From Paracoccaceae bacterium (lineage in GTDB: Bacteria > Pseudomonadota > Alphaproteobacteria > Rhodobacterales > Rhodobacteraceae): a stretch of DNA of 50,160 nt. This document shows, piece after piece, positions 1 through 50,160 of the stretch (its first letter is position 1; each line of letters begins with the position of its first letter). The DNA lies in the NCBI GenBank assembly GCA_029938175.1, contig JAPYON010000001.1, positions 139,659-189,818 of the forward strand, given 5' to 3'. Under the pieces are notes generated by a model. The model had not been told where the DNA came from, did no database searches, and saw nothing but the letters and a program-made list of their open reading frames with translations. The position numbers and the translations under genes were made by a program.

Positions 1-998
1 TGAAGGCACGGCTTGATCCGACGGCCTCGATCCTGCAATCTCTGAATGTACGGGCCAAGCATGAACAAGCTCGAATGCTGTTTGCCGAGGGCGATGATGC
101 CCGCGTAGTGCGCGCAGCTGTGGCTTATGTACGGGCAGGTCTGGGGCAGGCTGTTGTCGTTGGCCGTCCCGACGAAGTTGTCGGTTTCCTTGCCGCTGCC
201 GGAATGCCCGAAGCGATTAATGAAATCGAAGTTATTAATGCAGCGCTGACCCCGCATTTGCGCGAGTATAAGGATTATCTCTACAATCGACTGCGACGGA
301 AGGGCTTCGATCAACGTGACTGCCATATTTTGGCATCGCGGGACCGACATGTGTTCTCATCGCTGATGTTGGCGCATGATCATGTGGACGGGATGGTTAC
401 CGGTGCTACGCGAAAATCGGCACAGGTTCTGCAGAAGGTTAACTATGTTTTCAACGCGTCAACCGAGGGCGGAGCGGTGGGCATTACGGCCGTTCTGGCT
501 GGTGGTCGAATGGTGTTGATCGCCGATACATTGGTGCATGAATGGCCCGAAGCCGAGGATCTGGCTGACATTACCGAACGTGCGGCGGCTTTGGCGCGTA
601 GTCTGGGTTTGGAGCCCCGCGTGGCACTGGCTAGCTTCTCGACCTTTGGCTATCCGCGATCCGAGAGGGCCGAGAAAATGACCATGGCGATCGAGGTGCT
701 GGATCGGCGCAACGTGGACTTTGAATACGAGGGTGAAATGACGGTCGACGTGGCCCTGAATGCCGAAGTTATGAAGCAATATCCGTTTTGCCGTTTGACC
801 GGGCCAGCGAATATCTTGGTAGTTCCGGCACGGCATTCGGCGTCGATCTCCGTGAAGTTGATGCAGGAGATGGGCGGTGCAACGGTTATTGGCCCGATCC
901 TGACAGGGATCCACAAACAGGTTAAGATTTGCTCAACCAGTTCGACCGTTAACGATATTCTGAACATGGCGATTATGGCGGCATGCAAGGTCGGATAA
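1..998 (+). CDS. maeB: NADP-dependent malic enzyme, C-terminal phosphate-acetyltransferase-like domain (5' partial)
   Basis: Frame is open from position 3 (KARLDPTASILQSLNVRAKHEQARMLFAEGDDARVVRAA...), so the ORF-track ATG at 75 is internal; PTA-domain motifs (MVTGATRKSAQVLQ, GPILTGIHKQVKI). Confidence 0.85.
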   Translation, partial: KARLDPTASILQSLNVRAKHEQARMLFAEGDDARVVRAAVAYVRAGLGQAVVVGRPDEVVGFLAAAGMPEAINEIEVINAALTPHLREYKDYLYNRLRRKGFDQRDCHILASRDRHVFSSLMLAHDHVDGMVTGATRKSAQVLQKVNYVFNASTEGGAVGITAVLAGGRMVLIADTLVHEWPEAEDLADITERAAALARSLGLEPRVALASFSTFGYPRSERAEKMTMAIEVLDRRNVDFEYEGEMTVDVALNAEVMKQYPFCRLTGPANILVVPARHSASISVKLMQEMGGATVIGPILTGIHKQVKICSTSSTVNDILNMAIMAACKVG

Positions 999-999
999 C

Positions 1000-1869
1000 A
1001 TGGCAATTTACAATCTTGGATCAGTGAACATCGACCACGTTTACCGTGTGCCGCATTTACCAGAACCTGGCGAGACGCTGGCATCAACTTCGTTTAACAG
1101 CGGGTTGGGGGGCAAAGGTGCGAACCAGTCTATCGCGATTGCAAAGGCTGGTGGACACGTTTTCCACATCGGTGCAATCGGGAATGATGGCAGTTGGATG
1201 GTCGATCAAATGCGGGGCGCGGGTGTCGACACACAACATCTGGCGGTGCTTGATGTGCCAACGGGGCATGCAATCATTAACGTTGATGATGCGGCGGAGA
1301 ATGCCATCGTGCTATTTTCCGGCGCTAACTTTTCGTTAACCGAAGCGCTGGTTAATGACGCGTTAAGCACGGCGGGCACGGGCGATTGGCTGCTTTTGCA
1401 AAACGAGACTAACCTTGGCTTTTATGCTGCAACGTTGGCGAAATCTAAAGGGATGCGCGTGGCCTACGCAGCGGCCCCGTTCGATGCAGGGGTGGCTGTG
1501 GCGATGCTGCAAGTGACGGATTTACTTGCCGTTAACCATATTGAGGCTGCACAACTGTCCGATGCTATGGGCACGGACGTTGCCGATCTTCCGGTACCTC
1601 AGGTTCTGATCACATATGGTGCAAAGGGCGCGAGTCTGCGCAGCGGAGCCGGAGTAGTTTTTGTTGAGGCCTATAAGGTTGATCCGGTGGATATGACGGG
1701 CGCGGGGGATACGTTTTTGGGGTATTTTATGGCTGCAACCGATATGGGCCGCCCCGTTAAGGACGCCTTAACCTTTGCCACCGCTGCGTCGGCCATTCAG
1801 GTGACGCGGACCGGGGCGGGATCGGCAATTCCAGCGGCGAACGAGGTTGAGGCGTTTATAAGCCGTTAA
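1000..1869 (+). CDS. PfkB-family carbohydrate kinase (ribokinase-like)
   Basis: GLGGKGANQSIAIAKAGG and DMTGAGDTFLGYF PfkB signatures. Confidence 0.88.
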   Translation: MAIYNLGSVNIDHVYRVPHLPEPGETLASTSFNSGLGGKGANQSIAIAKAGGHVFHIGAIGNDGSWMVDQMRGAGVDTQHLAVLDVPTGHAIINVDDAAENAIVLFSGANFSLTEALVNDALSTAGTGDWLLLQNETNLGFYAATLAKSKGMRVAYAAAPFDAGVAVAMLQVTDLLAVNHIEAAQLSDAMGTDVADLPVPQVLITYGAKGASLRSGAGVVFVEAYKVDPVDMTGAGDTFLGYFMAATDMGRPVKDALTFATAASAIQVTRTGAGSAIPAANEVEAFISR

Positions 1870-3005
1870 CCCAATCCGTCCGTAATCTCTCGGAACATAG
1901 CGAGGTTTTGCTCGAATGATCCATCTTCTTTGAACGCCCGATCCACGGAATTGGCGGCGATGACGACGCCGTTGGCGGTGTTGATATAGATGTACTGCCC
2001 GTAAATTCCCAGTGCGAAGTATTCCCCGGGCCGCGCATCGGAAGCCAGCCACCACTGAAAGCCATATTGGGCTTCTCCCGCGTCAGTAGGGGCCGTGATG
2101 GCGGTTGAGTCGGCGACCCATTCGGCAGGAACAACTTGCACGCCGTTGTATTCTCCACCCTGCAGGAACATGTGTCCGAAGCGGGCGTAGTCGCGAGCTC
2201 GCAAGTTCAAACCGCCCAGCACGAAAGCCACGCCCTTGCCGTCGGTCAGATAGAGAGGGTCCGCCTCTAGGCCGAGAGGGGCAAGCAGTTTTTCGGACAT
2301 CAGCTCTGGAATCTCGCGACCCGTTGCGCCGCGTATGATCATGCCAAGGACGTGGGTGTCGATGGAGGCGTATTGCCAAGCCGCGCCTGCGTCGTTGTCG
2401 CGGTTCTTTAGTTTTGCGGCGAATTTGTCCATCGAACCGTTGAACGCCAGCACGCGGCCCATTTTGTTAATGTCAGAATTGAAGTCGAGGTAGTCCTCGT
2501 TGAAAGTCACGCCGCTGGCCATGTTCAACACGTTGCGGATCGTTGCGCCCTCATACGCCGATCCGACTAATACAGGGACATATTTGGTGACAGGCTCGTC
2601 AATCGAAGTAATATCGCCGTCGTTGACGACAATCCCCAGCAGCGCGGAAAGGAAGCTTTTAGCGACGGACCAGGAAATCCGTAGGTCTTCGGCGGTGGTG
2701 CCTTTGTAGTATTTTTCATGGGCGATTTTGCCGTTTTTTAGCACAACCAAAGAAGTAACCGAACGGTCGGTGATCCATTTCCCTATCCCCTTGGGCATGG
2801 TTTGTGGATCGCTCGGCAGTTCCGAGGCGGGTGTGCGTGGAATCCCAAGCGGCACAGTAAAAAAAACCGCCTGCATGTTGCTGAAGTTTCGCAGGATGTT
2901 CTTTTCGGAAAACAGAGCGTTCACGGCCAGCAGGCGTTTGATGTCTTTTCGTTTCCATACCCCGAAGGCAATGGGCACGGTAATTACCAACGTAGTTATT
3001 AACAT
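1866..3005 (-). CDS. Serine hydrolase, beta-lactamase (class C-like) family
   Basis: SWSVAKSFLSALLGI (SxxK), ARFGHMFLQGGEYNG, YGFQWWLA motifs. Confidence 0.85.
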   Translation of the reverse strand: MLITTLVITVPIAFGVWKRKDIKRLLAVNALFSEKNILRNFSNMQAVFFTVPLGIPRTPASELPSDPQTMPKGIGKWITDRSVTSLVVLKNGKIAHEKYYKGTTAEDLRISWSVAKSFLSALLGIVVNDGDITSIDEPVTKYVPVLVGSAYEGATIRNVLNMASGVTFNEDYLDFNSDINKMGRVLAFNGSMDKFAAKLKNRDNDAGAAWQYASIDTHVLGMIIRGATGREIPELMSEKLLAPLGLEADPLYLTDGKGVAFVLGGLNLRARDYARFGHMFLQGGEYNGVQVVPAEWVADSTAITAPTDAGEAQYGFQWWLASDARPGEYFALGIYGQYIYINTANGVVIAANSVDRAFKEDGSFEQNLAMFREITDGLG

Positions 3006-3025
3006 ATGGTGTCCAGTCTGGCGGC

Positions 3026-3661
3026 TTAGTTCAGCAACATGCGCAGGCCGCTGGTCACGTCAGACGAAATTGCGGCGCGCAGGGCAGCTTCGTCGTTAGT
3101 CCGCATAGCAGCAAGAATTGTGCGGTGTTTTTCTATGGTCTGTCGCCGCAGTAGGCGAGAATATAGTGCGCGCATGGTCGGGCCGGATTGGAGCCAGACG
3201 GTTTCCAGGAGGGCAAGCATCGCTGGCGATTGGGCGCGTAGATATAATGTGCGATGAAATTCGAGGTTTGCGCGGACGTATCCCGTTGCATCTGCCTTAA
3301 CGATCTTTTCGGCGATATCGGTGTTAATTTTTTGTAAACGTTCGATTAACACGGGGTGAACGCGGGGCAGGGCGCGGGCGCCGAGTTCTGGCTCCAGCAT
3401 GGCGCGCAGGCACGCCAGTTCCTCGATACGATCATTTGATAGCTCGGGCGTTGCGACACGGCCGGAGGCGGACAGATTTAATGCACCTTCGGCCACTAGA
3501 CGGCGGACGGCCTCGCGGGCGGGGGTCATAGAGACGCCGAATTCCGCGCCGATACCGCGTAGCGTCAGGGCCGAGGCGGGCTCCATCTCGCCGTACATGA
3601 TGCGGGCGCGAAGAGTTCGATAGACGTACTCGTGTGCCGGAATGGAGGGTTCTGTTGCCAT
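3026..3661 (-). CDS. GntR-family transcriptional regulator (FCD domain)
   Basis: N-terminal winged-helix (LRGIGAEFGVSMTPAREAVRRLVAEGAL) and FCD-type C-terminus. Confidence 0.88.
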   Translation of the reverse strand: MATEPSIPAHEYVYRTLRARIMYGEMEPASALTLRGIGAEFGVSMTPAREAVRRLVAEGALNLSASGRVATPELSNDRIEELACLRAMLEPELGARALPRVHPVLIERLQKINTDIAEKIVKADATGYVRANLEFHRTLYLRAQSPAMLALLETVWLQSGPTMRALYSRLLRRQTIEKHRTILAAMRTNDEAALRAAISSDVTSGLRMLLN

Positions 3662-3693
3662 AGGAACACCTTGTGATCACAAAGCGCCACAGG

Positions 3694-4380
3694 TCAAGAA
3701 ATAAATTTCACAGCGTGCAGTTTTGCTCCGTTTTCCCGTAGCCAGTTCCGGTGCTTCTGAAATTCTGGCATCAACGTTTCGACCACATCCCAGAATGCTG
3801 GGGAGTGGTTCATCTCGACCAGATGCGCGACCTCGTGCGCGGCGACGTATTCCAGCACGATGGGCGGGGCCATGACCAAGCGCCATGAAAACATCAGATT
3901 GCCCTCTGCGCTGCAAGAGCCCCAGCGCGAACGCGTATCGCGTAGGGTTATACGCTTGAACGGGCGATTGATTTTGGCGGCGTATTTTTCGACAGCTGGT
4001 ACAAGGGCGCTGCGAGCCTCGGTTTTTATAAAAGCTTGCAGGCGGGCGCCGGAATGTTTGCCACCAACGAGGATCTTGCTCCCGTCAGCGCGGATCGAGC
4101 GGCCACTGGTGGCGACGATTTCAAGATCAACGCCGCGAAACGGCAGGGTGCCCCCAGCGACAAGGCCCGAACATTCTGGCAATCTGGCGATTTGCACCCG
4201 CAGCCAGACCTCTTGTCGGGCGGCGAAATTCTGTGCCTGGCGGATTGAAGCGCGGGTGGGAAGGGTTAGGGTGGCCTGCCCATCGGTGCGCGACAGGCGT
4301 AAAGTCAGGCGTTTGGCGCGTGTGTTGCGCTTGAGGCGGATTTCAATCGGCGGAGAACCTATGAAAATCGGGCCCCTCAA
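3694..4380 (-). CDS. YgjP-like (DUF45/M48-type) metallopeptidase
   Basis: DTRSRWGSCSAEGNLMFSWRLVMAPPIVLEYVAAHEVAHLVEMNHSPAFW; probable TTG start at 4380 overlapping the phaZ stop by 4 bp. Confidence 0.85.
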   Translation of the reverse strand: MRGPIFIGSPPIEIRLKRNTRAKRLTLRLSRTDGQATLTLPTRASIRQAQNFAARQEVWLRVQIARLPECSGLVAGGTLPFRGVDLEIVATSGRSIRADGSKILVGGKHSGARLQAFIKTEARSALVPAVEKYAAKINRPFKRITLRDTRSRWGSCSAEGNLMFSWRLVMAPPIVLEYVAAHEVAHLVEMNHSPAFWDVVETLMPEFQKHRNWLRENGAKLHAVKFIS

Positions 4381-5630
4381 CCTTTGGATTTGACGCGGTG
4401 GGCTGCGATAAAACCGGCAACTTTCGGTTGGATAATTTCGCGCCAACGTGACCCGTTGAAGATACCGTAATGCCCCACGCCTGCTTGCAGATAATGCTCG
4501 CGTTTAGCTGTCGGAATATGCGGCGTCAGCGTGTGGGCGGCCTCGGTTTGACCTTTGCCGGTGATGTCGTCTTTCTCGCCCTCGATCGTCAAAAGCGCGA
4601 TGTCTTTGATTACTGAAGGGTCGATCAGGGTATTGCGATGGTAATAAGTGCCTTCGGCTAATTGGTGTTTCTGGAACACGCGCTCGATTGTTTGCAAATA
4701 GAAGTCGGCGGTCAGGTCCATCACTGCCATGTATTCATCGTAGAATGCGCGATGCGCTGCAGCGCCGTCTCCGTCGCCATCGATCAGGTGTTTAAACTGG
4801 TTTTTATGGGCGTCGACGTGCTTATCCATGTTCATAGACATAAAGCCGGATAGCTGAAGGAAGCCCGGATACACACGACGCATGAAGCCGGTATTCGGCC
4901 ATGGAACCGTGACGATTAGATTTTTCTTGAACCATGACAACGGCTTTTCTTCAGCAAGTTTGTTCGGAACCTGCGGGTTTTTCGCTGTATCAATCGGAGA
5001 CCCCATCAGTGTGATCGAGGATGGACGGAATGTTTCTTTGTTCGCAGCCATCAGCGTCGCAGCCACCAGCATCGGCACGCCGGGTTGACAGACTGCCATG
5101 ACAGCAGGGCGTTCGCCTCCATGGCCAAGCACGCGGCAGAAGTCGATCAGATAATCGGTGTAATCGTCCAGATCAAAATCATTGGAAGACGCAGGGACGT
5201 CCCGTGCGTCGACCCAGTCGGTGATATAGACGTCGTGGTCCGGCAACATGGATTTCACGGTGCCGCGCAAAAGCGTCGCATAATGGCCGGACATCGGTGC
5301 GATAATCAGCACCTTGGGATCGTTTCGTTTTGATGCCGCTTCAGAGTCACGTTTGAAATGCAGCAAGTTACAAAACGGTAACGTATGAACTATTTCTTCG
5401 ACAATCGGAGTCTTGACACCATCAACTAGGGTGGAATCAAGCCCGAACTCCGGTTTGTCATAGCGCCGCGTGGCATCCATAAACATTTCGATCGAGGCGC
5501 TTTGGGTGCGCGCTGCCTGCGAGCTGGACATTGGATTAAAAGGAGACTGCAACATTTGCTGATTCACCTTGGCCATTGCGCGCATCGGGCGTAGAGCGGA
5601 ATGGGCGAATTCGTAGGCGTGGTACAGCAT
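4377..5630 (-). CDS. phaZ: Intracellular polyhydroxyalkanoate (PHB) depolymerase
   Basis: MLYHAYEFAHSALRPMRAMA..., APMSGHYATLLRGTV, GVGHYGIFNGSRWR typical of this family. Confidence 0.9.
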   Translation of the reverse strand: MLYHAYEFAHSALRPMRAMAKVNQQMLQSPFNPMSSSQAARTQSASIEMFMDATRRYDKPEFGLDSTLVDGVKTPIVEEIVHTLPFCNLLHFKRDSEAASKRNDPKVLIIAPMSGHYATLLRGTVKSMLPDHDVYITDWVDARDVPASSNDFDLDDYTDYLIDFCRVLGHGGERPAVMAVCQPGVPMLVAATLMAANKETFRPSSITLMGSPIDTAKNPQVPNKLAEEKPLSWFKKNLIVTVPWPNTGFMRRVYPGFLQLSGFMSMNMDKHVDAHKNQFKHLIDGDGDGAAAHRAFYDEYMAVMDLTADFYLQTIERVFQKHQLAEGTYYHRNTLIDPSVIKDIALLTIEGEKDDITGKGQTEAAHTLTPHIPTAKREHYLQAGVGHYGIFNGSRWREIIQPKVAGFIAAHRVKSKG

Positions 5631-5807
5631 TTACGGTCCAATCAAATGGTTTGCAGCGAACATATTCACGATTGCGCACCGCATCAAGCAATTTCGCACG
5701 TGCAGCACGACAGGTGAGGTCAATTGATACGGTAAAGCCTTTGACATGGCCGGCTGCATGTGGCACGTGACGGGGGAAATAGACCTATAACAATCAAGGG
5801 GGTTCCC

Positions 5808-6128
5808 ATGCCCAACGAAGAATGGGGCGTAAAGCGCCTCTGCCCACAATGTGCGACACGTTTTTATGATTTAAAAAATGATCCTATGACTTGCCCGTCA
5901 TGTGACGCTGAATACGATCTTGCAGCGATTCTGGGTGGCGGTAAGTCTAATATCGCCAAAGAGAAAAAAGAAGAGCCTGTCGTTGAAGAGCCAACGCTGG
6001 ACGACGTAGAAGATGTGTTGGGCGAAGACGATTCAAACGCATCTGACGGCGACCTTATAGATGACGATGACGACACTGTTAGCTTGGAAGAAGTTGCTGA
6101 CATTCCCGCGAATGACGACGAATCCTGA
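5808..6128 (+). CDS. TIGR02300 family zinc-ribbon protein
   Basis: MPNEEWGVKRLCPQCATRFYDLKNDPMTCPSC plus acidic tail; start moved to ATG 5808. Confidence 0.88.
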   Translation: MPNEEWGVKRLCPQCATRFYDLKNDPMTCPSCDAEYDLAAILGGGKSNIAKEKKEEPVVEEPTLDDVEDVLGEDDSNASDGDLIDDDDDTVSLEEVADIPANDDES

Positions 6129-6221
6129 TCCAGTTCTAAAGGCGGAATTTTCCGCTTGAACTTGGCCAAGTCCGGCCATAAATACGTGGCGTCGCCGTAC
6201 TGTTGGTGACACACAAAATCA

Positions 6222-6297
<76 letters not shown>

Positions 6298-6947
6298 ATT
6301 TTCCTAATATCTTTCGGCATATGTTAGAATGGGTTACGCGGCAACCCGTTACCTCTTGGATGCGCTGTCACCGTTTTGCAAGCAGTCTCGGGTCACCGTC
6401 TGGTCACCCGGTATTTCCAGAAAGTATAATTGATTTTGAAAAATGAGTATATAATCGTCTAATGCGGAATCGCAATTTATAAATTGCACCCGTTCCCTAA
6501 CGGAAACGGGTAGTCCGTTTTTAGTTTTGAAAGTGGTACACAACCCACTTTTCTTTGAACGGGAAATTTTGGAGCACGCCAAAGTCTGTCTATGATATTA
6601 TTCACGACAAAGCTTCCTGAGTTGGTCGCTCTGCGGTATCCTCGAGAAGTGCCCAGCTGCGCTTCGCAACGCGCAGGCCACACCTGTTTAAGTTGTTTTT
6701 CAGAGGGATCTGCGTTCATTCCCTAAGTCCTAAATAGAGCATTAATCAAGATATTCCTATGCCAGCTTCAGATTAGCCACGAAGTCAAAACTGTCTGTCG
6801 TCAGGATTTTTGGAACCAATGGCTGCCTAAACTAAGAGAGTGTTCGGCTCATCTGGTTGATTGCATTATGCGGCGCGTGTGCTGTGATGCAAGCGCCGCG
6901 TTTCAAGTGTCCTTCGTTTGATCCTTTCCCTTTGTTGTAAAATGGCT

Positions 6948-7883
6948 TTATCCCGGACTTATACCACGCAGGCGCTCGGAACGTCGGCGCAGCAATTCCA
7001 GCACTGTCAGCAGAGCAATCGAGATGATAACCAGGATCGTCGCCACGGCCAAAATTGTCGGGCTGATCTGTTCGCGGATACCCGACCACATCTGGCGCGG
7101 AATAGTTTTATCTTCGGGGCCGGCGAGGAACAGAACCGCGACCACTTCGTCAAAAGATGTGATGAATGCGAACAACCCGCCGGAAATAACACCTGGCAAG
7201 ATCAACGGCATCTGGACTTTGAAGAATGTTCGGACCGGTCCCGCTCCCATATTCGCGGCTGCGCGCGTCAGAGAGTTGTCAAAGCCAACCAGCGTTGATG
7301 TAACGGTGATGATTACAAATGGTGTCCCAAGGGCGGCATGAGCCAGAATGATGCCCATTTTTGAACCGGCCAGCGCCTGTTTCCCTTCGATAAACGGGTT
7401 GAAATCGTTGGAGTAGAAATAGAACATGCCCGCAGCTGTTACGATCAGCGGTACAATCATAGGCGAAATCAGGATCGACATGATCAGCCCTTTGTAGGGC
7501 ATTTCGGAGCGGCTAAGGCCGATTGCGGCGAGCGTACCAAAGCTTGTCGCCAGCGCCGTCGCCCAGAAGCCAATGATGAAGCTATTTTTTGTTGCCCGTA
7601 TCCACACCGCATTCTGCCACATGTCAGCCCACCAACCCTCGGTCGCATCGGGGTCGGCCATACCGTTGTGGAAAATATCGGCGTACCAGCGCAGGCTGAA
7701 AGCTTCAGGATCAAGGCCCATCATGCCCGAAGTGAAGGTGAAATACGGCTCTGCGTTGAAGCTGAGAGGGATGATGATCAGGACCGGTGTGATCAGGTAT
7801 ATAAAGATTAAAGCGCAGATCACACGGAACGCGTAATACCAGACACGTTGACCAAGGGTAGCGTATGGAGGAAGTGCTGACAT
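6948..7883 (-). CDS. ABC transporter permease (PotC/PotI-like)
   Basis: Multi-TM; EAA-like loop AAANMGAGPVRTFFKVQMPLILPGV. Confidence 0.88.
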   Translation of the reverse strand: MSALPPYATLGQRVWYYAFRVICALIFIYLITPVLIIIPLSFNAEPYFTFTSGMMGLDPEAFSLRWYADIFHNGMADPDATEGWWADMWQNAVWIRATKNSFIIGFWATALATSFGTLAAIGLSRSEMPYKGLIMSILISPMIVPLIVTAAGMFYFYSNDFNPFIEGKQALAGSKMGIILAHAALGTPFVIITVTSTLVGFDNSLTRAAANMGAGPVRTFFKVQMPLILPGVISGGLFAFITSFDEVVAVLFLAGPEDKTIPRQMWSGIREQISPTILAVATILVIISIALLTVLELLRRRSERLRGISPG

Positions 7884-7887
7884 CTGT

Positions 7888-9180
7888 TTATCCCATCTTC
7901 ATATTGTCGATGCCCACAACCTTGTCGTAGAGCCAGTAGATTGCCAGCACAATCACCAGCAGTATTCCGCCCAACGCAGCAGCCAGCGACCAGTTCAGGG
8001 ATTTCTGCATGTGATAGGCGATGAAGTTCGAGATCAACTGGCCGTCCTGCCCACCAACCAACGCTGGAGTGATATAGTATCCAATCGCCAGAATGAATAC
8101 GAGCAACCCGCCTGCGCCGATGCCCGGAATTGTGGCTGGAAAATACACCCGCCAGAACGCGGTCCAGTTGGTCGCGCCCAGTGATTTAGCAGCTCGCAGA
8201 TAAGCCGGCGAAATACCTTTCATTACAGAATAGAGCGGCAAGATCATGAAGGGCAGCAAAATATGTGTCATTGCGATGATTGTTCCGGTCATGTTGTAGA
8301 TCAGGCTGAAACGGGTTTCGTCCGTAGTGATGCCCAGCCAGACGAAAACGTTGTTCAACACACCGTGGCTTTGCAGCATCGCGATCCATGCCGTTGTACG
8401 CACCAGTAGGGACGTCCAAAACGGCAGTAATACGAGAATCATCAGAAGGTTCGAGGTTCGCATTGGCAAGCTCGCCAACAGCCAAGCAACCGGGTAGCCG
8501 AGCGCCAGACACGCGAGTGTCACAGCAAGGCTGACCAGCAGGGTTTTGATGAACAGGTAAACGTAAATTCTATCTTTTTCGTCCAAACGTTCAAACGAAC
8601 CGTCGGCATTGTAATCCGCATCTACAGCGGCAGCGTAAAATGCCGCGGAATAGGTCTGCGATGAGACTTTCATAGCCCCCCAAACCTCGATATTGCCCCA
8701 GTCCTCGTCAATATTCAGCATGGCGGCCATAAACGGCGCTTCCAGCTTACCTGCTTTGCGGGCGGCCTTGGTGAACATTGAACGTGTGCCGGAGACTTCG
8801 CGATTCACACGGGTAGCCACCCGCCCGATCGATTTTTCCTCGCGCGCTTTGATCAGATCGAGCACGAGGGCCGCAAACATTTTCTCTGTCGGTTCGGAAA
8901 TTCCATCCCAACCCTTCATAATTTCGGTCGATGCGGGCATGTTTGCGGAATACGTGTCATTCTTCACCCCTTGCACCATCAACGACAGGATCGGGATGAT
9001 GAAACTGACAAGAATGAATGCCAACAACGGTAGAACCAAACCAAAAGCCCTTGCACGGCTTACAAAAAGAGCTTGAGCAAGCTTCTTTTTCAAAGGCGTG
9101 CCATCAGCGGCTAAAACTGGTCCTGCATCGGTGCTGTCGGTCATGGTAACTCTTTCGGTAAAGTGAACGGGAGGGACCAA
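7888..9180 (-). CDS. ABC transporter permease (PotB/PotH-like)
   Basis: EAA-like loop AAKSLGATNWTAFWRVYFPATIPGIG; second TM subunit in the transporter operon. Confidence 0.88.
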   Translation of the reverse strand: MVPPVHFTERVTMTDSTDAGPVLAADGTPLKKKLAQALFVSRARAFGLVLPLLAFILVSFIIPILSLMVQGVKNDTYSANMPASTEIMKGWDGISEPTEKMFAALVLDLIKAREEKSIGRVATRVNREVSGTRSMFTKAARKAGKLEAPFMAAMLNIDEDWGNIEVWGAMKVSSQTYSAAFYAAAVDADYNADGSFERLDEKDRIYVYLFIKTLLVSLAVTLACLALGYPVAWLLASLPMRTSNLLMILVLLPFWTSLLVRTTAWIAMLQSHGVLNNVFVWLGITTDETRFSLIYNMTGTIIAMTHILLPFMILPLYSVMKGISPAYLRAAKSLGATNWTAFWRVYFPATIPGIGAGGLLVFILAIGYYITPALVGGQDGQLISNFIAYHMQKSLNWSLAAALGGILLVIVLAIYWLYDKVVGIDNMKMG

Positions 9181-9199
9181 AGCCCCTCCCGTAAGTATT

Positions 9200-10276
9200 T
9201 TATTTAGCCAACCAAGCGTTGAAACGCTCGTTCAGCTCGTCAGAGTTGTCTGCCCAGTACTCGAAGTCGTTAACCAGCGCGTTTGCAAGGTTAGGACCGG
9301 CAGTCGGCATGTGTGGCGCCATTTCCGTAACACCATCACTGTATAGGCCAACCAGAGCGCCCGAGGACTTACGTGCTGGACCATAGGAAATCCACGAGGC
9401 CTGATCCGCCAAACGCTGTGTGTCTGTCGAGAAAGCAATGAAGTCCATCGCCAGGTCTTTGTTCGGCGCACCCATTGGAACGGCCCAAAGGTCGAAATCC
9501 ATGATCTGACCATCCCAGACAACTTCGAAGGGCATGCCTTCGGCAACAGCAGCGTTGAAGATACGGCCGTTATAGGCTGTAGTCATAATAACTTCGCCAT
9601 CAGCCAAAAGCTGTGGTGGTTGTGCGCCGGATTCCCACCAAACAACACTGTCTTTAATTGTGTCTAGCTTGGCGAACGCGCGATCAACGCCTTCGTCTGT
9701 TTCCAGCATCGCATAAACTTCAGCCGCAGGAACGCCGTCAGCCATTAGAGCCATCTCAAGGTTAGCCTTGGCGCTTTTACGCAGACCACGCTTCCCGGGG
9801 AAGTCTTCAAGGTTGAAGAGGTCATCGATGCTGTCAACGCCGGAAGTAACCGAGCTGTCGTAGGCAAAGATTGTCGACCAAACGATGTTTGCAATCGCAC
9901 AGTCATTGATCCCACCGGAAAGGAAGTCATCCGCAGCAGAGGAACCGTCTGCACCATCTGGCAGAATGGAAGGATCAATTTCTTCGAACAAACCTTCGTC
10001 ACAGCCGCGAACAGCGTCTGAAAGTTCAACGTCAATCAAATCCCAGCTTACGTTGCCAGCTTCAACTTGAGCTTTAACTTCGGCCAAACCACCGCTGTAG
10101 TCTTCTGAAACGATCTGGTTGCCAGTCGCAGCGATCCAAGGCTTGTGATAAGCCTCGACTTGAGATTTCGTGTATGCACCACCCCAGGATACGACCGTGA
10201 TCGAACCTGCGCTAGCAGCGGCAGCACTAACAGCCACAAGGGCCGTTGCGCCAATTAAAATATTTTTCAGTTTCAT
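9200..10276 (-). CDS. Extracellular solute-binding protein (PotD/PotF-like)
   Basis: Signal peptide MKLKNILIGATALVAVSAAAASA; SITVVSWGGAYTKSQVEAY; start chosen at 10276, not 10369. Confidence 0.88.
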   Translation of the reverse strand: MKLKNILIGATALVAVSAAAASAGSITVVSWGGAYTKSQVEAYHKPWIAATGNQIVSEDYSGGLAEVKAQVEAGNVSWDLIDVELSDAVRGCDEGLFEEIDPSILPDGADGSSAADDFLSGGINDCAIANIVWSTIFAYDSSVTSGVDSIDDLFNLEDFPGKRGLRKSAKANLEMALMADGVPAAEVYAMLETDEGVDRAFAKLDTIKDSVVWWESGAQPPQLLADGEVIMTTAYNGRIFNAAVAEGMPFEVVWDGQIMDFDLWAVPMGAPNKDLAMDFIAFSTDTQRLADQASWISYGPARKSSGALVGLYSDGVTEMAPHMPTAGPNLANALVNDFEYWADNSDELNERFNAWLAK

Positions 10277-10375
10277 AAATAGTCTCCCTAATTTACCCGT
10301 TATAATATGCCGCGATATGGGTAGGATCACGCGGCTACTACGGTTACCGTGCCACTGGCGCAGTAACACGAATTT

Positions 10376-11464
10376 CTATGCGTCGAGCGCCCGGCAGTCT
10401 TCGGTTTGCCAGCTAACTTTGGTGTTTTCGCCAACCACCAGATGCTTATGCCCCGAGGCATTGGGCACCTTAACGATGAAATCGTTATGGCCCGACACTG
10501 TCATACGGCAACGAATATGGTCGCCTAGATAGATAAGTTCCTGAACCAGAGCATCGGTCGAATTCGACCCATCCCCCGTAAGCGCCACGCGCTCTGGCCG
10601 GACCGAAAGCATCGTGCGATCCCCCACCGCGCCGCAATTCACGGCCAATGCGCGGGCCGTCATGCCGCCGTCGAGGTCAACAATAACGTTGTCGCCTTCC
10701 TGCGCGCGAATGATGCCCTCGAGCTTGTTATTTTCGCCGATGAATTGCGCCACAAACGCGTTCTCTGGCCGTTCATACAGATCGTCAGGCTTGGCGAGCT
10801 GCTGGATAACGCCGTCGTCAAAAACCGCCACACGGTCCGACATGGTTAATGCCTCGGACTGGTCGTGGGTTACATAAACCACAGTAATTCCAAGCTGCTC
10901 GTGAAGGTGTTTGATCTCGTACTGCATTCGCTCGCGCAGCTGTTTATCGAGCGCGCCTAGCGGTTCGTCCATCAGTACCAGTTCGGCGTCAAAAACCAAC
11001 GCGCGCGCCAAGGCGATACGTTGCTGTTGGCCACCCGAAAGCTGTGCTGGTCGACGGTAGGCAAAGTCGCCCATCTGCACCATATCAAGCACAAGTCTAA
11101 CCTTTTCCTCGCGTTCAGACTTGCCTATCTTACGGACTTCCAGCGGGAAGGACAGGTTTTCACCAACCGTCATATGCGGGAACAGGGCGTAATTCTGAAA
11201 CACCATCCCGATGCCACGTTTATGCGGAGGGGTGTTGTTGATCGGCTGACCTTTCAACAGAATGTCACCGTGCGTGGCGACTTCGAATCCGGCCAACATC
11301 ATAAGGCATGTTGTTTTGCCGGAACCCGATGGCCCGAGCATGGTAACAAACTCGCCTTTGGAAATTTGAAGATTAAGGTCTTTTACGACTAGAATTTCTC
11401 CGTCATAACTTTTTTGAACGTGATCAAAGGCCACGAACGCGTCTTGTAAACTTTTTTGCGACAA
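10376..11464 (-). CDS. ABC transporter ATP-binding protein (PotA-like)
   Basis: Walker A GPSGSGKTT, signature LSGGQQQRIALARAL, Walker B ELVLMDEPLGALD, TOBE-like C-terminus. Confidence 0.92.
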   Translation of the reverse strand: MSQKSLQDAFVAFDHVQKSYDGEILVVKDLNLQISKGEFVTMLGPSGSGKTTCLMMLAGFEVATHGDILLKGQPINNTPPHKRGIGMVFQNYALFPHMTVGENLSFPLEVRKIGKSEREEKVRLVLDMVQMGDFAYRRPAQLSGGQQQRIALARALVFDAELVLMDEPLGALDKQLRERMQYEIKHLHEQLGITVVYVTHDQSEALTMSDRVAVFDDGVIQQLAKPDDLYERPENAFVAQFIGENNKLEGIIRAQEGDNVIVDLDGGMTARALAVNCGAVGDRTMLSVRPERVALTGDGSNSTDALVQELIYLGDHIRCRMTVSGHNDFIVKVPNASGHKHLVVGENTKVSWQTEDCRALDA

Positions 11465-11788
11465 GAAAATCTCCAGCCAATCCTGTTAAAACAATAAGCT
11501 AACGGCCTAAAAATAATGCGCTAATCGCCGCGATCTAGCTGATAATGGCCAGACCCTAACAGGGAAAAGCGATTCTTGGCAATGGGTGCGCCGAATTTAT
11601 TCAACGTACGACATGTTGGTCGTTTAGTGTCAGTTTATCTACGGTTGTTTCGACACTGGATTATTCTTGAGCAGGCGGTTATTCTTTATGTCGAGCAACG
11701 GGCGATGGCGTCGCCCAAAGGGGAATGCCTCGCTTGCGGGAGACCGCTCAAGTCCTGAACGCCCGGACCTTTTTTGAGGTTCTAACAA

Positions 11789-12997
11789 ATGACCCAAACC
11801 AGACCGGAAACGTTCTCCCTGCAAAATGGCAAAAAAGCCAGGCTGCCGTTTTCTCTCTCTGAATATAACTCGCGCCTCGCCAAATTACGGGCCGAGATGG
11901 CGGCACGTGGCATCGATGCTGTATTGCTGACTTCGATGCAGAATATCGCCTACTACTCGGGCTTTTTGTATTGCAGTTTCGGCCGCCCTTATGCCTGCGT
12001 CGTGACGCAAGACCGCTCCACCACGGTTTCAGCCAATATCGATGGGGGTCAGCCGTGGCGACGCTCAGCCCACGACAACGTTATTTACACAGACTGGAAG
12101 CGTGACAACTACTGGCGAGCCGTACGTGAACTGGTCGGAAAATCCGGCAGGTTGGGAATCGAGGGCGATCACCTGACGTTAGTCCAGCGGGACAAATTAT
12201 CGGAATTTCTGGATGCTGTTGAGGTGGTGGATATAGCACCAGCCACGATGATCCAGCGCATGGTGAAATCCGAAGCGGAAATTGCCCTTATCAAAGAATC
12301 GGCCCGTATTGCCGACGTTGGTGGAGACGCAATTGTGGCTGCCGTTGCTGAAGGTGTACGCGAAATTGATGTGGCCATGGCGGGGCGCGACGCGATGGAC
12401 CTCGAAATTGCGCGCACCTTCCCCGATTCCGAGCTTCGCGACAGCTGGGTCTGGTTTCAAGGCGGACTTAATACCGACGGCGCACACAACCCTGTAACCA
12501 CACGAAAATTGCAGATGGGCGATATCCTCAGCCTGAACACCTTTCCGATGATCAGCGGCTACTACACTGCGTTGGAACGGACTTTATGGTTGGGTGAGCC
12601 GGACAAGCGGAGCCTTGAAATCTGGGAAGCAAACGTCGAGGCACACGAACTAGGTCTTTCGCTACTAAAAGAAGGCGCCGTTTGCTCTGATGTTTGCGCC
12701 GACATTAACCAGTTTTTCGCCAGCCGCGACCTGCTGAAATACCGCAGCTTCGGATATGGTCACAGTTTCGGAATTTTGTCGCACTATTACGGCCGCGAAG
12801 CAGGGCTGGAGTTGCGTGAGGACATACATACTGTTCTTGAACCCGGCATGGTGATCTCGATGGAACCCATGCTGACAATCCCCGAGGGTCTCGCTGGCGC
12901 AGGCGGATACCGTGAACACGACATAGTCGTGATCGAGGAAGGCGGTCCAGTGAACATCACAGGCTTCCCTTACGGTCTTGCGAACAATATTTTGTGA
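11789..12997 (+). CDS. Creatinase (creatine amidinohydrolase), M24 pita-bread fold
   Basis: YYSGFLYCSFGRPYACVVTQD, SANIDGGQPWRR, YTDWKRDNYW, NTDGAHNPVTTRK, GYGHSFGILSHYYGREAGLELREDIHTVLEPGMVISMEPM closely match remembered Pseudomonas creatinase sequence. Confidence 0.9.
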   Translation: MTQTRPETFSLQNGKKARLPFSLSEYNSRLAKLRAEMAARGIDAVLLTSMQNIAYYSGFLYCSFGRPYACVVTQDRSTTVSANIDGGQPWRRSAHDNVIYTDWKRDNYWRAVRELVGKSGRLGIEGDHLTLVQRDKLSEFLDAVEVVDIAPATMIQRMVKSEAEIALIKESARIADVGGDAIVAAVAEGVREIDVAMAGRDAMDLEIARTFPDSELRDSWVWFQGGLNTDGAHNPVTTRKLQMGDILSLNTFPMISGYYTALERTLWLGEPDKRSLEIWEANVEAHELGLSLLKEGAVCSDVCADINQFFASRDLLKYRSFGYGHSFGILSHYYGREAGLELREDIHTVLEPGMVISMEPMLTIPEGLAGAGGYREHDIVVIEEGGPVNITGFPYGLANNIL

Positions 12998-13026
12998 CTC
13001 CGTCATAGGGAACATTCTTTACCCCC

Positions 13027-13059
13027 TCATCTTTCACGCATTGCGTTCGTGAAAGATGA
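13027..13059. terminator. Probable bidirectional terminator / stem-loop between convergent genes
   Basis: Perfect 12-bp inverted repeat TCATCTTTCACG-CATTGCGTT-CGTGAAAGATGA between creatinase and the DUF2189 gene. Confidence 0.55.
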
Positions 13060-13130
13060 AACCAATGCAACAGAATTTACCCAAAAGAATGTGTCGCCAC
13101 ACGTCAAGAGAGATGGTACAAATTTCTTCC

Positions 13131-13943
13131 TCAGGAGTCCTGCCAAACAATTGATTTTCTATAAAAATGCCATGTTGCATGACCGAGAATTGGAAACGAA
13201 ATCGCAAGCCCAATAAATGCCAATATGGTTCCCAGAAACAGTACGACTGCAACTATCAAGCCCCAAGCAGCAACCGGAATCGGGTTTTTCCATGCTACGC
13301 GTATTGACGCAGAAACTGCTGCTACTGGACCAATGTCGCGATCAATTAACAGGGGGAAGGACACTGCACTTGTCACAAGTACGATCAGCGCAAGTGCAAA
13401 ACCTGCTGAACAACCGACAAATATCAATGACCAACCTTCAGCTGTTACAAATACTTGCTTTGTGAATTCGACTATGGAGGTTTGCTCTTCTCCACCAAAA
13501 TAAACACCGTAAATGGAGCTTGCAATAAACAACCACACTACAAAGATCGCCAATAACATCAAAGACAGTGCGGCGACACTAAGCATTACAGCCGATTTGA
13601 GAATCCTCAACGCATGACGCCATGAAGTGTCCATTCCACGTTCACGCCGTCGACTAACTTCATAAAACACAACGGCGACGGCTGGGCCGACCAATGCGAT
13701 ACCGCCCGAAAGAGGGAACAGAAGCGGGATTACATCCATTCCGAAGGCCACACGAGCAGCAAAAAACGCAATAAACGGGTAGAATAAATAGACGAAAACC
13801 AACTGGCTTGGCTTTGCCTTAAAGTCGGCGATGCCAAGGCGCAACGCATCGGTCACGTCGCGAACATTCATTTTTCTAACTTCAGGAAAACCGTTATCTT
13901 TGACGCGATCTTGGCTTCCGTTTAACGTGCTATCGATCTGCAT
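13131..13943 (-). CDS. DUF2189 family membrane protein
   Basis: MNVRDVTDALRLGIADFKAKPSQLVFVYLFYPFIAFFAAR...; RBS-like GGAGGGAG before the ATG. Confidence 0.82.
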   Translation of the reverse strand: MQIDSTLNGSQDRVKDNGFPEVRKMNVRDVTDALRLGIADFKAKPSQLVFVYLFYPFIAFFAARVAFGMDVIPLLFPLSGGIALVGPAVAVVFYEVSRRRERGMDTSWRHALRILKSAVMLSVAALSLMLLAIFVVWLFIASSIYGVYFGGEEQTSIVEFTKQVFVTAEGWSLIFVGCSAGFALALIVLVTSAVSFPLLIDRDIGPVAAVSASIRVAWKNPIPVAAWGLIVAVVLFLGTILAFIGLAISFPILGHATWHFYRKSIVWQDS

Positions 13944-14009
13944 AATGCTCCCTCCGCTTAGTTTACAGGAGCGGGCGTTGGCCCGTTACTCCTTATTAGT
14001 ATAGTAATA

Positions 14010-14039
14010 TTGTCATCACTTGTCATCATTTGTCATTCA
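14010..14039. repeat. Three tandem ~10-bp repeats (TTGTCATCAY)
   Basis: TTGTCATCAC TTGTCATCAT TTGTCATTCA at the 3' end of the cox subunit IV gene. Confidence 0.8.
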
Positions 14040-14371
14040 TGGGCCACAAACGGTACCGGCGCAAACGCGCTCGCGCGTGAGCCAGAAACGTAGTTTGACT
14101 CGATTACCATCAGCGCAACGAAAACCAGAAGCGCCAAGGGCGGCAGCAATATTGCACCGCGAATGGCCAGACGTTCCCACTTCATATGCATGAAAACGCT
14201 GACGATTAAACCGGCCTTTAAGAACATAAATATCAGGATTAAGAGCCAGCGCATGTTACCCTCAAGCTGGAAGTAATCGACGAGATATGAAAACGTACTC
14301 AGGACGAAAAGGAGGAACCAGATCGACAGATATGTGCTGATCGGATGTGTCTGGTGTGCAGCTTTTTCCAT
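14033..14371 (-). CDS. Cytochrome c oxidase subunit IV-family protein
   Basis: Small 3-TM protein (STYLSIWFLLFVLSTFSYLVDYF...VSVFMHMKWERL) downstream of subunit III; likely start at 14371. Confidence 0.75.
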   Translation of the reverse strand: MEKAAHQTHPISTYLSIWFLLFVLSTFSYLVDYFQLEGNMRWLLILIFMFLKAGLIVSVFMHMKWERLAIRGAILLPPLALLVFVALMVIESNYVSGSRASAFAPVPFVAHE

Positions 14372-14379
14372 GTTCTCCC

Positions 14380-15072
14380 TCACCACAGATAGAAAAATGC
14401 GAAGATAAAAACCCATACAAGGTCAACGAAATGCCAGTACAAACCGGCGATTTCAACGCTTTGATAATCGTCGCGCTGATCATAATCACCACGTAAGACC
14501 TTTCTGCCGATTATCGTTAAGTAGATAACGCCGATGGATACATGCAGGCCGTGAAAGCCCGTTATCATGAAGAATATCGATCCGAATTGCGGGGCGCCCA
14601 TTGGGTTGCTCCACGGCCGCACACCTTCTTCAACGATTAATTTGGTCCACTCAAACGCTTGCAGGCCAACAAACGATAATCCAAACCCCGCAGTGATGAA
14701 CATTAACAGCGCGGTGCGTTTCCGGTTGCGTTGATAACCATAGTTTACAGCCATCGCCATCGTGCCGCTGCTGCTGATTAGAATAAACGTCATGATCGCG
14801 ATCAGTATCAGCGGGAAATCGGTGCCACCAATATTAAGTGCGAAAACTTCACTTGGGTTGGGCCACGGAACGACTGTCGACATTCGGACGCTCATGTATC
14901 CGATAAGGAAGCTTCCAAAAATGAAGGTATCACTTAACAGAAACACCCACATCATGGCCTTGCCCCAAGGAACATTTTTAAATGCTTCCTTGTCTGAGGA
15001 CCAGTCGGCAACCATACCTTGCAACCCTTCACCAGAGGCAACGGCTTCGCCGAGCTGTGTGCTATCAGACAT
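14380..15072 (-). CDS. Cytochrome c oxidase subunit III (CoxP/CoxO-type)
   Basis: ITGFHGLHVSIGVIYL and GLYWHFVDLVWVFIFAFFYLW subunit III motifs. Confidence 0.9.
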   Translation of the reverse strand: MSDSTQLGEAVASGEGLQGMVADWSSDKEAFKNVPWGKAMMWVFLLSDTFIFGSFLIGYMSVRMSTVVPWPNPSEVFALNIGGTDFPLILIAIMTFILISSSGTMAMAVNYGYQRNRKRTALLMFITAGFGLSFVGLQAFEWTKLIVEEGVRPWSNPMGAPQFGSIFFMITGFHGLHVSIGVIYLTIIGRKVLRGDYDQRDDYQSVEIAGLYWHFVDLVWVFIFAFFYLW

Positions 15073-15183
15073 TCTATTCCCCTTTTTTATTCCGCGGGCT
15101 CAAAACTGGTTTCTCCAGATTTGATTTGAGCCTTGGTTTGCCAAGAATCTTCACTCCTACATTTAAACGCGATTTGCGTCGTA

Positions 15184-15825
15184 TTAAATTTTATCCAGTA
15201 TAGAACCGTTATCCATGAGCATCATCGCAAAGAGCACGACCCAGATCAAAAGCAGGTAGTGCCAGTAGGTGGCGCAAAGTTGGACGGTTCTTTTTATCGT
15301 GTCTACATTGTCTTCCCGATACGCTCTATCCAGAGCAAAGACCAAAACTGTGATGCCGCCGAAAATGTGAAGGCCGTGCAGAGCCGTCATAAGATAGTAA
15401 AACGCATATGACGCATTTACGGATGCGAAATAACCAAGCTGCAACAGTTCTAGCCACGCAAACATTTGCCCAAATAAGAAAGCTACCGCCAAGACTGCGC
15501 TTGTGATCAATAACCGGCGAGCCTGAACAGGTAAATCCTTAGCGGCGAGATTGCGCGCTCTTTGTATTGTCAGGCTGCTAAGCACTAAAACCGCGGTGTT
15601 CAGCCACAGCAATTGTGGTTCAAGTAAGGGCGTCCAATACGCTAACGTCGTATTTTCGATATATGCAACTGATAGAAGCGCAAACAATGCGGTGATCACA
15701 CCAAGGAACAATCGAAGACCGCTCTTGGTCGTCGAGGTGCGAGACGCCAGTCCCGGATGGATCACGTTTGCTGGCCGTTCGTCTAATAGCCATGGTTTAG
15801 TTGATATGTGGCGAAATATGCTCAT
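15184..15825 (-). CDS. Cytochrome c oxidase subunit III-like protein (second paralogue)
   Basis: YYLMTALHGLHIFGGITVLVFAL and CATYWHYLLLIWVVLFAMML; ATGA overlap with subunit I. Confidence 0.82.
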   Translation of the reverse strand: MSIFRHISTKPWLLDERPANVIHPGLASRTSTTKSGLRLFLGVITALFALLSVAYIENTTLAYWTPLLEPQLLWLNTAVLVLSSLTIQRARNLAAKDLPVQARRLLITSAVLAVAFLFGQMFAWLELLQLGYFASVNASYAFYYLMTALHGLHIFGGITVLVFALDRAYREDNVDTIKRTVQLCATYWHYLLLIWVVLFAMMLMDNGSILDKI

Positions 15826-17564
15826 CGCTCGTCCATCTCCCCCTCGGCAACTGGAATGGTTTGCGGCACGAAATCTTCCTCGACACCGGGTAAGGAATAA
15901 TCATACGCCCAACGGTGAACGACGGGCAACGAGGCACCCCAATTTCCGTGTACGGGTGGCGTTTGCGGTGTTTGCCATTCCATCGAGGTTGCACGCCAAG
16001 GATTGCCATCAGCCTTCTTACCGTTTCGAATGCTCCAGAACAGATTGAACAAGAACACCATTTGCGCCGCACCGACAACGAAAGCTGCGATACTAATCGC
16101 AGCGTTAAGCGTAAGGGCCGACTCTGGAATAAAGTCCAAACCGTCGAACGTAAAATACCGTCTGGGAATTCCGACGAAACCCAAAAAATGCATTGGGAAG
16201 AAAATGAGGTACGTACCAATGAAGGTAACCCAAAAATGTATGTGGCCCATGGTTTGGTTCATCATTCTTCCCGTAGCCTTAGGATACCAATGATAAATTG
16301 CGCCAAAGACCACCAGGACCGGCGCTACGCCCATTACCATGTGGAAGTGGGCCACCACGAAATACGTGTCGGATAGCGGCACATCGACAACCACATTTCC
16401 GAGGAATAATCCGGTCAACCCACCCACAACAAAGGTGAACACGAAGGCGATGGCGAATAGCATCGGCAGTGTAAAATGAATATTTCCACGCCACAATGTT
16501 AGCACCCAGTTATAAACTTTGATCGCTGTAGGTAGCGCAATTATCAGGGTAGTAATTGCAAAGAAGAATCCAAAAGCGGGATCCATGCCGCTGACATACA
16601 TATGGTGCGCCCATACAATGAAACTCAGCGCTCCGATGATGACAATGGCCCAAACCATTTGTCGGTATCCGAAGATATTTTTACGGGCGTGAACGCTTAT
16701 GAGGTCCGAGACAATTCCGAAGCCGGGCAGCGCCACGATATAGACTTCCGGATGTCCAAAGAACCAAAATAGATGTTGAAATAATAGCGGGCTGCCGCCT
16801 CCGTATTCCAGTGATTCACCCATCGATACAATCGCCGGAATGAAGAAACTTGTGCCCAGAACCTTGTCGAACATCATCATAACTCCGCCGACGAACAATG
16901 CAGGAAATGCAAGCAGTCCCATAATTGTCGCGACAAATATTCCCCAAATCGTTAGCGGCAAGCGCATCATGGTCATGCCTTCAGTCCGCGCCTGCAACAC
17001 TGTGATTACATAGTTTAGGCCACCCATCGTGAAGGCTATAATGAACACGATGAGCGAAACCAGCATCAAGATTATTCCCCAATCAGATCCAGGAGTCCCT
17101 TCCAGAATTGATTGCGGTGGATATAGCGTCCAACCCGCGCCAGTTGCGCCGCCCGGCACGAAAAAGCTTGAGGCCAGAATAATTACCGAAAGAAGGTAGA
17201 ACCAGTAACTCAACATGTTTAAATATGGAAAAACCATATCCCGGGCTCCAACCATCAACGGGATCAGATAGTTCCCGAACCCGCCCAGAAAGAACGCCGT
17301 GAGCAGGTAGATAACCATTATCATCCCGTGCATCGTGACATATTGATAATAGGATTCTGAATCGATGAAATCGAAAGTGTCTGGAAAACCGATTTGCAGG
17401 CGCATGAACCATGACAACACAAGTGCGACCAAGCCAATTGCGGTTGCAGTGCCCATATATTGGATGGCGATAACTTTGTGGTCTTGGCTCCAGACGTACT
17501 TTGTTAAAAAGGTTTGCGGACCGTGCGAATCCAGTTCGCTATCTTCGATGTTCGTACTAACCAT
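15822..17564 (-). CDS. Cytochrome c oxidase subunit I
   Basis: HGMIMVIYLLTAFFLGGFGNYLIPLMVGARDM, FWFFGHPEVYIVALPGFGI, DTYFVVAHFHMVM. Confidence 0.95.
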   Translation of the reverse strand: MVSTNIEDSELDSHGPQTFLTKYVWSQDHKVIAIQYMGTATAIGLVALVLSWFMRLQIGFPDTFDFIDSESYYQYVTMHGMIMVIYLLTAFFLGGFGNYLIPLMVGARDMVFPYLNMLSYWFYLLSVIILASSFFVPGGATGAGWTLYPPQSILEGTPGSDWGIILMLVSLIVFIIAFTMGGLNYVITVLQARTEGMTMMRLPLTIWGIFVATIMGLLAFPALFVGGVMMMFDKVLGTSFFIPAIVSMGESLEYGGGSPLLFQHLFWFFGHPEVYIVALPGFGIVSDLISVHARKNIFGYRQMVWAIVIIGALSFIVWAHHMYVSGMDPAFGFFFAITTLIIALPTAIKVYNWVLTLWRGNIHFTLPMLFAIAFVFTFVVGGLTGLFLGNVVVDVPLSDTYFVVAHFHMVMGVAPVLVVFGAIYHWYPKATGRMMNQTMGHIHFWVTFIGTYLIFFPMHFLGFVGIPRRYFTFDGLDFIPESALTLNAAISIAAFVVGAAQMVFLFNLFWSIRNGKKADGNPWRATSMEWQTPQTPPVHGNWGASLPVVHRWAYDYSLPGVEEDFVPQTIPVAEGEMDER

Positions 17565-17618
17565 TAAAGTTCTCCGGCGTTATTGATCTAGTTTAACCAC
17601 GGTAATTTTTATTACGGC

Positions 17619-18449
17619 CTATTCAGAATTTTGTGCGTACTCGACATTGTCGTTGCGTTCATTCGCGACCAGCTTGGCGTAGGTTTCCTGCTCTGCCAAC
17701 CATTCGTTGTATTCTTTTTTCTCATCAACAACTACGTATCCGCGCATTTGCGAATGTCCGACACCACACAGCTCGGCACAGATAATCTCAAATGTTCCTG
17801 TCCGGGTCGGGGTAATCCAGAAGTACGTCACAATGCCCGGGACCAAATCCATCTTGGCACGAAATTGCGGAACGTAAAAATTATGCAAAACATCGATTGA
17901 TCTAAGTACCATTTTGACGGGCTGCCCTAGAAGCAGATGCAATTCGTTATCATCAATTATAATATCGTCACTTCCGGCGGGGTCAGAAGCAGACACACCA
18001 AACGGTGTTTCGTAAATGTCGTGCGTCGACACGAGACCAAATTCGCCGTCCTCGCCGGGTAGGCGAAATGCCCACGACCATTGTTGGCCGACGGCTTCGA
18101 CTATTTTTGCATCATCGGGAACGGTTATATACTTATTCCAAACCACCAAACCCGGGGCCAGCATTGCGATAACGCCAACAGAAGTTGCCACGGCTAGTAT
18201 CAACTCTAGCCGCTTGTTTTCGGGCTCAAAATCTGCACGATTTCCAGCCGATTGTCGGTATTTATACAGGGCGTAGGCCATGAACAAAGAAACGGCTACG
18301 AAAACAGCGCCGGTAATCCAAAGCGTGGCGGTTAGAAGCAAGTCGATTTCCGACCAGTCGGCTGCTATCGGGACGTAAGTCCACGGGCTAACAAAACTGA
18401 ATACGACGCTAAAAATTACAAGCAACACGATAATTACTATTATAATCAT
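17619..18449 (-). CDS. Cytochrome c oxidase subunit II (CuA type, no cytochrome c domain)
   Basis: CuA motif CAELCGVGHSQMRGYVVV; N-terminal TM helices. Confidence 0.92.
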   Translation of the reverse strand: MIIIVIIVLLVIFSVVFSFVSPWTYVPIAADWSEIDLLLTATLWITGAVFVAVSLFMAYALYKYRQSAGNRADFEPENKRLELILAVATSVGVIAMLAPGLVVWNKYITVPDDAKIVEAVGQQWSWAFRLPGEDGEFGLVSTHDIYETPFGVSASDPAGSDDIIIDDNELHLLLGQPVKMVLRSIDVLHNFYVPQFRAKMDLVPGIVTYFWITPTRTGTFEIICAELCGVGHSQMRGYVVVDEKKEYNEWLAEQETYAKLVANERNDNVEYAQNSE

Positions 18450-18711
18450 TTAATACTCACCCCATTTTTTGGCCCACCGGTGACCCAAACAGAACGCAGT
18501 AAGTGTATTCCGAATTAGTTAAGGCTCCGGCAGACAATTTCACGCTACAATGGAAGTTGAAATTTCGCAAGGTTGCAGAGTTTTGAACGTTTTAGCTCTT
18601 AAATATGACCAGATTGGGTTCTGGTTTTGGCCTTGCGATGATGTCAGGGAACTCGGGCAAGGTGGTTCTAGACTGGCGAAGTTGAACTTGTTCGTTAGGA
18701 AAACGCAATTT

Positions 18712-19257
18712 TTACTGGATCGTGATCCAATCAAATTTACACTCGATCTTGCTCAGAAATGCCACCAACCCGTCGGGCGTCATCGCTAATGTCCGGTCGT
18801 TCACCAGTGGATGCGGATAGATCATTTTGCAATCTTGCAACGAGGCATCCATAAACATTCGCACGCCAGTGCTGACCCCGTTGATCATCGCAAGCGGCGT
18901 AACTGCACCTGGACGGACGCCTAGATTTTCCATCAGACGATCTGACGAGCCGAACGACAACCTGCCCGATCCGATCAGATGTGGCAGAGCTTTCAGGTCA
19001 AATTTGCAGTCTTGCTCGGTCACTATTAGGAAATTCCGTTTCTTGTGATCGCGTAGATACAAGTTCTTGATGTTTCCACCGCCCTCTTCGGCGGACAAAA
19101 ACATGTCCTGCACCAACTTAGAGTCGGCTACCGTTTTCAACGGCACATGATCGTGGCGTTGGAAAGCAATGCCCCATTCAGTTAGTTTTTCCAGTAACGT
19201 GTCAGATGAAACAGGCAGGCTATCCTGAAACCTGGAAGAGGCATCTGGTGTCATCAT
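18712..19257 (-). CDS. YbaK/ProX-type prolyl-tRNA deacylase domain protein
   Basis: KNLYLRDHKKRNFLIVTEQDCKFDLKALPHLIGSGRLSFGSSDRLMENLGVRPGAVTPLAMIN. Confidence 0.88.
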   Translation of the reverse strand: MMTPDASSRFQDSLPVSSDTLLEKLTEWGIAFQRHDHVPLKTVADSKLVQDMFLSAEEGGGNIKNLYLRDHKKRNFLIVTEQDCKFDLKALPHLIGSGRLSFGSSDRLMENLGVRPGAVTPLAMINGVSTGVRMFMDASLQDCKMIYPHPLVNDRTLAMTPDGLVAFLSKIECKFDWITIQ

Positions 19258-19322
19258 TATATCCCGACTCAGTTAACTACCTTCCGTGGATACGACAGTT
19301 TCGACTGTGTCAAAAGCCCGAG

Positions 19323-19733
19323 TTAGTGTTTCATTAACCCTTTAACGCGTGCTTTGACGATTTCTTCGGCGGCGTCCTTGACCGGACCAAACCCGCGAAT
19401 ATCCAAAGGTGCTTGCATGATCTGCAACCAGTCGCCGTTCCCGCCTTTTTCGCAAGCAAGCATCAGATCTTCGAACCAGTCGATTAGCGCGACTTCGGCT
19501 TGCCGCTCGCCTGTGTAGTCAAACGGATCAAGCGCTGTACCGCGCAGGATTTTCAAAGGCGCCAACACCTTGAAGATAGCTGCCATGACCCGTCCAAACG
19601 CCCTTTTTCGGGGCCGTCCCAATGCGTCTTTCTTTGACGGCAACAACGGCGGTGCCATATGGTATTTGATCGTCGGGTTCATGTTCAAGCTTGACGCGGT
19701 GGCTAATGTGCGTACGAATTGGTTTTGCGACAA
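19323..19733 (-). pseudogene. C-terminal remnant of indolepyruvate ferredoxin oxidoreductase (DUF6537-type region)
   Basis: IKYHMAPPLLPSKKDALGRPRKRAFGRVMAAIFKVLAPLKILRGTALDPFDYTGERQAEVALI...IRGFGPVKDA; no catalytic domains upstream (in-frame stop at 19776-19778). Confidence 0.72.
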
Positions 19734-19856
19734 GCAAAATACGAAACGGGAATTGCGCTGTAAGCAGCAGGGGAATCAGTGTAGACTCGCCGGATTATTC
19801 ATCCCGCCAAGATGCTGGCGCAGACCCCGGACATTATGGCCGGAATTCGAGAAAAT

Positions 19857-21359
19857 ATGAACACTACAAAACCCTACGATATATTTGTAATTGGCGGAGG
19901 CGTGAACGGATGTGGGATCGCCCGTGACGCTTCTGGCCGCGGTCTGACAGTTGGTCTGGCCGAAATGAATGACCTTGCGTCGGCGACATCTTCGGCCTCA
20001 ACCAAACTGTTCCATGGCGGTTTGCGCTATCTAGAGCGCTGCAAATTCCGGCTGGTCCGCGAGGCCTTGATCGAACGCGAAGTACTGTTGCAAGCCATGC
20101 CTCACATCAGTTGGCCGATGCGGTTCGTTTTACCATTACACAAAGAAATGCGTCCGGCGTGGCTGATCCGGCTGGGGTTGTTTATCTATGATAATCTAGG
20201 CGGGCGAAAAATCTTGCCGGGCACGGCAACGTTGGATTTGACCAAAGATGTAGCAGGCGAGCCACTACAATCTAAATTTTCCAAAGCATTCGAGTATTCA
20301 GATTGCTGGGTGCAAGATTCCCGACTTGTAGCCCTGAATGCCCGCGATGCGGCACAGCTCGGCGCTGATATTTTCACGCGTACCAAGGTTGTCGGTGCCC
20401 GTCGGGATGATGGGATATGGAAAATTACGCTAACCGATGAAAAAAGCTCGCGCGACGTGTTCGCCAAAGTTTTGGTTAATGCGGGTGGTCCTTGGGTTGC
20501 CGATATTATCGAGCATGCAGTGCATCTGGATACACATGAAGGCGTACGCTTGGTCCGCGGCAGTCATATCGTTACTGACCGGCTGTTCGATCACGACCGC
20601 GCCTACTTCTTTCAGGGCAGTGATAACCGGATCATTTTTGCGATGCCCTACGAGGATGATTTCACGCTTATTGGTACGACTGATCACGATCACGTCGGCG
20701 ACCCCTCGTCCCCCGTCTGCACCGAGGTCGAGGCTGATTACCTACGCAAATTTGCGTCGGAATACTTTAAGCGCCCTATTAGGAAATCACAGATCATCTG
20801 GTCGTATTCAGGCGTTCGCCCGCTGTACGACGACGACGCAAGTTCCGCGACCGAGGCAACCCGCGATTACGTGCTGACTCTACGCGAAGGTGGCGCCCCA
20901 CTACTGAATGTTTTTGGCGGCAAGATCACAACTTACCGCCGCTTATCCGAGGCAGCATTAGCAAAGCTTGTTCCGTTTTTTCCGAATATGGGCAAAAACT
21001 GGACAACAAGGGCACCCCTGCCTGGCGGTGATTTTCCGGTGGATGGTGTGCAGGCCCAGATTGACAAGCTGAAGCTAGCGTTTCCATTCCTAAGTCACAT
21101 CTGGGCGCGGCGCCTTGTGCAAACCTATGGCACGGACGCGTTTTTATTGCTCAACGGGGCGATCACGCCAGCAGATTTGGGCGAAGACTTCGGCGCTACG
21201 CTGACAATGGCCGAAGTTGAATGGCTGATGGAACATGAATTCGCCCGCACGGCCGAAGACGTTCTGTGGCGTCGCACCAAGCTGGGCTTAAGGTTGACGC
21301 AAGAAGATGCCAAATGGTTAGATTTGTTAATGCAAAAGCATTTTGAACACCTCGCCTGA
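19857..21359 (+). CDS. glpD: Glycerol-3-phosphate dehydrogenase
   Basis: YDIFVIGGGVNGCGIARDASGRGL, SSASTKLFHGGLRYLE, VRGSHIVTDRLFDHDRAYFFQ, IGTTDHDH; start chosen at 19857. Confidence 0.93.
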   Translation: MNTTKPYDIFVIGGGVNGCGIARDASGRGLTVGLAEMNDLASATSSASTKLFHGGLRYLERCKFRLVREALIEREVLLQAMPHISWPMRFVLPLHKEMRPAWLIRLGLFIYDNLGGRKILPGTATLDLTKDVAGEPLQSKFSKAFEYSDCWVQDSRLVALNARDAAQLGADIFTRTKVVGARRDDGIWKITLTDEKSSRDVFAKVLVNAGGPWVADIIEHAVHLDTHEGVRLVRGSHIVTDRLFDHDRAYFFQGSDNRIIFAMPYEDDFTLIGTTDHDHVGDPSSPVCTEVEADYLRKFASEYFKRPIRKSQIIWSYSGVRPLYDDDASSATEATRDYVLTLREGGAPLLNVFGGKITTYRRLSEAALAKLVPFFPNMGKNWTTRAPLPGGDFPVDGVQAQIDKLKLAFPFLSHIWARRLVQTYGTDAFLLLNGAITPADLGEDFGATLTMAEVEWLMEHEFARTAEDVLWRRTKLGLRLTQEDAKWLDLLMQKHFEHLA

Positions 21360-21382
21360 AATGTGGTTCCCGCCGTGCAAAT

Positions 21383-21751
21383 CTAGATTCTGCGTTCACG
21401 TAGTTTTTCGTAATAGCGAAGCGCCTGATTAGACAAGGTACTTCCCTCATCCGACAACTCGGAAGTAGAAGCCGCAGGTTTAGCAAACCCTTCACTTTCC
21501 CAAACCGACTTATACCAATGGCTTGCCCAAGCCCCGTCATCTTTATGTCCGCCTTTCGGCCAGTTCAGCATGGTGGTTTGAAAATCAAACCCAATGTTAT
21601 AACAAATTTCTCGCAAAACGATTTCGGGATTCGCTAAAATATCATCGCTATCCACGACAACCGGTTTTTCACCTATTTCCGTTGCAATCTGGTCGAATAT
21701 TTCAGCTTGCTGTTTAAGCCCGATATCGTCCAGTGCCAGCTTCAAGCCGTC
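21383..21751 (-). pseudogene. C-terminal remnant of a sulfotransferase-family protein
   Basis: LDDIGLKQQAEIFDQIATEIGEKPVVVDSDDILANPEIVLREICYNIGFDF...KDDGAWASHWYKSVWESEGF; N-terminal PAPS-binding half absent; stop immediately upstream (21752-21754). Confidence 0.6.
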
Positions 21752-21894
21752 TCAAAGCAATCCAAAATTTTCGAACGTAGCTCAAACGGCGGAAATAACT
21801 CGCTAACTATATTTCCCTTTTGTGAAATTTTGTTTGATTTTTTCACCAAGCACGCGCTCACTATCCAAAACAGGTGAAAGGCCGTGTGATTCCC

Positions 21895-22476
21895 ATGTCG
21901 AAACCTATCCACCAAGATACCGATCACTCCGCCGCCCTCGGCCGCGATCTGCGCGCCCTGCGCAAAGCCCGCAACCTAACGTTAAACGAACTCGCTATCC
22001 GCATCGGCCGTTCCGTAGGCTTCCTTAGCCAAATCGAGCGAGGCCTTTCGGCGCCCTCGATCCGTGACCTGCGCACCCTCGCCAAAGCTTTTGAAGTCCC
22101 CGTAAGCTGGTTTTTCCTGACCAACGAGGGCGACGAGGCCGAGCGTGAATACATTGTCCGTGCTGACAATCGCCGCGCACTTGGCACGACCGAGGAAGGC
22201 ATTATAGAAGAACTCCTCTCGCCGGACCTTGGCGGCAGTTTCGAGATGTTCCGCTCCGCCATCGAGGCTCGAACCGAACAAACCGAATTCATTTACCGCG
22301 AAACCGAAGAAGCCGGATATCTCGTCTCTGGACAGATCGATCTCTGGATCGAAGGCCGGAAATTCAGCCTGACCGCAGGCGACAGCTTCCGTTTCGACCA
22401 TAAACCCGTTCGCTGGCACAACACCGGCGACGTTCAAGCAATTATCATCTGGGTGGTTAGCCCTCCAGTTTACTAA
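21895..22476 (+). CDS. XRE-family HTH regulator with C-terminal cupin domain
   Basis: HTH LRALRKARNLTLNELAIRIGRSVGFLSQIERGLSAPSIRDL followed by cupin (SFRFDHKPVRWHNTGDVQAIIIWV). Confidence 0.9.
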   Translation: MSKPIHQDTDHSAALGRDLRALRKARNLTLNELAIRIGRSVGFLSQIERGLSAPSIRDLRTLAKAFEVPVSWFFLTNEGDEAEREYIVRADNRRALGTTEEGIIEELLSPDLGGSFEMFRSAIEARTEQTEFIYRETEEAGYLVSGQIDLWIEGRKFSLTAGDSFRFDHKPVRWHNTGDVQAIIIWVVSPPVY

Positions 22477-22489
22477 AAGGACTTCGCCG

Positions 22490-24952
22490 ATGGCAGAACT
22501 TCCCTCAACAGCCCGTGTGGTCATTATCGGTGGCGGAGCCGTTGGAACTTCGGCCCTTTATCATTTGGCCAAGGCAGGCTGGACAGATTGCGTGCTGCTT
22601 GAGAAAAACGAGTTAACCTCAGGTTCCACATGGCACGCCGCCGGAAATGTCCCGACGTTTTCCACGTCGTGGTCTGTTATGCACATGCAACGATATTCCG
22701 CCGAAATGTACCGCGACTTGGAAGAAGTTGTTGATTACCCGATGAACTATCACGTCACAGGCTCCATCCGTCTAGCGCACAGTAACGAGCGTATGCAGGA
22801 ATTCGAACGGGCCAAAGGCATGGGTCGTTATCAGGGCATCGACATCGACATGTGCGACTGGTCAGATCTCAAACGACTGTATCCGTTCCTCGAAACCCAT
22901 GATCTTGCAGGCGGCCTTTACGACCCGAATGACGGTGATATAGACCCCGCGCAGTTAACTCAAGCAATGGCCAAAGGCGCACGAGATTTGGGCGCAAAGA
23001 TAGTTCGTTTCTGCCCTGTTGAGGGTGTGAGCCGCGAGAATGACGAATGGGTTCTTTCTACCCCCAAGGGCGCAATACGCGCCGAAATTGTGGTTAATGC
23101 AGCCGGTTACCGTGCCCAAGAACTAGGGCGTATGTTCATTCCGTACGGGGGCCGCGAAGTACCGATGATGACAATGAGTCACCAGTATTTGCTGACCGGC
23201 GAGATCCCCGAGCTCGAAAAATGGTCGGTCGCCAACAGTCAGAAACTGCCCCTGCTGCGCGACGTGGACAGCTCCTATTACCTGCGCCAAGAAAAGAACG
23301 GCCTCAACCTTGGGCCGTACGAGCGGAATTGCAAAGGTCATTGGATGACGGCAGACGACAAGATGCCGGACGACTTCTCTTTCCAGCTTTACCCAAATGA
23401 TCTGGATCGCCTTGAATGGTATATCGAGGATGCGATGGCCCGGGTTCCATTGCTCGGCAAAGTCGGGATTAGCAAGGTCATCAACGGCCCGATACCCTAC
23501 ACGCCCGACGGCAACGGCTTGATCGGCCCAATGCCTGGCGTGCCAAACGCGTTCGAAGCCTGCGTTTTTACCTTCGGAATCGCCCAAGCTGGCGGCGCGG
23601 GCAAAGTTTTGGCCGAATGGGTGACCGAAGGCGAAACCGAGTGGGATATGTGGTCCGTCGATCCCCGTCGTTTTACAGGGCACTGTGATCAGGACTACAC
23701 CAACAAGAAGGGCGTGGAGATATACGGCTATGAATACGCCATGCATTTTCCCCGCCATGAATGGCCTGCCGCGCGGGATAAAAAACTCTCCGCGATCCAC
23801 GATAAAACCACTGCACTCGGCGCACAATTCGGTGCCGGAAATGGCTGGGAGCGCGCGAACTGGTATGCGCAAAACGGCGACGACACATCGCACGAATCCA
23901 CCCTGACGTGGGACCGCGAAGGCCCATGGCAACAACGCATCCGCGAAGAATGCCACGCGGTGCGCGACGCCGCCGGAATCCTCGATCTGCCCGGTTTCTC
24001 GCGCTACAACGTGAAGGGCGCGGGCGCCTGCGCGTGGCTCACCACCCGCACCGCCAGTTTGATCCCCAAAGTTGGGCGTGTGGGCTTGGCATATTTCACC
24101 GACACTCGCGGCCGCGTCGTTACCGAAATGTCTATCATCGCGTTAGAGGAGGATTCATTCCTTCTTATCACCGCCGCCTCGGCAGAATGGCACGATCTGG
24201 AACTGCTGATCCGCAACCTCCCCAAAGGGTCGGACATTGACATCCAGAACGTCACAGCGGACTTCTCCTGCCATATCCTGACCGGCCCAAAGTCCCGCGC
24301 CATCCTGACGGAAGTCTGCGATGCAGACCTGACCGGCCCTTGGCTGACCCATCAAACCACCCAAATCGCCGGAAAAGAATGCCAGCTGTTGCGTGTATCC
24401 TTCGCCGGTGAACTCGGCTGGGAAATCCACACTATGGTCGGTGACACACCCGAAATTTTCGACACGGTTTGGACCGCTGGCCAAGCACACGGGCTGAAAC
24501 CGTTCGGGATGTATGCACTCGACAGCTTGCGCCTGGAAAAAGGATATCGCGCGTGGAAGGGCGACCTATCGACCGATTATTCGATGCTGGAATCCGGTTT
24601 GGACAGGTTCTTGAAGCTGGATAAACCTCAAGATTTCCCCGGCAAAGCCGCGCTTCAGAACGAAAAGCAGAAAGGCGTCAAAAAACGGTTTGTGACCTTG
24701 ATAGTCGAGGCAGGCGCGTCCGACACCCCCTACATGTCCACCCTCTGGCACGACGGCAAAGTTGTTGGCGAAACAACGTCGGGCGGTTGGGGTCATCGTA
24801 TCGAGAAATCCATCGCGCTGGGCATGTTGCGCATTGATCTAACCGAACCCGGAACAGAAATCGAAGTCGAAATCTACGGCAAGCGCTGCAAAGCCACCGT
24901 TCAGCCAGACCAACCCCTTTGGGATCCCAAAAACGAAAGATTGCGGTCATGA
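22490..24952 (+). CDS. FAD-dependent oxidoreductase / GcvT-domain protein, dimethylglycine/sarcosine dehydrogenase family (copy 1)
   Basis: RVVIIGGGAVGTSALYHLAKAGWTDCVLLEKNELTSGSTWHAAG; C-terminal GcvT/THF-binding domain (FAGELGWEIH, ALDSLRLEKGYRAWKGDL). Confidence 0.9.
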   Translation: MAELPSTARVVIIGGGAVGTSALYHLAKAGWTDCVLLEKNELTSGSTWHAAGNVPTFSTSWSVMHMQRYSAEMYRDLEEVVDYPMNYHVTGSIRLAHSNERMQEFERAKGMGRYQGIDIDMCDWSDLKRLYPFLETHDLAGGLYDPNDGDIDPAQLTQAMAKGARDLGAKIVRFCPVEGVSRENDEWVLSTPKGAIRAEIVVNAAGYRAQELGRMFIPYGGREVPMMTMSHQYLLTGEIPELEKWSVANSQKLPLLRDVDSSYYLRQEKNGLNLGPYERNCKGHWMTADDKMPDDFSFQLYPNDLDRLEWYIEDAMARVPLLGKVGISKVINGPIPYTPDGNGLIGPMPGVPNAFEACVFTFGIAQAGGAGKVLAEWVTEGETEWDMWSVDPRRFTGHCDQDYTNKKGVEIYGYEYAMHFPRHEWPAARDKKLSAIHDKTTALGAQFGAGNGWERANWYAQNGDDTSHESTLTWDREGPWQQRIREECHAVRDAAGILDLPGFSRYNVKGAGACAWLTTRTASLIPKVGRVGLAYFTDTRGRVVTEMSIIALEEDSFLLITAASAEWHDLELLIRNLPKGSDIDIQNVTADFSCHILTGPKSRAILTEVCDADLTGPWLTHQTTQIAGKECQLLRVSFAGELGWEIHTMVGDTPEIFDTVWTAGQAHGLKPFGMYALDSLRLEKGYRAWKGDLSTDYSMLESGLDRFLKLDKPQDFPGKAALQNEKQKGVKKRFVTLIVEAGASDTPYMSTLWHDGKVVGETTSGGWGHRIEKSIALGMLRIDLTEPGTEIEVEIYGKRCKATVQPDQPLWDPKNERLRS

Positions 24953-27396
24953 GCAAATCTCTCCCAACCCACGCACGGGTGGTTGTAATCGGTGGCGGTG
25001 TCGCCGGTGCATCCGTGGCCTACCACTTGGCGAAACTCGGCTGGAAAGACGTGATCCTGCTGGAACGCAAGCAGCTTACGAGCGGCACAACATGGCACGC
25101 TGCAGGTCTAATCGGCCAACTCCGCGCCAGCTCCAACATGACCCGTCTGGCGAAATATACGCAGGAATTATACTTCGATCTAGAGGCTGAAACAGGTGTC
25201 GCCACAGGTATCAAGCGCAACGGCTCCATCAGCGTCGCCCTGACCGAAGAACGCCGTGAAGAACTGTACCGTGGAGCCTCCATGGCCCGCGCGTTTGGCG
25301 TTGAAGTCGAGGAAATTTCGCCCGAAGAGGCCAAAAACCGCTATCCGCATCTGAACATAGATGACGTGGTTGGTGCGGTATACCTGCCCAAAGACGGGCA
25401 GGGCGACCCTGCCAACATCACCCACGCGATGGCAAAGGGTGCGCGGAAAATGGGTGTGCAGATATTCGAAAACGTCAAAGTTACCGACATCAAAACTGAA
25501 GGTGGTCGCGTCACTGGCGTCACTGCCGAACAGGACGGCGAGACGACTCACATTACCTGTGACCACGTCGTTAACTGCGCAGGTATGTGGGCGCAAAAAG
25601 TCGGCGATATGGTCGGCGCGGCAATCCCGCTGCACGCTTGCGAACACTTCTATATTGTCACTGAAGGTATCGAAGGTTTGGGCAAACTCCCCGTTCTGCG
25701 CGTGCCTGATGAGTGTGCGTATTATAAAGAAGATGCAGGAAAGATTCTTCTGGGCGCGTTCGAACCCGTGGCCAAACCTTGGGGCATGGACGGCATTTCC
25801 GAGGATTTCGAGTTCGACCAGCTCCCCGAAGACTTTGACCATTTCGAGCCCATTCTGGAGACGGCCATCGACCGCATGCCCCTGCTGGCCGACGCGGGCA
25901 TTCACACGTTTTTCAACGGCCCTGAAAGTTTCACGCCAGACGACCGTTACTACCTTGGTGAAACGCCCGAGGTACAGAACTTCTGGGTTTGTTGCGGGTT
26001 CAACTCGGTCGGTATCCAGTCCGCTGGCGGCGCCGGCATGGCGTTGGCGCAGTGGATGGAGGACGGCGCGCCGCCCTTCGATCTGTGGGACGTGGACATC
26101 CGCCGCGTGCAGCCTTTCCAGAACAACCGCGCGTATCTGAAGGAACGTGTTAGCGAGAGTCTCGGCCTGTTGTACGCCGACCACTTCCCTTATCGCCAGC
26201 CGGTGACATCTCGCGGAATCCGTCGCTCACCGATCCACGAACATTTGAAAAAGCGTGGCGCGGTGTTTGGTGAAAGCAGTGGCTGGGAACGCGCCAACTG
26301 GTTTGCCGATGAAGGCCAGAAGGGCGAATATGAATACTCGTGGAAACGTCAAAACTGGTTCGAAAATGCCAAACGTGAACATATGGCTATCCGCGAGGGA
26401 GTCGGTCTGTTCGACATGACCAGTTTCGGTAAAATCCGTGTCGAGGGTCGCGATGCCTGCGCGTACCTGCAACGCCTTTGCGCAAACCAGATTGATGTTG
26501 AAAACGGCAAAATCGTCTACACTCAAATGCTGAATGAGCGTGGCGGCATTGAATCCGACCTGACTGTCACGCGCCTGTCCGAAACCGCCTATCTGCTGAT
26601 CGTTCCGGGCGGCACATTGCAACGCGATCTCGCGTGGTTGCGCCGTCATTTGACCGATGAATTCGTGGTCATCACCGACATAACAGCAGGCGAGGCGGTA
26701 TTCGCCATCATGGGGCCAAAATCCCGGGAATTGCTGCAAAAAGTCAGCCCAAATGATTTTTCCAACGAAGCCCACCCCTTCGGCACCATGCGTAATATAG
26801 AGATCGGCATGGGAATGGCCCGCGCGCACCGCGTTACGTACGTTGGCGAATTGGGCTGGGAAATATACGTCTCCACCGACCAAGCCGCCCATGTCTTTGA
26901 AGCCTTGGACAAGGCAGGCGAGGACGTCGGCCTGAAGCTCTGCGGTTTACACGTGCTGGACAGTTGCCGGATCGAGAAAGCCTACCGTCACTTCGGCCAC
27001 GACATCACGGACGAGGACAACGTGATCGAAGCAGGCCTTGGCTTTGCGGTAAAAACCGACAAGGGCGATTTCATTGGCCGCGATGCAGTGTTGGCGAAAC
27101 GCAAAGACGGTCTGGATAAACGGTTCTTGCAATTCCAGCTTAACGATTCCGAACCGCTACTTTATCACAACGAACCCATCCTGCGCGACGGCGTGATCGT
27201 CGGGTATTTATCGTCGGGCAATTACGGACACTTCCTCGGCGCAGGGATTGGGCTAGGGTACGTCCCTTGCGAGGGCGAGAGCGCGCTACAGGTTTTGGCC
27301 TCCACCTATGAAATTGAGATTGCAGGCGAGAAGTTCAGTGCCACTGCCAGCTTAAAACCGCTTTATGATCCGAAATCCAAGCGCGTGAAGGAGTAA
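24949..27396 (+). CDS. FAD-dependent oxidoreductase / GcvT-domain protein, dimethylglycine/sarcosine dehydrogenase family (copy 2)
   Basis: RVVVIGGGVAGASVAYHLAKLGWKDVILLERKQLTSGTTWHAAG; GcvT domain (YVGELGWEIYV, LDSCRIEKAYRHFGHDI); ATGA overlap with the previous gene. Confidence 0.9.
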   Translation: MSKSLPTHARVVVIGGGVAGASVAYHLAKLGWKDVILLERKQLTSGTTWHAAGLIGQLRASSNMTRLAKYTQELYFDLEAETGVATGIKRNGSISVALTEERREELYRGASMARAFGVEVEEISPEEAKNRYPHLNIDDVVGAVYLPKDGQGDPANITHAMAKGARKMGVQIFENVKVTDIKTEGGRVTGVTAEQDGETTHITCDHVVNCAGMWAQKVGDMVGAAIPLHACEHFYIVTEGIEGLGKLPVLRVPDECAYYKEDAGKILLGAFEPVAKPWGMDGISEDFEFDQLPEDFDHFEPILETAIDRMPLLADAGIHTFFNGPESFTPDDRYYLGETPEVQNFWVCCGFNSVGIQSAGGAGMALAQWMEDGAPPFDLWDVDIRRVQPFQNNRAYLKERVSESLGLLYADHFPYRQPVTSRGIRRSPIHEHLKKRGAVFGESSGWERANWFADEGQKGEYEYSWKRQNWFENAKREHMAIREGVGLFDMTSFGKIRVEGRDACAYLQRLCANQIDVENGKIVYTQMLNERGGIESDLTVTRLSETAYLLIVPGGTLQRDLAWLRRHLTDEFVVITDITAGEAVFAIMGPKSRELLQKVSPNDFSNEAHPFGTMRNIEIGMGMARAHRVTYVGELGWEIYVSTDQAAHVFEALDKAGEDVGLKLCGLHVLDSCRIEKAYRHFGHDITDEDNVIEAGLGFAVKTDKGDFIGRDAVLAKRKDGLDKRFLQFQLNDSEPLLYHNEPILRDGVIVGYLSSGNYGHFLGAGIGLGYVPCEGESALQVLASTYEIEIAGEKFSATASLKPLYDPKSKRVKE

Positions 27397-27399
27397 TAT

Positions 27400-28938
27400 A
27401 TGAGCAGACGAGCAGGGGGCCGCAGCGCCCGCAAAGCCATGCGTGCCGCGCCACTTTCGGAAGAAATACGCCCGATTTGTGCTGGCATGTCGGGTGGGCG
27501 TTACAAGCCCTTGTCCGATGACGACATCGCGCAAATCCACGAGGCAGCGATGGAAATTCTGTCCGACATCGGGTTTAAGGACGCGACCGAGGGCTGCATC
27601 GCCGCCTGCACCGCCGTAGGGGCGATCTATAGAGACGGGCGGCTGTTTTTTCCGCGTGATCTGGTTCTGGAAACCATCAAAACCGCGAACCGTGATATTA
27701 CCCTCTGCGGACGCGATTCAAAACACGACATCCACCCACAGGGTACCAAAGTACATTTCGGTACAGCGGGCGCCGCGGTGCATATCGTCAACGTGGAAAA
27801 AAACGAATACCGCGAAAGTATGCTACAAGATCTTTATGATGCCGCACGCATCGTGGACCAGCAGGACAACATCCACTTTTTTCAACGCCCTTTGGTGCCG
27901 CGCGACATGACAAATGAGCTGGATCTGGACATAAACACGCTTTATGCGAGCCTTTCGGGTACTAATAAACATATCGGTACCAGCATCACTCTGGTCGAGA
28001 ACTGCAAGCCGTTTGTTGACATGATCTACGCAGTTGCGGGAGGCGAAAATGCGTTCCGCGCCCGCCCATTTGTCTCGGTTTCCGCGACGTTCATAGTGCC
28101 GCCGCTACGCTTTGCGACCGAGGCACTGGATGTGATTGGCGAGATGGTCAACGCCGGTGTTCCGGTGCTGCTTTTGTCTGCCGGGCAGGCGGGCGCGACC
28201 TCGCCCGCTGCGCTCGCCGGATCGGTGGTGCAGTCGATTGCCGAAGTGCTGGCTGGTCTAGTTTATATCAACGCACTTGCCCCTGGCCATCCGGCGATAT
28301 TCGGGCCGTGGCCGTTCGTGTCGGACCTGCGTACTGGTGCTATGTCCGGCGGCTCGGGTGAGCAGTCGTTGCTGATTGCTGCAGTAACCCAGATGGCCAA
28401 CCATTATGACCTTCCTTGTGGTGTGCCCGCCGGAATGAGCGATGCAAAAATGCCGGATATCCAGTCGGGTTATGAAAAAGGCATCACCACGGTGATGGCT
28501 GGCTTGTCCGGTGGTAATATGGTGTACGAAGCTGCGGGAATGCATGGTTCGTTGTTGGGATTCTGTCTTGAAAGCCTGATCCTCGATAATGACATTCTGG
28601 GTCAGTCGCTTCGCTGTGTACGCGGGATTGAGGTGAACGAGGACACGCTGTCGTTGGACACGATCCGTAATGTAATCAACGGGCCGGAGCATTTTCTGGG
28701 CCAGCCTCAGACGCTCGATCTGATGCAGAAAGAGTACATCTATCCGGTGATCGGTGACCGCACGACCCCGAAGGAATGGGAGGAATTGCAAAAACCCGAG
28801 ATAGTCATCAAAGCCATTAAGGAAAAGCGCCGCATTCTGGTTGAGTTTTTCCCACAGTATATTTCAGAAGCAGTGGATGCGGATTTACGTGCGCGATTTG
28901 ATATTAAGCTGCCAAGGGAACGGATGAAACGGGCGTAA
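27400..28938 (+). CDS. Trimethylamine methyltransferase (MttB) family protein, non-pyrrolysine type
   Basis: Family-typical LSDDDIAQIHEAAMEILSDIGF N-terminus, AGMSDAKMPDIQSGYEKGITTVMAGLSGGNMVYEAAGMHGSLLGFCLESLILDNDILG; uninterrupted 512-aa ORF, no in-frame amber. Confidence 0.88.
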   Translation: MSRRAGGRSARKAMRAAPLSEEIRPICAGMSGGRYKPLSDDDIAQIHEAAMEILSDIGFKDATEGCIAACTAVGAIYRDGRLFFPRDLVLETIKTANRDITLCGRDSKHDIHPQGTKVHFGTAGAAVHIVNVEKNEYRESMLQDLYDAARIVDQQDNIHFFQRPLVPRDMTNELDLDINTLYASLSGTNKHIGTSITLVENCKPFVDMIYAVAGGENAFRARPFVSVSATFIVPPLRFATEALDVIGEMVNAGVPVLLLSAGQAGATSPAALAGSVVQSIAEVLAGLVYINALAPGHPAIFGPWPFVSDLRTGAMSGGSGEQSLLIAAVTQMANHYDLPCGVPAGMSDAKMPDIQSGYEKGITTVMAGLSGGNMVYEAAGMHGSLLGFCLESLILDNDILGQSLRCVRGIEVNEDTLSLDTIRNVINGPEHFLGQPQTLDLMQKEYIYPVIGDRTTPKEWEELQKPEIVIKAIKEKRRILVEFFPQYISEAVDADLRARFDIKLPRERMKRA

Positions 28939-29080
28939 GAAATCCAATAATGAGCGGTAACACTCTTAGCAATCGTAGCTGCAAAACGATTTGGTTACTA
29001 AACCCTTAACAGTTCGGACGTGACCCAAAAAAACGCAAATTATTCGACTGAACGGTGATAAGCGACCTCCTTTTTCGTCT

Positions 29081-29488
29081 CTAATTCACCTTTTTCCCTC
29101 GCCACGGCAGCGGCGCTACGGGAATGCCGTCATCAATCAATGACTTTGCATCCTCGAGTTTGGCTTCGCCATAAATCGGGCGCTCAGGGGCGTCGCCTTC
29201 GTGAATCGCCCTTGCCTCAGCGGCAAAGTTGTTCCCTACGTTGTCGGCGCTGTCCCTTATCTTTTTGCGCAATTCTCTGACTGCTTGTTCTGCAGCCGAC
29301 GCTGGTGCACTTAGAGGGTGTTCGCCCTTCGAAACGCGTGGGGCCATAATGGTTTTTTCTACAGTGGCATCACCACAAACCGAACATGAAACCATTCCGG
29401 CGGCGGACAGTTTGTCGTAACCCGCGCTGGAGCCAAACCAGCTTTCAAAGCGGTGGCCTTTGGCGCATTTTAAGTCGTAACGGATCAT
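29081..29488 (-). CDS. DUF1178 family protein
   Basis: MIRYDLKCAKGHRFESWFGSSAGYDKLSAAGMVSCSVCGDATVEKTIMAPRV. Confidence 0.88.
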   Translation of the reverse strand: MIRYDLKCAKGHRFESWFGSSAGYDKLSAAGMVSCSVCGDATVEKTIMAPRVSKGEHPLSAPASAAEQAVRELRKKIRDSADNVGNNFAAEARAIHEGDAPERPIYGEAKLEDAKSLIDDGIPVAPLPWRGKKVN

Positions 29489-29570
29489 TTAACCCTCGTT
29501 GGTTTCTTACATAACGTATATAGGAAGTGTTAACGTAATCCTACTAGGGCTGAGTCCAAAGGGAAGCAAT

Positions 29571-30812
29571 ATGCAATCACGCCTTCTTCCTTTCGTCCTG
29601 ATTGGCATAGCCATCGGCGTGGTCACTGCATTTCTGTCTGTTCTGGAGGAGCCGTTCTGGACCGTTCTCATCTCGGTTCTAGTGATGGTAATCTTATTTG
29701 GGCTGTTGCTGGAGGTCATGCGTAATCCGGTCGAAGAAGGAGATGTCGAGGTGGCGGCAACTGCCAAGCCGATGCCGACGGGGTTCGGGCGGGCGATGCT
29801 GGAACAAATGCCGCTTCCGCTGCTGGTGATTTCGCGTGAGGGGCGGGTGGTTTATGGAAACCCCGCCGCCAAAGAGGTTCTACCCAGTTTGAAACCAAGG
29901 GATCATTTCGCGAGCCTACTACGTGTTCCCGTATTCGTTGATGCGGTCAATGCCGCTGTGACCGATGGAAAGAGTAGCAAGATTTCCTTCACCACTAGCC
30001 AACCACACGAACGGTATTATGAGGCCAGTATAGGCTTGATGCCGGCGGGCAGCGATTTTGACGACAAGGTGCAAGCGATTGTCCAAATCGAGGACCGGAC
30101 ACAGGATCGCAGGGTTGAAAAAATGCGCAGTGATTTTGTGGCGAATGCCAGTCATGAGTTGCGGACACCGCTTGCCTCGATCTTGGGATATATTGAGACT
30201 TTGCAAGGCCACGCCAAGGATGATCCGGTTGCGCGTGAAAAATTTCTTAATATCATGGACAAGCAGGCGACGCGGATGCAGCGCCTTGTTAACGATTTGA
30301 TGTCCTTAAGCCGGATCGAACTGAACGAGCATGTCCGCCCCAGCGACCCATGCGAGTTGAACGAGCTGGTGCGCGAGGCGATATCAGCCCTGTTGCCGTT
30401 GCAAAAGAAATACGAAGTGACATTGGAAACCTTGTTGGACGGCGATGGTCCGGTGGTTGCTGCGGATCGTGATCAGCTGAATCAGGTGCTGGTCAATCTG
30501 ATAGATAACGCCATGAAATACGGTGGCGGTGGCACGGTTGTGACCGTGACAACTGCCGCGCCGGATTTGCGATATGCGAATATGGTAGGGATCACGATTG
30601 CGGATCAGGGCGCAGGGATCGGGGCCGAGCATTTGCATCGCCTGACCGAGCGTTTCTATCGTATAAACGTAAAACAAAGCCGCAATAAGGGGGGCACCGG
30701 CTTGGGTTTGGCGATTGTTAAACATATCGTTAACCGCCACGGCGGCGATCTGCAGATAGAATCGACTTTAGGTGAGGGCAGCCGGTTCACGGTCTGGCTG
30801 CCTGTATCTTAA
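29571..30812 (+). CDS. phoR: Phosphate regulon sensor histidine kinase PhoR
   Basis: Two TM helices, PAS-like region, H-box FVANASHELRTPLASILGYIETLQG, N/G boxes (NLIDNAMKYGG, GTGLGLAIVKHIVNRHGG); followed by a Pho box and phoB. Confidence 0.88.
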   Translation: MQSRLLPFVLIGIAIGVVTAFLSVLEEPFWTVLISVLVMVILFGLLLEVMRNPVEEGDVEVAATAKPMPTGFGRAMLEQMPLPLLVISREGRVVYGNPAAKEVLPSLKPRDHFASLLRVPVFVDAVNAAVTDGKSSKISFTTSQPHERYYEASIGLMPAGSDFDDKVQAIVQIEDRTQDRRVEKMRSDFVANASHELRTPLASILGYIETLQGHAKDDPVAREKFLNIMDKQATRMQRLVNDLMSLSRIELNEHVRPSDPCELNELVREAISALLPLQKKYEVTLETLLDGDGPVVAADRDQLNQVLVNLIDNAMKYGGGGTVVTVTTAAPDLRYANMVGITIADQGAGIGAEHLHRLTERFYRINVKQSRNKGGTGLGLAIVKHIVNRHGGDLQIESTLGEGSRFTVWLPVS

Positions 30813-30836
30813 TCGTATTGGTCATTAGTACCGGTG

Positions 30837-30857
30837 GGGGCGCTAACGCCCCTTCTT
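30837..30857 (+). terminator. Putative intrinsic terminator after phoR
   Basis: GGGGCG-CTAA-CGCCCC stem followed by TTCTT. Confidence 0.6.
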
Positions 30858-30873
30858 GTCATAAAACCGTCAT
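30856..30873 (+). promoter_or_regulatory. Pho box (PhoB binding site)
   Basis: TTGTCAT-AAAA-CCGTCAT: two 7-mers with 4-bp spacer, close to consensus CTGTCATAAATCTGTCAT. Confidence 0.75.
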
Positions 30874-31094
30874 GTCAGTGCAATAAAAGTGCGTTCGAAG
30901 TGGCTGATTCACGAGCCGCGGAATAACTATTCTGCGGTGAGTGTCACGCACTCGATGCAGCAGGTCGTGCGGGTCTCTCAAAAAAGGTATTTTTTAATCT
31001 TGGGGATAGGGTAGAATACGGCGACACGTCGGCGATTTTCACCAACTCGGTTGACCAACGCACGCAAGGTTACATTGCCGGCCTGTTCGGTTAA
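30874..31094 (+). pseudogene. pstB: Degraded 3' end of pstB (phosphate ABC transporter ATPase), frameshifted
   Basis: Frame 1: SAIKVRSKWLIHEPRNNYSAVSVTHSMQQVVRVSQK; then frame 0: FFNLGDRVEYGDTSAIFTNSVDQRTQGYIAGLFG*; matches the PstB C-terminus (cf. E. coli [32 protein letters not shown]...FTKPAKKQTEDYITGRYG). Confidence 0.88.
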
Positions 31095-31105
31095 AGGGGG
31101 CAAGG

Positions 31106-31801
31106 ATGAGCATTAAAGTTCTGGCAGTCGAAGATGAAGAGGCGATTAGCCATCTGCTGAACTACAATTTGACGGCCGAGGGATTTGCAGTTTCCATCAT
31201 TGATGACGGTTATGAGGCGTTGATGGCGGCAGAGGATTTCCAACCTGACATCATTCTGCTGGATTGGATGTTGCCGAACGTCTCGGGTATCGAAATTTGT
31301 CGACAATTACGGGCGCACACCGAGACGCGGGACATTCCGATTATCATGCTGACAGCGCGGGCCGAGGAAGAGGACCGCTTGTGCGGGTTTGACAAGGGCG
31401 CGGATGACTACGTGACCAAACCGTTCTCGATGAAGGAACTGGTGGCGCGGATACATGCGGTTTTGCGACGGGTTAATTCTGCGGCAATGGAAAATTTGGT
31501 GGAGTTTGGCGATATCGGTTTGGACCGCGACACGATGCGAGTGAAACGGGCTGGCGAGGCGGTGACGCTCGGACCGACGGAGTTTCGTTTGCTGGAAGTT
31601 TTAGTTAAATGGCCAGGGCGTGTTTATAGCCGCGAACAATTGCTTGATCAGGTTTGGGGGCAGGGCATTTACGTGGAAGCCCGCACGGTCGACGTGCACA
31701 TCGGGCGGTTGCGCAAGGCGTTGAACAAGGGCGGCTTGGCTGACCCGATCCGCACAGTGCGGGCTTCGGGTTATGCGCTGGACGAGACGTACGGTGGGTG
31801 A
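31106..31801 (+). CDS. phoB: Phosphate regulon response regulator PhoB
   Basis: OmpR/PhoB receiver (ILLDWMLPNVSGIEICRQLR, KGADDYVTKPFSMKELVARI) and winged helix; 12 bp after the pstB remnant. Confidence 0.9.
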   Translation: MSIKVLAVEDEEAISHLLNYNLTAEGFAVSIIDDGYEALMAAEDFQPDIILLDWMLPNVSGIEICRQLRAHTETRDIPIIMLTARAEEEDRLCGFDKGADDYVTKPFSMKELVARIHAVLRRVNSAAMENLVEFGDIGLDRDTMRVKRAGEAVTLGPTEFRLLEVLVKWPGRVYSREQLLDQVWGQGIYVEARTVDVHIGRLRKALNKGGLADPIRTVRASGYALDETYGG

Positions 31802-32068
31802 AGTTGGGCGCTACGGTGCGTTGAGACCGCGTACGCTACGGCTAAAACCTACCGCGCTACTCGTCATCAGGGCCTTTTTCTTTATTTACTAAATTTTTGG
31901 CAACATCGACCGCAGATCCTGCCAACATCCCAATGAACATATCCCAGACGACTCCTGCGCTTACGTTACCGAAGGCCGCGCCAAACGCTATGCCTAGGCC
32001 TACATCGATACCTATGCCGCGGATCTTCGGGGGGTTTCAGGATCAGATTTTATCGCCCAACCCTACTA

Positions 32069-35000
32069 TTAACCTATGATGTTTTGTAACGGATGAACCT
32101 CGATTTCGCTTTCGGTTCGGCCTTTCATCGCGCGCGCTGCGGCGCGACAGCCTGCGGCAGTCGTGTAGTAGGGGATCTTGTCGTACAGCGCTACGGAACG
32201 AATTTCACGAGAGTCTTCAATGGATTGCACACCCTCGGTCGTATTAAATACCAACTGAACCCCACCATCTTTCATCATATCTACGATGTTCGGGCGGCCC
32301 TCGTAGACCTTGTTAACTACGTCCGCCATGATACCGTTCGAGGCTAGATATTCCGCGGTACCGCGTGTGGCGACGATCTTAAAACCAAGGTCGGATACGT
32401 TGCGCGTGGCCTCTAGAATCATCTCGCCTTTGTCGGAATCTTTGATGGAAACAAAAGCATTACCTTCGGTCGGGAGGTCGACACCTGCACCGAGTTGCGA
32501 CTTCAGGAAGGCACGTGAGAAAGTTTTATCGAGTCCCATGACTTCGCCAGTTGAGCGCATTTCAGGGCCAAGTAGGGTATCGACGCCGGGGAAGCGGTTG
32601 AACGGAAGAACGGCTTCTTTCACCGCGTAGTATGGGATGTTTGGATCCACCAGATCGAAGTTCGACAGTGGCTCGCCAGCCATTATGCGGGCGGCGATAG
32701 AGGCGATCGGGGAACCTGTTGCTTTGGCTACGAAGGGCACAGTACGACTGGCCCGTGGGTTGACTTCGAGAACATAAATCACGCCGTCTTTGATCGCGAA
32801 TTGCACGTTCATCAGACCGACGACGTTTAGGCCAATGGCCATGGCCTCGGTCTGACGCTTTAGCTCGGTGATGGTTTCGGTGTCTAGAGAATAGGGTGGT
32901 AGCGAACAGGCTGAGTCACCGGAATGCACGCCGGCTTCTTCGATGTGTTCCATGATGCCTGCTACGTGGACGGATTTGCCGTCACATAGCGCGTCTACGT
33001 CAACTTCGATTGCGCCAATTAAATAGCTGTCGAGCAACACAGGGTTGTCGCCTGACAGGCTGATCGCCGCATTTATGTAGCGGGTCAGTTGGGCGTCGTC
33101 GCGCACAATCTCCATGCCGCGACCACCGAGTACGTAGGAGGGGCGAATAACCAGTGGATAGCCAACGTCTTTGGCGATCTCGAACGCTTGTTCGGGGCTG
33201 GAAGCGATGCCATTGTAGGGCTGTTTCAGGTCCAGATCGTTTAGTAATTGCTGGAAGCGTTCGCGGTCTTCGGCAAGGTCAATTGCGTCGGGCGTGGTGC
33301 CGAGGATCGGGATACCTTCGGCTTCTAGCGCGTTCGCCAGTTTCAACGGGGTTTGACCGCCGAATTGCACGATAACGCCGTGGAGGGTGCCGTTTTCCTG
33401 TTCGACGCGCAGGATTTCCAAAACGGATTCTAGTGTGAGAGGCTCAAAATACAGGCGGTCCGACGTGTCGTAGTCTGTCGATACCGTTTCAGGATTACAG
33501 TTGATCATGATGGTTTCATAATCGGCAGCAGTCAGGGCGTAACAGGCGTGACAGCAGCAGTAATCGAACTCGATTCCTTGGCCAATACGGTTCGGACCGC
33601 CGCCAAGGATGACGACTTTCTTGCGATCTGATGGGCGGGCTTCGCATTCCACGGTGCCCATCGTGTCGGCTTCGTAGGTCGAGTACATATACGGGGTCTG
33701 CGCCTCGAATTCGGCGGCGCAGGTATCGATGCGTTTGAAGCAGGCTTTAACGTCCATAGCGAGGCGCGAGTGACGGACACCTGTTTCGGTGTTCTTGGTC
33801 AGGGTTGCCAGACGAGCATCAGAGAATCCCATCATTTTGATCCGGCGCATATCATGCGCGTTGGTCGGCAGGTCGTTTTCGCGAAGAAGGGCTTCTTCAT
33901 CGACGATTTCCTTGATGCGCTCAAGGAACCACGGGTCGAATTTGGTGTGTGTGTGGATTGTTTCCAGCGACATGCCTTCACGCATGGCTTGGGCGATCAG
34001 CAGCATTCGGTCGGGCGTTTGCAGGGATATGGCGGCGATGATCGCGGCCTCTCCCTCGCCTTCGATCTCCATTTCATCGAATCCGGTCAAACCTGTTTCC
34101 AGCGATGCGAGCGCTTTTTGCAAGCTTTCGTGGATGGTCCGGCCGATAGCCATAGCTTCGCCCACGGATTTCATCGCGGTGCCGAGAATTGGCTCGGCGC
34201 CAGGGAATTTTTCGAATGTGAAACGCGGGATTTTAGTTACGACATAGTCGATGCTTGGCTCGAAAGACGCCGGCGTGACCTTGGTGATGTCATTATCCAA
34301 CTCGTCTAGCGTATAGCCGACCGCCAGCTTCGCTGCGACCTTGGCAATTGGGAAGCCTGTGGCTTTGGACGCAAGAGCCGAGGAGCGAGATACGCGCGGG
34401 TTCATTTCGATGACGACCATACGGCCATCTTCAGGGCTCACGGACCATTGCACATTGGAACCACCGGTTTCGACGCCGATTTCGCGCAGCACGTCGATAG
34501 AGCGGGTCCGCATCAACTGGTATTCTTTGTCCGTCAGGGTCAGCGCAGGGGCTACGGTGATCGAGTCGCCCGTATGCACGCCCATCGGATCGACGTTTTC
34601 GATAGCGCAAATGATGATGGCGTTGTCGGCTTTGTCACGGACGACCTCCATCTCGAACTCTTTCCAGCCCAGCAGGCTCTCGTCGATCAGGATTTGGTTG
34701 ACGGGGGACGCATCCAACCCAGTGCCGCAGAAATGGATGTAATCTTCGCGATTATAGGCAATGCCGCCGCCAGTGCCACCCATTGTGAAGGCAGGGCGAA
34801 TGATGGCGGGCAGGCCGATGTCGTCCAGCGCGTCCATGCACTCGTCCATGGTTTCAGCGATTGTCGCGCGTGGGTTTTCGATGCCAAGACGGTCCATTGC
34901 CTCGCGGAACAGTTTGCGGTCCTCGGCCATTTCGATGGCTTTACGATCCGCGCCGATCATCTCGACGCCGAATTTTTTCAGCACGCCCATGTCATCCAGC

Positions 35001-35302
35001 GCCAATGACGTGTTCAGGCCCGTTTGGCCGCCCATGGTTGGCAGCAACGCGTCTGGACGCTCTTTTTCGATGATTTTGGCGATGACTTCGGGGGTAATCG
35101 GCTCTACATACGTGGCGTCGGCCATGTTGGGGTCGGTCATGATGGTGGCGGGGTTAGAATTGACGAGGATCACGCGGTAACCTTCCTCCTTCAAGGCCTT
35201 ACAGGCTTGTGCGCCGGAATAGTCGAACTCGCAGGCTTGGCCGATAATAATGGGGCCAGCGCCGATAATCATAATAGAGGAGATATCAGTTCTTTTAGGC
35301 AT
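32069..35302 (-). CDS. carB: Carbamoyl-phosphate synthase large subunit
   Basis: [37 protein letters not shown]...; full-length 1077 aa. Confidence 0.97.
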
Positions 35303-35536
35303 ACCGTGTCCGCGCGTTTGGCCGCCAGCGCGATGGCGCGAGCGGGGAGGGATTCGTCTGCGAGATGCAAATTGTGGCGGTTATAGTCCGTCGGGCAAAA
35401 CGCGCAACCCCAAGCTGGTGGAAAATTGGGGTGTATGGTCAGTAAAATAGCGACATATACGTCGTAATCGAGGTGGTCGTGCCCGAAAATTACCTATAAA
35501 CCCGCGCCGATCATTAAAATTTGACAAGGGATCGAA

Positions 35537-36666
35537 GTGCACACACCGTATATACGTTTTGATATTGGACCATCGGGTGTACCGGAAGAGTTTTCCGGTG
35601 CCTCGGCCGTGTTATGTGCTCGCACGCCAGAGGAAGTACCCGGTGTGTTACGTCAAATGGAAGAAGCGCGACGCAGCGGAGCATGGCTGGCAGGCTATGC
35701 GAGTTACGAGCTGGGCTATGCGCTGGAACCCAAACTGGCCGCATTGATGCCTGCGGATCGGCGAATGCCGTTAATTCAGTTCGGCGTCTTCGATTCACCT
35801 GTCGTGGCGGAGACATTGCCTGATTTTGACGATGCGATAACGACATTTCAACCGAGGTGGACAAGTCAGCAATACTCGGACGCGTTTAAAATGGTGGCTG
35901 AGTGCATAGTTTCGGGGGACTTCTATCAGGCGAACTTGACGCTCCCGTTGGAAGCGACGGTGGCGGGCGACATTCTGGGTTATTATGCAGCTTTGGCTGA
36001 GCGGCAGGCAACACGCTACGGGGCGTATCTCGATTTTGGCGAAGGGGCGAAGATTTTGTCGCGCTCGCCGGAGCTGTTTTTCGAGATTGATAAGAGCGGA
36101 AGCATTCGGACCAGACCGATGAAAGGCACCGCGCCGCGTGATGTTGACCCGCTCATTGATCGCGCTTTAGCCGAAGGATTGGCGGTGGACAAAAAAACCG
36201 AGCCGAAAATTTGATGATTGTTGATCTTCTTCGTAATGACCTTAGCCGTGTCTGCGAGGTCGGCTCGATCAAAGTTCCGAAATTGTTCGAGATCGAAACC
36301 TATGCGACCGTGCACCAAATGGTTTCGCATATCGAAGGCCAACTGCGTGCGGAAATCGACGTCAGCGATCTCTTTTGTGCGTTGTTTCCATGTGGTTCGA
36401 TCACGGGTGCGCCGAAGATCCGGGCAATGGAGGTTCTGAATGAACTCGAAACCGCGCCACGCGATGTGTATTGTGGGGCAATCGGGTGGATGGCCCCTGA
36501 TGGTTGCAGCCGGTTTAGTGTCGCTATCCGCACGGTGATCGTGTTTGATGAAACCCGTGCCGTTTTGAATGTGGGTGGTGGAATCGTATACGATTCAACC
36601 GCTGCGTCTGAATATGAGGAAGCCTTGTGGAAAGCCCGTTTCGCCAACCTGTCCCCGAAAATTTGA
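35537..36666 (+). pseudogene. pabB: Aminodeoxychorismate synthase component I, split by a single-base frameshift at an A7 run (may be functional via slippage, or an assembly error)
   Basis: ORF 35537-36214 ends ...LAEGLAVDKKTEPKI*; ORF in -1 frame continues ..RAENLMIVDLLRNDLSRVCEVG...GSITGAPKIRAMEVL...; together one complete PabB. Confidence 0.85.
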
Positions 36667-37262
36667 AGGTTATCGAGACTTTTGGGTTTTTGACCGAAAA
36701 AGGGTTTGTTCGGTTGGAGGGCCATCTCTCGCGTCTGGCTGGAACTTGTGAGACGCTGGGAATTTCCTGTGACCTCGACGTTTGCCTACAAAAACTGGCG
36801 ACATTACCGATCGAGCAAAACCTGCGTGTTCGCCTGACGATAGATATATCTGGCGAGGTCGATGTGACGAGCGCGGACATGACCCCGACGTCCGAAATTT
36901 GGCGGATTGCCGTTTGTGAAACGCGCCTGTATTCCGCGGATCAATGGTTGCGAGTCAAAACAACGAATCGAGCGCTTTACGATCGGGCGCGGGCAGGTTT
37001 GAAGTCAGAGGTAGACGAACTGATCTTCCTAAACGAAAAAGGCGAGGTTTGCGAGGGTACGATCACAAATATCTTTGCCGACTTCGGCGATGAGCTGGTT
37101 ACGCCCCAAACTTCGTGTGTGCTACTTCCCGGTATCCTTAGGGCGGAGTTGCTGGAGGCTGGCGCGAGGCAGAAAGTTATCTCGTTCACGCGTCTTACAT
37201 GCGCCAAGAGGTTGTTTGTCGGAAATTCACTTCGTGGATTGATTCCGGCTCGACTGGTTTGA
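36627..37262 (+). CDS. Aminotransferase class IV, probable 4-amino-4-deoxychorismate lyase
   Basis: Overlaps the pabB 3' end; KTTNRALYDRARAG, ELIFLNEKGEVCEGTITNIFADFGDELVTPQTSCVLLPGILRAELL. Confidence 0.85.
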   Translation: MESPFRQPVPENLKVIETFGFLTEKGFVRLEGHLSRLAGTCETLGISCDLDVCLQKLATLPIEQNLRVRLTIDISGEVDVTSADMTPTSEIWRIAVCETRLYSADQWLRVKTTNRALYDRARAGLKSEVDELIFLNEKGEVCEGTITNIFADFGDELVTPQTSCVLLPGILRAELLEAGARQKVISFTRLTCAKRLFVGNSLRGLIPARLV

Positions 37263-37375
37263 ATACCTTTGATGACGGCGACACCCTTGACATTTGTCCC
37301 CTAAAGCTGTGTATCCAACCTCTATCAATTCGGCGTGCCATGGAGCGCGCCTTAAGCTGTTTGTAAGGACTTACC

Positions 37376-39223
37376 ATGCACGCCTTTCGCTCTCATAAAT
37401 GTAACGAACTTTCGGCCGCCAACGTGGGCGATACGGTTCGCCTTTCGGGTTGGGTGCATCGCGTTCGTGACCACGGCGGCATCCTGTTTATCGACCTTCG
37501 CGACCACTATGGCATCACGCAGATTTTGGCGGATGAGGATTCACCGGTGTTCCGCGAACTTGAAAAGGTGCGTTCGGAGTGGGTTATTCGCATAGACGGC
37601 ATTGTCATGGCGCGCGCTCCTGAGTTGGTGAACTCCAACCTGCCCACAGGAGAAGTAGAGATTTTCATTCGGGATATGGAGGTTTTGGGTGCATCCGAGG
37701 AACTGCCGTTGCCAGTCTTTGGTGAGCAGGATTACCCCGAAGAAACCCGCCTGAAGTACCGCTTCCTCGACCTTCGTCGCGAGGGTATCCACAACCGTAT
37801 GATGATGCGCTCTAACGTGGTTTCCAGCATTCGTAAACGGATGGAAGGCATCGGGTTTAATGAATTCCAGACGCCGATCATCACGGCGTCGTCCCCTGAA
37901 GGCGCGCGAGACTTTCTGGTTCCGTCGCGTATGCATCCGGGCAAGTTCTATGCGTTGCCGCAGGCTCCGCAGCAGTTCAAGCAGATGATGATGGTTTCGG
38001 GGTTTGACAAATATTTCCAGATCGCACCGTGTTTCCGTGATGAAGACCCGCGTGCTGACCGCTCGCCCACCGACTTCTACCAGTTGGATATGGAGATGTC
38101 TTTTGTAACGCAGCAGGATATTTTCGATACGATCGAGCCTATAATTACCGGTATTTTCGAGGAGTTTGGCGATAAAATCGTGAACACCGACATTCCGCAG
38201 ATTTCGTATAAGGACGCGGCGCAGTGGTATGGCTCGGACAAGCCGGATCTTCGCAATCCGATTAAGATGCAGGTAGTTTCCGAGCATTTCGCTGGCTCCG
38301 GCTTCAAAATTTTCGCTTCGATTTTGGAGCAGGACGGAACCGAGGTTCGTGCTATTCCGGCACCCAAAGGTGGTTCGCGCAAGTTCTGTGATCGCATGAA
38401 CAAATTCGCCCAGCAGGAAGGTCTGCCGGGGATGGGGTATATTTTCTGGCGTGAGAAAACGGCTGATGCTGTGGCGCAAGAACTGGGCATCAAGGTCAAA
38501 GAAGCGCAGGCGATGCTGAAATCCGGTGAGGTTGAGGGTGGCATGGAAGCCGCTGGTCCGCTGGCTAAAAACATCGGGCCATGGCGCACCGAAGCGATCC
38601 GCCAGCAGCTTGGCCTAAATGTCGGCGACGCGGCGTTCTTCCTTGGTGGCAAGCCGAAGTCCTTCGAAGCCGTTGCGGGCCGTGCCCGTAGCATCATTGG
38701 CAAGGAACTTGGCCTGACCGATCAGAAAAGCTTTAAATTTTGCTGGATAGTTGATTTCCCGATCTTCGAGAAAGACGAAACCACTGGCAAGATAGATTTC
38801 GAACACAACCCGTTCTCCATGCCCCAAGGCGGAATGGACGCCCTGAACGGCGATCCGCTTAAGGTTCTGGGCTACCAGTACGATCTGGCCTGTAATGGTT
38901 ACGAGCTGATTTCCGGTGCGATCCGCAATCACAAGCTGGACATGATGTATAAAGCCTTCGGGATTGCCGGATATGGTAAGGACGAGGTCGAAAAACGTTT
39001 CGGAGGTATGGTTAAAGCATTCAAATACGGTGCTCCTCCGCATGGCGGTTGTGCTGCAGGCATTGATCGGATCGTGATGCTGCTGGCGGATGAGGAAAAC
39101 ATCCGCGAGGTCATCATGTTCCCGATGAACCAACGCGCCGAAGATCTGATGATGGAAGCCCCCGGTGAAGCCACGAACGAGCAGCTGCGCGAGTTGGGCT
39201 TGCGGATTATTCCACAGGACTAG
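37376..39223 (+). CDS. aspS: Aspartyl-tRNA synthetase
   Basis: [49 protein letters not shown]; class II motifs ([47 protein letters not shown]). Confidence 0.97.
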
Positions 39224-39226
39224 AAA

Positions 39227-39600
39227 ATGATACATAGTTCGGCAGAGGCGGGGTATTCGAAGGCATCGGATGCCTATGCGTCTGGTCGGCCTGATTATCC
39301 GGTGGAAATTGCAGGCTGGTTAACGGAGACAGTTGGCCTGCCGGCGGCCTCTACGGTTCTGGGCCTTGGAGCGGGCACGGGAAAATTTACGAATGTTTTG
39401 CGCGTACAGACGCGCGTGTAATCGCGGTTGAGCCAGTTGATGCGATGCGCAACCAACTTTGCAAATATGTGCCGGAAATTACCGCCCTTGCCGGATTGGC
39501 TGAAAATATCCCGCTGGTGGGCGGTTCGGTTGCTGTGGTGGTTTGTCCGATTTATTGTATTGTGTGTGTCACCTTTCGGGAAGGTCTTACATGGACCGCG
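39227..39600 (+). pseudogene. Truncated, frameshifted class I SAM-dependent methyltransferase
   Basis: [23 protein letters not shown]...[16 protein letters not shown], then in a second frame [46 protein letters not shown]; decays into the antisense trxC gene. Confidence 0.72.
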
Positions 39601-40024
39601 TTTTTACCCAGCGCACCAGTTCATCAGCGCGCATAACACCCGCGTGCCGTGCGATTTCCTTACCGTTTTTGAACAGAAGAAGCGCAGGAATGCCACGGAT
39701 ATTAAACCGTTGGCTGGCATTGCGGTGAATGTCGGTGTTGATCTTGGCAAAGCGCGCGCCGGTTTTCATCTGCTTGGCGGCTTTGTCGAATTCCGGCGTC
39801 ATCGTGCGACATGGACCACACCACGGCGCCCACATATCGACAACTACGGGCAGTTCGTCGTTCGTGGTGCATTTCAGGACAGTCGCTAGATCGGTGTCGT
39901 GGACTTGGCCAGCCGCCAAAGATTTGCCGCAGCTTCCGCATTTCGGGCCTGCGCCAAGCTTGCCTTCGGGGATTTTGTTGACGGTTTTGCAAGACATACA
40001 GGTCAGGTTCTTGGTGCAAGCCAT
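39587..40024 (-). CDS. trxC: Thioredoxin TrxC (thioredoxin 2 type with N-terminal zinc ribbon)
   Basis: LTCMSCKTVNKIPEGKLGAGPKCGSCG and VDMWAPWCGPCRTMTPEF; start chosen at 40024. Confidence 0.92.
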   Translation of the reverse strand: MACTKNLTCMSCKTVNKIPEGKLGAGPKCGSCGKSLAAGQVHDTDLATVLKCTTNDELPVVVDMWAPWCGPCRTMTPEFDKAAKQMKTGARFAKINTDIHRNASQRFNIRGIPALLLFKNGKEIARHAGVMRADELVRWVKTRSM

Positions 40025-40090
40025 GGGAGACTCCATAAATTCAGGTATTGAATATAAAGGTGGCCAAAGAGACGTTATCAAGAGGGTAGA

Positions 40091-41203
40091 CTATTTATTA
40101 GCCTCGGCAAAGCTGGCGTGGAATTGTTTGGGCAGAAAGACAGTCTCGCCAGCGATCATTGCGGCGATGGTTTCACCGCATTTGTGGGAGATGCCAAAGC
40201 CGATTTTGAAGCCGCCCGTGGCCATGTGTAGGCCTGCTGGCCCATCAATAGGACCGAGCATCGGGTCGGGTTTACGGGCTCGGGGGCGGACGTTCGCCCA
40301 TGTGTGCTTGACTTTTGACGCATGAAGGGCAGGGCAGATGGTTGCGGCGCGCTCGATTACTTGGTTGAGATGTTCATCTACGGAATATGGGTCGCCGTAG
40401 GTGTTTTCGCTGGTAGAACCGACCGAGATGTCGCCGTTTTCGTGGGGGATGATGTAGGTGTGGTCGCCGAAAATCATCGGTGCGTTCGCTGCATCGACCC
40501 CGCCGAGCACAGCAGATTGGCCTTTGACGCCCATCCCCGCGTTTCGACCCCAAAGGGATTCTAGGTAGGGAAAACAGGCGACGCCGGCGGCCATTACGAT
40601 TGCTTTTGCGCGGATCGTACCCGATGGCCCAGAGATTTCGTTGTGGTCTATTGTGGCCATTTCCCAGCCTTCCAGTATCTCGCAGCCTTTGAATTGCAGG
40701 GCTTTGGCGAGGGACAGGCAGGCGAGGCGGGGGTTGATACGAGCGGATAGGTTCTCGTGTATGATGCCGAACGGGGCTGCGTCTGGGGCGATCCAGCCGT
40801 TGAACTTGGTGGATTCCTCGACGTGCCAAAACGCCTCGCCGTCCCAAAGAGATTTGGCGTCCTCTGTGCGGATCTCGGCGTGTTCCAGCCCGCGTGCGTT
40901 GGTGATTGGAATTATGCGACCCAAGCGGCCGTAGCCAGAGGGGAGGCCGGATATTGCATCGATTTCGGCCCAGTGCGCCTCGGCGGTTAGTAGGGCGTCC
41001 AGTTGGAATTGTTTTTTTGGGCTCCAGTTTTCGGGCACATTTGGGGAAAGTGCACCCATAACTCCTCCGCTGGCCCCTGCGCCGATGGTGGTTTTTTCGA
41101 CGATGGTGACGGACATCCCGCGCTTAAGGCAGGACCATGCGACGGACAGGCCGAAGATGCCTGCACCGATTACCACTACGTCTGTGCCAAATCCCGTTGC
41201 CAT
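40091..41203 (-). CDS. FAD-dependent oxidoreductase (DAO family; MnmC C-domain/glycine oxidase-like)
   Basis: DVVVIGAGIFGLSVAWSCLKRGMSVTIVEKTTIGAGASGG; divergent from mnmD. Confidence 0.85.
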   Translation of the reverse strand: MATGFGTDVVVIGAGIFGLSVAWSCLKRGMSVTIVEKTTIGAGASGGVMGALSPNVPENWSPKKQFQLDALLTAEAHWAEIDAISGLPSGYGRLGRIIPITNARGLEHAEIRTEDAKSLWDGEAFWHVEESTKFNGWIAPDAAPFGIIHENLSARINPRLACLSLAKALQFKGCEILEGWEMATIDHNEISGPSGTIRAKAIVMAAGVACFPYLESLWGRNAGMGVKGQSAVLGGVDAANAPMIFGDHTYIIPHENGDISVGSTSENTYGDPYSVDEHLNQVIERAATICPALHASKVKHTWANVRPRARKPDPMLGPIDGPAGLHMATGGFKIGFGISHKCGETIAAMIAGETVFLPKQFHASFAEANK

Positions 41204-41247
41204 GCCCGCGCCTTTTGCCCATTGTCGAATTTAGAACGGGGTAAAGC

Positions 41248-41913
41248 ATGAATTCGGACAAAGCGCAAAAGGCAGATTTGGTATGGCGCGACGGTGCGCC
41301 GGTTTCCGCACGTTTTGACGATCCGTATTATTCTATGAATGACGGTTTAGCCGAAGCGCGGCATGTGTTTTTGGACGGTAACAATCTGCCAGAACAATTT
41401 TGCGAAGGTTTTCATATTGCGGAGTTGGGTTTCGGGTCTGGGCTAAACCTGCTGGCGACGTGGGAAATGTGGGAGCAGACAGGTATGACTTCGCCCTTAC
41501 GGTTTACCAGTTTCGAGGCGTACCCGATGGATATGGGCGAAATGGCCAAGGCTTTGGCAGTTTGGCCGGAATTGGCGGAGTATGCGGAGCGCCTGCTGGC
41601 GGGTGGCTTGCAGATGCGAGCGGATACGTTGGAGCTGAATGTGATTACCGGTGATGCACGGGCGACTTTGCCAAAGTGGAAAGGCAAGGCAGATGCGTGG
41701 TTTCTTGATGGATTTAGTCCCGCAAAGAACCCTGAATTGTGGTCGCCGGAGATCATACAATCGGTTGCCGCGCACACCGCACCAAGCGGGACTTTTGCGA
41801 CCTATACTGCCGCTGGCCATGTCCGTCGTGCATTGATACATGCAGGGTTCAATGTCATGCGGCCCAAGGGCCACGGGAGCAAACGTCACATGAGCGCCGG
41901 AGTTTTAATGTGA
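41248..41913 (+). CDS. mnmD: tRNA (5-methylaminomethyl-2-thiouridine) methyltransferase MnmD
   Basis: WRDGAPVSARFDDPYYSMNDGLAEARHVFLDGNNLPEQ, LGFGSGLNLLATWEMW, AWFLDGFSPAKNPELWSPEI. Confidence 0.9.
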   Translation: MNSDKAQKADLVWRDGAPVSARFDDPYYSMNDGLAEARHVFLDGNNLPEQFCEGFHIAELGFGSGLNLLATWEMWEQTGMTSPLRFTSFEAYPMDMGEMAKALAVWPELAEYAERLLAGGLQMRADTLELNVITGDARATLPKWKGKADAWFLDGFSPAKNPELWSPEIIQSVAAHTAPSGTFATYTAAGHVRRALIHAGFNVMRPKGHGSKRHMSAGVLM

Positions 41914-42003
41914 ATAATGCCCGACAAGGTATTTGATTGAGTAACCTTGCCCCCTAGTGCCCCACGCGCTAAGACGGGCGCGAATTTAATGGGAATACCT
42001 TAA

Positions 42004-43257
42004 ATGTCTTTACTGGTTATGAAATTTGGTGGCACCTCGGTTGGTGATGTGGATAAGATCCGCAACGTCGCGCACAAGGTGCAACGCGAGGTCAATAACG
42101 GTTACCGTGTGATCGTTGTTCTGTCTGCGATGTCTGGTAAAACCAACGAGCTGGTTGGTTTGGTGCGCGGTGCGGCTGGCGGACCAGAGGCGGAAACGCC
42201 GGGGTTTTACGATGCGCGTGAATATGATGCGATCGTATCTTCGGGCGAACAGGTAACATCCGGAATTCTGTCTATTGTGTTACAAGAAATGGGCGTTCAG
42301 GCGCGTAGCTGGCAAGGGTGGCAGGTTCCAGTCAAGACGACTTCGACGCACGGCGCGGCGCGGATTGAGGAAATTCCCACAGATAACCTGAACACCAAGT
42401 TTGACGAAGGCATGGAGGTTGCTGTGATCGCGGGCTTTCAGGGCATTAGCGAAGAAAACCGGATTACGACACTTGGGCGTGGGGGGTCTGACACCACGGC
42501 GGTGGCCTTTGCGGCCGCGTTTAAAGCTGAGCGGTGTGATATATATACTGATGTGGATGGGATTTACACGACTGACCCACGCATCACGCAAAAAGCGCGT
42601 AAGCTGGAAAAGATTGCTTACGAAGAAATGTTGGAGCTGGCGTCACTGGGTGCCAAAGTGTTGCAGACTCGATCGGTCGAGCTAGCAATGCGTTACAAGG
42701 TGCGCCTTCAGGTGCTTAGCAGTTTTTCAGACGAGCCCGGAACGCTTGTTTGTGATGAGGAGGAAATCGTGGAAAAGAGTGCAGTAGCAGGTGTCGCTTC
42801 GGTGCGCGACGAAGCCAAGTTAACCCTTATCTCGGTGGCTGACAGGCCCGGAATTGCGGCAGCGATATTTGGACCGTTGGCGGACGCGGGCGTGAATGTC
42901 GATATGATCATTCAGAATATTTCCGAGGATGGACGCACGGATATGACGTTCTCGTGCCCTGTCGATCAGGTGGCGCTGGCCACCAAGGCAGTCGAAGACG
43001 CGCAAAAGGCGGGTGAGATTAACTATCACGCGCTGGATGCGGATACTGCTGTGGCCAAGGTTTCGATCATTGGAATTGGTATGCGTAGCCATGCCGGTAT
43101 CGCCCAGAAAATGTTCAAGGCGCTGTCTGACGACGGGATCAACATCAAGGTTATTACAACCTCGGAGATAAAAGTTTCCGTTCTGGTTGATCGGAAATAT
43201 ATGGAACTTGCTGTGCAATCCCTGCATGATGCCTTTGGTCTGGGTAACGCATCATAA
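42004..43257 (+). CDS. lysC: Aspartate kinase
   Basis: MSLLVMKFGGTSVGDVDKIRNVAHKV; GRGGSDTTAVAFAAAF; C-terminal ACT domains. Confidence 0.96.
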   Translation: MSLLVMKFGGTSVGDVDKIRNVAHKVQREVNNGYRVIVVLSAMSGKTNELVGLVRGAAGGPEAETPGFYDAREYDAIVSSGEQVTSGILSIVLQEMGVQARSWQGWQVPVKTTSTHGAARIEEIPTDNLNTKFDEGMEVAVIAGFQGISEENRITTLGRGGSDTTAVAFAAAFKAERCDIYTDVDGIYTTDPRITQKARKLEKIAYEEMLELASLGAKVLQTRSVELAMRYKVRLQVLSSFSDEPGTLVCDEEEIVEKSAVAGVASVRDEAKLTLISVADRPGIAAAIFGPLADAGVNVDMIIQNISEDGRTDMTFSCPVDQVALATKAVEDAQKAGEINYHALDADTAVAKVSIIGIGMRSHAGIAQKMFKALSDDGINIKVITTSEIKVSVLVDRKYMELAVQSLHDAFGLGNAS

Positions 43258-43269
43258 GGGGGGCAGTGT

Positions 43270-45528
43270 ATGCCCATAAAAAAAGGGGTTGAATCCCACG
43301 TTCTGCTGAAACGCCTGCGCGACGTCCTTGCCGAAGAAGGCGAGGGGCAGAAGCGGCTGAACAAGGTTACCCACCTTATTGCCAGCTCGATGGAAGCCGA
43401 GGTTTGCTCGATTTACCTGCGGCGCGATGAAAAAACACTGGAGCTGTGCGCCACCGAAGGGCTGAAACTTGAATCTGTCCATCAGACGCGATTACGCGTT
43501 GGGCAGGGGCTTGTCGGGCGGATTGCTGATGCTGCGTCCCCGTTCAAGACCGAAAATGCCCCGTCAGCGAAGGGCTTTCGATTCATGCCTGAAACCGGCG
43601 AGGAGGCGTATTCCTCGTTCCTTGGTGTGCCGATTCAGCGTGTTGGCGATGTTCTCGGGGTTCTTGTCGTGCAGAACAAGACTACGCGGGCTTACACGGA
43701 TGACGAGGTTTACGGTCTTGAGGTTGTGGCGATGGTTATCGCCGAGATGGCCGAGTTGGGCGTATTTACTGCCGAGGGCGAGCAGGCGATGGCCATGCCG
43801 CACCAGCGCCCATTCTTTGCCAAAGGTGTAGTGGGGCAGGATGGCGTGGCCGAAGGGCATGTCGTCCTACATGAGGCCCATATCGTCATTGCGAACCCGG
43901 TTGCGGACGACCCAGAGGTCGAGATGTATCGGCTGGAGACGGGATTTATCGAACTTCAAGCCGATATCGACGATATGCTTTCTGACAGAAATCTGGCGAT
44001 TAGTGGTGAGGGCCGCGAGGTGCTGGATGCCTATCGCATGTTTGCCCACGACAAAGGTTGGCGGGCGCGGATGGAGGATTCGATCCTGAGCGGTTTGGCC
44101 GCTGAGGTCGCCGTCGAGAAAGAACAATCCAACATCCGCACTCGGATGGAGCGGGTGACGGATAACTATCTTCGTGAACGCCTGCACGATCTTGATGACC
44201 TATCGAACCGTCTGCTGCGAATTCTGACGGGTCGCGAGACGAATAGCGAAGAGATGCCGCAGGACGCGATTCTTGTCGCACGGAACATCGGCCCTGCCGA
44301 ACTGCTTGATTATGGCAAGAAGCTGAAAGGCGTGGTGCTGGAGGAGGGCTCGGTCGGGTCACACGCAGTGATCGTGGCGCGGGCTTTGGCGATCCCGCTG
44401 GTTATCCAAGCGGCGAGGATAACGCGCGCAGCCTTAAGTGGCGACGAGATATTGCTGGATGGTGACGCTGGCGTCGCGCATTTGCGGCCCGAGGAAAGCG
44501 TTCGGGTGGCCTTCCATGAAAAAGTTGCCATGCGCGAAGAGGCGCAGGAGGAATACGCGGCGTTACGCGATCTTCCGGCGGAATCGACGGACGGGGCGTG
44601 TATTCGACTGGAAATGAATGCTGGGTTGATGAGCAATCTGCCATCGCTTGAAGGGTCGGGTGCCGAGGGCGTCGGTTTGTTCCGGACGGAGCTCCAGTTT
44701 CTGCTACGCTCCAGCTTTCCAAAACGTGGTGCGCTGGCTGACGCCTATTCAACAGTGATGGATGCCGCACAGGGATTGCCTGTAACGTTTCGGACGCTGG
44801 ATATCGGCTCGGATAAGGTGTTGCCCTATATGAAGCGGGTCGAGGAACCAAATCCTGCAATGGGTTGGCGTGGCATTCGGTTGGGACTGGATAGGCCCGG
44901 CCTGATGCGGATGCAATTCCAAACATTGATACGCGGGGCCAAAGGTCGGCCGCTGAAGATTATGTTTCCGATGGTGGCGCAATTTGACGAGTTTCGAGAG
45001 GCGCGGCAGCGGTTTCTGGACGAGCTCGAGCGCGAGAAGAAGCAGCGACATCTGGTGCCAAGCAAGATCGAGATCGGTGCAATGATGGAAACCCCTAGTC
45101 TGGCGTTTGCTCCTGCGCAGTTTTTCGAGTTGGCCGATTTCATTTCAATCGGAGGGAACGACTTAAAGCAGTTCTTCTTTGCCGCGGATCGGGAAAATGA
45201 ACGTGTGCGCCGCCGGTATGACACGCTGAACGTCAGCTTCTTGAATTTCATCGAGCAAATTGCGCAGAAATGTGACGCCTCAGGCACGCCTGTGTCGTTT
45301 TGCGGTGAAGATGCGGGGCGCCCGCTCGAAGCATTGGCATTCGCGGCGATGGGCCTGCGGACATTGTCAATGCGACCTGCCTCAATCGGGCCGATCAAGC
45401 GGTTAATACGGTTCGTGGATTTAAGCGCGGTCAAACGTGTGATTAACGAGGCGCGCGCATCCGGTTTGCAATCTGTGCGGCCAGCATTGGAGGCTTATAT
45501 GACTTCGATCGGGGGGCCGTATCGTTAG
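43270..45528 (+). CDS. ptsP: Phosphoenolpyruvate-protein phosphotransferase PtsP (GAF + enzyme I, nitrogen PTS)
   Basis: N-terminal GAF, LEEGSVGSHAVIVARALAIPLVIQ (phospho-His region), GVGLFRTELQFLLR, FISIGGNDLKQFFFAADREN. Confidence 0.93.
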   Translation: MPIKKGVESHVLLKRLRDVLAEEGEGQKRLNKVTHLIASSMEAEVCSIYLRRDEKTLELCATEGLKLESVHQTRLRVGQGLVGRIADAASPFKTENAPSAKGFRFMPETGEEAYSSFLGVPIQRVGDVLGVLVVQNKTTRAYTDDEVYGLEVVAMVIAEMAELGVFTAEGEQAMAMPHQRPFFAKGVVGQDGVAEGHVVLHEAHIVIANPVADDPEVEMYRLETGFIELQADIDDMLSDRNLAISGEGREVLDAYRMFAHDKGWRARMEDSILSGLAAEVAVEKEQSNIRTRMERVTDNYLRERLHDLDDLSNRLLRILTGRETNSEEMPQDAILVARNIGPAELLDYGKKLKGVVLEEGSVGSHAVIVARALAIPLVIQAARITRAALSGDEILLDGDAGVAHLRPEESVRVAFHEKVAMREEAQEEYAALRDLPAESTDGACIRLEMNAGLMSNLPSLEGSGAEGVGLFRTELQFLLRSSFPKRGALADAYSTVMDAAQGLPVTFRTLDIGSDKVLPYMKRVEEPNPAMGWRGIRLGLDRPGLMRMQFQTLIRGAKGRPLKIMFPMVAQFDEFREARQRFLDELEREKKQRHLVPSKIEIGAMMETPSLAFAPAQFFELADFISIGGNDLKQFFFAADRENERVRRRYDTLNVSFLNFIEQIAQKCDASGTPVSFCGEDAGRPLEALAFAAMGLRTLSMRPASIGPIKRLIRFVDLSAVKRVINEARASGLQSVRPALEAYMTSIGGPYR

Positions 45529-45544
45529 GCCTCGTCTGGTCATA

Positions 45545-46099
45545 ATGGTTAAGGAGCCGCGCGCGGGACAGGTGAAAACACGATTGGGTCGTGACATAGG
45601 AATGACCGGTGCCGCGTGGTGGTTTCGGCATCAAACAAGTGGGCTGATACGTGAACTGGGTGCCGACCCGCATTGGCAGTTGCGATTGTCGGTTTCACCT
45701 GCCCCAGCAGCGATGATAAGTCGTGCATGGCCATCAGAAATACCGCGGGATGCGCAGGTTTCCGGTGATCTGGGCGCGCGAATGCGGCATATTCTGAGGG
45801 CGACTCCTAGGGGGCCGGTGGTGCTGATCGGAAGCGATATTCCTGGGATCACCGCAATGATCATACGTGATGCATTCGACACACTAGCGCGGAATGACTG
45901 TGCTTTTGGTCCCGCCGAAGACGGTGGGTTTTGGCTGGTTGGGATGCGGCGGCTGCGCCCTCTGCCTGTGGGATTGTTCAAAGATGTTCGCTGGTCTTGC
46001 GCTGATACTTTGAAGGATACGCTTGCGACGTTGGGGGGTGCCTCGGTCGGGTTCGCCGCGACGCTTAGGGACGTGGACACGGTGGGCGACTTGCCGTAA
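45545..46099 (+). CDS. TIGR04282 / DUF2064 glycosyltransferase-like protein
   Basis: MVKEPRAGQVKTRLGRDIGMTGAAWWFR, GSDIPGITAMIIRDAFDTL, FGPAEDGGFWLVGMRR. Confidence 0.85.
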   Translation: MVKEPRAGQVKTRLGRDIGMTGAAWWFRHQTSGLIRELGADPHWQLRLSVSPAPAAMISRAWPSEIPRDAQVSGDLGARMRHILRATPRGPVVLIGSDIPGITAMIIRDAFDTLARNDCAFGPAEDGGFWLVGMRRLRPLPVGLFKDVRWSCADTLKDTLATLGGASVGFAATLRDVDTVGDLP

Positions 46100-46127
46100 C
46101 TAACGCCCCAAACGATAGGAGATTCCC

Positions 46128-46532
46128 ATGATTGGACGCTTGAACCATGTAGCCATCGCAGTGCCGGACCTTGACGCCGGCATCGCGCTTTACCGTGACA
46201 CGTTGGGCGCAAAAGTGAACGCGCCGCAGGACGAGCCGGACCACGGGGTGACTGTGGTGTTTATCGATCTTCCGAACGCCAAGATCGAACTTCTGCACCC
46301 GCTTGGTGATGACAGTCCGATAGCAGAATTTCTGGCAAAGAACCCATCGGGGGGCATCCACCACATTTGCTATGAAGTCGAGGATATTCTGGCCGCGCGT
46401 GACAAGCTGCAGGCGACTGGCGCGCGGGTTCTGGGCGGTGGAGGGCTGAAAATTGGCGCCCACGGAAAGCCGGTGCTATTCTTGCACCCCAAAGATTTCA
46501 CAGGAACATTGATAGAGTTGGAGCAAATATAA
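46128..46532 (+). CDS. mce: Methylmalonyl-CoA epimerase
   Basis: IGRLNHVAIAVPDLDAGIALYRDTLGA..., GGIHHICYEVEDI, PKDFTGTLIELEQ. Confidence 0.93.
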   Translation: MIGRLNHVAIAVPDLDAGIALYRDTLGAKVNAPQDEPDHGVTVVFIDLPNAKIELLHPLGDDSPIAEFLAKNPSGGIHHICYEVEDILAARDKLQATGARVLGGGGLKIGAHGKPVLFLHPKDFTGTLIELEQI

Positions 46533-46810
46533 TGGCCATCACATCTGCATTGGTTCTATTCGCCGTTATCTGGTTCATGCTATTGCTTATCGCCCTGCCG
46601 ATGCGCATGAAAAGTCAGGAAGAGGCAGGAGAGATCGTGCCCGGCACCCCCGCTTCGGCACCCGTTGACCCGAAAATTGGTAAGAAAATGATGTGGGTGA
46701 CTGTCGTTACGTTCGTCCTATGGGTACCGTTAGTGGCGTTCATCGTGTCGGGTGTTTTGTCGATTCACGACATTGATTTCTATAGCCGCATGGGGCCGGG
46801 GCGCGAGTAA
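46532..46810 (+). CDS. DUF1467 family membrane protein
   Basis: MAITSALVLFAVIWFMLLLIALPMRMKSQEEAGEIVPGTPASAP; ATAATG overlap with mce. Confidence 0.88.
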   Translation: MAITSALVLFAVIWFMLLLIALPMRMKSQEEAGEIVPGTPASAPVDPKIGKKMMWVTVVTFVLWVPLVAFIVSGVLSIHDIDFYSRMGPGRE

Positions 46811-46982
46811 ATCTGGCTCGAGTTTGTGAAATAGAAGCGAATTTCGTATAATCCGGACTGTAAATGGTATTTTAGTTCTAAGGTTTATTCTGTGTATATT
46901 TAGTTTGAGCACGGTTGGCGTTATTGCTGGCTCTGACGGTAAGGAATACTCAATCACAATCGACTAATTTTCCGAGAGGCAA

Positions 46983-47711
46983 TCACATCAAATCCTCAAC
47001 AAGCCGAGAAAGTTCATGCTCGGCTTGTTTCAGTTTTACCTTATCTGTTCCCCTCACCACGATATTACTACCAAATACCCCGTTTTTGATGAACGGGTAA
47101 GAACCGAACGACAGTTTGGGGTCTGCCTTGGCAAGTTCGCCAAGGCGTGCGGCGATCTCGCCTTCGGGGGCTTCGATGCGAACGGTAATGGATAATAGCG
47201 GCTCGCCGCCTGTAAGGGTCGGCAGGACGCTCTCGACCATTGCTTTGAACACTGCCGGAACCCCCGCCAACACATGCACATTTTCCAACCGAAAACCCGG
47301 AGCCTTCGAGACAGGGTTGTCGATCAAATCCGCCCCGTCGGGGATGCGGGCCATGCGGAGGCGGGCCTCGTTTAGCTCGACTTCTGGGTTCTTAAAGTTG
47401 GTGGCGAGGATTACGCGGGCGTCGTCGCGAACGCTAATACCAACACCGAAAGCTTCGGCTATGCAGTCGGCGGTTATGTCGTCGTGTGTCGGGCCGATGC
47501 CCCCGCTAGTGAAGACGTATTCGAAACGCGCGCGCAAGGCGTTTACGGCGGATATTATATCGGATGGCTCATCATCCACCACGCGGACTTCGCGCAGGCC
47601 TATGCCGATCTCGGTTAACTTAACGGCGAGGTGGTTGCTGTTGGTATCTTGGGTGCGACCTGACAGGATTTCGTCACCGATAACCAGCATTGCGGCGGTA
47701 GGGTTTGGCAT
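46983..47711 (-). CDS. CinA N-terminal-domain / competence-damage (molybdopterin-binding) family protein
   Basis: AAMLVIGDEILSGRTQDTNSNHLAVKLTEIG, FTSGGIGPTHDDITADCIAEAF. Confidence 0.9.
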   Translation of the reverse strand: MPNPTAAMLVIGDEILSGRTQDTNSNHLAVKLTEIGIGLREVRVVDDEPSDIISAVNALRARFEYVFTSGGIGPTHDDITADCIAEAFGVGISVRDDARVILATNFKNPEVELNEARLRMARIPDGADLIDNPVSKAPGFRLENVHVLAGVPAVFKAMVESVLPTLTGGEPLLSITVRIEAPEGEIAARLGELAKADPKLSFGSYPFIKNGVFGSNIVVRGTDKVKLKQAEHELSRLVEDLM

Positions 47712-47742
47712 TTATGGTTCCTCGTTCCAGAAAGAGGCCCGT

Positions 47743-48444
47743 ATGGATTTCCAGACCCCGCTTATTCGCGCAACGTTGATTAGACGATACAAGCGCTTCC
47801 TTGCTGACGTAAAGCTTGAAGATGGCCGCGAAGTGACGGCACATGTGGCCAACCCCGGTTCGATGCTGGGGATGAAGGACGAGGGGACGACTGTTTGGCT
47901 GGAACCGAATGATGACCCAAAACGCAAGTTAAAGTACAGCTGGAAGCTTGCCGAAGTTGACGGCGCGACAATCGTTGTGGACACGGCGATGGCAAATGTG
48001 GTTGTGGCTGAGGCGTTGCGGACGCATTCGTTCGGACCGTTGGCGGCGTATACGTCTGCTCGGGCCGAGGTGCAATACGGCGAAAATAGTCGCATAGATT
48101 TTCTATTGCAGGAAGATGGCTTGCCGGATTGTTACGTCGAGGTGAAAAGCGTGACACTGAGTCGGACGGATGGCGTGGCCGAGTTCCCCGATTCCGTCAC
48201 CAAACGCGGGGCGAAACATTTACGCGAGCTGTCTGCGATGGTCGAACAGGGGTATCGCGCCGTGACGCTATATCTGTTACAGCGGGACGACTGTAAGCAA
48301 TTCGCGTTGGCGGCGGATATCGACCCAACCTACGCCGCCGAAGTTGCAGTAGCGCGCAAGGCGGGTGTTGAGATGCTTTTTTACACCACGAAACCCACGC
48401 CGCGTGGCGTTAACCTTGTGGAAGAACTTTCAATCTATATGTGA
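47743..48444 (+). CDS. sfsA: SfsA sugar fermentation stimulation protein (DNA/RNA nuclease family)
   Basis: MDFQTPLIRATLIRRYKRFLADVKLEDGREVTAHVANPGSM; the long ORF from 47116 over-extends into antisense of cinA. Confidence 0.93.
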   Translation: MDFQTPLIRATLIRRYKRFLADVKLEDGREVTAHVANPGSMLGMKDEGTTVWLEPNDDPKRKLKYSWKLAEVDGATIVVDTAMANVVVAEALRTHSFGPLAAYTSARAEVQYGENSRIDFLLQEDGLPDCYVEVKSVTLSRTDGVAEFPDSVTKRGAKHLRELSAMVEQGYRAVTLYLLQRDDCKQFALAADIDPTYAAEVAVARKAGVEMLFYTTKPTPRGVNLVEELSIYM

Positions 48445-48468
48445 GTCACCTATATGGGTGACTCACAT
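48439..48468. repeat. Perfect 12-bp inverted repeat spanning the sfsA stop codon
   Basis: ATGTGAGTCACC-TATATG-GGTGACTCACAT. Confidence 0.85.
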
Positions 48469-48484
48469 TAACAGGAGACCAGTC

Positions 48485-49300
48485 ATGAGAGGTCAAACCC
48501 CGGGGCGTCTGACTAAAGATGGAGTTACCCTTCACGACGTTTCCGATTTCGACGGAATGCGCGCGTCTTGCCAGTTGGCGGCGCGGACGCTGGATATAAT
48601 TTCGGATCATGTGCAAATCGGTGTTTCTACTTTGGAATTGGACACTCTGATCCACGAATATATTGAGGCAAACGGGGCGACTTCGGCGACGGTCGGATAT
48701 CGCGGGTATCAGCATGCCTCATGTATTTCATTGAACCATGTGGTCTGTCACGGCATTCCGTCGGACAAACGATTGAAGGACGGGGATATCCTGAATATCG
48801 ACGTGACTTGCATTCTGGACGGATGGTTCGGTGACACCAGCCGCATGTATAAAGCCGGCAAGCTGGCGCGGCGATCGGAACGCTTGATAGATGTGACGCA
48901 TGAATCGCTATTTAAGGGGATTGAGCAGGTTAAGCCGGGGAATACCTTTGGTGATATTGGTGCGGCGATCCAGCGATATGTGGAAAAGCAGCGGATGTCT
49001 GTGGTGCGAGATTTCTGCGGACATGGGTTGGGGCGCGTATTCCATTCGGCGCCGAACGTTCTGCACTATGGGCGCTGGGGGACGGGCCCCGTGCTGGAGC
49101 CGGGAATGTTTTTTACGATCGAACCTATGATTAATTTGGGGCGGCCTGACACCAAAGTGTTGGCGGATGACTGGACAGCGGTGACGCGGGACCGCTCGCT
49201 TTCGGCGCAGTTTGAACATTCGATTGGGGTGACCGAAGACGGCTGCGAGATATTCACACTGTCACCGGAAAATAAATTCCATCCAACGTGGATCGATTAA
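48485..49300 (+). CDS. map: Type I methionine aminopeptidase
   Basis: ISLNHVVCHGIPSDKRLKDGDILNIDVTCILDGWFGDTSRMY, FCGHGLGRVFHSAPNVLHYG; start at ATG 48485 after AGGAGA. Confidence 0.95.
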   Translation: MRGQTPGRLTKDGVTLHDVSDFDGMRASCQLAARTLDIISDHVQIGVSTLELDTLIHEYIEANGATSATVGYRGYQHASCISLNHVVCHGIPSDKRLKDGDILNIDVTCILDGWFGDTSRMYKAGKLARRSERLIDVTHESLFKGIEQVKPGNTFGDIGAAIQRYVEKQRMSVVRDFCGHGLGRVFHSAPNVLHYGRWGTGPVLEPGMFFTIEPMINLGRPDTKVLADDWTAVTRDRSLSAQFEHSIGVTEDGCEIFTLSPENKFHPTWID

Positions 49301-49334
49301 CTTAACGTTAACCATACGCTATCATTAGGGCAGC

Positions 49335-49617
49335 ATGAGTAACGAGTATCATAGTTCTTTTGCAGAGGCCCCAGTTTCGGAATTGTTACCAGACTTCGAA
49401 ACTGGGGCGCTGTTTACTCAAAGCGACCTTCCACATTTCACTAATCACAGGCAGCGCTTGCGTAACTGGTTCATGACGGCGGGCAGAACTTCTTTAGCGG
49501 ATTACGAGTTGTTGGAACTGCTGTTATTCCGCGCAATCCCAAGATGGGATGTAAAACCGATGGCAAAGGTTTCTGGCCGAATTCGGGGGCTTTAACCGCG
49601 TGATTTCGGCCCCGGCT
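49335..49617 (+). pseudogene. radC: radC 5' remnant, frameshifted and truncated
   Basis: [41 protein letters not shown] then in another frame [15 protein letters not shown]; the catalytic JAB/MPN domain is absent. Confidence 0.8.
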
Positions 49618-49757
49618 TCACCACGATCTGCAAATGCCTGACGCCAACGGTAGAAGCTGGATCGGCCAATCTCAAAATATCGGCAGGTCTTGGCTACATG
49701 CCCAGTCTCTTCAGCGTGTCGCAGTATCCTAAATTTGCGCTGTATATTGCGTTGATC
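49605..49757 (-). mobile_element. N-terminal fragment of a transposase (IS481-like HTH region) fused to truncated radC
   Basis: Reverse-strand translation DQRNIQRKFRILRHAEETGHVAKTCRYFEIGRSSFYRWRQAFADRGEAG; no DDE domain present. Confidence 0.6.
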
Positions 49758-50031
49758 CTAGTTCATGAACATTTCCTTCTTCCCAAAGCTGGGAGGTTAA
49801 TGGAAATGTCCCGCGAGTAACGACATATCTACAGTGTGATTAGTGCAACACACCCCAACATTTACGAATGCTGCCTGAAAAATCCGCCACATGTAGCTGT
49901 CTCACCACCCAGCAAAACACTCAATGCGTGTGTGCTTCTAGCAATAATCAACTGCGAGCGGGTCATCCTTAGGCTCTACTCGTAACTATATGAAATTCAA
50001 ATGTGAATCATACGAGTGGTTATACGCAATT

Positions 50032-50160
50032 TTACACTTTCCCGTGGCAGTGTTTGTATTTCTTGCCAGAGCCACATGGACAAGCCTCGTTTCGACTCAG
50101 GCTTTTCCAAGTTCCAGGATTATTACGATCAATGCCGCGTCCAAGGACAGCAGGCTGTTT
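50032..50160 (-). CDS. secA: SecA C-terminus (SEC-C motif), partial at window end
   Basis: Reverse translation [42 protein letters not shown]; the zinc-binding [14 protein letters not shown] motif is typical of SecA, though other SEC-C proteins share it. Confidence 0.7.

Follow-up and report, generated by a model that had tools for sequence, protein, structure and literature searches.

Comparison of the phoR–phoB locus of this Paracoccaceae bacterium with those of its congeners indicates that it probably descends from an ancestral phoR-pstSCAB-phoU-phoB arrangement from which pstSCAB-phoU disappeared in this lineage only. The scar itself is real and well explained; the interesting part is the persistence of the two regulator genes, which have been kept while the stump of pstB between them decayed. 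The locus lies in the window, which is the whole stretch of 50,160 nucleotides analysed, inside contig C49 of a 2.13 Mb draft genome of 216 contigs that is 98.4% complete. The phoR stop, the hairpin, the Pho box, the pstB 3' end readable in two frames and phoB, as described in a first-pass annotation made from the window alone, are all present. The elements of the locus are:

29571..30812, + strand: phoR, intact sensor kinase gene (413 aa) with a TM segment, a PAS-like region, HisKA and HATPase_c
30836..30853, + strand: hairpin, likely the phoR terminator (folding of 30830-30862: ΔG -15.3 kcal/mol, z -2.6)
30856..30873, + strand: Pho box TTGTCATAAAACCGTCAT, the former pstS promoter box (23.3 bits with a matrix built from the congeners' pst boxes)
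30879..30888, + strand: -10-like element TGCAATAAAA, whose distance to the Pho box is the ancestral one
30904..31094, + strand: 3' remnant of pstB covering the last ~63 codons, one nt deleted at ~30985-30992 (TIGR00972 in two frames)
31092..31105, + strand: joint of the phoU deletion, a stop/Shine-Dalgarno stretch TAAAGGGGGCAAGG (from comparison with four congeners; BLAST pieces overlap at 31095-31099)
31106..31801, + strand: phoB, intact response regulator gene (231 aa; TIGR02154)

The genus sample consists of the 13 genomes in the collection, of which 11 have PstC above the cut-off; it is missing from the source genome and from G002, an assembly of only 68% completeness. Every congener whose contigs span the locus has the order phoR-pstS-pstC-pstA-pstB-phoU-phoB, as in the MAG NORP23 (L009) and Rhodobacterales bacterium 52_120_T64 (L012), and the congeners have in common a trimethylamine-methyltransferase-like gene and a short ORF before phoR and carB after phoB. 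The locus studied here agrees with this canonical one in gene order, promoter position, Pho box, flanks and orthologous phoR and phoB, and differs from it in the deletion of pstS, pstC, pstA, most of pstB and all of phoU. In Caulobacter the canonical locus comprises phoR, pstCAB-phoUB and pstS. Alignment of the window to the intact loci of relatives, a check that had been proposed earlier, gives collinear flanks and a piecewise match (phoR; a short promoter piece; the pstB tail at 30905-31099; phoB from 31095) with pst-phoU missing here, and the same scar was not found in the congeners. The intact syntenic loci thus bear out the earlier proposal that a pst operon was deleted and its Pho-box promoter fused to a pstB stump. 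Further upstream in the window, an Rfam PYLIS_3 match (28435-28534, 53.8 bits), the pyrrolysine insertion sequence of mttB, lies inside an MttB-like methyltransferase gene (27400-28938); the frame of this gene is open without readthrough, so the match probably reflects sequence homology to mttB and not a working element.

The remnant is a PstB pseudogene, as seen from its homology in a broken frame and its release from purifying selection. Its two translated segments match consecutive stretches of the PstB model TIGR00972 (185-212, E 6e-4; 215-248, E 2e-5), as the first-pass annotation had read them, and a whole-genome PstB search recovers the same two pieces at 30901-31091 of the window. The DNA of the tail is 84–85% identical to the pstB end of the closest intact congeners. 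The remnant does not begin directly after the Pho box, as had been thought, but at ~30904: the peptide 'SAIKVRSK' is not PstB, and 30874-30903 is the pst promoter/leader. The 1-nt loss was correctly noticed, but it was misplaced at the A6 run, which is ancestral and present in relatives; the missing base lies just after it, at ~30985-30992. Likewise, the stop of the remnant (31092-31094) precedes the phoB ATG by 11 nt and not 12 bp. In the tail, 11 of the 52 residues that are invariant in nine relatives have been altered. A codon model with a separate ω on the branch of the source genome, fitted on fixed tree topologies, gives the tail a branch ω of 0.52–0.57 against a background of 0.04–0.05 (2ΔlnL 19–25), and ω of 1 is not rejected. 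The stump has therefore evolved nearly neutrally (ω 0.5–0.6).

Two deletions account for the present form of the locus, rather than the single one suggested earlier, which was right about the loss of pst and most of pstB and missed that phoU was removed by a separate event. The first deletion, with a span of ~4.8 kb as measured in L009, joined the pst leader, ~15 nt past the -10 element, to codon ~195 of pstB. In the second, phoU was lost between two copies of a TTA(A)GGGGG stop/Shine-Dalgarno motif. The intact loci of relatives read GGTTAAGGGGGAA over the pstB stop and the phoU ribosome-binding site and TTTTAGGGGGCAAGGATG over the phoU stop and the phoB ribosome-binding site, the motif before phoB being TTTTAGGGGGCAAGG; the joint here is GGTTAAAGGGGGCAAGGATG, in which, by comparison with four congeners, GGTTAAGGGGGAA and TTTTAGGGGGCAAGG are merged. 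To judge from these sequences, the joint has the form expected from a deletion between short repeats, and the ribosome-binding site of phoB itself is intact. The pst genes would have been lost before phoU or together with it, because loss of PhoU is harmful in alphaproteobacteria with an active Pst: according to PMC11208175 (citing Lubin et al. 2016), Caulobacter cannot do without PhoU, and in Sinorhizobium, to go by the title of a cited paper, it modulates the Pst transport rate. The pstB stump then degenerated, and purifying selection continued to act on phoR and phoB. The locus shows a route of dismantling in which the promoter and the regulators are spared and phoU is excised between two ribosome-binding sites.

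The promoter that was spared is recognizably that of pst. The Pho box is the best site in the window, the next one scoring 13.6 bits with the same matrix, and its sequence and position agree with the pst boxes of congeners. The TGCAATAAA of the -10 element and its spacing are common to most congener pst promoters, the other congeners having TGTAATAAA or TGTTATAAA. Transcription of phoB would start from this old promoter with a leader of ~215 nt, and PhoB would still activate its own gene. The control of phoB by the pst Pho box stands as first proposed, but the autoregulatory loop is not new: phoB is already the last gene behind the same Pho box in congeners, so phoB inherited its autoregulation through the pst promoter, and the deletions only shortened the loop. 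The box has two mismatches to the strict consensus CTGTCATNNNNCTGTCA, and no site with at most one mismatch to CTGTCATNNNNCTGTCA was found anywhere in the genome. A loose Pho-box pattern has four matches in the genome against two for a reversed control, which is chance level except for the phoB box; the three other matches are apparently unrelated to phosphate genes. Several congeners also have a Pho-box-like site (A/T-TGTCATATTCCTGTCA) in front of a pyruvate kinase gene (L235, L238 and L243, position 1501). At the place that corresponds to 30813-30850, a short opposite-strand gene separates phoR from the Pho box in four congeners (e.g. L009 ~11240-11440); this gene is absent here and in G012 and G004, and GGTCATTAGTACCGG is a possible trace of it of ~15–25 bp.

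The loss extends to the whole genome. A whole-genome profile search gave no PstC elsewhere, and no PstA either via the PstC model, which cross-matches PstA in congeners. PstB has no match over the cut-off, the best reaching 234 bits against 343, and this best match (C157) is a polar amino-acid type ABC ATPase adjoining its permease and not PstB. No phoU gene was found in the genome, the only PhoU domain being the one inside NptA (35.8 bits against a cut-off of 130.25). PiT is absent from the source genome, as from most congeners. The PstB, PhoU and PstC/PstA searches rule out that Pst has moved elsewhere in the genome, and the absence of PiT rules it out as a substitute importer. Among the parts of the canonical PhoBR-Pst-PhoU system, PhoB and the Pho box are thus present, and PstSCAB (searched as PstC, PstA and PstB) and PhoU are missing. 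The earlier view that PhoBR had been left without its local transporter holds for the rest of the genome too, and the search for other transporters that had been proposed with it found an NptA-type Na+/Pi symporter with both Na_Pi_cotrans (PF02690) and a PhoU domain (PF01895) above cut-off. NptA is the only Pi importer family found among those searched (PstB, PstC/PstA, PiT and NptA). The gene order upstream of nptA is the same as in the congener G003 (the same two genes), so NptA predates the loss of pst and was inherited with the genus. Near nptA, G003 has a PPK2 polyphosphate-kinase gene (L197:15933-16832), of which only ~59 bp of the 5' end aligns here (L193:7731-8000, contig C64); no PPK2 was found in the source genome. 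A link between the losses of PPK2 and pst is not supported, PPK2 being absent in three pst-keeping congeners as well.

Both regulators are intact. PhoR has Pfam HisKA and HATPase_c above cut-off; its best NCBIfam match, TIGR02966 phoR_proteo, is below cut-off (299.8 bits against 334.2), and its orthology is established by synteny with the intact pst operons of the closest congeners, whose phoR is 80–83% identical. PhoB scores 326.5 bits with TIGR02154, above the cut-off of 296.2. In the codon model, the branch ω of phoR is 0.062 (background 0.090) and that of phoB 0.074 (background 0.050); neither differs significantly from its background, and ω of 1 is rejected with 2ΔlnL of 235 and 83, respectively. 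Domain-wise fits, with distant relatives left out, show the PhoR kinase part (ω 0.033) and the PhoB receiver (0.043) to be as tight as in relatives. The near-neutral evolution of the stump beside the constraint on phoR and phoB means that PhoBR was kept in use after the loss of its standard sensor.

What PhoR responds to is likeliest to be the PhoU domain of NptA or a signal intrinsic to PhoR. Phosphate would enter through the remaining symporter NptA, and PhoR would be set by its PhoU domain or by an intrinsic/cytoplasmic signal, not by Pst. Work in S. aureus (PMC13170248) and Salmonella (PMC11389368) points to PhoR inputs besides Pst. In S. aureus, the PhoU domain of NptA (PNaS) helps to repress PhoR (PMC13170248); a Na+/Pi symporter with a C-terminal PhoU domain is also present here, with a candidate role only, and S. 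aureus differs in having Pst, PitA, PhoU and PitR as well. We tentatively propose that PhoR-PhoB has been rewired to the symporter, the PhoU domain of NptA replacing the whole Pst-PhoU complex as PhoR input, which would have let pst and then phoU go while PhoBR stayed selected. The first-pass annotation had left open whether the regulon is constitutive or controlled by another transporter; NptA with its PhoU domain may be that transporter, and a constitutive regulon is the alternative. On the latter reading, which is possible but doubtful, the absence of Pst and PhoU makes PhoR a constitutive kinase, and the cell keeps PhoBR to activate phoB and a small number of targets at a fixed level, the scar and its history being the same. 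Deletions of pst give constitutive Pho expression, and in Caulobacter PhoRB is controlled only through PstSCAB: without pstS, PhoB remains ON even in cells resupplied by PitA (PMC11208175). By this model PhoB here would be permanently on. PhoB is still tied to the Pho box at its own promoter, and a search in front of the nptA operon revealed no such box, a point against the preferred reading. However, in a locked kinase the PAS-like region of PhoR should be able to drift more freely, whereas its constraint is undiminished (ω 0.056 against 0.064; ω of 0.5 rejected, 2ΔlnL 27.9), which favours a regulated kinase, and a transporter with a PhoU domain does exist in the genome.

It is improbable that PhoBR is on its way out, selection having ended with the loss of pst and the low ω reflecting pre-loss time only. 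PhoB has seven changes at residues invariant in congeners, and ω is weakly raised in its DNA-binding half (0.12 against 0.055), a weak relaxation that is not significant (2ΔlnL 3.45). Fits of a constrained-then-neutral branch, again with distant relatives left out, nevertheless put the neutral share at 0.40 for the pstB tail (62 codons; zero rejected with 2ΔlnL 22.7, ~0.14 to 1 acceptable), 0.00 for phoR (0.05 rejected, 2ΔlnL 15.1) and 0.03 for phoB (0.10 rejected, 2ΔlnL 5.7). A share of 0.3 is rejected for both regulators (2ΔlnL 97.7 and 30.7), neither reading frame is interrupted, and kinase and receiver still have their conserved motifs. Finally, although the genome is a 216-contig draft judged from its assembled contigs, and another PstC-negative genome (G099) looks like a contig-edge artefact, it is very improbable that intact pst genes exist and were lost or misjoined in assembly, as a misjoin would not yield a tail with one base lost and with changes at sites invariant elsewhere, no Pst or PhoU gene occurs on any contig at this completeness, and the contig around the locus extends over at least 189 kb, the flanks keeping the gene order of relatives.

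Whether PhoR can sense without Pst and PhoU is disputed between the Caulobacter work (PMC11208175) and that in S. aureus and Salmonella (PMC13170248, PMC11389368). A natural lineage without Pst and PhoU in which phoR and phoB are constrained makes the question testable with a two-gene cassette and one candidate partner. The locus is a clean natural experiment and not a new kind of system, and loss of PstC is uncommon in the family: PstC (E 1e-40) is absent in 11 of 299 Rhodobacteraceae genomes that are at least 95% complete, the source genome included and one of the 11 doubtful. The absence in G099, where the sequence is cut at a contig edge inside pstS, is probably an artefact. A clear PhoR is kept in five of the 11, again including the source genome, which among these PhoR-keeping genomes is the only one in which pst and phoU are gone, phoR and phoB are neighbours and a stump can still be read. 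No report of a pseudogenised pst with PhoBR retained was found in the literature. In G312 and G197, phoR has no phoB beside it, and in two PstC-negative genomes a PhoR-like gene stands with no phoB, phoU or pst nearby (L297:6796-8082 and L298:6313-8175). G284 (L295:8219-10808) resembles the source genome in having phoR and phoB close together without pst genes between them, but it keeps phoU (phoR-phoU-phoB), while the source genome lacks phoU and has the pstB stump and the pst promoter. Amaricoccus L014 and the MAG locus L015 have a phoR–phoB spacing similar to that of G284, which suggests that phoU is retained there. The flexible phosphate islands of HIMB59 (PMC10734472) are a further case from marine alphaproteobacteria in which Pho genes have come and gone by lineage, but with the opposite result: every island retains pst-phoU, and the genes missing at high phosphate are phoRB.
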